Shown here: positions 1-36,465 of the stretch, piece by piece
How positions within the stretch are numbered: position 1 is the stretch's first letter
Layout: each line of letters starts with the position of its first letter
From: Desulfobacula sp.
Lineage (GTDB): Bacteria > Desulfobacterota > Desulfobacteria > Desulfobacterales > Desulfobacteraceae
Length of the DNA: 36,465 nucleotides
Assembly (NCBI GenBank): GCA_028280105.1
Contig: JANQML010000378.1
Coordinates: 1 to 36,465, forward strand
Direction: 5' to 3'
Notes under the pieces: model-generated
Told to the model about the DNA's origin: nothing
Database searches by the model: none
Seen by the model: the letters and a program-made list of their open reading frames with translations, nothing else
Program-made: the position numbers and the translations under genes

Positions 1-92
1 AACAGGCAAAAAACGGCAGCCTGGATCAATTCGACGTGTACATTAAAAATCTGGAAACCAAAGTAAACGCATTGGCCCTCCATACCGGATGA
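1..92 (+). CDS. C-terminal tail of an unidentified upstream protein (partial)
   Basis: The frame beginning at base 3 is open from the window edge to a TGA at 90-92 and encodes about 29 residues, ending in the hydrophilic, probably helical stretch NLETKVNALALHTG. The other two forward frames close earlier (64-66 and 44-46). The gap to the next start is 19 bases, so it is probably cotranscribed with the response-regulator phosphatase. A histidine-phosphotransfer or kinase C-terminus would fit this context, but nothing in the short tail identifies the family. Confidence 0.5.
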   Translation, partial: QAKNGSLDQFDVYIKNLETKVNALALHTG

Positions 93-111
93 CCATTAAT
101 AAAGGTTTGCC

Positions 112-1233
112 ATGACAGAGAAACAGCCTTACACGGTGTTGGCCGTTGACGACAATTTGCTGAATCTAAAGTTAATTGAAAAATCATTAACCAAAGAAGG
201 GTATCAGATATACTCTGCACAAAACGGCCCTGATGCAAGGGCGATTGCGAACGATAAGTTGCCGGACCTGATTCTTTTGGATATTGAGATGCCGGGGGAA
301 ACCGGATTTGACGTCATTGAAAAACTTAAATTAAATGCGGAAACCAATTCAATTCCCGTTATTTTTTTAACCGGTGTCAGCGAAGTGGACGCCAAACTGA
401 GAGGGTTTGAGCTGGGGGCGGTTGATTATATCACCAAACCGTTTCATCCCCTGGAGGTTCTGGCACGGGTCAGGATTCATTTAAAGCTTTCCATTGCGAC
501 CAACTCATTAATAACGGGACAGGCCGATAAACTCAGGCAGATCACCGAAGCCCAGGAGTCCATGCTGCCCCAGCCCCAAGACTATCCGGATCAGCGGTTC
601 GGTGCATACTACAGGGCGCTAGAAGAAGCCGGGGGAGACTTTTATGATATTTTGACCATATCAGAGAAGATTACCGGTTATTTCCTGGCTGATTTCTCAG
701 GCCATGATATCAAAACCAGTTACCTCACCGCTTCGGTAAAGGCCTTGCTGGCCCAGAACTGCACCCCTGTTTATTCTCCGGCCGAGAGTATCAAAATGAT
801 CAACGATGTGCTGGTTGAAATCCTGCCGGAAGGAAAATACCTGACCGCATGCTATATCCATATCAACCGGACGACAAGAAAGCTGACGTTGATCAATGCA
901 GGCCATCCGCCCGCGGTCTGTCTGCCGGTTGATAAGGCCCCGTTTCTGATCAAAACAGACGGAGATGTGCTGGGTATGTTTAAAGATGTCCATCTGGGTA
1001 TTCAGAGAATCGATGTAAATCCCGGGGATAAGGTGTTTATATATTCTGACGGCCTGATTGAATCCGCAGATGACCAGGTCACTTGGGCCGGCGGAGCGGA
1101 CCTGCTTTTGCCGGTTATACGAAAAATAAAGACCGAACCCTATGACCAGGCCCCTCAAGCCCTGATCGATAAGCTCTTCGATAAGAAATCAGTGCCTGAA
1201 GACGATATTGTCGTGCTCTGCGTGGAGGTATAG
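112..1233 (+). CDS. Response regulator fused to PP2C (RsbU/SpoIIE-type) serine phosphatase
   Basis: The 373-residue protein has an N-terminal receiver domain (about 6-122) with acidic residues D13/D14, phospho-acceptor D57 in LLDIEMPG, T87 and K109. A PP2C-type phosphatase domain (about 160-373) follows, with metal-binding motifs GGDFYD (174-179), ADFSGHD (193-199), NAGHPP (262-267), SDGLIES (312-318) and a terminal EDDIVV. Proteins of this design dephosphorylate an anti-sigma-factor antagonist (STAS protein) when the receiver is phosphorylated. The next gene, 3 bases downstream, is an RsbW-like kinase, so the two probably form a partner-switch module. No STAS protein is visible in the window; it may be upstream or elsewhere. 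The start is the first ATG, preceded by a weak AAGG. Confidence 0.9.
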   Translation: MTEKQPYTVLAVDDNLLNLKLIEKSLTKEGYQIYSAQNGPDARAIANDKLPDLILLDIEMPGETGFDVIEKLKLNAETNSIPVIFLTGVSEVDAKLRGFELGAVDYITKPFHPLEVLARVRIHLKLSIATNSLITGQADKLRQITEAQESMLPQPQDYPDQRFGAYYRALEEAGGDFYDILTISEKITGYFLADFSGHDIKTSYLTASVKALLAQNCTPVYSPAESIKMINDVLVEILPEGKYLTACYIHINRTTRKLTLINAGHPPAVCLPVDKAPFLIKTDGDVLGMFKDVHLGIQRIDVNPGDKVFIYSDGLIESADDQVTWAGGADLLLPVIRKIKTEPYDQAPQALIDKLFDKKSVPEDDIVVLCVEV

Positions 1234-1236
1234 GCA

Positions 1237-1674
1237 ATGACCAAAGAAAAAAGGAATCTGAATATTGAATATGCCGAAAAGTCGGTTCGCATCACATTCC
1301 AATCCGATCTGGCGCAGATTGATGCCGTGGTCAAAGAAGCCGTTGATTACCTGCGTTCAAAACTCAATGACATAAAAGAGCATCTGTTCGCCGTTAATCT
1401 GGTTTTACGGGAGGGGCTGACCAACGCTGTCCGGCACGGCAATGCCAATGAGATCCTGAAAAAGGTTACACTTTTATTAGATCTTCATGATCAGACCCGG
1501 ATTAAGATCGTGATTGAGGACGAAGGAGAAGGGTTTGACTGGAAAAGCCATCGAAATAAAAGATTTCCGGAGGGTCAGGACCACGGTCGCGGCATGCTCA
1601 TCATGGATGCCTATTTCACCGGTTACTCTTACAACGACAAGGGGAATGTTCTGTATCTTGAATTAAAACTATAA
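1237..1674 (+). CDS. RsbW-like anti-sigma factor / serine kinase (HATPase_c_2)
   Basis: This is a 145-residue single-domain ATPase of the GHKL class. Visible are the N box with E59 and N63 in LREGLTNAVRHGN (57-69), the G1 box DEGEGF (95-100) and a G2-like stretch GRGMLIMD (117-124). Family members phosphorylate a STAS antagonist and sequester a sigma factor or another target. It begins 3 bases after the phosphatase gene, and its Shine-Dalgarno GGAGG lies inside the end of that gene, so translation is coupled. The sigma factor or output partner cannot be identified from the window. Confidence 0.88.
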   Translation: MTKEKRNLNIEYAEKSVRITFQSDLAQIDAVVKEAVDYLRSKLNDIKEHLFAVNLVLREGLTNAVRHGNANEILKKVTLLLDLHDQTRIKIVIEDEGEGFDWKSHRNKRFPEGQDHGRGMLIMDAYFTGYSYNDKGNVLYLELKL

Positions 1675-1702
1675 GTTTAACCGTTTTAACGACTCCGTAG
1701 CA

Positions 1703-1722
1703 CAACCCTAACGCAACCCTAA
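1703..1722 (+). repeat. Two-copy 9-base direct repeat with 11-base period upstream of pstB (possible PhoB-type site)
   Basis: CAACCCTAA occurs at 1703-1711 and again at 1714-1722, a spacing of exactly 11. PhoB and other OmpR-family regulators bind tandem half-sites with an 11-base period, and phoB lies in the operon downstream. The unit does not match the enterobacterial Pho box (CTGTCAT). It is roughly 90 bases upstream of a TATAAT hexamer (1811-1816) that lacks a good -35. The rest of the 1675-1937 interval is AT-rich without an ORF. Confidence 0.35.
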
Positions 1723-1937
1723 TAAAATAGCTATACAACTTGTTTTCATCGTTTACATTGTTAATTCGTGTGAAAAAATAAGCATCTTTACTAATGTTAA
1801 AAAAATAATTTATAATAAGGTATGATGAATCAAGTCTGCTGTATTTTTAAGACACGAGTCCAATACCCGGCTGTTAAAACTCCTTTCAAGTATGGCATTG
1901 TTCTGTTAATTGATGAGAAATGTTAAGGACTAAATTA

Positions 1938-2699
1938 ATGGAACCCCACAAAAAAATGCGCACAACCGGGCTTGATTTTTTTTATAAAAATTTTCAGGCG
2001 CTTGAAAATATATCCATCGGTTTTGAAAAGAATAAAGTCACGGCGTTGATCGGACCTTCCGGCTGCGGTAAGAGTACGTATTTAAGGTGTCTGAACCGGA
2101 TGAACGACCTGATTCCGGGAATGAGGATTAAGGGCGATGTACTGCTGGACAGCCGGGATATCTACGATAAGTCTGTTGATGTGATGAAATTGAGGCGCCG
2201 GGTCGGTATGGTATTTCAAAAACCCAATCCGTTCCCCAAATCCATATTTGAAAACATTGCCTATGGATTACGGGTTAAAGGCGTTAAGGGGAAGCACCAA
2301 ATTACCCGGATCGTTGAGAACAGTCTGAAACAGGCTGCCGTATGGGATGAGGTAAAAGACCGGCTGGATGAATCGGCCCTGGGTTTATCCGGCGGGCAGC
2401 AGAAGCGGCTGTGCATCGCCAGGGCTCTGGCCGTTGACCCTGAAGTCCTGCTTATTGATGAACCGACATCGGCACTTGACCCCATTGCCGCAGAAAAAAT
2501 CGAAAGGCTGATCAACCAATTGTCCAGCCGGTTGACCATCATTATTGTAACCCATAATATGCAGCAGGCGGTACGGGTATCTGATCGAACCGCGTTTTTT
2601 TTAATGGGCAGGCTGATTGAAATCAATGATACTGATACCCTGTTTACCAAACCGGCAATCAAACAGACGGAAGACTATATTACCGGCCGGTTCGGTTAA
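1938..2699 (+). CDS. pstB: Phosphate ABC transporter ATP-binding protein PstB
   Basis: The 253-residue ABC ATPase has Walker [10 protein letters not shown] (39-47), a Q-loop in [11 protein letters not shown] (92-102), signature LSGGQQKRL (150-158), Walker [14 protein letters not shown] (170-182) and H-loop H206. The NPFP segment after the Q-loop and the overall length are typical of PstB, which drives high-affinity phosphate import and joins PhoU and PhoR in phosphate sensing. The start at 1938 is chosen because TAAGGA lies 8 bases before it; an in-frame ATG at 1920 has no comparable site. phoU, phoB and phoR follow, but pstS, pstC and pstA are not adjacent, so the rest of the transporter must be encoded elsewhere if present. 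Confidence 0.93.
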
Positions 2700-2731
2700 A
2701 CAGCATTTTGATGGGGATAAAGGAGAACAAC

Positions 2732-3379
2732 ATGTCAGGATATCTGCATAGAGAAATCGACAAGATAAAAAAAGAGATTCTTTCTTTAGGAGCCATGGTG
2801 GAAGACCGGTTCCGCAAAGCAATCATCGCGGTAACCACGGAAGATATCGAACTGGCCCAAACGGTTATTGATACGGATTATCAAATTGATGAGCGTGAAA
2901 TCGAGGTGGAAGAAGAATGCCTGAAAATCCTGGCACTTCACCAGCCCGTTGCCACGGATTTAAGATTTATCGTCGCCGTGATAAAGATTAATAACGACCT
3001 GGAGCGAATCGCAGACTATGCATCAAACATTGCCCAACGGTACAAGACCAGCCGGGATGATGCGGATAAGTTTAAATATGACTATACCCTGATGGCCAAC
3101 ACAGCGTCAAAAATGTTGAAAATGAGCCTGGATGCGTTGGTCCGAATGGATGTGGATATGGTATATGAGGTCAGGAATATGGACAAAAGTGTCAACCTCA
3201 TGAGAAATGAGGCCTATGATGCCATGAAGGATGATATCCGAAAAGAACCTGCCATGGTGGGAAAGATCATCAATATGTACCTGATCTCGCGGCATATTGA
3301 ACGTGTCGGTGATCACACCAAAAATATTGCCGAAGAAGTGATTCATCTGATTGACGGCGAAATCATCCGGCATACCTAA
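2732..3379 (+). CDS. phoU: Phosphate signalling regulator PhoU
   Basis: The 215-residue all-helical protein is a tandem of two three-helix PhoU domains. Each carries the family's acidic metal-binding signature: E/D-rich helix ending in DLRFIVAVIKINNDLERIADYA in the first half and ISRHIERVGDHTKNIAEEV in the second. PhoU links PstB activity to PhoR, keeping the Pho response off when phosphate is plentiful. The start is ATG 2732, with AAAGGAG ending 6 bases before it; the upstream TTG and ATG at 2708-2713 are not needed. It lies 32 bases after pstB. An 86-base gap with a possible promoter separates it from phoB. Confidence 0.93.
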   Translation: MSGYLHREIDKIKKEILSLGAMVEDRFRKAIIAVTTEDIELAQTVIDTDYQIDEREIEVEEECLKILALHQPVATDLRFIVAVIKINNDLERIADYASNIAQRYKTSRDDADKFKYDYTLMANTASKMLKMSLDALVRMDVDMVYEVRNMDKSVNLMRNEAYDAMKDDIRKEPAMVGKIINMYLISRHIERVGDHTKNIAEEVIHLIDGEIIRHT

Positions 3380-3407
3380 TCCGGATATACGGAAAACGAT
3401 TATAAAA

Positions 3408-3435
3408 TTGACAGGTAAAGACCATATTATAAGAT
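3408..3435 (+). promoter_or_regulatory. Candidate sigma70-type promoter for phoB-phoR
   Basis: A perfect TTGACA (3408-3413) is followed after 16 bases by TAAGAT (3430-3435), 30 bases before the phoB start. It would allow phoBR expression independent of the pstB promoter. The -10 matches the consensus at only four of six positions. Confidence 0.35.
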
Positions 3436-3465
3436 AAAAAAACCAATAATCATCAGGAAAAGAAA

Positions 3466-4152
3466 ATGTCAAAAGAGACGATTTTAATAGTTGACGATGA
3501 AGAGGATATTATTGAGTTGATCAAGTATAACCTGAAGACCGAAGGGTATATGGTATTGACGGCACAGACCGGCGAAAAGGCCATCCAGATCGCCCGGCAG
3601 TCCCAGCCGGACCTGATGGTGCTGGATCTGATGCTGCCCGGTATCGACGGTCTTGAGGTGACCCGTTATCTGAGAAACCATGAGATGACCCGGGATCTCC
3701 CCATTGTCATGCTGACGGCAAAAGGCGAGGAAGCCGATGTGGTCACCGGTCTGGAGCTGGGTGCCAACGATTACATTTCAAAGCCGTTCAGCCCCAAGGT
3801 TTTGGTTGCCCGGATCCGGTCCATACTCCGGCGGCGGTCCAAGGGAGATGATTCTGCCGATAAGATTCGTCAGGAAGGCAGCATGACCATTGACCGGGCC
3901 CGGCATATTGTTTCCATTGAAGGGGAAAGAATCGATCTGACCCTGTCTGAATTTGAGCTGCTCTCCTTCCTGTCCGATAAAAAGGGCTGGGTGTTTACCC
4001 GGAGCCAGATTGTCGACGCCATTCACGGCGAAAACTATGCGGTTACGGAACGCAGCATTGATGTGATTATCGTGGGGCTGAGGAAAAAGCTGAAACAATA
4101 TGCCTCTCACATTGAAACCGTCCGGGGTGTGGGGTACCGGTTTAAGGAGTAG
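3466..4152 (+). CDS. phoB: Phosphate regulon response regulator PhoB (OmpR family)
   Basis: The 228-residue protein has a receiver domain (1-120) with D10/D11, phospho-acceptor D54 in MVLDLMLPG, T84 and K106. A winged-helix DNA-binding domain (about 135-228) follows, with the OmpR-family stretches LSEFELLSFLSDKKGWVFTR and VRGVGYRFKE. Its position between phoU and a PhoR-type kinase identifies it as PhoB/PhoP, activator of phosphate-starvation genes. The start follows a purine-rich AGGAAAAG. The kinase gene begins one base after its stop codon, so the pair is cotranslated. Confidence 0.92.
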   Translation: MSKETILIVDDEEDIIELIKYNLKTEGYMVLTAQTGEKAIQIARQSQPDLMVLDLMLPGIDGLEVTRYLRNHEMTRDLPIVMLTAKGEEADVVTGLELGANDYISKPFSPKVLVARIRSILRRRSKGDDSADKIRQEGSMTIDRARHIVSIEGERIDLTLSEFELLSFLSDKKGWVFTRSQIVDAIHGENYAVTERSIDVIIVGLRKKLKQYASHIETVRGVGYRFKE

Positions 4153-4153
4153 G

Positions 4154-5980
4154 ATGGAAAAAAAAAAGAAACTGATCTGGCAGATTTTTCCATCTTTTTT
4201 AATTATTACCCTTGTTTCGATGACAGCGGTTACGCTGTATGCAACCGATTATTTTAAGCGTTTTTTTCTGAATAATTCTGAAAAAGAGCTGACCACCCAA
4301 ACCTTACTGCTGCAGAAAAAGTTTATCCATATTCTGAAATCCGAGCCGGACCGGCTGGATCAGATTGATCCCCAATGCAAAGAGATCGGACAAGAGACAG
4401 GTACGCGTGTCACGGTTATCCTTCCCTCCGGTGTGGTGGTCGGCGATTCGTTCGGTGATATTGATGCCATGGAAAATCATATGGACCGGCCTGAAGTCAG
4501 CGCAGCCTTTAGTGGAGAGAAGGGAATATCCATCCGTTACAGCGCCACACTGGATAAGAATATGATGTATATCGCCCTGCCGGTGATTGACGGCGACACC
4601 ATTCTGGCGGTTGTCAGAACGGCTGTTTCCGTTTCCGCCATAGACAGGGAACTGCGGGAAATCCGGAATAATATTCTCTTTGCCCTTGTATTGACAACCC
4701 TTGCTGCAACCATTGTCAGCTTGTGGGTGACCCGGAGAATCACACGTCCCATTGAGCAGATGAAAAACGGTGCGGCACAATTTGCCGGCGGGAACCTTAA
4801 CACCCGGATGGCGGTTCCTTCATCCGAGGAATTGTCTGAGCTGGCCGTGACCATGAACCGGATGGCTGAAAATATGGATGAAAAGATCAAGGATTTCAAA
4901 AACCGGAGCATGGAGCTGGAGGCTGTCCACAGCAGTATGCAGGAGGGGGTCATCGCCATTGACAGGGATGAAAAAATTATCACTGTCAACTCAGCCGCCG
5001 CACGGATTTTGGATTTTCCGCCCATGAGATTGAAGGATCGATATATTCTCGAAGTCGTTAGAAATGTCGAGTTCCAGTCTTTTATCCAGCGGGCTCTTTC
5101 CACCAATGAACCGGTCGAAGACGATATCATCGTTCAAAAGGAGGAAAGCACCATTCTTAACATTCATTCCACGGCATTGTACGATACCCATAAGCTGAGA
5201 ATGGGAACCCTCATCATCTTTCATGATATCACGCGCATTCGCCGTCTTGAAACCATGCACAAGGACTTTGCCGCCAATGTTTCCCATGAATTAAAAACCC
5301 CGCTGACCGCCATTAAGGGATTTATTGAAACCCTTCAGGAGATGATGTCTTCCAATGATACCAATCAGAGCATCCATTTTTTAAAGATTATTGAAAAGAA
5401 TGTGAACCGGTTGATTAACCTGATTAACGACCTGTTGGTCCTGTCCAGGCTCGAACGTCTGGAAGGGACGGATATCCGGTTTGAGAGGCAGCCGCTGCTC
5501 TCCTTGATCCAGGCCGCGGTTAACACGTGCCAGACCCGTATCCGGGACAAGCAGATGCAGGTGGCCATTGACTGCTCTGAAGATTTGGATGTTATGGTGG
5601 ACACCGTTCTCATGGAGCAGGCCATCATTAACCTTGTGGATAATGCGGTAAAATACTCGCCTGAATCCTCCAAAATTTTTATTGAGGCTGAAAAAAAAGA
5701 TGAAAAAATCGATATCGCCATCCGGGATCAGGGACGGGGGATTGATCAGGATCATCTGCCCAAGATCTTTAACCGGTTTTACCGGGTGGATAAAGCCAGG
5801 ACCCGGAACGAAGGCGGAACCGGCCTCGGGCTTGCCATAGTCAAGCACATCGTCCAGTATCATCAGGGATCGGTCCATGTCCGAAGTGTGAAAAAAGAGG
5901 GCTCGGTTTTTACCATTCGAATCCCGGCAGCCGGATTGATGGCGGCAAACGGTTCAGAGGATACCGGTAAATATGCTTAA
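4154..5980 (+). CDS. phoR: Phosphate-responsive sensor histidine kinase PhoR
   Basis: This is a 608-residue membrane histidine kinase. It shows a first TM segment (about 8-30), an extracytoplasmic sensor region (31-170), a second TM (about 173-192) and a HAMP linker (193-245). A PAS domain (about 252-365) precedes the HisKA domain with phospho-acceptor H378 in FAANVSHELKTPLTAIKG, and the ATPase domain has N493 (N box), DQGRGI (525-530) and GTGLGLAI (555-562). PhoR phosphorylates PhoB when phosphate is limiting. The start ATG 4154 has AAGGAG just inside the end of phoB. The sizeable extracytoplasmic domain resembles the Bacillus-type PhoR rather than the short enterobacterial sensor. The gene is convergent with the next one, with 7 bases between. 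Confidence 0.92.
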   Translation: MEKKKKLIWQIFPSFLIITLVSMTAVTLYATDYFKRFFLNNSEKELTTQTLLLQKKFIHILKSEPDRLDQIDPQCKEIGQETGTRVTVILPSGVVVGDSFGDIDAMENHMDRPEVSAAFSGEKGISIRYSATLDKNMMYIALPVIDGDTILAVVRTAVSVSAIDRELREIRNNILFALVLTTLAATIVSLWVTRRITRPIEQMKNGAAQFAGGNLNTRMAVPSSEELSELAVTMNRMAENMDEKIKDFKNRSMELEAVHSSMQEGVIAIDRDEKIITVNSAAARILDFPPMRLKDRYILEVVRNVEFQSFIQRALSTNEPVEDDIIVQKEESTILNIHSTALYDTHKLRMGTLIIFHDITRIRRLETMHKDFAANVSHELKTPLTAIKGFIETLQEMMSSNDTNQSIHFLKIIEKNVNRLINLINDLLVLSRLERLEGTDIRFERQPLLSLIQAAVNTCQTRIRDKQMQVAIDCSEDLDVMVDTVLMEQAIINLVDNAVKYSPESSKIFIEAEKKDEKIDIAIRDQGRGIDQDHLPKIFNRFYRVDKARTRNEGGTGLGLAIVKHIVQYHQGSVHVRSVKKEGSVFTIRIPAAGLMAANGSEDTGKYA

Positions 5981-5987
5981 TCTTAAT

Positions 5988-6833
5988 CTATATGGCGGCA
6001 AACAATTTCCAGGCATTTTCTCCCAGCACCCGCTTTTTTTGCTCTTCTGAAAGATCTGTCCGGTTCAACTCGTTATAATATCGGTCAGGCGGCAGTAACG
6101 GATAATCGGTTCCCAGAAGGACTTTATCGATCACTCCGGCACTAACCGCCAGATTGTAGATCACGGGGTCATACAGAAAAGGGGAGGCAGCCGTGTCATA
6201 CCAGATATTTTTCAAAACGGATTTGGCTTCCTTTTTCATGATATTATAAAAGAAAAGTCCGCCGCCCCAGTGGGCCAGAATAATTCGGTTTTCAGGGAAT
6301 GCTTTGGCCAGCCCGTAAATCTGTTCAATGGTAATCGGTGTTTTTCCCGGATAGGAATGCCCCACCGGTTCATTGGTATGGATCATACAGGGCTTGTTGC
6401 CGTTTGCTTTTAAGACAGCCATGACCGGTGCCAGTGCGGACAAAGCGTTTTGATCGATTCCTGTCAGGTAAAATGCCAGCTCACCGGCACCGGACAAACC
6501 GGCATCCAGGCACCGTTGCGTCTCATCTGCCGCCCCCTCCCAGGTAACGTCAAAACAGGCCAGTCCCCTGATCCGGGCCGGATAGGCACGGACCGATTCT
6601 ATGATGACATCATTATTTTTTTGGGTATATTCGGGATTCCGCCAGGGAAATCCGCAGACCACGCTGATGTCCACCCCGTGTTTGTCCATGGATATCAACA
6701 CCTCATCGACGGTGTTGATGGCGGATCCGGGAGAGTCGTAAAGCAATTTGAATTCCGGTTCATTTTCAAAAAAAACGGATCGGTCCTGCTTGACCGAATC
6801 CGGAAATATATGCACGTGCGTATCAATGATCAT
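5988..6833 (-). CDS. Amidohydrolase-family metal-dependent hydrolase (TIM barrel)
   Basis: The 281-residue protein starts with the metal-binding motif DTHVHIF (H6, H8). Late in the chain it has LAHWGGG and GTDYPLLPP, supplying the further histidine and the catalytic aspartate of the amidohydrolase_2 family (COG2159). Members hydrolyse or decarboxylate small aromatic or cyclic acids; no substrate can be assigned here. It is a single gene convergent with phoR and divergent from the tetrapyrrole operon. The start is the first ATG of the frame on this strand. Confidence 0.85.
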   Translation of the reverse strand: MIIDTHVHIFPDSVKQDRSVFFENEPEFKLLYDSPGSAINTVDEVLISMDKHGVDISVVCGFPWRNPEYTQKNNDVIIESVRAYPARIRGLACFDVTWEGAADETQRCLDAGLSGAGELAFYLTGIDQNALSALAPVMAVLKANGNKPCMIHTNEPVGHSYPGKTPITIEQIYGLAKAFPENRIILAHWGGGLFFYNIMKKEAKSVLKNIWYDTAASPFLYDPVIYNLAVSAGVIDKVLLGTDYPLLPPDRYYNELNRTDLSEEQKKRVLGENAWKLFAAI

Positions 6834-6865
6834 GGGTATATTCCTAAAATTGAAAGGCTTAGATA

Positions 6866-6894
6866 TTGAAAAATATCCAGGTGCAATATATACT
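6866..6894 (+). promoter_or_regulatory. Candidate promoter of the siroheme/heme operon
   Basis: TTGAAA (6866-6871) and TATACT (6889-6894) are separated by exactly 17 bases and lie about 42 bases before the first gene of the operon. Both hexamers match the sigma70 consensus at five of six positions. Confidence 0.62.
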
Positions 6895-6935
6895 AATTAA
6901 CTTTTGCAGACAAGGTATTCGTAACAAGGATATAG

Positions 6936-7586
6936 ATGAAATATTTTCCGTTATTTTTGGATATAGACGGTAAATCCTGCCTGGTTGTCGGCGGTGGAGA
7001 GGTCGGGGCAAGAAAGGCCGGAACCCTTGACCGATGCGGAGCCGGGGTGACGGTTGTCAGTATGGCGTTTTCAGAGCGGTTCAAGGCAATGGCGCATCGG
7101 ATCACCTGTATTAGAAAAAAATATGAACCCAGTGACATTGAAGGGATGAGCCTTGTCTTTGCCGCAACCGATAATGCCCGGTTAAACCGCCGGATTCAAA
7201 AGGATGCCCGGGAGCGGAGTGTCTGGTGCAATGTGGCGGACGGACCGGGACACTCGGATTTTATCCTCCCTTCCGTTGTAGAGCGGGGCGATCTGATTCT
7301 GGCCGTATCCACTTCCGGATCCAGCCCGGCCCTGGCCAGAAAGATCCGATTGGAACTGGAAGAGATGTTCGGCCCTGAATATGAAAAGATACTCCGGGTC
7401 ATGGGGGGGATAAGAAAAAAACTATTGGCTTCCGGCCATGCGCCGGAGACACACAAAAAATTATTTTACACATTGATCGAATCCGGGATGCTGGAGTGGA
7501 TCAAAGACGATGAGACAGACAGAATCAACATCTTCCTCGCCGACCTGCTGGGCAAAGATTACACCTATCAGGAACTAGTCTCTTAA
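6936..7586 (+). CDS. Precorrin-2 dehydrogenase / sirohydrochlorin ferrochelatase (CysG N-domain, Met8-like)
   Basis: The 216-residue protein has an N-terminal Rossmann fold with the NAD motif VVGGGEVGARKAG (17-29), the family signature NVADGPGHSDFILPSVVERG (99-118) and the characteristic STSGSSPALAR (125-135). It corresponds to the stand-alone dehydrogenase/chelatase part of CysG, without the uroporphyrinogen methyltransferase. It makes sirohydrochlorin and siroheme, the cofactor of dissimilatory sulfite reductase, and in sulfate reducers sirohydrochlorin can also feed alternative heme synthesis. AAGGA lies 5 bases before the start. It is followed at 11 bases by ccsB and then hemA, a typical tetrapyrrole gene order. 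Confidence 0.9.
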   Translation: MKYFPLFLDIDGKSCLVVGGGEVGARKAGTLDRCGAGVTVVSMAFSERFKAMAHRITCIRKKYEPSDIEGMSLVFAATDNARLNRRIQKDARERSVWCNVADGPGHSDFILPSVVERGDLILAVSTSGSSPALARKIRLELEEMFGPEYEKILRVMGGIRKKLLASGHAPETHKKLFYTLIESGMLEWIKDDETDRINIFLADLLGKDYTYQELVS

Positions 7587-7597
7587 AGGAGCATCAT

Positions 7598-8431
7598 ATG
7601 ACCTTTCAAACCTCGAATATGGTACTGCAGATTGCAACTATATTCTATTTTTCTTCAATGGCCGGTTACCTGTTTTATTTATTCAGGCAAAAAGATATGT
7701 TTCAAAAAGCGGCTTTTATTTTGACCTGTGCAGGTGTTGCCGCCCATTTAATTAGTATCTGCATATATACGGCATCCGAATCCCACCTGCCGATTCAGAA
7801 TCTGGTTCAGAGTCTGTCCCTGGCCGCATTTTCCATTGGATCCATGTTTATCTTCTTCCAGTATAAATTTGATTTGAAAATCCTGGGTGTGTTTGCATCC
7901 ATTCTGGTGTCGATGATTATGCTGGCCGTCTGGGTGCTGCCCGATGCGCCGGTGGAGAAAAACACGGCTTTAACAGGCTTTTGGTTCTATTCTCATATTA
8001 TTCTGGTCTTTGCAGGGGAGGCGGCCCTGGCAATGGCATGCGGTGCCGGTATCCTGTATCTGCTCCAGGAAAAGGGCATAAAAAGCAAGACACCCGGATT
8101 CTTTTTTAAGCGCCTGCCATCCCTGGATTTTCTGGATAATGTAGGATATACCTGCCTGACCATCGGGTTTACCATGCTGACCATTGGACTGGTCACCGGG
8201 TTTATTTACGCAAAAGCCATCTGGGGGCGGTTCTGGAGTTGGGATCCCAAAGAGGTCTTTTCCGTCGGTTCCTGGTTGATCTATGCGGTTTTGCTTCATC
8301 TAAGACTTTCTTCCGGATGGCGGGGGCGAAAATCAGCTATCATGGCCATTGTCGGTTTTTTTATTCTCGCCTTTACTTTCCTGGGGGTTAATATGCTGTT
8401 GGGCGGGCATCATCAGGAGTTTACAAAATAA
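7598..8431 (+). CDS. Cytochrome c assembly protein, CcsA/CcsB-HemX type
   Basis: The 277-residue protein is very hydrophobic, with about eight membrane spans. It contains the tryptophan-rich motif WGRFWSWDPKE (209-219) of the heme-handling cytochrome c synthase family. Candidate heme-ligand histidines are H50, H133, H234 and H271/H272. The family presents heme to apocytochrome c in system II, or in the HemX branch tunes HemA abundance. Its position directly between the siroheme synthase domain and hemA fits the HemX/CcsB-like type found in front of hemA in many bacteria. AAAGGAG precedes the start at a good distance. Which of the two roles applies cannot be decided from sequence. Confidence 0.85.
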   Translation: MTFQTSNMVLQIATIFYFSSMAGYLFYLFRQKDMFQKAAFILTCAGVAAHLISICIYTASESHLPIQNLVQSLSLAAFSIGSMFIFFQYKFDLKILGVFASILVSMIMLAVWVLPDAPVEKNTALTGFWFYSHIILVFAGEAALAMACGAGILYLLQEKGIKSKTPGFFFKRLPSLDFLDNVGYTCLTIGFTMLTIGLVTGFIYAKAIWGRFWSWDPKEVFSVGSWLIYAVLLHLRLSSGWRGRKSAIMAIVGFFILAFTFLGVNMLLGGHHQEFTK

Positions 8432-8457
8432 CCCCGGTTTAGGGTGAACTATTCATT

Positions 8458-9735
8458 ATGCCAGAGATTATATTAATCGGAGCCAACCATAAAACAGCCC
8501 CGGTGGCGCTTAGGGAAAAGCTGTCGTTTTCAGAAGAGGAAACAGAGGCCGCACTTGAAATCTTTAAAAAGGATACCGGTATTAAAGAAGCCATTGTGTT
8601 CTCTACCTGCAACCGGACGGAGATTCTCTATATTCCCGAAACCGGGGATCAGGTGGATCAAGTCATCGCCTTTATTTCAAATTATAAACAGATCGACGTG
8701 GCAGAGTTTAAAAGTGCACTCTATGTGCATCGGGGGGAAATGGCCATCCGGCACCTGTTCAATGTCGCGTCAAGCCTGGACTCAATGGTGGTGGGCGAAC
8801 CCCAGATTTTGGGCCAGATCAAGCAGGCCTATCGAATGGCCGTGGGATGCAACTCGTCCGGTGTTCTGTTAAACCGAATGATGCACAAGGCATTCAGCGT
8901 TGCCAAACGGGTGAGGAAAGAGACCGGAATCGGCGATAACGCCGTTTCCATCAGTTATGCTGCCATTGAACTTGCCAATAAAATTTTTTCAGATTTGTCC
9001 CGGAAAAGTGTCATGCTCCTGGGAGCCGGGGAAATGGCGGAACTGGCGGTCGAGCATCTGATTTCCAACCGGGTGAAAAGGATTCTTGTGGCCAACCGGA
9101 CCTTTAAGAATGCAGTGGAACTGGCGCAGAAGTTTAACGGTCAGGCCGTCGCATTTGAAGAACGTGTTGAAGCCCTTAAAGATGTCGATATCATCATCAG
9201 TTCCACCGGTGCTGCCGATTATGTCATGACGCGCGACGATGTAAAAAAAATAATGAAAAAGAGGCAACATAACACGTTGTTTTTTATCGATATTGCCGTA
9301 CCAAGAGATATTGATCCGAAAATTAATGATATTTCCAACGCCTATGTCTATGATATTGACGATTTGAAGAATATTGTCGAGTCCAATCTTGAGCAGCGGG
9401 GCAAAGAGACCGTCAAAGCCAAACGTTACATTGACGAAGCCGTGGTCAAATTCGAGCAATGGATGGAAAGCCTTGCCATTGTACCGACTATCAAAGCATT
9501 GAACGATAAAATCTCAGCCATTGTGGAGATGGAGTGCAACAAGACCCTTTCCCACCTGAAACACCTCGACCCGAAAGATGTTGAAGCCATTCAACGGATG
9601 TCAAAAGCCATTGCCAGCCGTACCATCCATGATCCGATCCTTTTTTTAAGGAATACCGGGGATCACCGGGATGATTCCCTCTATTTGAACGTTACCCAGC
9701 AACTGTTTAACATAAAAATACCGGAGAAAAACTGA
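8458..9735 (+). CDS. hemA: Glutamyl-tRNA reductase HemA
   Basis: The 425-residue protein is of normal length. It has the catalytic domain with nucleophile C51 in FSTCNRTE (48-55), the signature GEPQILGQIKQAY (113-125), an NADPH-binding domain starting at VMLLGAGEMAEL (185-196) and a C-terminal helical dimerisation domain. It reduces glutamyl-tRNA to glutamate-1-semialdehyde, the first committed step of C5-pathway tetrapyrrole synthesis. It is the third gene of the operon after the siroheme synthase domain and ccsB; hemB, hemC and hemL are not in the window. Confidence 0.95.
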   Translation: MPEIILIGANHKTAPVALREKLSFSEEETEAALEIFKKDTGIKEAIVFSTCNRTEILYIPETGDQVDQVIAFISNYKQIDVAEFKSALYVHRGEMAIRHLFNVASSLDSMVVGEPQILGQIKQAYRMAVGCNSSGVLLNRMMHKAFSVAKRVRKETGIGDNAVSISYAAIELANKIFSDLSRKSVMLLGAGEMAELAVEHLISNRVKRILVANRTFKNAVELAQKFNGQAVAFEERVEALKDVDIIISSTGAADYVMTRDDVKKIMKKRQHNTLFFIDIAVPRDIDPKINDISNAYVYDIDDLKNIVESNLEQRGKETVKAKRYIDEAVVKFEQWMESLAIVPTIKALNDKISAIVEMECNKTLSHLKHLDPKDVEAIQRMSKAIASRTIHDPILFLRNTGDHRDDSLYLNVTQQLFNIKIPEKN

Positions 9736-9781
9736 TCTGCAGGTATCCCAATAATTCAAGGCCGGGTTTGATTTTTAATAC

Positions 9782-9809
9782 TTTACTTTTTATTAAATTT
9801 TTGTATACT
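9782..9809 (+). promoter_or_regulatory. Candidate promoter for the dksA-like gene
   Basis: TTTACT (9782-9787) and TATACT (9804-9809) with a 16-base spacer lie in an AT-rich gap of 123 bases after hemA. The predicted start would be about 40 bases before the ATG of the DksA-like gene. Confidence 0.45.
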
Positions 9810-9858
9810 ATCTTATTCTGATATTTTTCATTACCATTAAAGATGAAGGGCAAAAACA

Positions 9859-10221
9859 ATGAAAAAAGAAGATTTGGAATTTTTTAAAAATCTTTTAGAG
9901 GACAGGCTGAATGAGCTGCTCTCCCATGCTGACAATACCGTGACGGGAATGACCAAGCCCAAAGAGAATTTTGCAGACCCCACTGACAGGGCGTCCCATG
10001 AAGCGGAACGAAGCTTTGAGTTGCGGATTCGGGACCGTGAGCATAAATTGATAAAAAAAATTAAAAAAGCCCTGAATCGCATTGATAACGGAACATTTGG
10101 AGTCTGCGAAGCCTGTGAAGAGGATATTTCATTAAATCGGTTGAAAGCCAGACCGGTAACCACCCAGTGTATTGAGTGTAAAACCCGTGAAGAGGATATG
10201 GAGAAATCCCTTGGTATTTAA
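9859..10221 (+). CDS. dksA: DksA/TraR-family zinc-finger transcription factor
   Basis: The 120-residue protein has an N-terminal coiled coil carrying the DPTDRA segment (40-45). This matches the DxxDxA tip motif that DksA inserts into the RNA polymerase secondary channel. A four-cysteine zinc finger follows (C83, C86, C104, C107). DksA works with ppGpp to repress rRNA promoters and activate amino-acid promoters. The length is close to the short DksA forms of deltaproteobacteria, so a DksA-type function is likelier than plasmid TraR. The PHP-RNase III gene starts 19 bases downstream, so cotranscription is likely. Confidence 0.88.
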   Translation: MKKEDLEFFKNLLEDRLNELLSHADNTVTGMTKPKENFADPTDRASHEAERSFELRIRDREHKLIKKIKKALNRIDNGTFGVCEACEEDISLNRLKARPVTTQCIECKTREEDMEKSLGI

Positions 10222-10240
10222 CCGGTGATAGACGATTCTT

Positions 10241-11800
10241 TTGATTGACCTTCACGTACATTCCACTGCATCAGACGGGTCCCTTTCCGTTCCGGAGATT
10301 TTGGCTCTGGCTCAAAAAAACGGCATCAGGGCCCTTTCCATCACCGATCACGATACCATTGACGGTATCAAAGAATTGGTGCTTCAATCCATTAAAACCG
10401 ACATCGATTATATCACAGGCGTTGAAATCTCCTGTGAGCCGCCCAAAGGATTTGAAACCCTGGGAAGTATTCACATGCTCGGGTATGGATTCAGTATTTA
10501 CGATTCAGGATTGAACCACATTCTGGGTAAAGCAAAGACGGCCCGGACCAGCCGCAATCCGAAAATCATTGAAAAACTGAACCGGATCGGATTTGACATC
10601 ACCATGGAACAGGTGGAGTCCAGGTTTGGCGCCCATCAGACCGGGCGGCCGCATATCGCTGAATTCATGAAAGAAAAGGGCTATGTCTCCTCCTTTTCCG
10701 AAGCCTTTGATAAATACCTGGGTAAAAATAAACCCGGTTATGTGGATAAATATAAGGTCTCTTGCCAAAAGGCGATTCAAACCATTCGGGATGCCGGTGG
10801 AATAGCGGTTCTGGCGCATCCCGGACTGTTGAATTTTTCACGGACCGGTCAGGATGAAGAATTGCTCGACACATTGATCGGCTGGGGGCTGGAGGGGCTG
10901 GAAGTTTTTTATTCAGACCACGATGAAAAACGAACCCGATATTATCATGATATGGCGACAAGAAAAAAAATACTGGAAACCGGGGGCTCCGATTTTCACG
11001 GTTCGTTTAATAAAGGGGTCAGCCTCGGGACGGGTAAGGGGAAACTCTATGTTGATTATTCTTTGTATAAAAAAATTGTAAACCGGTTGGATAAGAATAG
11101 TAAAGAGATGGATTTACATATACTGGAAAAAAATATCGGCTATTCTTTCAAGGATCGGTCCTTACTTGAAAATGCCCTGTGCCACCGCTCTTATTTAAAT
11201 GAGAACCCGGATTCATGCCTCACCGACAATGAACGGCTTGAGTTTTTAGGGGATGCCGTGGTCGGGCTCTGTATCGGTCAGGTGCTGATGGAAGCAAGCC
11301 CCCTGAAAAAGGAAGGGGAATTGTCAAAACTCCGGTCCGGTCTGGTAAGCGAGCCCGGGCTGGCCGTCATTGCACGGGCAATTGATCTGGGACGATTCAT
11401 CAAGCTTGGAAAAGGGGAGAGTCTGTCCCGCGGATATGAAAAGAATTCAATCCTCTCCGATACATTTGAAGCCGTGGTAGCGGCCATATACCTGGACTCT
11501 GATTTTAACACGGTCTACGATCTGCTGAATGGTCTTTTTAAATCCTCCCTGGAACAATTGCTGTCAAAAGAAAAGGTGGTGGATTACAAAAGTATGCTCC
11601 AGGAACATGCTCAGGAATCCGGCACCATTATTCCCCAATACCGGGTTCAAAATGAAACCGGGCCGGACCATGATAAAACATTTGAAGTCTGGGTTGAATT
11701 GTTCGACACCCGGGCCAAGGGGCTGGGCCGCACTAAAAAAGCGGCGGAGCAGGATGCCGCTCAAAATGCCCTGATGCTTCTGGGCAAAAAACAATTGTGA
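10241..11800 (+). CDS. PHP-domain phosphoesterase (YciV/RNase AM type) fused to ribonuclease III
   Basis: One uninterrupted 519-residue frame joins two complete enzymes. Residues 1-285 are a PHP phosphoesterase: H5/H7, D12, TDHDTIDG (35-42), E62, H78, LAHPG (191-195) and GGSDFHG (248-254), with the GRPH insertion of the YciV/TrpH subfamily, which includes 5'-3' exoribonuclease and nucleotide phosphatase activities. Residues 290-519 are RNase III: signature NERLEFLGDA (330-339), catalytic E334, D338, D407 and E410, then a dsRNA-binding domain (about 447-516). The start is TTG 10241, since a TAG lies at 10229 in the same frame; the site has only a weak ribosome binding sequence. M290 (ATG 11108) could start a 230-residue free RNase III, but lacks a well-spaced Shine-Dalgarno. 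The last four bases overlap the next start. Confidence 0.9.
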   Translation: MIDLHVHSTASDGSLSVPEILALAQKNGIRALSITDHDTIDGIKELVLQSIKTDIDYITGVEISCEPPKGFETLGSIHMLGYGFSIYDSGLNHILGKAKTARTSRNPKIIEKLNRIGFDITMEQVESRFGAHQTGRPHIAEFMKEKGYVSSFSEAFDKYLGKNKPGYVDKYKVSCQKAIQTIRDAGGIAVLAHPGLLNFSRTGQDEELLDTLIGWGLEGLEVFYSDHDEKRTRYYHDMATRKKILETGGSDFHGSFNKGVSLGTGKGKLYVDYSLYKKIVNRLDKNSKEMDLHILEKNIGYSFKDRSLLENALCHRSYLNENPDSCLTDNERLEFLGDAVVGLCIGQVLMEASPLKKEGELSKLRSGLVSEPGLAVIARAIDLGRFIKLGKGESLSRGYEKNSILSDTFEAVVAAIYLDSDFNTVYDLLNGLFKSSLEQLLSKEKVVDYKSMLQEHAQESGTIIPQYRVQNETGPDHDKTFEVWVELFDTRAKGLGRTKKAAEQDAAQNALMLLGKKQL

Positions 11801-12843
11801 ACAAATCCCTTGTTATCCCGGTTTTTATCCCCCATTCCGGTTGCCCCCACCAATGTGCATTCTGTAACCAATCAATCATCACATCTCAAGCTTCCGGGGT
11901 GCCGGATCAACAGGCCATACACCGGGTGATCGATCAATATCTCAGCTATCAAGGAAACCGGCAACGTGTTGAAATTGCGTTTTTCGGCGGTAATTTTCTG
12001 GGGCTTCCTTCAGATATCATTGAGAGTCTGCTTGAGGGTGTTAAGGGGTATCTGAGGAATGGAAAAATCCATGGCATACGGTTCTCCACCCGTCCGGACA
12101 CCATTACCCGGAGAAAATTAGACCTGATCCGGCCCTATCCGATAACAGTAGTTGAACTGGGGGTCCAATCCATGAACAACCGGGTGTTATCCCGTGTTAA
12201 GAGAGGGCATACGGAAAATGATACCCGACATGCGGTCCGGATGCTGAAAGAATACAGGTATTCCGTGGGAGTGCAGGTCATGACAGGACTTCCGGGTGAT
12301 ACCCCGGTCTCTTTAATGGAGAGTACCCGAAAGGTGGCGGCTCTAGAGCCTGAGGTCGCCCGGATTTATCCCCTGCTGGTGCTGAAAGGAAGTCTGCTGG
12401 AGCAGTGGTACCGGGCCGGTGAATATACCCCCCCGGACCTGGATGAGAGTATTTCGCTTTGTAAAGAGATGCTCCATATCTTTCATTCACACCAGGTAAG
12501 GGTGATCCGGGTGGGGTTACAGACCGGTGAGTCCATGGCGGATAAATCCGCTGTTCTGTCAGGGCCGTGGCATCCGGCATTCGGCCACCTTGTTTTTTCC
12601 CGGATGATGCGTGACAAAACCATGGGCGAAATTGATGCGGTTTTATCGGAATACCAAAAAAATTCGGATTCAATTATCCCGCAATCCGTCTCCCTGGTGG
12701 TCCACTCCCGGTCCGAATCCCGTTTGAGAGGGGACAGGAACGAGAACATCAGGCACCTGGAAATAAGATATCCCCGTATTGACTTTCGCATTTTAAAAGA
12801 TGACGCTGTTCCCGTTGACGGGGTTAAGGTTCGGGCCGGTTAA
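11797..12843 (+). CDS. Radical SAM protein (Elp3/coproporphyrinogen-oxidase-like class, no HAT domain)
   Basis: The 348-residue protein carries the [4Fe-4S] motif CPHQCAFC (C16, C20, C23), followed by a GGN segment (FFGGNF) and an Elp3/MiaB-like barrel with STRPD and ELGVQSM motifs. It is an Elp3-like radical SAM core without the acetyltransferase domain; the substrate is unknown. The GTG start overlaps the stop of the PHP-RNase III gene in a GTGA, so the two are translationally coupled. That hints at a role linked to RNA, such as modification, which is an inference. It ends 23 bases before the convergent argP gene. Confidence 0.85.
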   Translation: MNKSLVIPVFIPHSGCPHQCAFCNQSIITSQASGVPDQQAIHRVIDQYLSYQGNRQRVEIAFFGGNFLGLPSDIIESLLEGVKGYLRNGKIHGIRFSTRPDTITRRKLDLIRPYPITVVELGVQSMNNRVLSRVKRGHTENDTRHAVRMLKEYRYSVGVQVMTGLPGDTPVSLMESTRKVAALEPEVARIYPLLVLKGSLLEQWYRAGEYTPPDLDESISLCKEMLHIFHSHQVRVIRVGLQTGESMADKSAVLSGPWHPAFGHLVFSRMMRDKTMGEIDAVLSEYQKNSDSIIPQSVSLVVHSRSESRLRGDRNENIRHLEIRYPRIDFRILKDDAVPVDGVKVRAG

Positions 12844-12866
12844 CGCGTTTTTAAAAACGGAGCCGT

Positions 12867-13760
12867 TTATTTCACGGTTTCGATCCTTGTAAATCCCTTG
12901 ACCAGTTCCCGGGTAAAGAGTTGCAGCAGCCTGGAGTTTAAATTCCAGCAGTGCCAGTATAGTTTTACGATGACTTTCTCATCCGGGACAAGGTCCACGA
13001 GCCGATTCCGACTTACAAGGTCGGCGCTTTGCGAATCAGGAACCATGCCATAGGCAATTCCGTTTTTAAGCAGGTGGATAAACATGGCAGATGAGGGCAC
13101 ATAGTGCATGGGCGTGCCGCTGATTTTTTTGTTGAATTTCTGAAAAAACAACTGGGAGTTGAGCATGTCCTTTCGGTTAAAGCAGATACCCGGGGCGGAT
13201 TTAAGACTCTTTTCATTCAAGCCGTCCGGGAACCATTTTTCTATAAACTGTGGTGAAGCGTACATGCCGTAGGATACATTCCCGATTTTTTCAATCCGGC
13301 ATCCCTGGATGGCTGTCTGCCTCGTGCTGATACATGCCAGGACCTTGCCGTCCCTCAGCAGTCGATGGGTTTGATCCTGATCATCCACAAACAGATCCAG
13401 CACTATTTTTTCCCGGTCCAGCACCGGCTGGATTGCATCAAAAAACCAGGTATCCAGGGAGTCGGCGTTGACACCGATGGGGATTGAAATAAAAGCATCT
13501 CCGGCTTCCGGTGAAAGAGAACGTTTAAAATCATCTTCTATGTGTTTGATCTGATGATAGAGTTTGAGAACCTTTTTTCCGGAATCGGTGGGAACCGGCG
13601 GTGTGGTGCGCAGCAAGAGGATTTGGCCGAATTGCTCTTCCAGCAGTTTCACCCGCTGTGATATGGCGGACTGGCTGATATGCATCTTTAGTGATGCTTT
13701 TTCAAACCCTTCTTCCTGCACCACCATGGCAAACGCCCGGATCAGTTTATAGTCAAACAT
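12867..13760 (-). CDS. argP: LysR-family regulator, ArgP (IciA)-like
   Basis: The 297-residue LysR protein has an N-terminal helix-turn-helix (about 3-60) with GFEKASLKMHISQSAISQRV, followed by LLLRTTPPVPT, which closely matches the ArgP signature RTxPPxPT. The effector domain contains NADSLDTWF, also characteristic of ArgP. ArgP senses lysine and arginine and activates argO and related genes. Consistent with this, a truncated LysE/ArgO-family exporter is encoded divergently, with a 12-base inverted repeat between the two. The regulator itself looks intact. Confidence 0.87.
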   Translation of the reverse strand: MFDYKLIRAFAMVVQEEGFEKASLKMHISQSAISQRVKLLEEQFGQILLLRTTPPVPTDSGKKVLKLYHQIKHIEDDFKRSLSPEAGDAFISIPIGVNADSLDTWFFDAIQPVLDREKIVLDLFVDDQDQTHRLLRDGKVLACISTRQTAIQGCRIEKIGNVSYGMYASPQFIEKWFPDGLNEKSLKSAPGICFNRKDMLNSQLFFQKFNKKISGTPMHYVPSSAMFIHLLKNGIAYGMVPDSQSADLVSRNRLVDLVPDEKVIVKLYWHCWNLNSRLLQLFTRELVKGFTRIETVK

Positions 13761-13794
13761 CTCTATCCTGCCGGTAAAGTGAATTTAAATTTAT

Positions 13795-13834
13795 AAGTAA
13801 AATTAATGAATCATGAAAATCTTTAATTTTACTT
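13795..13834. promoter_or_regulatory. 12-base inverted repeat in the argP-argO intergenic region (likely ArgP operator)
   Basis: AAGTAAAATTAA (13795-13806) and its exact reverse complement TTAATTTTACTT (13823-13834) are separated by 16 bases. The dyad starts 35 bases upstream of argP, and its right arm covers the -35 of the argO-remnant promoter. LysR-type regulators bind dyads in divergent intergenic regions, so this is a strong candidate for the ArgP site; the binding itself is inferred. Confidence 0.55.
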
Positions 13835-13854
13835 TTTAAACCCCTTACTATAAG
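13827..13854 (+). promoter_or_regulatory. Promoter remaining in front of the argO remnant
   Basis: TTTTAC (13827-13832), a 16-base spacer and TATAAG (13849-13854) are followed by a strong AAGGAGG at 13869-13875. The -35 overlaps the right arm of the inverted repeat, as expected for a regulator-controlled promoter. Confidence 0.5.
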
Positions 13855-13880
13855 ATCCCTCCAAAATCAAGGAGGTTCAG

Positions 13881-14120
13881 ATCGGTAACCTAATGCTGAT
13901 CGGGAGTATCAGCGGGCAGTTTTCAGGTGAAAAAAAGGTGTTGTTTGTTATTGGCGCCTGTTCTGCCTCCATTGTATGGTTTTTTTCTTTGAGCCTGGCC
14001 GGATCATTGATGCGGCCGATGTTTGAAAAACCGGTGGTCTGGAAAATCTTGGACGGGTGTATCGGTGTCATCATGTGGGGGATCGCCTTCTCGATCTGGC
14101 CGGATGCCGCTGTTTCATAG
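13881..14120 (+). pseudogene. argO: Truncated LysE/ArgO-family amino-acid exporter (C-terminal third only)
   Basis: The open frame ending at 14120 encodes about 80 residues that align with the C-terminal part of ArgO: LMLIGSISGQF, then GACSASIVWFFSLSLAG, then a last membrane segment with DGCIGVIMWGIAFSIW. Family members have about 200 residues, so roughly the first 120 are missing. A strong AAGGAGG ends 5 bases before 13881, exactly where a start codon would be expected. The codon there is ATC, followed directly by mid-protein sequence, as if a deletion ran from inside the start codon. The first in-frame ATG (13893) is 17 bases from the ribosome binding site, too far for good initiation. A functional short protein is possible but unlikely. 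Confidence 0.75.
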
Positions 14121-14517
14121 TGTGTTAAAAAGTAGCGGGCTGTTATTTGGAAGCACACGGCACAGCTATGGCTGAACGCATTCATCAAAGATGCGGTTTG
14201 TTGTTTAGAAGGCTTAACCCGTTGTAATAAAATTCGTTTCTTTTACTTTTTGGAGTCCTTCCATTAAGAGCCATACCTGTTTGCACTTGACGTTAATAGG
14301 TATTGTTCTCCTTGTTGTCCTGTGATATGTAACCTTTACTCAGTAAAACCTTGTTCCAGGTAGAGAACGGCGGATACCGGGGCTATAGAGCGAAAAGACC
14401 TTTTCATAACGTTCTTTTTGCCTGTCCGCTGCGGGAAGAATCTGCGTATTTAAACCTGGAACCGATGAATGTTGGATAATGATTTTTTTCAGGTACCATT
14501 AAAAAAAGGAGTAAAAA
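14121..14517 (+). other. 397-base interval without a gene, leader of the amino-acid ABC operon
   Basis: No ORF with coding character was found on either strand. The interval contains a second copy of the argO promoter element (14241-14269), a TTGACG at about 14288 without a partner -10, and a short GAAA/TTTC hairpin around 14391-14407. No lysine, glycine or T-box riboswitch pattern was recognised. A strong AAAGGAG stands 6 bases before the binding-protein start. Part of the interval may be debris from the event that truncated argO. Confidence 0.5.
14241..14269 (+). promoter_or_regulatory. Second copy of the argO promoter element upstream of the ABC transporter
   Basis: Bases 14241-14269 match 13827-13855 at 22 of 29 positions without gaps. 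They share TTTTACTTTTT, then CCTT, then TAAGA, all at identical spacing. It could serve as the transporter promoter, about 240 bases before the first gene, and as a target for the neighbouring ArgP-like regulator. The left arm of the inverted repeat is only partly present (TAAAATT, 14228-14234), at different spacing. Confidence 0.4.
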
Positions 14518-15318
14518 ATGAAAAAGTTAGCACTCTTATTGGCTGTCATCGTCGCCTTGTTTACCGTTCAGATCGGCAGTGTTTCTGCCGGCCAGCTTGA
14601 TGAAATTCAAAAACGTGGTACCTTGCGTGTCGGCCTGGAACCCGGATACATGCCGTTTGAGCTAACCAGTAAAAAGGGAGAAATCATCGGATTCGATGTG
14701 GATATGGCCAAGCGAATGGCAAAGGCAATGGGTGTCAAACTTGAACTGGTGTCCACGGCCTGGGACGGGATTATTCCGGCTCTGCTCACCGATAAATTCG
14801 ATATTATTATGTCGGGTATGACCCTGACCCAGGAAAGAAATTTAAGCATCAACTTTGCAAAACCCTATGTCACTATCGGGCAGACCATGCTTGTCAACAA
14901 AAAACATGAAGGAAAAGTGAGCTCATATAAAGACCTTAACAGTCCTGAATTTACGGTAGGTTCCAAACTGGGGACAACCGGTGAACAGGCTACGAAAAGA
15001 ATGATCGGCAATGCGAAATATATCTCCTATGAAACCGAGCAGGAAGGTGTTTTGGAATTGGTAAACGGTAAAATCGATGCCTTTATTTATGACCTGCCTT
15101 TCAACGTTGTTGCTTACGGGCAGAAAGGCGCCGGAAAAATCTTTCATGTCGACACGCCCTTTACGTCTGAACCGATTGCATGGGCCGTACGAAAAGGGGA
15201 TTATGACTTTATCAACTGGCTGAATAATTTTCTTCACCAGGTTAAAATTGACGGCACCTATGACAAAATTTATAAAAAATGGTTTCAGGATGATGCGTGG
15301 ATGAAAGAAATTCAATAA
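14518..15318 (+). CDS. Polar amino-acid ABC transporter, periplasmic binding protein (SBP family 3)
   Basis: The 266-residue protein has a clear signal peptide (about 1-24, ending VSAG). The mature chain follows the family-3 pattern: GTLRVGLEPGYMPFE, GFDVDMAKRMAKAMG, WDGIIPALLTDKFDIIMSGMT and a C-terminal DGTYDKIYKKWF. It would capture a polar amino acid in the periplasm for the permease and ATPase encoded next. The ligand cannot be read from sequence. The upstream ArgP regulator and argO remnant make a basic amino acid worth considering, whereas GlnH-type features equally allow glutamine. The ribosome binding site AAAGGAG is strong. Confidence 0.9.
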   Translation: MKKLALLLAVIVALFTVQIGSVSAGQLDEIQKRGTLRVGLEPGYMPFELTSKKGEIIGFDVDMAKRMAKAMGVKLELVSTAWDGIIPALLTDKFDIIMSGMTLTQERNLSINFAKPYVTIGQTMLVNKKHEGKVSSYKDLNSPEFTVGSKLGTTGEQATKRMIGNAKYISYETEQEGVLELVNGKIDAFIYDLPFNVVAYGQKGAGKIFHVDTPFTSEPIAWAVRKGDYDFINWLNNFLHQVKIDGTYDKIYKKWFQDDAWMKEIQ

Positions 15319-15338
15319 GAAGGGGTGGGTAAGAATCC

Positions 15339-16298
15339 GTGAAAATACCACAACACAGTATCATCTGGAAACTTCTTCTGGCAGTCATCCTGTTGGGGAC
15401 GGCTGCCGCCACCTGGGGAGCCGTGGCAAAAATCGACTATGTCTGGCGATGGCAACGGGTTCCCCAGTACTTTGTCTACCAGTCTGAAGAGGTTGAAAAG
15501 ATTGCATTTGACGGACAGGTGGAAACACTGACGCCCAAAGGTGAGTTAACAAAAGTCCTGACGATTTCAGCCACCGGAGAAGAGCAGGTGCTTGAGGTGG
15601 AAACCCATACTCTGAATGTCTCTCTCGGTGAAGATCTTTTTGAAGGAGATATCATCGGTTCCACCTTTGAATGGCGGCCGGGCCCGCTTTTGACCGGCTT
15701 GTGGACCACTATCTGGATTTCGGCAACCGCCAGTGTGTTTGCGCTTATTATCGGGCTGTTCACCGGTCTTGCAAGGGTGTCGAATAACTATACCCTCAAC
15801 GGTCTTGCCGCAGTATACATTGAATGTATCCGGGGGACGCCGCTGCTGGTCCAGATATTTATCGCCTATTTCTTTCTGGGCACGGTATTTGATTTGAGCC
15901 GGAATGTATGTGGAATCGGGGCTTTGGCTCTTTTTGCAGGGGCATATACGGCTGAGATTGTAAGAGCCGGTATTCAGGCGATTCCAAAAGGCCAGATGGA
16001 GGCGGCCCGGTCCCTTGGACTGTCACTGCCCCAAGCCATGATTGATATCATTTTGCCCCAGGCGTTTAAAAAGATATTGCCGCCGCTTTCCGGTCAGTAT
16101 ATCTCTTTGATAAAGGATTCGTCCCTCGTATCTGTTATTGCCATTACCGATCTGACAAAATCCGGCAGGGAGATCATTACATCGACCTTTGCCACCTTTG
16201 AAGTATGGCTTGTCGTTGCAGCGATGTATCTTGTCATTACTTCTGTGCTCTCACAGTTGGTGTACCATTTGGAACGGAGGCTTGCAATCAGTGATTAA
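15339..16298 (+). CDS. Polar amino-acid ABC transporter permease with N-terminal extracytoplasmic insert
   Basis: The 319-residue protein starts at GTG 15339. One TM segment (about 9-27) is followed by roughly 85 hydrophilic residues that should lie outside the membrane, then a HisM/GlnP-type permease domain. That domain has [34 protein letters not shown] and the EAA loop [20 protein letters not shown], which contacts the ATPase. Standard family members have about 220 residues; the extra length is the insert. It lies 20 bases after the binding-protein gene, and the ATPase start lies within its last codons. Confidence 0.9.
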
Positions 16299-17025
16299 GG
16301 CAGAAAACGTAACCAAGATTTTCAAGGGCAGGGGCGAGGTGGTTCGGGCGGTGGACGGTGTCTCCGTCAGTGTTGAAAAAGGAGAGGTCGTGGTTGTCAT
16401 CGGGCCGTCCGGATCCGGAAAATCAACCTTTATCCGGTGTTTGAATAAACTGGAGCAATATGATGAGGGTCACGTGATCATTGACGGCATTGATCTGTCT
16501 GATTCAAAAACCAACCTGAATAGAGTCAGGGCCGAGGTCGGCATGGTTTTTCAGCATTTCAACCTCTTTCCCCATAAAACCGTTCTGGAGAATTTGACCC
16601 TGGCTCAACAACGGGTTCGAAAGCGTAAAAAAGAGGACGCCGTTAAAAATGCCCGGGCATTGCTTGTAAAGGTCGGCATTGCCGATAAAGAGAGTGAGTA
16701 CCCCTCCCGGTTATCCGGTGGACAGCAGCAACGGGTGGCCATTGCAAGGGCGCTGGCCATGGATCCTAAAGTCATGCTTTTTGATGAACCGACATCGGCC
16801 CTGGATCCGGAAATGGTGGGTGAGGTTCTGGATGTAATGAAACAACTGGCCCGTGAAGGGATGACCATGATTGTCGTCACCCATGAGATGGGGTTTGCCC
16901 GGGAAGTGGCGGACCGGGTTATTTTTATGGATGAAGGAAAGGTCGTTGAAACGGGAACACCCGAACATTTTTTCACCAATCCCCGGGAAGAACGGGCCCG
17001 GTTATTTCTCAAACAGGTGTTGTAA
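16291..17025 (+). CDS. Polar amino-acid ABC transporter ATP-binding protein (GlnQ/HisP family)
   Basis: The 244-residue ABC ATPase has Walker [10 protein letters not shown], a Q-loop in [17 protein letters not shown], signature LSGGQQQRV, Walker [15 protein letters not shown] and an H-loop in [12 protein letters not shown]. All are typical of the polar amino-acid uptake class. The start is GTG 16291, overlapping the permease stop by 8 bases, with GGAGG ending 10 bases before it. An in-frame ATG at 16189 would add 34 residues read from within the permease gene and is not credible. A terminator follows 35 bases after the stop. Confidence 0.92.
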
Positions 17026-17060
17026 AACCGGGTCTGACAGGGAGAGTAGGCAAAACAGAA

Positions 17061-17090
17061 ATGGTCCCGCCTGTTCGGGACCATTATTTA
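17061..17090 (+). terminator. Intrinsic terminator of the amino-acid ABC operon
   Basis: A perfect 9-base stem, ATGGTCCCG (17061-17069) with CGGGACCAT (17076-17084), has a 6-base loop and is followed by TATTTAT. It lies 36 bases after the ATPase stop codon. The A-rich stretch before it may let it act in both directions. Confidence 0.72.
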
Positions 17091-17217
17091 TCCCAACGTT
17101 GCATAAAAACCGGCACCTTCACGCTTTTTGCAATGATGGGGGGTATTGGTTTCTCCTGTGTAAAACAACCCTGATGCCGTGCCGGGAATTAGATATAAAA
17201 AGATCGGATAAGAATTT

Positions 17218-17763
17218 CTAAGGGGCCGGACAGGTCAGCATATTGTTTCGTACGACATCGTAGAGGTCTTCAAATCTCAGAACCCCGGTGATTTCTTCGT
17301 TATTTTTTATAATCAGGGGTTGATGAACACCCATGACATAGACGTGAAGGGCTTTTTCAAGAGACTCATCCTCCTGTAAAAATTCGGTTTCGTCCGGGGT
17401 GTGCATAATGTCGTCGATCTTTATATGGCTTCCTCTTTCGCACAGGTCTTTGATGGGTTCTCTCCACAAATCATATTCTCTCATCATGTCAAGGACATAT
17501 TGCTTGGTTAGAATTCCATCCTGATAATTCTTGCACAACCTTTTGTATCCCGGTTCCAATGCCCTGAAAATGTCGAGCATCGTGACTTTACCCAGAAAAT
17601 CACCTGCCGGATCCACAACAATCACATCCCGGTGCAAATGGCGGGTCGTGGTTTGCTGATTCGTCTCTAAAATCTGGAAAACATCGTAAAGCGTCTGATC
17701 CGCTTTTACGGTGACATAGTCCTCAATCGGCGTCATTACCTCTTTTATTTTAATGTTTTTCAT
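17218..17763 (-). CDS. CBS-domain pair protein
   Basis: The 181-residue protein has two CBS motifs (about 5-70 and 113-175), starting with the typical KIKEVMTPIEDYVTV and KIDDIMHT. They frame an insert of about 40 residues (GYKRLCKNYQDGILTKQYV). CBS pairs bind adenine nucleotides and act as energy sensors, either free or attached to enzymes. This one is free, so its partner is unknown. It lies downstream of mrcA on the same strand and its ATG overlaps the stop of a possible small ORF (ATGA). GGGAGGAG forms a good ribosome binding site. Confidence 0.82.
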   Translation of the reverse strand: MKNIKIKEVMTPIEDYVTVKADQTLYDVFQILETNQQTTTRHLHRDVIVVDPAGDFLGKVTMLDIFRALEPGYKRLCKNYQDGILTKQYVLDMMREYDLWREPIKDLCERGSHIKIDDIMHTPDETEFLQEDESLEKALHVYVMGVHQPLIIKNNEEITGVLRFEDLYDVVRNNMLTCPAP

Positions 17764-17933
17764 ATCTCCTCCCTCAAATACTCTTTAATTCTAAGTATGA
17801 GTCGATCTTTGGAGTATTGAACTGTTGCGGCGTTCAATAAATATAAAACATAAAGCCGATCGGCAGGATTGTCAAAGTTCGGTATACTATTCCAGGCCCA
17901 TTTTAAATAGATTTTCAGATTCCTCCGCCACAT
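17760..17933 (-). CDS. Possible small protein between mrcA and the CBS gene
   Basis: A frame different from mrcA stays open across the mrcA stop and ends in an ATGA overlap with the CBS gene. From ATG 17933 it encodes 57 residues, with a helix-forming end (RLYVLYLLNAATVQY, then KDRLILRIKEYLREEI). The part beyond mrcA is fully open for about 125 bases. No good ribosome binding site precedes the ATG and it would overlap mrcA by 47 bases. The family was not recognised, and it may be a chance frame. Confidence 0.28.
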   Translation of the reverse strand: MWRRNLKIYLKWAWNSIPNFDNPADRLYVLYLLNAATVQYSKDRLILRIKEYLREEI

Positions 17934-20295
17934 CCGGTTCAGGTGTGCGTTCGGAAGGAACGGTTCCCTCTTTAAAACATTCAAAAATCGTTTTTTCGCT
18001 GCTTTCACTGGGCAGCAGGCCGGTTTTGGCATCGATTTTGGCAAACACGATGCCTTCGGGTACGTTAAACGTACGGGCCGGTTTTCCTTTTAATGCATTC
18101 TGCATGTAATCAAGCCAGATCGGGCTGGCGGCACGGGACCCGAACTCCCCTTTTCCCAGCGGGGCTTCCTGATCCAGGCCCACCCAGACCCCTGTGGTGT
18201 ACCTGGGGGTATATCCCAGATACCAGGCATCAAACAGGTTGTTCGTGGTCCCTGTTTTCCCGGCAGCCGGTCGCTTCAAGGCCCGAATACGCCATCCGGT
18301 TCCGGATTTGACAACACTTTCCATAATATTGGTCATGATATAGGCGGTGCTCATGTCAATGACCTTTTTCCGGATGAGTTTGGAATTTTCCAGCAGTTTT
18401 CCGTCACGATCGTAGATTTTGGTTATAAAGACGGGTTCAATCAGGTAGCCCAGGTTGGAAAAGACCGAGTATGCATTCACTATTTCAAGCAGGGAAAGGC
18501 CGCTGGAACCCAGAGCAATGGACAGATCCCGGCTGATGTTCGACGTGATGCCAAGTCTGCGTGAATAATCAATCACGTAGTCAATACCGATATCCTGCAG
18601 GATTTTAATGGTTACGATATTTCGGGATTTAACCATGGCTTCCCTGAACAGGGTCGGTCCGAAAAACTTTTCTTTGTTATTTTGGGGTTTCCATACAAAG
18701 TCGCGGTCCGGGTCCTCGTAAACAACAGGTGAGTCGATGATCATGCTGGCTGCTGTATATCCTTTATCCAGGGCTGCTGCATAAATAATCGGTTTGAATG
18801 CCGATCCCGGCTGGCGCCTGGACTGGTAAGCCCGGTTAAACTGGCTGTTTCGAAAGCCCCGTCCGCCGATCATGGCCTTTACATGACCGGTTTCCGCTTC
18901 AATGCTCAGCAAGGCGGATTGGGCAACCGGTTCCTGCTCAAGGCTGAACTCCAGAATATCGTCTTCCACCGGGTCATTCAGCAGTTTGACCCGGATGACA
19001 TCTCCGGGTCTGAACACCTGTGAGGGGCGTTTCACCTTGGCTTCATAATAGGCAACGTCGATATCGGGTTTTCTGGCCCATGTCATGGTTTCCAGCTTGA
19101 TGATACCTTGGAAATCCCCCACCCGGACAAGGGTGGTGTTTTCGTCATCATTAACGGTCCGGACCACCCCTTCATAAATGGTTCCTTTTTCAAGCAGGTT
19201 TTTTCCGATCTTTTCCGAAACCCGGTCGGTGAATTCTTCGACCTGGACGGCCGGCAGATTTTTTAACGGTCCCCGGTATCCCGTTCGCCTGTCCAATTCG
19301 ATCAGACCCTTGTTGACCGCTTCCCTGCCTATCTTCTGAAGTTCGATATTCACGGCGGTGTGAATTTGAAGGCCCTGCCTGTTTAAGGCGTCCTTCCCAT
19401 ATTTTTTTTCCACATACCGCCGGACATGCTCGGTATAGTAGGGAACCCGCTCGATAAACCAGTTTTTCCTGGGCTTAATGTCCAGCTTAATGTCAATGGC
19501 TTCGGTGGCTTGAAGATTGGTAATCATGCCGTCCTCTTTCATCCGGTTCAACACATAGACCTGGCGTTGCTTGGCCCGGTCCGGAAACCGAAACGGTGAA
19601 TACCGGCTGGGAGCCTGGGGAAGTCCGGCCAGCATGGAGCATTCGGCCAGATTCAGATCCTTTGCATGCTTCCCGAAATAGTTCTCAGAGGCCGCCTCAA
19701 CACCGTAGGCGCCATGGCCGAGATAGATCTGGTTCAGGTAAAGAAAGAGGATTTCATCTTTGGTGAATTTTTTTTCAATACGATAGGCAAGAATAGCCTC
19801 TTTAATCTTTCGTTTGTAGGTTCGTTCCGGTGTGAGCAAAAAGGATTTTGTGACCTGCTGGGTAATTGTTGATCCGCCCTGGACAATGGTGCCGGCTTTA
19901 AAGTTTTTCAAAGAAGCTCGAAAAATCGAGATAATGTCAATACCGGGATGATCTTTGAACCGTGAATCTTCTGCCGCAACAAATGCATTTTTCAGATTTT
20001 CAGGCATCTCGTCAAGCGGAATGACGATCCGTCTTTCTTCTGCAAATTCCCCGATTTTTCTGCCGTCATCGGAAAAGACATTGGTTACGGTGGGCGGGCG
20101 GTAATCTTTCAGCGTATTTATTTTAGGCAGATCCTTGCTCAGTACATAGTAGACACCGCCGGTTGCTGCAAAACCCAGCAGGCCGATGACCAGAATTATG
20201 ATTGAAAACCATTTAATTATGGAGAGAAATATATTTGTTTCTTTTTTTTTGCGCCGTTGTTTCAGTACGTCCGACTTACTCTTACGTTTTGCCAT
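17887..20295 (-). CDS. mrcA: Penicillin-binding protein 1A (bifunctional transglycosylase/transpeptidase)
   Basis: The 802-residue class A PBP has a basic cytoplasmic N-terminus, a TM anchor (about 26-50), a glycosyltransferase domain with catalytic E109 in AAEDSRFKDHPG and GGSTITQQ (140-147), and an OB-like insert (about 370-450). The transpeptidase domain has SAFK with nucleophile S498 and K501, SRN (557-559) and KTG (680-682). It polymerises and cross-links peptidoglycan at the inner membrane. All catalytic motifs are intact. The start is the first ATG; the ribosome binding site is weak. Confidence 0.95.
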   Translation of the reverse strand: MAKRKSKSDVLKQRRKKKETNIFLSIIKWFSIIILVIGLLGFAATGGVYYVLSKDLPKINTLKDYRPPTVTNVFSDDGRKIGEFAEERRIVIPLDEMPENLKNAFVAAEDSRFKDHPGIDIISIFRASLKNFKAGTIVQGGSTITQQVTKSFLLTPERTYKRKIKEAILAYRIEKKFTKDEILFLYLNQIYLGHGAYGVEAASENYFGKHAKDLNLAECSMLAGLPQAPSRYSPFRFPDRAKQRQVYVLNRMKEDGMITNLQATEAIDIKLDIKPRKNWFIERVPYYTEHVRRYVEKKYGKDALNRQGLQIHTAVNIELQKIGREAVNKGLIELDRRTGYRGPLKNLPAVQVEEFTDRVSEKIGKNLLEKGTIYEGVVRTVNDDENTTLVRVGDFQGIIKLETMTWARKPDIDVAYYEAKVKRPSQVFRPGDVIRVKLLNDPVEDDILEFSLEQEPVAQSALLSIEAETGHVKAMIGGRGFRNSQFNRAYQSRRQPGSAFKPIIYAAALDKGYTAASMIIDSPVVYEDPDRDFVWKPQNNKEKFFGPTLFREAMVKSRNIVTIKILQDIGIDYVIDYSRRLGITSNISRDLSIALGSSGLSLLEIVNAYSVFSNLGYLIEPVFITKIYDRDGKLLENSKLIRKKVIDMSTAYIMTNIMESVVKSGTGWRIRALKRPAAGKTGTTNNLFDAWYLGYTPRYTTGVWVGLDQEAPLGKGEFGSRAASPIWLDYMQNALKGKPARTFNVPEGIVFAKIDAKTGLLPSESSEKTIFECFKEGTVPSERTPEPDVAEESENLFKMGLE

Positions 20296-20374
20296 AACAC
20301 CCTGTAATTCAATTCAAATGAAATTCTTTTGTATCGTGTAATTACCAGATTAACCGGAAATTGGCAACATAAAT

Positions 20375-20433
20375 GGCGGGGTCTTCCACCCCTGGCCGAA
20401 TTTAACGATTGCATTTGCTTTGCAATTTTTTTT
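20375..20433 (+). terminator. Pair of hairpins ending in a T-run upstream of hisI
   Basis: GGGGT (20378-20382) pairs with ACCCC (20388-20392), and the flanking GGC/GCC could extend the stem across a bulge. Further on, ATTGCA (20408-20413) pairs with TGCAAT (20421-20426) and is followed by eight Ts. The second hairpin has the form of a plus-strand intrinsic terminator. It lies in the mrcA-hisI divergent region, where no plus-strand gene is seen before it, and it overlaps the -35 of a promoter. It could end a small RNA or shield the promoter, or be chance. Confidence 0.35.
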
Positions 20434-20449
20434 GTCGTTTTGATATAAT
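20420..20449 (+). promoter_or_regulatory. Candidate extended -10 promoter of the hisI operon
   Basis: A perfect TATAAT (20444-20449) carries the extended -10 TG at 20441-20442. TTGCAA (20420-20425) sits 18 bases upstream. Transcription would begin about 120 bases before hisI. Confidence 0.55.
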
Positions 20450-20504
20450 CCTCTTATTTTAAAATGGCTTATGTTTTCATCTTTGATGGAAATCGAATTA
20501 AAAA

Positions 20505-20535
20505 TTGACATTGTTTGAAATATTAGGTATTTAAT
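20505..20535 (+). promoter_or_regulatory. Second candidate promoter of the hisI operon
   Basis: A perfect TTGACA (20505-20510) is followed by TATTTA at a 17-base spacing (20528-20533), or TTTAAT at 19 (20530-20535). The -10 is weak, so it may be a secondary start or regulated. Confidence 0.35.
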
Positions 20536-20576
20536 AAAGTTTTCAGTGTTCAATTTGATGGGAGTTATGACGAGGA

Positions 20577-20951
20577 ATGGTAAAACTTGATTTTGAAAAA
20601 ACCGGTGGGTTGATTCCGGCCATTGCCCAGGATTATCAGACCGGGGAAGTGCTGATGCTGGCATATATGAATGAGCAATCTTTTGAGGAGACGCTTAAAA
20701 GCGGAAAGGCAACCTATTATAGCCGGTCAAAACAGTCGTTGTGGAAAAAAGGTGAGACATCCGGTCATATGCAGGATGTAAAAGAGATCCGTGTGGACTG
20801 CGACCGGGATACGATCTTATTGAAAGTCGATCAAATCGGGGGAGCGGCCTGTCATAAAGGGTATAAGAGCTGTTTTTTTTCATGCATCACCAATGATGAA
20901 ATCATGGTTACGGACCCGATCGTTTTTGATCCAAAAGAGGTATACAAATAA
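20577..20951 (+). CDS. hisI: Phosphoribosyl-AMP cyclohydrolase HisI
   Basis: The 124-residue protein has the metal-binding signature DCDRD (74-78) and zinc ligands in [10 protein letters not shown] (C92, C99). It also shows the family motif [18 protein letters not shown]. It hydrolyses the adenine ring of PR-AMP in the third step of histidine synthesis. It is the free cyclohydrolase form without the HisE pyrophosphohydrolase domain. Its stop overlaps the hisG start by one base (TAATG). The other his genes are not in the window. Confidence 0.94.
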
Positions 20952-21826
20952 TGGAAAAACTATTAAAACTGGGCATCCCAAAGGGGAGCCTTCAAAATGC
21001 AACCATCAACCTGTTTAAAAATTCGGGCTGGAAGATCAACGTAAACGGCAGAAGCTATTTCCCGGATATTGATGATGATACCATAGAATGTGCACTCTGT
21101 CGGGCCCAGGAGATGTCCATCAATGTTCAATCCGGTATTATTGATGCCGGGTTGACCGGTCTGGACTGGGTGGCGGAACATGAATCCGATGTCCATGTGG
21201 TCTGTGATCTGGTCTATTCAAAAGTCAGCGCCCGTCCGGCCAGGTGGATAATTGCCGTGGCCAGTGATTCCCCCATTGAAACCCTTGAAGATCTTGAAGG
21301 TAAGACCATCTCAACCGAGCTTGTCAAATTCACCAAACGCTTTTTTAAAGAACGGAATATCAATGTGAACGTGAAGTTCTCCTGGGGAGCAACCGAAGCA
21401 AAAATCGTTTCAGGTCTGGCTGATGCCATTGTTGAAATAACCGAAACCGAAAGTACCATCCGGGCCCATAATCTCAAGGTGATCCACGAAGTGATGGAGA
21501 CCAATACCCAGCTGATCGCCAATAAAGAGGCCTGGAAGGACAGCAGAAAGAGAGAAAAAATCGAGCAGATTGCCATGCTGCTTCAGGCCGCACTGGTGGC
21601 GGACAAACTGGTGGGAATAAAGATGAATGTTCCCAAGGAGCGGATCAAAGAGATCGTGGCAAAACTGCCCAGCCTGAACGGCCCCACCGTGGCCCATCTC
21701 TATGAATCCGACTGGTTTGCGGTGGAGGCGGTGGTGGAGACGCACCTGGTCAGGGATCTGATTCCGGAACTGCTTAAGATCGGTGCCGAGGGGATAATCG
21801 AATATTCATTGAACAAGGTATTGTAA
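20951..21826 (+). CDS. hisG: ATP phosphoribosyltransferase HisG, long form
   Basis: The 291-residue protein is of the long HisG type. It has two periplasmic-binding-like lobes (about 1-210) with GIPKGSLQ, the phosphoribosyl region ADAIVEITETESTIRAHNL, and a C-terminal ACT-like regulatory domain (about 215-291) for histidine feedback. It joins ATP and PRPP in the first step of histidine synthesis. The presence of the regulatory domain means no HisZ partner is needed. It follows hisI with a one-base overlap and precedes the aminotransferase by one base. Confidence 0.94.
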   Translation: MEKLLKLGIPKGSLQNATINLFKNSGWKINVNGRSYFPDIDDDTIECALCRAQEMSINVQSGIIDAGLTGLDWVAEHESDVHVVCDLVYSKVSARPARWIIAVASDSPIETLEDLEGKTISTELVKFTKRFFKERNINVNVKFSWGATEAKIVSGLADAIVEITETESTIRAHNLKVIHEVMETNTQLIANKEAWKDSRKREKIEQIAMLLQAALVADKLVGIKMNVPKERIKEIVAKLPSLNGPTVAHLYESDWFAVEAVVETHLVRDLIPELLKIGAEGIIEYSLNKVL

Positions 21827-21827
21827 T

Positions 21828-22985
21828 ATGGAACCGGCAGATCGGTGCAAGCATATCACCCCTTTCATTGTTATGGAGATTCTGGAAAAGATTCACCAGA
21901 TGGAAGAAAAGGGGATTGACGTCATTCACATGGAAATCGGTGAGCCTGATTTTAATGTGCCCGAGTGTGTCAACCAGGTGAGTATGGAAGCCTTTTCCCG
22001 GAATGAAACCCACTATACCCATTCTCTGGGCGATATACGGCTTCGAAAGGCGATCAGCGATTACCACAAACAGACCTATGGCACCTGCATTGATCCGGAG
22101 CATATTCTGGTTACTTCCGGGACATCGCCTGCCATGCTGCTTCTCTTTTCGGCATTGATCAATCCCGGGGATGAGGTGATCATATCTGATCCGCATTATG
22201 CCTGCTATGAAAATTTCATTAACTATGTGCTCGGGGTGCCGGTGACGGTTCCGGTGTATGAAGAAGACGGCTTTGTCTATACGCCGGAAGCCATCCGGGA
22301 AAAAATTACGCCGAAAACCCGGGCGATTTTTCTCAATTCACCGGCCAACCCCACCGGAAACGTGATTCCCTGTGAACGGATGAAACAGATTGTTGAAATT
22401 GCCCGAACCAACGATATTTATATTATTTCCGATGAAATTTACCATGGCCTTGTCTACGAAGGAAAAGAACACTCTATTTTTGAGTTTACCTCCAAGGCAT
22501 TTGTGCTGAACGGATTTTCAAAGCTGTTTGCCATGACTGGCCTGCGCCTGGGATATCTGATTTCTCCGCCTGAATTTATAAGGGCATTACAGGTGTTACA
22601 GCAAAACTTTTTTATCTGCGCCAACTCCATCGCCCAACTGGCCGGTGTCGCCGCTTTAACCGACTCTGAAACGGAAACACGGGCCATGAAAGAACGATAC
22701 AACCGGCGCAGGATCTATATGATCGACAGGCTGAAACAGATGGGGTTTGATATTAAGGTCGAACCCACGGGTGCCTTTTATGTCTTTGTCAATGCAAAGC
22801 ATATTTCATCCGACTCCTATGCATTGGCACTGGATATTCTTGAAAAGGCCCATATCGGGGTCACGCCGGGTATTGATTTCGGGGCAAACGGAGAAGGATT
22901 TATCCGGTTTTCCTATGCCAATTCCATGGACAACCTGAGGATCGGTCTGGACCGGATGGAAGGTTACTTGGCCAGTTTAAAATGA
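21828..22985 (+). CDS. PLP-dependent aminotransferase, class I/II (aspartate aminotransferase-like)
   Basis: The 385-residue fold-type I enzyme has N174 in SPANPTG (171-177), D202 and Y205 in SDEIYHG, the PLP lysine K232 in NGFSKLFAMTGLRLG and R240 for the phosphate. Family members transfer amino groups of aspartate, alanine or aromatic amino acids. The position after hisI-hisG might suggest histidinol-phosphate aminotransferase, but the motifs resemble the AspC/PatA group rather than HisC. The substrate remains open. Its end overlaps engB in an ATGA. Confidence 0.88.
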   Translation: MEPADRCKHITPFIVMEILEKIHQMEEKGIDVIHMEIGEPDFNVPECVNQVSMEAFSRNETHYTHSLGDIRLRKAISDYHKQTYGTCIDPEHILVTSGTSPAMLLLFSALINPGDEVIISDPHYACYENFINYVLGVPVTVPVYEEDGFVYTPEAIREKITPKTRAIFLNSPANPTGNVIPCERMKQIVEIARTNDIYIISDEIYHGLVYEGKEHSIFEFTSKAFVLNGFSKLFAMTGLRLGYLISPPEFIRALQVLQQNFFICANSIAQLAGVAALTDSETETRAMKERYNRRRIYMIDRLKQMGFDIKVEPTGAFYVFVNAKHISSDSYALALDILEKAHIGVTPGIDFGANGEGFIRFSYANSMDNLRIGLDRMEGYLASLK

Positions 22986-23575
22986 AGATTAAACGTGTGG
23001 AATTCATTAAAAGTGCGGTTAAAGAAAATCAATATCCCGAGTATGATTTCCCTGAAATCGCCTTTGCCGGCCGGTCCAATGTGGGGAAGTCCTCATTGAT
23101 CAATACCCTGATTCAACGAAAAGACCTTGTGAAAACCAGTTCAAAGCCCGGTTGCACCCAGTTGATCAATTTTTTTCTGGTCAATGAGAATCTCTCCTTT
23201 GTTGATCTGCCCGGATACGGCTATGCCAAGGTATCCAAAAAGATCCGCTCTCAATGGCAGCCGATGATAGAACGGTATTTGGGCTCCCGCAGCAACCTGT
23301 TGGGTCTGATTCTTCTCATTGATATTCGCCGGGATCCGGAAAAAGAAGAATTTGAGATGATGAACTGGCTTGAAAATCACGGCCTGCCGTTTCTGGTGGT
23401 GTTGACCAAAGCGGACAAACTATCAAAAACCAAACAGCAGAAGCGGTTGAATTCAATCTGTCCCCAATTGAATCGGGATAAAAACGGGGTGATTTGTTTC
23501 TCATCCAAAACAAAAAAGGGGCGTGAAACGGTTCTCGGTGAAATAGAGAATCTGATCGAGTGGGGTAGCGAATGA
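22982..23575 (+). CDS. engB: Ribosome biogenesis GTPase EngB (YsxC/YihA)
   Basis: The 197-residue GTPase has G1 GRSNVGKS (30-37), a conserved G2 threonine region TSSKPGCTQ, G3 DLPGYGYAKV and G4 TKAD. This single-domain order is that of EngB, required for 50S subunit maturation. The start overlaps the aminotransferase stop by four bases, and its own stop overlaps the era start by four bases. Continuous translational coupling therefore runs through the operon. Confidence 0.94.
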   Translation: MKIKRVEFIKSAVKENQYPEYDFPEIAFAGRSNVGKSSLINTLIQRKDLVKTSSKPGCTQLINFFLVNENLSFVDLPGYGYAKVSKKIRSQWQPMIERYLGSRSNLLGLILLIDIRRDPEKEEFEMMNWLENHGLPFLVVLTKADKLSKTKQQKRLNSICPQLNRDKNGVICFSSKTKKGRETVLGEIENLIEWGSE

Positions 23576-24483
23576 AAAAAGAATCAAAAAGGATGAAAGG
23601 CAGAGACAGTATGAGATCCGGATTTGTCGGCATCATCGGTGCACCCAATGCCGGGAAATCAACCCTGCTCAATCAGATCCTGGGTCAGAAAATTTCCATT
23701 ACATCAAAAAAACCCCAAACCACCCGTGACCGGATTCTGGGAATCGTCAACCAGCCCCAATCCCAGATGATATTCATTGATACTCCCGGTATTCACAAAA
23801 GCACCTCCCTTTTAAACCGCAGAATTGTAGACGCCGCCTTGCAGGCATTGGAAGATGCGGATCTCATTCTTTTTATGGTGGATGTTGCGTCCAGAAATCA
23901 TTCTGCTGAAAAGTTGATTGTTTCCCAGTTAAAGAAAAGAGACAAACCTGTGGTGCTGGCTTTAAATAAAATAGACCTGGTCAAAAAATCCGATGTTTAT
24001 TCGCTGGTAACTTCGTTTTCAGATCTGCATGATTTTAAGTCCGTGGTTCCGATTTCCGCCCAAAAAAATATCCAGGTGGAAACCCTGCTTGAAGAAGTTG
24101 AAAAAGTGCTGCCCAAGGGTCCCATGCTCTATCCGGAAGAGACATTCACCGATGTCTCGGAAACCTTCATGGTCAAGGAGATTATCCGGGAAAAGGTGTT
24201 CCGGCTTACCGGTATGGAAATCCCGTATTCCTCTGCTGTAACCGTGGATTCCTTTGACGTTGAAAACCGCCTGGTTGTTATTCATGCCAGTATCCATGTG
24301 GTGCGCGACTCGCAAAAGGGCATCATTATCGGTAAAAAGGGGGGGATGCTGACCCGGATCGGTGCCAAAGCAAGAAAAGATATTGAAGAGATGATGGGGA
24401 AAAAAGTATTGCTCAAATTGTTTGTCAAGGTCTCTAAAAACTGGAGCAACAATAAAAGATTGTTAAACGAATTCGGATATTAA
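23572..24483 (+). CDS. era: GTPase Era
   Basis: The 303-residue protein has a GTPase domain with G1 GAPNAGKS (23-30), G2 region KKPQTTRDRI, G3 DTPGIHK and G4 NKID. The C-terminal KH domain has the loop GKKGGM and ends KRLLNEFGY. Era binds the 3' end of 16S rRNA during 30S assembly. The first ATG overlaps the engB stop; M8 and M14 are alternative starts nearer the usual N-terminal length. Era is often beside rnc, whereas here rnc is about 12 kb away and fused to a PHP domain. Confidence 0.95.
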   Translation: MKKESKRMKGRDSMRSGFVGIIGAPNAGKSTLLNQILGQKISITSKKPQTTRDRILGIVNQPQSQMIFIDTPGIHKSTSLLNRRIVDAALQALEDADLILFMVDVASRNHSAEKLIVSQLKKRDKPVVLALNKIDLVKKSDVYSLVTSFSDLHDFKSVVPISAQKNIQVETLLEEVEKVLPKGPMLYPEETFTDVSETFMVKEIIREKVFRLTGMEIPYSSAVTVDSFDVENRLVVIHASIHVVRDSQKGIIIGKKGGMLTRIGAKARKDIEEMMGKKVLLKLFVKVSKNWSNNKRLLNEFGY

Positions 24484-24487
24484 TACC

Positions 24488-24790
24488 ATGAATTCACCCT
24501 CATCATGCCCGTTGCCGTTTATCGATGATGCTGTTCTGAAAAAGGAACGGAACAAGGCAAGGCAGATCAGGAACAGCCAGTGGTGGAAACGAAAACGGTC
24601 CGCAGGGATCTGCCACTATTGCCGCCGGAGCTTCAATCCCAAGGAACTGACTATGGACCATGTCATCCCGGTCTCAAGAGGCGGTAAATCTGAAAAATTT
24701 AATCTGGTTCCCTGTTGCAAAGAATGCAACACTCAAAAAAAAGAGCTTCTTCCGGCTGAGTGGGATGCATATATGTCATCCTTGAAATGA
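24488..24790 (+). CDS. Small HNH endonuclease-like protein
   Basis: The 100-residue protein has a basic N-terminal stretch. A compact zinc-containing HNH domain follows: C42 and C45 (CHYC), the core D57 H58 in DHVIPVSRGG, N72 in KFNLVPCC, and C77/C80 as the second ligand pair. All hallmark residues are present, so nuclease activity is plausible; the substrate is unknown. It starts 4 bases after era in the same operon. A hairpin overlaps its stop codon. Confidence 0.85.
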   Translation: MNSPSSCPLPFIDDAVLKKERNKARQIRNSQWWKRKRSAGICHYCRRSFNPKELTMDHVIPVSRGGKSEKFNLVPCCKECNTQKKELLPAEWDAYMSSLK

Positions 24791-24808
24791 CGGGATTGCC
24801 CGTCATTT
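24785..24808. terminator. Hairpin at the end of the hisI-era-HNH operon
   Basis: A perfect 10-base stem, AAATGACGGG (24785-24794) with CCCGTCATTT (24799-24808), has a 4-base loop and overlaps the HNH stop codon. It is rich in GC near the loop and AT at the base, but lacks a long T-run. It probably ends plus-strand transcription and may work in both directions. Confidence 0.55.
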
Positions 24809-24852
24809 AGATAGATAGACATTAAGATTACGCTGATGGATCCGGGGAAAAC

Positions 24853-24889
24853 AAAAAAAGCCGCAGAAAGAGAGTCGTCTTTATGCGGC
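24853..24889 (-). terminator. Intrinsic terminator of the minus-strand gene at 24924-25688
   Basis: Read on the minus strand, GCCGCA (24884-24889) pairs with TGCGGC (24860-24865). A further AAAG/CTTT pairing lies inside after one mismatch, and the stem is followed by seven Ts (24859-24853). It lies 35 bases beyond the stop codon of the minus-strand gene. Confidence 0.82.
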
Positions 24890-24923
24890 CTCGGATGCTG
24901 AGAAACAATCTTGGAAGTGTTGT

Positions 24924-25688
24924 CTATTTTTTACTGCACAGGCGGTGGATGGTCTGTGCATGCCATTCTCCCCGGCCTGAAAAAGTGGGCTGTCCCAGTT
25001 CGATCAGGTGGCTGGCGACCTGATCGTAGGTTGCTCCGTCTTTGCGCATGGTCTGGATAATTTCCATAATGGCATCTCTGCCGAGCAGTTTTGAGTCCGA
25101 TGCAGGGGCGGCTTGCGTTTTGGAAGGGACGATTTTTTTTCGTCTCCGGATCACAGGTTTAGCCGCTTTGACCGGTTCGGGCGCTTCGACCGCCGGTTCA
25201 GTTACAGGCTCTGGTTCATGCATTTCTTCAGGTTGAGGGTCGGCCGTCGTAACATAGTGGTTTTCAAACTTTGGCGTGTTTTTTTGCCTGGGTTGAATTT
25301 GATCCGATTCAATGTTCAGGTGGTTCACGATTCTTTCTATGGCAAATGCCTGCCGTTCAAGTATATCGGCCGTTCTTTCCTGAACCGTTACAAGGTAATC
25401 CTGGTTTTTGGCAAGGGATTCAATATGGCGGCTTAAGCTTTCAATGGCTTCGGCGAGCATGGAGATGACAGGGTTGTCATCGATAGCCGGTAATTGATTT
25501 CCCTGTTGATGAACCGCCGGAGGTCTCTTCATCTGCTGACTGCGGGTATTTTGATATCCACCGCCCCCATAAGAATTGAATCGGGAGGGACTGCTGTAAT
25601 GATAGGAATTATCAAAATTTTTTCGTGTTTTAGGTGTCCGGGGCTTTTCCGCCTGACCATTACGAAGGCTTTGTAAAAAGTCGTTCAT
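24924..25688 (-). CDS. Hypothetical linker-rich protein with recombinase-like C-terminal module
   Basis: The 254-residue protein is built of parts. The N-terminus is polar and rich in Ser, Asn, Gly and Gln (1-70), followed by a coiled-coil helix (about 73-125, ISMLAEAIESLSRHIESLAK). Next is a Pro/Glu/Ala linker (about 150-180), a basic patch RRRKK (about 181-186) and a C-terminal 52-residue module (203-254). That module resembles the region after the catalytic core of large serine recombinases (G-x-T then LxxxGxPTxxGxGxW). No catalytic domain is present. AGGAGG, a promoter and a terminator frame it, so it is a real single-gene unit. DNA binding is plausible but inferred; the family was not recognised. 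Confidence 0.75.
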   Translation of the reverse strand: MNDFLQSLRNGQAEKPRTPKTRKNFDNSYHYSSPSRFNSYGGGGYQNTRSQQMKRPPAVHQQGNQLPAIDDNPVISMLAEAIESLSRHIESLAKNQDYLVTVQERTADILERQAFAIERIVNHLNIESDQIQPRQKNTPKFENHYVTTADPQPEEMHEPEPVTEPAVEAPEPVKAAKPVIRRRKKIVPSKTQAAPASDSKLLGRDAIMEIIQTMRKDGATYDQVASHLIELGQPTFSGRGEWHAQTIHRLCSKK

Positions 25689-25723
25689 TTAGTTCGTTTC
25701 CTCCTAAGGGAATAATAAATCCG

Positions 25724-25752
25724 AATATAAAATGGATTTTCAGGGTTGACAA
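25724..25752 (-). promoter_or_regulatory. Promoter of the linker-rich protein gene
   Basis: On the minus strand, TTGTCA (25752-25747) and TATATT (25729-25724) are spaced 17 bases apart, each with five of six consensus matches. They lie 36 bases before the start codon, with AGGAGG between. Confidence 0.58.
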
Positions 25753-25773
25753 CAAAGTCAGACAATCTTTAAT
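25746..25773 (+). promoter_or_regulatory. Possible divergent promoter towards queF
   Basis: TTGACA (25746-25751), a 16-base spacer and TTTAAT (25768-25773) point towards queF. The -35 shares the near-palindrome GTTGACAAC with the opposing promoter. It would leave a leader of about 210 bases; no preQ1 riboswitch pattern was recognised in it. The 25774-25989 stretch is AT-rich without an ORF. Confidence 0.33.
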
Positions 25774-25989
25774 TTCGCTGAATTCATTACGATATTGTAA
25801 TAAATCAATAAATTGTATATATGGTTTGATATTTATGCGGGTTTTTTTATGAGTTGTCAAGCTTTTTTTACGAATTGTATACGATATTCCATTTATTTGT
25901 AATTCTTCAATTTTTATTCAATTGAAACCGGATTTCCTTTATGATACGATTAAAATTTTATGGTTTAGAAAAAATTGAGGGAATGTAAC

Positions 25990-26394
25990 ATGGTTGAAAA
26001 CAAGAATTATAAAACCAATTATAAAATTGAAGACCCGAGCAGCGTAAAAACAGATCTTCTGGAACCGATCCCCTATGCATATCGATCCAAACGGAGCATT
26101 GACATCACCATCAATCAGCCGGAGTATACATCTGTCTGTCCCATGACCGGCCTGCCTGACAACGGGTGCATTACGATTCGCTATCGGCCGGATCAGACCC
26201 TTGTTGAACTGAAATCCTTAAAGTATTACCTGTTGCAGTACAGAAATGTCGGCATGTTCTATGAACACGTGGTCAACCGTATTCTGGACGACCTGGTGGC
26301 GGTGCTCAAACCGTTGAGAATGGAAGTGACCGGTGAGTTCACGCCAAGGGGCGGGATCACCTCTTTAGCCACCGCTGTTTACGAAAAAGAATAA
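25990..26394 (+). CDS. queF: NADPH-dependent 7-cyano-7-deazaguanine reductase QueF (short, unimodular form)
   Basis: The 134-residue protein has nucleophile C50 and D57 in SVCPMTGLPD (48-57), and the substrate-binding motif ELKSLKYYLLQYRN (73-86) typical of QueF. It reduces preQ0 to preQ1 in queuosine synthesis. The start ATG 25990 has GAGGGA about 8 bases upstream; an in-frame TTG at 25975 is less likely. queC, queD and queE are not in the window. Confidence 0.92.
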   Translation: MVENKNYKTNYKIEDPSSVKTDLLEPIPYAYRSKRSIDITINQPEYTSVCPMTGLPDNGCITIRYRPDQTLVELKSLKYYLLQYRNVGMFYEHVVNRILDDLVAVLKPLRMEVTGEFTPRGGITSLATAVYEKE

Positions 26395-26499
26395 AAATCG
26401 GCAAATCGCCTAAGATCAAGGCATAAATGCGATCCTGATTCTAAATAACAAATTCTTACTTCAATGAACGGGCTTAACCATGCTTATGTCCTGTACTGA

Positions 26500-27489
26500 T
26501 TATTCATGAAATCTGACTTCACCCCTGAAACCGGTGGCCCTGAAATCCCTGATCAATGTCAGGGCTTGATTTTGGGTATGAATCTGTGTCAGATTCTTTC
26601 TAAACACCGATGCATTGGGCAGGCCTTTGACGAACCAGGAAAGCCTGCCCCGCAGCATCCTGCAGGCAGGTTGTTCGCCGAAATAATCCACGTATAACCG
26701 AACCAGTCTTTCCATGGCCGTGAAAATATCATCATTGGAAGGAGATTGATAGGTACCGGTTTCAAGATATTGATCAATCTGTTTAAGAATGAACGGATTG
26801 GCCATTGCCGCACGTCCGACCATAACAGCATCACAGCCGGTTTGATCCATCATTGTGACAGCATCTTCCGGACAAAGAATATCCCCGTTACCAATCACCG
26901 GTATGGAGGCGCGGGATTTGAGCTGCCTGATGTGATCCCAGTTGGAATGGCCCCTGAAGGCCTGGCCGGCAGTTCGGGGGTGCAGGGCAATGGCATCCAC
27001 ACCGCAATCCTGGGCAATCTCTGCGATTTTAAATGCCTGATCACCCGACGTGTCCCATCCGGAACGGATCTTAATGGTGAAAGGCAGATGGGTGGCCTGG
27101 CGAACGGCTGTCAGGATCCTCCGCGTCAGTGCCGGTTCTTTCATTAAGGCAACGCCGGCGCCCTGTTTGACCACCTTTTTAACACTGCACCCGAAATTGA
27201 TATCGATCAGGTCGGCAACATTTAAATCTTCCACCGCCCGGGCCCCTTTTGCCAGAGAGATCGGATCCGACCCGAACAATTGGATGGATAGGGGCTTTTC
27301 ACTCTCCGTGCTTTCCATCAACGTCATTGTTTTTTCAGAATTGTAAAAGATGCCTTTGGCACTGACCATTTCAGAACAGACCACGCTGCATCCGTATTCT
27401 TTAACAAGACTTCTGAACGGCAGGTTGGTGATACCGGCCAAAGGCGCCAGAAAGGTTTTTCCTTTGATTTTCAGATCTCTTATCTGCAT
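26500..27489 (-). CDS. dusB: tRNA-dihydrouridine synthase, DusB type
   Basis: The 329-residue flavoenzyme has a TIM barrel with LAPLAGITNLPFR near the start, catalytic C101 in DINFGCSVKKVVKQGAG and the FMN motifs HPRT and NGDI, then VGRAAMANPF. A C-terminal helical tRNA-binding domain follows. It reduces specific uridines in tRNA to dihydrouridine. Its start lies inside the end of the DUF1848 gene (10-base overlap), making it the last gene of a minus-strand operon. Confidence 0.92.
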   Translation of the reverse strand: MQIRDLKIKGKTFLAPLAGITNLPFRSLVKEYGCSVVCSEMVSAKGIFYNSEKTMTLMESTESEKPLSIQLFGSDPISLAKGARAVEDLNVADLIDINFGCSVKKVVKQGAGVALMKEPALTRRILTAVRQATHLPFTIKIRSGWDTSGDQAFKIAEIAQDCGVDAIALHPRTAGQAFRGHSNWDHIRQLKSRASIPVIGNGDILCPEDAVTMMDQTGCDAVMVGRAAMANPFILKQIDQYLETGTYQSPSNDDIFTAMERLVRLYVDYFGEQPACRMLRGRLSWFVKGLPNASVFRKNLTQIHTQNQALTLIRDFRATGFRGEVRFHE

Positions 27490-28403
27490 TGGTTTTTATC
27501 TGCTTTCACGCTTTTGTCTATTTCCGGGTTGGCGTAACAGAACAGGCAATTGTGATGACATGGGTGTTGGTCATAAGAGCCGATATCAACGGATCGGGTA
27601 CATTGGCAACCCATTTTGGAGCGCTGGCCGTAATCTCTTTGTGTCACGGGATTTCCGTTATAGATGGACTTCAGGTAATTTCCGTCAATGCAGGCATTCT
27701 GGGAAACACCGGAATCCGGTCCCAACCGGGAGAAAATCTCTTTTTCACAGCACAGGGATAGTGTCATATTGTTTGCTGCAAGTCTCTGTTCCATTTTTTT
27801 TATAATGGTTACCCTTTTTGATGTATCCGGTTGGATAAATACCGTTTTTATATCGTCCCGGCGGTTTAGAAAAGCAATGCGCCTGTTGATTTTTGCATAG
27901 GTATCAAGAAAACTGGTCACACATTTTTTAATGGACCGGCTGCCGGCAACATCTGCAATGGTACTAAAATCAGAAAAATTATCCTCTGTTCCTCTTTGAG
28001 GTGCGGTTTTATAAAAACAGATAGGATCAAACCGCCATACAACAGCCCGGGGATCAAAGCGGTCTGTCAGTTGCCTCATTTGCTCCAGGCGTCGGGCCAA
28101 GGCGGGAACTGCGGGTTCAAGAACGGGCGATTCCGAATTGACGGTAAAATTAAAAAAGAGGTGAAACCCTTTTTTGATAAGGGTTTCGCCTGCTCTGGAC
28201 CTGAGGAAGGGCCCAAAGTCTTTGGACCAGAATACAAGGGTATGAAAAAGATCCGGATGAACCGTTACCCATCTGGTTTGCCGGGTATACGGGTTGGTTA
28301 CAGGGAATTGTTCTTTGTCAATATGATCCATGAACCAGTCCAGATAAAAGGCGGGAATATCCGTCCTCCTGGAGGCGGATAAAACATGGGCGGTCTCTTT
28401 CAT
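27480..28403 (-). CDS. DUF1848 family protein with C-terminal iron-sulfur-type cysteine cluster
   Basis: The 307-residue protein begins with the DUF1848 hallmark LSASRRTDIPAFY (8-20) and includes WRFDPICFY. Cysteines gather at the C-terminus: C266, C268, then C282, C286 and C289 in CHHNCLFCYANP. The CxxxCxxC spacing equals that of radical SAM enzymes but sits at the end of the chain instead of the start. An iron-sulfur role is plausible; no reaction is known from sequence. It overlaps dusB by 10 bases and follows the 138-residue unknown protein by 18 bases, so a link to tRNA modification or repair is only a contextual guess. Confidence 0.85.
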   Translation of the reverse strand: MKETAHVLSASRRTDIPAFYLDWFMDHIDKEQFPVTNPYTRQTRWVTVHPDLFHTLVFWSKDFGPFLRSRAGETLIKKGFHLFFNFTVNSESPVLEPAVPALARRLEQMRQLTDRFDPRAVVWRFDPICFYKTAPQRGTEDNFSDFSTIADVAGSRSIKKCVTSFLDTYAKINRRIAFLNRRDDIKTVFIQPDTSKRVTIIKKMEQRLAANNMTLSLCCEKEIFSRLGPDSGVSQNACIDGNYLKSIYNGNPVTQRDYGQRSKMGCQCTRSVDIGSYDQHPCHHNCLFCYANPEIDKSVKADKNQCR

Positions 28404-28421
28404 CTGTTTTGCAGATGGCCG

Positions 28422-28838
28422 TTAAGGTTGTGGATCTTTATTTTTAAGATCGGCAAATGAAATAATATTGGCCTGGTCTTTTTTATTCTTTGGCATATCC
28501 TCCGGTTTTTGATTTTTGTCCGATTCCGGCGTCTCTTCCCGGGAGAGGCCCGATTTGTCTGATTTGCCGGAAAGATTCTTGTTTATTGACAGGGAAGGAT
28601 CCTCTACCGGGCACTCTACTTTTTTCAGTTTCATCTGCTTGCCGTTCATAAAGAATTCCTCGCCGTTGATATACGCCTCTTTTAGTATCCAGGTCACCAC
28701 CTGGAGCGGTACCTGGAGCATCAACAATTTAATATGGTACCAGTCTTTTTTTGTATCCGGTAATATGTTTTCGATTCTGGCAAATGAAACCGGTGCGTCT
28801 TCAAGGTAAATCAAAACAATGTCATTAACTGTGGCCAT
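28422..28838 (-). CDS. Hypothetical protein with disordered charged tail
   Basis: The 138-residue protein starts with a compact part (about 1-75): MATVNDIVLIYLEDAP, a tryptophan-containing region and a segment INGEEFFMNGKQMKLKKV that looks like a small beta-rich domain. A long Lys/Glu/Asp/Ser tail, probably disordered, follows. The start ATG 28838 is chosen because AAGGGGA stands just upstream; a longer frame from 28889 lacks such a site. The family was not recognised. It heads the minus-strand set with DUF1848 and dusB and diverges from the exporter gene. Confidence 0.68.
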   Translation of the reverse strand: MATVNDIVLIYLEDAPVSFARIENILPDTKKDWYHIKLLMLQVPLQVVTWILKEAYINGEEFFMNGKQMKLKKVECPVEDPSLSINKNLSGKSDKSGLSREETPESDKNQKPEDMPKNKKDQANIISFADLKNKDPQP

Positions 28839-28863
28839 GGGTCCCCTTATTGTCTGTTTTTTC

Positions 28864-28892
28864 TTGTCAAGTGGCCTTTCATATACCATAAT
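28864..28892 (+). promoter_or_regulatory. Candidate promoter of the MFS exporter operon
   Basis: TTGTCA (28864-28869) and CATAAT (28887-28892), each matching consensus at five of six positions, are spaced 17 bases apart. They lie about 58 bases before the exporter start. Confidence 0.48.
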
Positions 28893-28950
28893 CCGGGTAT
28901 TACGAAAAGCATGGAATCACAACCATAACTTAACACTTTTGGGATTGTTT

Positions 28951-30447
28951 ATGCCAAAGGCATTTTCAGAACCGATCCGGGATGCCGGGCGGTTTGACCG
29001 CAAATGGAAAGTCTTTTTTCTGGTTGCCGTATCCATTTTCATGTCTACGCTGGATTCGAGTATTGTCAATGTTGCCCTGCCTTATATGATGCAGGATCTG
29101 TCCAGTGATGTGAAGACCATCCAATGGGTGGTGCTGATTTACCTGACCACGGTCTCTTCCCTGCTCTTAACCTGTGGCAGGCTTTCAGACATCAAAGGCC
29201 GCAAACATATTTACATCGGGGGCTTTCTTGTATTTGTTGCCGGATCTCTTCTCTGCGGCCTGGCCGAATCTTCCCGGTTTTTAATTGTTTCAAGGGCGAT
29301 CCAGGGAGGGGGCGCCGCCATGCTCATGGCCTGCTCCCCGGCTTTGATTGTCGATGCCTTCCCGGCAGAGGAACGGGGAAAAGCCATTGGAATGGTTGGT
29401 GCCGTTGTTGCTGCCGGTTTGACGACAGGTCCTGTGGTTGGCGGGATTCTTCTGGAATTTTTTTCATGGCGGTATATCTTTTATATCAATATTCCCATTG
29501 GTGTGGTTGCATCTTTTGTTGCCCTTACTGTTTTGGATAACCCGCCGGCCCGGCACAACACGGACGGACAGGTTATCAAAAGCGAACCCATGGACACTCT
29601 CGGCGGTCTGCTGATGGCCGTTGGTTTATCTTCCGTGATTCTGTTTTTAACCCAGGTACCGGACCAGGGTCTGTTTTCACCGTTTTCACTGGGGACGGCA
29701 GGGTTGGGTGCCGTGGCCATGATCCTGTTTGTCTTTATTGAAACCCGTCTGGAATATCCGCTGTTTGATTTTAACCTGCTGAAAATCAGGCGGTTTGTGT
29801 TTCCCATGATCGGATCGGTTATTCTGTTTGCGACCCTGTTTATTGTTATCTTTCTGATGCCATTTTTTTTAACATACCCCTGTGGGTTTTCTGCGTTTAG
29901 AACCGGTTTTATCATGATGGTTCCGTTTCTATGTCTTTTAGTCATCAGTCCGGTATCCGGTTTGATTCATGACCGTTACGGCAGCCGTACCATCTGTATG
30001 GCGGGGATGGGTTTAGTCGCCGTTTCGCTCATTTTGTTGACCGGGTTAAACCCATCCATGACAACGGGAAGCATGCTCTGGCGGATGACGCTGGCCGGCC
30101 TTGGCACGGCATTGTACATCTCACCCAACAGCACCCTGATTATGAGCAGTGTTCCGGTGGCAAGAAGAGGCATTGCAGCGGGTGCGCTTGCCACGGCCCG
30201 GAATATGGGGATGGTTTTGGGCGTTGCCCTGGCAGGCCTTGTTTTTACCCATTCTTTTTCCACGCAGACCCAGGGCATGTCCCTTGACAATTATACCCCT
30301 GCTTTGGAGCCCTTTTTCATGGTCAGTTTTAAGCGTGCAATGGCCACCGGTACCGTCCTTTCCGTATTGGGCCTGGCTGTGACATATGCCCGGGGAAAAG
30401 AGACTCAAAAAGAGATAAAAAATCATTTTGGAGGCGTTCAGACATGA
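28951..30447 (+). CDS. MFS drug/metabolite exporter, DHA2 (14-TM, EmrB/QacA) type
   Basis: The 498-residue protein has about 14 membrane segments. DHA2 landmarks are LDSSIVNVALP in TM1, motif A LSDIKGRKHIYIGG between TM2 and TM3, and motif C TGPVVGGILLEFFSWRYIFYIN in TM5. It would export hydrophobic or amphipathic compounds using the proton gradient. The start ATG 28951 is supported by the usual N-terminal length and a promoter upstream; the frame is open back to 28819, but that would overlap the opposing gene. Its stop overlaps the hydrolase start (ATGA). Confidence 0.88.
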   Translation: MPKAFSEPIRDAGRFDRKWKVFFLVAVSIFMSTLDSSIVNVALPYMMQDLSSDVKTIQWVVLIYLTTVSSLLLTCGRLSDIKGRKHIYIGGFLVFVAGSLLCGLAESSRFLIVSRAIQGGGAAMLMACSPALIVDAFPAEERGKAIGMVGAVVAAGLTTGPVVGGILLEFFSWRYIFYINIPIGVVASFVALTVLDNPPARHNTDGQVIKSEPMDTLGGLLMAVGLSSVILFLTQVPDQGLFSPFSLGTAGLGAVAMILFVFIETRLEYPLFDFNLLKIRRFVFPMIGSVILFATLFIVIFLMPFFLTYPCGFSAFRTGFIMMVPFLCLLVISPVSGLIHDRYGSRTICMAGMGLVAVSLILLTGLNPSMTTGSMLWRMTLAGLGTALYISPNSTLIMSSVPVARRGIAAGALATARNMGMVLGVALAGLVFTHSFSTQTQGMSLDNYTPALEPFFMVSFKRAMATGTVLSVLGLAVTYARGKETQKEIKNHFGGVQT

Positions 30448-31259
30448 CAAAACAGATTCAACAGAATTATTCGGCCCTGGATCAACCCGAGGTACTCAGA
30501 TGCCTGTTCCACCCAAGGCCTGAAAGCGGGTACCGCCGGTCCGGCACCGGCAGGGAAGATCTGATGATACCGGTGGGCGAAGGCGTCGCCATTGCCGCAT
30601 CCTGCCATCATGTGAATAAAGAGAATCCCGTGGTTCTTTTTTTTCATGGAAATGGTGAAATCGTTTCGGATTATGATGATCTGGGCCGGTTTTATACGGA
30701 TCTTGGAATCAATCTTTTCGTGGTGGATTACAGGGGCTACGGCAGTTCAACCGGCTCTCCGACAGTGACTTCCATGATGACCGACTGCCATCTGGTTCTC
30801 GACTATCTGCTGGCATATCGGACAGAGAACCGGATGACAGGGCCGGTCTGCCTGATGGGCCGGTCTCTGGGAAGCGCGTCCGCCATTGAACTGGCTGCCG
30901 CACGGTCACAGGATGTCTCATGCCTGATCATCGAATCGGGATTTGCATTTTCCGGGCCGCTGTTGAGGGTTCTGGGCATCGATCCGGACCGGATCGGGTA
31001 CACGGAAAATCAAGGGTTTGAAAATATAGATAAAATTAAACGGTTTTTAAAACCCTGCCTGATCATTCATGCCCAGTATGATCATATCATCCCGTTTTCA
31101 GACGGCCGGGCGCTTTACGATTCCGTCGGCTCCAAAGATAAATTTTTTTTAGAGATAAAGGACGCAGATCACAATGATCTCTTTTTTAAAGGAATGTTTG
31201 CCTATTTAGACCATATTCAAAAGATCTGTTTTTTCAGATCCGGACCGGATCAATCCTGA
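30444..31259 (+). CDS. Alpha/beta hydrolase (BEM46/ABHD13-like)
   Basis: The 271-residue protein has the oxyanion-hole motif FFHGNGE (66-72) and DYRGYGSS (95-102). The nucleophile elbow is GRSLGS with S141, and D213 in QYDHIIP and H243 in DADHNDL complete the triad. No signal peptide is seen, so it is probably cytoplasmic or peripheral. It is translationally coupled to the exporter through a four-base overlap. Its substrate is unknown. The last 10 bases overlap the convergent dus gene. Confidence 0.86.
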   Translation: MTKQIQQNYSALDQPEVLRCLFHPRPESGYRRSGTGREDLMIPVGEGVAIAASCHHVNKENPVVLFFHGNGEIVSDYDDLGRFYTDLGINLFVVDYRGYGSSTGSPTVTSMMTDCHLVLDYLLAYRTENRMTGPVCLMGRSLGSASAIELAAARSQDVSCLIIESGFAFSGPLLRVLGIDPDRIGYTENQGFENIDKIKRFLKPCLIIHAQYDHIIPFSDGRALYDSVGSKDKFFLEIKDADHNDLFFKGMFAYLDHIQKICFFRSGPDQS

Positions 31260-32314
31260 AATAATCCTGATGACGGGCCGGTAAAGGTATGAACGGTATT
31301 GAAAAATGCCTCCACCCGGTCGGTATAGGCATCAAGGGTTCTGCTTTTTAAAATTTTTTTAAGAGGGGCCTTTGAATCTTTAAATGACGGTCCCAGATAG
31401 GTCCAGAACCCTTTCATTCGACCGGTTAAATGTGACGGCCCGGAAAAAATGCTTTGGTAGCCGTCAAACAGATCATCATGAAATGCCCGGATCCGTTTTA
31501 TCCGGTCCGCCGGATTATCAATTCCTTTGATATCTTCGGCAAGGAAGGGGTTGGACAGAATTCCCCGGCCGATCATGAACCGGTGAATACCATGGGACCG
31601 TTTTTGGGCGCGGTAAAAGCTTTTAAGGTCAACAATATCCCCGTTGTATGTAAATTGGTGAGAACTGCTTTCAATGGCGGATTCAAATGCCTCAAGATCG
31701 GCGTGACCCGTGTACATCTGAACCCCGGTCCGCGGATGCAGGATGATCTCTTCCAATGGGTAGGTATCAAAGACCGGCAGGTTTGAAAAAATTTCAGCCT
31801 TATCTTTTCGACCCAGTCGAATTTTAACGGAAAGCCGGTTGGAGAGCCGGGGCATCACTGCGTCCAGAAAGGCATCAATTTTGTCCGGATAACAGAGCAG
31901 GCCCGAGCCCCGCTGTTTTTTAGCAATTTTAGAGTGGGGGCATCCCAGGTTCCAGTTGATCCGCTTATGACCCATCTCATAGAGGTGATCGGCAAGAAAG
32001 ATAAAATCCTCGGGGACGTTTCCCAGAATTTGCGGAACAACGGGTAGATTTCTATTTTTTTGCGGGAGCACATCTTTGATCCGCGAGGGTTTTAACCGCT
32101 TCTGACCCATGGTTGATATAAAGGGTGCGACAGCTTCATCAACCCCCTTAAAATGAGTACTGAATACATTGCGGTATGTCACATCGGTAAATCCCTGCAA
32201 CGGGGCCAGTATGATCTTTATTTTGCGGGTATCTTCTTTTTTTTTCATCGGGGATGTGTTAACCGGGGAATGATTGTGTTTGTCTGAAACCGGCAAAAAA
32301 ACTTTGACAAACAT
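31250..32314 (-). CDS. tRNA-dihydrouridine synthase family protein (DusC-like)
   Basis: The frame encodes up to 354 residues. It contains IILAPLQGFTDVTYRNV, catalytic C125 in NWNLGCPHSKIAKKQRGSG, IKIRLGRKDK-type barrel residues, HPRTG, YNGDI and MIGRGILSNPFL, all Dus landmarks. It is the second Dus enzyme of the window and diverges clearly from DusB. The first 22 residues have no Dus counterpart, and neither ATG 32314 nor ATG 32248 has a good ribosome binding site; the shorter start is more like the family. Confidence 0.87.
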   Translation of the reverse strand: MFVKVFLPVSDKHNHSPVNTSPMKKKEDTRKIKIILAPLQGFTDVTYRNVFSTHFKGVDEAVAPFISTMGQKRLKPSRIKDVLPQKNRNLPVVPQILGNVPEDFIFLADHLYEMGHKRINWNLGCPHSKIAKKQRGSGLLCYPDKIDAFLDAVMPRLSNRLSVKIRLGRKDKAEIFSNLPVFDTYPLEEIILHPRTGVQMYTGHADLEAFESAIESSSHQFTYNGDIVDLKSFYRAQKRSHGIHRFMIGRGILSNPFLAEDIKGIDNPADRIKRIRAFHDDLFDGYQSIFSGPSHLTGRMKGFWTYLGPSFKDSKAPLKKILKSRTLDAYTDRVEAFFNTVHTFTGPSSGLFQD

Positions 32315-32397
32315 GAATCTGATAAATTATACAACCAATTGTTTTGGTCTTTGCTTATATAAAACATCACCGGAGATTGCAAGGAGTGTTTTAAGGT

Positions 32398-34158
32398 ATG
32401 AAAGAACTTTTCAAAGAGGTCATCAAGATCAATCAACTTGAGAATACCTTGGATGTTCAATGTCGTGTGGATCAGTTCTTTTCCAAACTGAACGCAATGA
32501 AAGTCCCTGAATATTTCAATTGGGGAAAAGAAATATTTGAAGAGTTGCATGTCTCTGAAAATCCGGAAAAGACGGCTTTAATCTGGATGGATACCCGATT
32601 GGAAACCCGGACCTATTCATACCGGCGCCTGCTGGAAAACGCCAACCAGCTGATCAATCTGTTAAAAACGGCCGGCGGGGCGCAAAAAGACGCGTTTCAT
32701 ATGATGACGCCGGTTCTTCCGGAAAACTGGGTAGCTGTTCTTGCTGCCATACGGGCGGGAATGGTGAGCGTGCCGACCGCAGTTTCACTGACGCAACGGG
32801 AGGTGGAATACCGGTTTGAAAATTATCCCCCTCAGGTGATCATGGCTGACCCGGAATCGATCCCAACCATTGACCGGGTATTGGATGAACTGGGAATTGA
32901 ACCGAAAATTAAAATAGTGGTGGGCGAGGCAGCCGGCTGGGTCCCTTTTGACACCATTCGTGAACAGAAGAAAACCGCCGCTGCCGCACAAACCCGCTCG
33001 GATGATATTCTCTTCTGTTTTTTTACCTCCGGAACCACCGGGCTTCCCAAGCGGGTGGGGCACACGGCGGTTTCCTATCCCATCGGTCATTTAACCACCT
33101 CTTTAATGACAGGGCTCACACCGGACGATGTCCATAACGGCATGAGTGAGTCCGGATGGGCCAAATCAATCTGGTCCCGGTTTTTTGCACCGTTCAATGT
33201 GGGTGCCACCACCAGCGGTTTTAAATTTTCACTTGAGGATGGGGAACAATTTTTAGATGCCATTTCCCGGCACAGGATCACCAGTTTTTCCGCCCAGCCC
33301 ACGGCCTGGCGCAGAATCGTCAATATCAACCTGGATTCTTTCGACCTTTCCAGCCTCAGAGAGTCTGTGAGCATTGGTGAACCGCTGAGTCCTGAGATCA
33401 GTGAAAAATGGATGGCCAGTACCGGAATACCGATTCGTGAGCTTTACAGTCAGACCGAAGCCACAACAATGATCGGTAATGCACCGTGGATGAAAGATAA
33501 AATCCGTCCGGGTTCATTCGGTTTTCCCATCGGCATGTACGATATGGCGCTGGCAGACAATGAAGGCAATGAAATCAAGGAACCGGGAAAGACCGGGCAT
33601 ATCGTCATCAAGCTGGATCGGTGGCAACCCATTGGTCTGTTTAAGGAATATATCGGCAATCCTGAAAAGATGAGTTCGGTTTTTGTCGATAACTATTATT
33701 ACACGGGAGACCGGGCCTGCTTTGACGCCGACGGATACTGGCAGTTTAAAGGAAGAGCCGATGATGTCATTAAATCCAGTGATCACAGAATCGGTCCGTT
33801 TGAAGTCGAAAGTGTCCTGCTTGAACACCCGGACGTTGCCGAGGTGGCCGTAATCGGGGCACCGGATGTAAACCGGCATCATTTGATCAAGGCCTATGTG
33901 ATCCTGAACCCGGCGGTGGAGCCAGACAGGGAGAAGGCGCTTGAATTGTTCAGGTATGCCATAGGCATTCTGCCGAAGTTTAAAATCCCGAGACTGATCG
34001 AGTTTATCCCGGAAGTACCAAAGACAATCAGCGGAAAAATCCGGCGGATTGATCTTCGGCAAAGGGAAAACAATCAGCCGGAAGAGACAGTTGAAGACAG
34101 TATTAAAGAATATTTTTATTGGGATTTTCCGGAACTGGGATCAAAAAAGAGACGTTAG
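32398..34158 (+). CDS. AMP-forming acyl-CoA synthetase (ACS/ACSM-like)
   Basis: The 586-residue ANL-superfamily enzyme has the P-loop FFTSGTTGLPKRV (208-220), the adenylate motif YSQTEAT, the hinge region YYTGDRACFDADGYWQFKGR and IKSSDHRIGPFEVES, which resembles the medium-chain ACSM type. The catalytic lysine K547 lies in PKTISGKIRR (541-550). It activates a carboxylic acid to its acyl-CoA via an acyl-AMP; the chain length is not predictable. K547 is the residue acetylated by Pat-type enzymes in other bacteria to switch the activity off. A CoA-transferase-GNAT fusion gene ends 13 bases away on the opposite strand. AAGGAG precedes the start by 11 bases. Confidence 0.9.
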   Translation: MKELFKEVIKINQLENTLDVQCRVDQFFSKLNAMKVPEYFNWGKEIFEELHVSENPEKTALIWMDTRLETRTYSYRRLLENANQLINLLKTAGGAQKDAFHMMTPVLPENWVAVLAAIRAGMVSVPTAVSLTQREVEYRFENYPPQVIMADPESIPTIDRVLDELGIEPKIKIVVGEAAGWVPFDTIREQKKTAAAAQTRSDDILFCFFTSGTTGLPKRVGHTAVSYPIGHLTTSLMTGLTPDDVHNGMSESGWAKSIWSRFFAPFNVGATTSGFKFSLEDGEQFLDAISRHRITSFSAQPTAWRRIVNINLDSFDLSSLRESVSIGEPLSPEISEKWMASTGIPIRELYSQTEATTMIGNAPWMKDKIRPGSFGFPIGMYDMALADNEGNEIKEPGKTGHIVIKLDRWQPIGLFKEYIGNPEKMSSVFVDNYYYTGDRACFDADGYWQFKGRADDVIKSSDHRIGPFEVESVLLEHPDVAEVAVIGAPDVNRHHLIKAYVILNPAVEPDREKALELFRYAIGILPKFKIPRLIEFIPEVPKTISGKIRRIDLRQRENNQPEETVEDSIKEYFYWDFPELGSKKRR

Positions 34159-34171
34159 GCGGTTTTCCTGA

Positions 34172-36043
34172 TTAAAGAGCTGATGATTCGGCAAACGGCA
34201 TGGTTACGTCTATCTCGCCGCTGTTGTTTCGTAAAAACCGGGCCTTGGGGTACCTTTTTTTAAACAGGTTGATCATCTTTTTATTTTCTGCCAGGACCAC
34301 GGCGTTGAACTGGGTATATTTGTTCTCTTTGGCAATGGCTTCCAGAATTTTAAGCAGGTTGAAACCGATTCCCATCCCATGGAGAGACTCCTTGACAATA
34401 AAGGCGACTTCCGCTTCCCTGTCAGAAGACTTTGCATAGGAACCAATGCCGACAATCTGTTTTCTCTTACCGACCTGCATTAATCCGACAATGGTCATAT
34501 TTTTTCTATAATCCACTTCCGCCCACTGTCTTTGGAGCATGTCCCGTGAAAAGACTTTCCGTTTATTAAAAAACCGGTAATAGATCGAGTCTTCCTGCAA
34601 GGAATAGTAAAAATGCCGGGACTCAAATTCATCAGAGGGCAAAAGAGGGCGAAATTCAACAATCCGGCCGTTTTCAAGAACCAGGGACGACTGGTATTGA
34701 TCCAGGAACATCAGATCTTCCGAGGATGGCGGCAGTTGATCCGGAAAGATGTAGTGCCGTTTTTTTGCCTCTTCAATCAACTCCTTACGAAATTTGGGAT
34801 GGCTGATTCGGGCAAGCTCCATAACCCGTTGGTAGATACTTTTTCTGCCCATTTCGGCAATTCCGTATTCGGTAACAATAATATCAATGTCCCCCCTTGT
34901 TGTGGCCACACCCGCACCTTCACTTAAATGAGGTACAATCCGCGATACGTTTCCGTTCTGGGCAGTGGACGGGATGATAATGATGGAAAATCCCCCCTTG
35001 GACATGGCGGATCCCCGGATGAAATCCACCTGGTCGCCAATACCCGAGTATATCAAATATCCTTTTGAATCCGTGCAGACCTGTCCGGTCAAGTCCACTT
35101 CAAGGGCAGAGCTGATGGATATGAAGTGATCATTCTTGGCTATGATATTCGGGTCGTTCACAAATTCGGAAGATTTAAAATAAAAGATAGGATTATTGTC
35201 CACAAAATCATAGAGATGCTTGGACCCCATGCACAGGGAGGTCACGACCCGGTCGGGCAGGAAAGATTTTTTTTTGTTGGTGATGACCTTTTTTTTAAAC
35301 AAGGGTAAAAGACCGTCCGTTATGACCTGGGTATGGATGCCCAGGTCTTTTTTGTCACAAAGAAACGGGATGACCGCATCGGGGAGATGGCCGAATCCGA
35401 TTTGCAGGGTTGACCCGTCATCCACCAGCATGTTGACATAGTGGCCGATGCGTTCGATCACCTTTTGGTTTTTGGCTTCAGGCAGGGATTCTACCAACGG
35501 TTCGTCATGGGCAACCAACCAGTCGATTTCATCCACATGGACCATGGAGTCCCCCCATGTCCGGGGCATGTGCTCGTTGACCTGGGCAATGACCATGTCG
35601 GCATTCTTCATTCCCGACAGGGTGATGTCAACGGAAATCCCAAGGCTGCAATATCCGTTCTCATCCGGTGGGCTGACCTGTATCAAGGCGACATCCAGCC
35701 CGATTTCCTGATTTTGGAAAATTTTAGGGATCTGTGAGAGATAGACCGGTATATAATCGATTTTTCCTTCAAAGGCAAACTGCCGCATTCTCAACGAGAT
35801 AAAGAATAATTTGATGGAAAACCGGGATAAAAAATTTTTGTCGTCCACATACTGGGCCAGGGTGGAGGACAACATCTGATAGATGATAATGTCCTGGATG
35901 GAAAGATCTTCCACCATGGCTTTAATCAATCTCTGGGGTTCTCCGCATCCGGTTCCCACAAAGACTCTGGAACCGTTTTTTATTCTTTTGACACTCTTTT
36001 CCGCAGTCAGTGTTTTTTCAGGATATCTTGCCGTCAGATCCAT
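34172..36043 (-). CDS. Acetyl-CoA hydrolase/4-hydroxybutyrate CoA-transferase-like protein fused to a Pat-like GNAT acetyltransferase
   Basis: The 623-residue protein has a CoA-transferase family I module (about 1-450), with GYCSLG (130-135), LQIGFGHLPDAV (213-224) and GAGVATTRGDIDIIVTEYG (377-394). A GNAT domain (about 462-617) starts FRPLLPSDEFESRHFYYSL and carries the acetyl-CoA loop HGMGIGFNLL (555-564). The GNAT part resembles that of protein acetyltransferase Pat. In the transferase module the expected nucleophilic glutamate of the HTE/HSE motif is Q239 (IHTQVITDG, 236-244; codon CAG on the minus strand at 35329-35327), suggesting loss of CoA transfer while CoA binding may persist. A clear GGAGAG precedes the start. 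It is convergent with the acyl-CoA synthetase gene. Confidence 0.88.
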   Translation of the reverse strand: MDLTARYPEKTLTAEKSVKRIKNGSRVFVGTGCGEPQRLIKAMVEDLSIQDIIIYQMLSSTLAQYVDDKNFLSRFSIKLFFISLRMRQFAFEGKIDYIPVYLSQIPKIFQNQEIGLDVALIQVSPPDENGYCSLGISVDITLSGMKNADMVIAQVNEHMPRTWGDSMVHVDEIDWLVAHDEPLVESLPEAKNQKVIERIGHYVNMLVDDGSTLQIGFGHLPDAVIPFLCDKKDLGIHTQVITDGLLPLFKKKVITNKKKSFLPDRVVTSLCMGSKHLYDFVDNNPIFYFKSSEFVNDPNIIAKNDHFISISSALEVDLTGQVCTDSKGYLIYSGIGDQVDFIRGSAMSKGGFSIIIIPSTAQNGNVSRIVPHLSEGAGVATTRGDIDIIVTEYGIAEMGRKSIYQRVMELARISHPKFRKELIEEAKKRHYIFPDQLPPSSEDLMFLDQYQSSLVLENGRIVEFRPLLPSDEFESRHFYYSLQEDSIYYRFFNKRKVFSRDMLQRQWAEVDYRKNMTIVGLMQVGKRKQIVGIGSYAKSSDREAEVAFIVKESLHGMGIGFNLLKILEAIAKENKYTQFNAVVLAENKKMINLFKKRYPKARFLRNNSGEIDVTMPFAESSAL

Positions 36044-36409
36044 GCTGTTCTCTCCAGTGGTGCCTAAAAAGAAATTCGAACACGATAATTATTTATTAAT
36101 TAATTTTTTTGTTAAAGTACACCAAAAAATAAGGATTGGCTATATTCTATTTTCTGTTTTCGGGGTTAAATCGTATGGGTGGGAAACAAGCGCGATGTAT
36201 GGCCGGGCATTCTTACGGTTTTTTACAATGGGTGCAGGCGTCCCTGGATACGGTTTTCTAAACAGGTGTTGAAAAATCTATCTGTCTGAATTGTTGATGC
36301 TTTTATTGTCTTGTTGGTCTACAATTGTTATATATCCAAAAAATAGCTGCCGGCTGATAGACAGGATCATCGCATGTAAAATTCAGTATAAATGATTTCA
36401 GATAGTTAC
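36044..36409. other. 366-base AT-rich interval without a clear gene
   Basis: The stretch contains the ribosome binding site of the minus-strand fusion gene at its left end, AT-rich sequence around 36080-36130 suitable for its promoter, and a plus-strand frame that continues from the antisense of that gene and looks non-coding. No hairpin, repeat or RNA gene was recognised. Confidence 0.5.
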
Positions 36410-36465
36410 ATGATGAAGGCAAACGCAGATAAATTTTTAACAAAGGCTAAGAACTTAATACTGTG
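36410..36465 (+). CDS. Possible N-terminus of a gene running off the window
   Basis: From ATG 36410 (or ATG 36413) the frame is open to the window edge and encodes MMKANADKFLTKAKNLIL, with a lysine-rich start like many cytoplasmic proteins. There is no strong ribosome binding site, and too little sequence remains to recognise a family. Confidence 0.25.
   Translation, partial: MMKANADKFLTKAKNLIL

Follow-up and report, generated by a model that had tools for sequence, protein, structure and literature searches.

Does a single open frame of a Desulfobacula genome join a PHP phosphoesterase to a complete RNase III, and, if so, what might hold two such enzymes together in one chain? The question is raised by a gene within the window (the whole stretch of DNA that was analysed, 36,465 nucleotides), where an initial annotation had read the two enzymes as one in-frame fusion and had suggested a role in rRNA maturation. 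To our knowledge, the enzymes that trim RNase III-made 5′ ends outside the well-studied model bacteria are poorly known, and a PHP–RNase III fusion was not found described in the open-licence literature searched.

A PHP enzyme and a complete RNase III in one frame

Positions 10241-11800 on the forward strand form a single open frame of 519 codons, which begins with TTG and has no internal stop; the nearest in-frame stop on its 5′ side is the TAG at 10229-10231. The features of the locus are as follows.

9859..10221, forward strand: dksA, the upstream neighbour (TIGR02420, 143.5 bits vs a cut-off of 115.5; synteny)
10241..11800, forward strand: fused PHP-RNase III gene, 519 aa (open reading frame, Pfam, NCBIfam; full-length frame in 76/86 family genomes)
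10241..11035, forward strand: PHP phosphoesterase half, RNase AM-like, residues 1-265
11036..11122, forward strand: connection, residues 266-294, with the PHP C-terminal helix (273-288) and then the first RNase III helix (292-299) (AlphaFold2 model; G265-F303 spacing)
11108..11110, forward strand: internal ATG (Met290), possible but non-conserved start of a free RNase III (alignment, junction start-codon scan)
11123..11524, forward strand: RNase III catalytic domain, residues 295-428 (PF14622/PF00636, TIGR02191; E334, D338, D407, E410)
11585..11773, forward strand: double-stranded RNA binding domain (dsRBD), residues 449-511 (PF00035)
11797..12843, forward strand: radical SAM (Elp3-like) protein, with a 4-base overlap with the fused gene (PF04055/PF16199; synteny)

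Pfam places PHP at residues 3-139 of the protein, Ribonucleas_3_3 at 305-428 and dsrm at 449-511, all above their gathering scores (50.4 bits vs a cut-off of 23 for the dsRBD, PF00035), while the RNase III model TIGR02191 spans residues 295-512 (232.6 bits; cut-off, 166.25). Frame, Pfam and TIGR02191 thus agree, and with the conservation in relatives they bear out the reading of the gene as a PHP enzyme, of the YciV/RNase AM superfamily, that is fused in frame to a complete RNase III. The catalytic domain, the dsRBD and the four acidic residues are all common to bacterial RNase III (rnc; TIGR02191), and what sets the fused protein apart is an N-terminal PHP enzyme of 265 residues. No second match to the RNase III half occurs in its own genome, so that the fused copy is the only RNase III match there.

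Distribution in the family

The fused protein occurs as one full-length frame in 76 of the 86 genomes of the window's family, representing 12 of its 14 genera (in five of the genomes counted, the match came as two pieces of one frame, which were confirmed at the locus level). Among the remaining ten, G018, G044, G045, G079 and G010 have partial copies, which in G044, G045 and for one of the G079 pieces start at base 1-3 of a contig; in G066, G072, G077 and G084 the best match is only at the level of a paralogue; and a single genome, G085, has its RNase III as a separate protein that lacks the PHP half. A separate RNase III was not seen in the 76 fusion genomes among the matches listed, which reach down to E ~2e-18. 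It had been proposed to look for other genomes with both enzymes in one protein and to inspect the junction for a missed stop or frameshift: the first is answered by these 76 genomes together with members of other families, and for the second, the same uninterrupted frame in these 76 genomes excludes a local sequencing error as the cause of the fusion. Viral carriage was considered as well, and none of the 20 viral_contigs stretches that matched a pattern encodes a relative (the patterns were derived from the window protein alone and cover close relatives only).

The PHP half resembles RNase AM but is distinct from it

Excerpts of PMC9410882 give H13, D20, H45, E72, H83, H198, D255 and H257 as the metal ligands of E. 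coli RNase AM. All eight align with residues of the window PHP, namely H5, D12, H37, E62, H78, H193, D251 and H253, and the metal-binding motifs are therefore complete, as the initial annotation had it. H7 aligns with H15 of RNase AM, which we take to be a ligand from the PHP HxH motif. These eight ligands and H7 are invariant in all 115 class PHPs examined (73 fused, window included, and 42 adjacent to rnc). The same excerpts describe a 5′-phosphate pocket formed by R107, R110 and R141, a stacking residue F161, and an Arg201 that touches the active-site sulfate (PMC9410882). The pocket and stacking residues, R102, R105, R136 and F156 in the window, are again invariant in 115/115, and at the position of Arg201 the window has Leu196, with Arg in none of the 115. 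A wider set of 44 rows gave a similar picture: R107, R110 and R141 are present throughout, except that the PHP paralogue of the window genome is without R107; F161 is kept except in that paralogue and in one row with Tyr; and, apart from RNase AM, 9etk and CV1693, just two rows, both Bryobacterales, have Arg at the position of Arg201.

The window PHP scores 161 bits with the RNaseRnm equivalog NF047791, below its cut-off of 375 (E. coli control, 505.9), and 180.3 bits with the CV1693-type equivalog NF041577, below its cut-off of 400. The class PHPs fall outside the starred clade that unites RNase AM, 9etk and CV1693 in a quick tree of 44 rows with 26 open forks. RNase AM proper was thus ruled out as the identity of the PHP half by the HMM cut-off, the change of Arg201 to Leu and the clade. 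The designation “RNase AM/YciV type” can be retained for superfamily, metal ligands and 5′-phosphate pocket, but not in the narrower sense, as both equivalog cut-offs, Arg201 and the clade speak against it. Judged by these sequence comparisons, the PHP half is an RNase AM-like enzyme within a broader family, distinct from RNase AM itself. Its one paralogue in the window genome is 30% identical and has no equivalents of RNase AM R107 and F161, which makes the fused PHP the RNase AM-like member of the two.

Metal ligands and 5′-phosphate pocket are shared with the RNase AM enzymes of E. coli (rnm/yciV, 7ug9) and V. cholerae (9etk), which differ from the fused PHP in having Arg201 rather than Leu, whereas the latter misses the equivalog cut-off and lies outside the RNase AM clade; moreover, rnm of E. 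coli K-12 adjoins yciO and not rnc, to which the fused PHP is joined. CV1693, a 3′,5′-nucleotide bisphosphate phosphatase (2yb1), has the fold and metal ligands in common with the fused PHP but is free-standing, and the fused PHP misses the corresponding 400-bit cut-off and differs at the Arg201 position. A third relative, BAD_1165 of Bifidobacterium adolescentis (3e0f/3o0f), is also a free-standing PHP, recorded as a putative phosphoesterase. RNase AM degrades 5′-monophosphate RNA by a mechanism which, in the excerpts of PMC9410882, is said to be common with CV1693. At five loci of one genus (L067-L071, genus g3, Desulfamplus-type) the fused frames are 563-591 residues long and the PHP match is interrupted near residue 200-206, which suggests an insertion within the PHP domain.

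The RNase III half and the connection

E334, D338, D407 and E410 had been named as the catalytic residues of the RNase III half. The alignment confirms all four at these positions, and they are invariant in 73/73 fused proteins, window included. When the adjacent genes are added, E334, D338 and E410 are invariant in 115/115, and Asp at the position of D407 is found in 73/73 fused and 29/42 adjacent proteins. The other 13 of the 42 non-fused class rnc genes (among L057, L059, L080-L119) have Asn or Gly at this position, and across phyla (alignment A3) the D407 column lies outside the invariant or nearly invariant columns. We infer that the RNase III half would act as a homodimer that cleaves double-stranded RNA. 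Values of dN/dS were 0.06-0.24 for the PHP half (18 of 19 pairs, those with a finite nonzero value) and 0.04-0.23 for the RNase III half (16 of 19 pairs, by the same restriction), and by this measure both halves are under purifying selection.

An AlphaFold2 model based on a 32-row alignment (mean pLDDT 91.0, pTM 0.74, so that the relative placement of the domains is not fixed by the model) has the C-terminal helix of the PHP part (273-288) followed directly by an RNase III helix (292-299). The invariant residues G265 and F303 are 36-38 residues apart in 25/27 family proteins measured, and 34-47 apart in 12 fused proteins from other families. By VIA-align, the PHP part of the model resembles 3e0f, 2yb1 and a pair of RNase AM structures, and its C-terminal part resembles the RNase III structures 2a11, 7r97 and 2nug; none of the 50 entries listed combines PHP and RNase III by title.

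Gene neighbourhood and recurrent joining

The wider survey used 92 stretches taken around PHP or rnc matches, which were chosen from match lists and are not a random sample. Wherever an in-class region carries a query-like PHP, rnc is either fused to it or lies directly downstream on the same strand (86/86 regions from 85 genomes, two regions repeating loci already counted). Fused loci number 56 in the window's family (f1) and a further 17 in eight other families, a count made without the duplicate window loci L001 and L002, and there are 42 adjacent php-rnc loci plus five from a later set, php being directly upstream of rnc in the rest of the class. There are adjacent relatives in which 0-66 bases separate php and rnc, with the stop in the same frame; this set was picked for in-frame matches. 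The initial annotation had regarded separate adjacent genes with the same flanks as evidence that would tell against a fusion. Such pairs do occur in other families of the class, where they show the origin of the fusion and do not refute it.

The flanks are conserved likewise. The dksA gene is upstream in 78 of 79 in-class PHP regions, the exception stopping at a contig end, and the radical SAM gene is downstream in 72 of 79, with several exceptions at contig ends. Six rnc loci from outside the class have the same radical SAM gene downstream of rnc and php is absent there, so the association of this Elp3-like gene with rnc extends beyond the class.

A class-level search returned kin that, as far as listed, all belong to the same order. 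A search of 335 genomes of this order left two without a match and a few with weak matches, so that the php-rnc pair may not be universal even there. Among the matches listed for 351 genomes that share only the phylum, which are ordered by E-value with joined ones ranking at the top, there was no joined match. Among 592 loci of a named collection, the 80 best were taken with flanks of up to 4 kb, and 77 of these contained only one of php and rnc; of the other three, two are fused (Desulfamplus and Desulfatibacillum) and one is adjacent (Desulfatitalea). According to the NCBI taxonomy, Desulfamplus belongs to the Desulfobacteraceae and Desulfatibacillum to the Desulfatibacillaceae, both within the Desulfobacterales; the window's family would accordingly be the Desulfobacteraceae.

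On a quick tree (99 rows, 516 columns, 30 open forks), the label “fused” changes 11 times, at least three of the changes being forced by well supported branches, although such changes cannot separate gain from loss. The fusion of the window's family is one clade (SH-aLRT 100), and four fused rows of family f16 lie at the base of the tree. In this group of sulfate-reducing bacteria, PHP and RNase III were apparently joined on more than one occasion, and the simplest history suggested by these data would be that php entered the neighbourhood of rnc within the class and that repeated joining followed. Recurrent joining in turn suggests that both enzymes act together on RNA.

The PHP half has probably also been lost. 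In G085, a member of the window's family (L058:2591-4760), dksA, a free-standing rnc and the radical SAM gene lie in a row, with flanks as in the fused loci, and rnc has its own GTG start with an AAGGAG motif 5′ of it. The G085 RNase III is nested among the fused proteins of the family, the branches above it having SH-aLRT values of 54-84, and the only PHP listed for this genome, which is 88% complete, is of the paralogue type. A probable loss of this kind implies that the PHP half is dispensable.

rRNA substrates and other 5′ nucleases

RNase III cleavage leaves 5′-monophosphate ends. In a complete genome with the fusion (G014, the one genome in which the rRNA flanks were folded, as the Rfam LSU search in G055 gave broken 23S matches only), the 23S flanks form a duplex of -62.1 kcal/mol, compared to a mean of -25.5 (sd 4.0, minimum -37.1) for shuffled sequences. 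The duplex of the 16S flanks (-64.5) lies within the range reached by shuffles (mean -47.9, minimum -69.8). The 23S leader-trailer helix of G014 (L219:2560-2724, 5698-5790) begins directly at the mature 23S ends, and its 16S-23S spacer has 162 bases, with a tRNA not found within it. In E. coli, the corresponding 23S helix is processed by RNase III, RNase T and RNase AM, as stated in an excerpt of PMC10250234.

A protein above the TIGR00649 cut-off was found in 58 of the 59 genomes searched, the window genome included, and in 9 of 14 controls. TIGR00649 is presumably the RNase J family, the canonical 5′-3′ exonuclease. On this account the fused PHP was rejected as the sole possible 5′ exonuclease: with such a protein in the same genome, rRNA 5′ trimming is not shown to depend on the fused protein, and the main rRNA 5′ nuclease may be an enzyme other than the PHP half.

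Possible functions of the fused protein

The fusion is real, conserved and recurrent, and it is built from two known kinds of enzyme. Of the possible explanations for it, we favour, with about even confidence, a bifunctional RNA-processing enzyme that would tie an endonucleolytic cut to the trimming or clearance of the 5′ product. The RNase III half, as a homodimer, would cut double-stranded RNA such as the leader-trailer helices of pre-rRNA and other duplexes, leaving 5′-monophosphate ends, and the two PHP domains would be held near the cut by a short helical connection of almost constant length. From there they may remove nucleotides 5′ to 3′ from the ends that RNase III has made or, alternatively, hydrolyse the resulting short 5′-phosphorylated fragments and 3′,5′-bisphosphates, and the fusion would supply the cutting activity and the trimming or clearance activity in equal numbers. 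This is the simplest reading in which both conserved active sites have a use and which accounts for linkage as well as recurrence. Coupling of cutting and trimming is plausible and open to test, and clearance of short 5′-phosphorylated fragments or 3′,5′-bisphosphates after RNase III would be equally compatible with the pocket.

More tentatively, and with confidence somewhat short of even, we propose a dedicated cut-and-trim ribonuclease, in which RNase III is combined with a 5′-phosphate-dependent PHP exonuclease acting on fresh RNase III ends; it would represent a class-wide machine of the Desulfobacteria for rRNA and dsRNA processing that goes back to an ancient php-rnc pair, the members of which were fused on several occasions. 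If this is true, PHP enzymes of the wider family that share this pocket in other phyla would likewise act in RNA 5′ processing. Recurrent fusion within one class connects a PHP enzyme with RNase III through linkage of the genes as well as through joining of the proteins. This offers a direct hypothesis for a PHP family with members in many phyla, and it supplies one protein in which a coupling of endo- and exonucleolytic processing could be tested.

The main rival, a process without functional coupling, is possible but less likely. Two independent housekeeping enzymes would then share one chain, the PHP half being a general CV1693-like bisphosphate phosphatase or short-oligonucleotide hydrolase (acting, for example, on pAp) that was linked to rnc through its operon position, and the stop between the genes would have been lost by chance, repeatedly, given that they were neighbours and in some cases shared a frame. 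The short same-frame intervals of the in-frame set speak for such a process; PHPs with the same pocket occur apart from rnc in many phyla, one family member (G085) does without the PHP half, and the joining could be harmless drift. However, php is linked to rnc at every in-class region taken and unlinked outside the class, and 12 genera of one family carry the fusion with a connection whose length hardly varies, neither of which is predicted by chance.

It is improbable that the PHP half is an accessory which recognises the 5′ phosphate or removes a 5′ cap, and so steers or regulates RNase III according to the 5′ state of the RNA. Such a role would suit the invariant 5′-phosphate pocket, the fact that Arg201 of RNase AM is not kept, and the deFADding activity that excerpts of PMC9410882 report for RNase AM, but metal ligands that are invariant in 115/115 class PHPs are expected of a catalyst rather than of a mere binder.

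One product or two

The suggestion that one gene makes two products, the full-length protein and a free RNase III started at ATG 11108, fared poorly, and we regard it as very improbable. The in-frame ATG does exist, at residue 290 and immediately 5′ of the RNase III domain, but the window alone has Met in this column among the 73 aligned fused sequences, and 16 of the 73 fused genes have no ATG, GTG or TTG at all near the junction (-25 to +8 codons of the RNase III domain). An ATG near the junction is present in 33/73 fused genes vs 44/47 adjacent rnc genes, for which the scan ran from the ORF start and thus covered a longer region, and each of the 46 adjacent genes listed has a possible start codon. 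Predicted SD pairing, which is similar enough in the two sets to lend the suggestion some support, separates them poorly: the median for the best candidate is -2.8 kcal/mol in fused vs -3.8 kcal/mol in adjacent genes, and values of -5 kcal/mol or below occur in 21/73 and 18/47, respectively. At ATG 11108 the predicted pairing is weak (-3.1 kcal/mol). A single product of the fused gene, with an estimated mass of about 58 kDa for its 519 residues, is more likely, even if the window species could use ATG 11108 as a start.

That the fusion is an assembly or sequencing artefact, with a missed stop or frameshift, has a negligible chance: the window assembly consists of 413 contigs (98% complete) with 6.5% contamination, but the frame is uninterrupted in 75 other genomes of the family, single-contig ones included, and at 17 loci of other families. 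One family genome (G004) has the fused gene in two distinct full-length copies, on contigs C339 and C222, which could reflect a mixed bin or a duplication.
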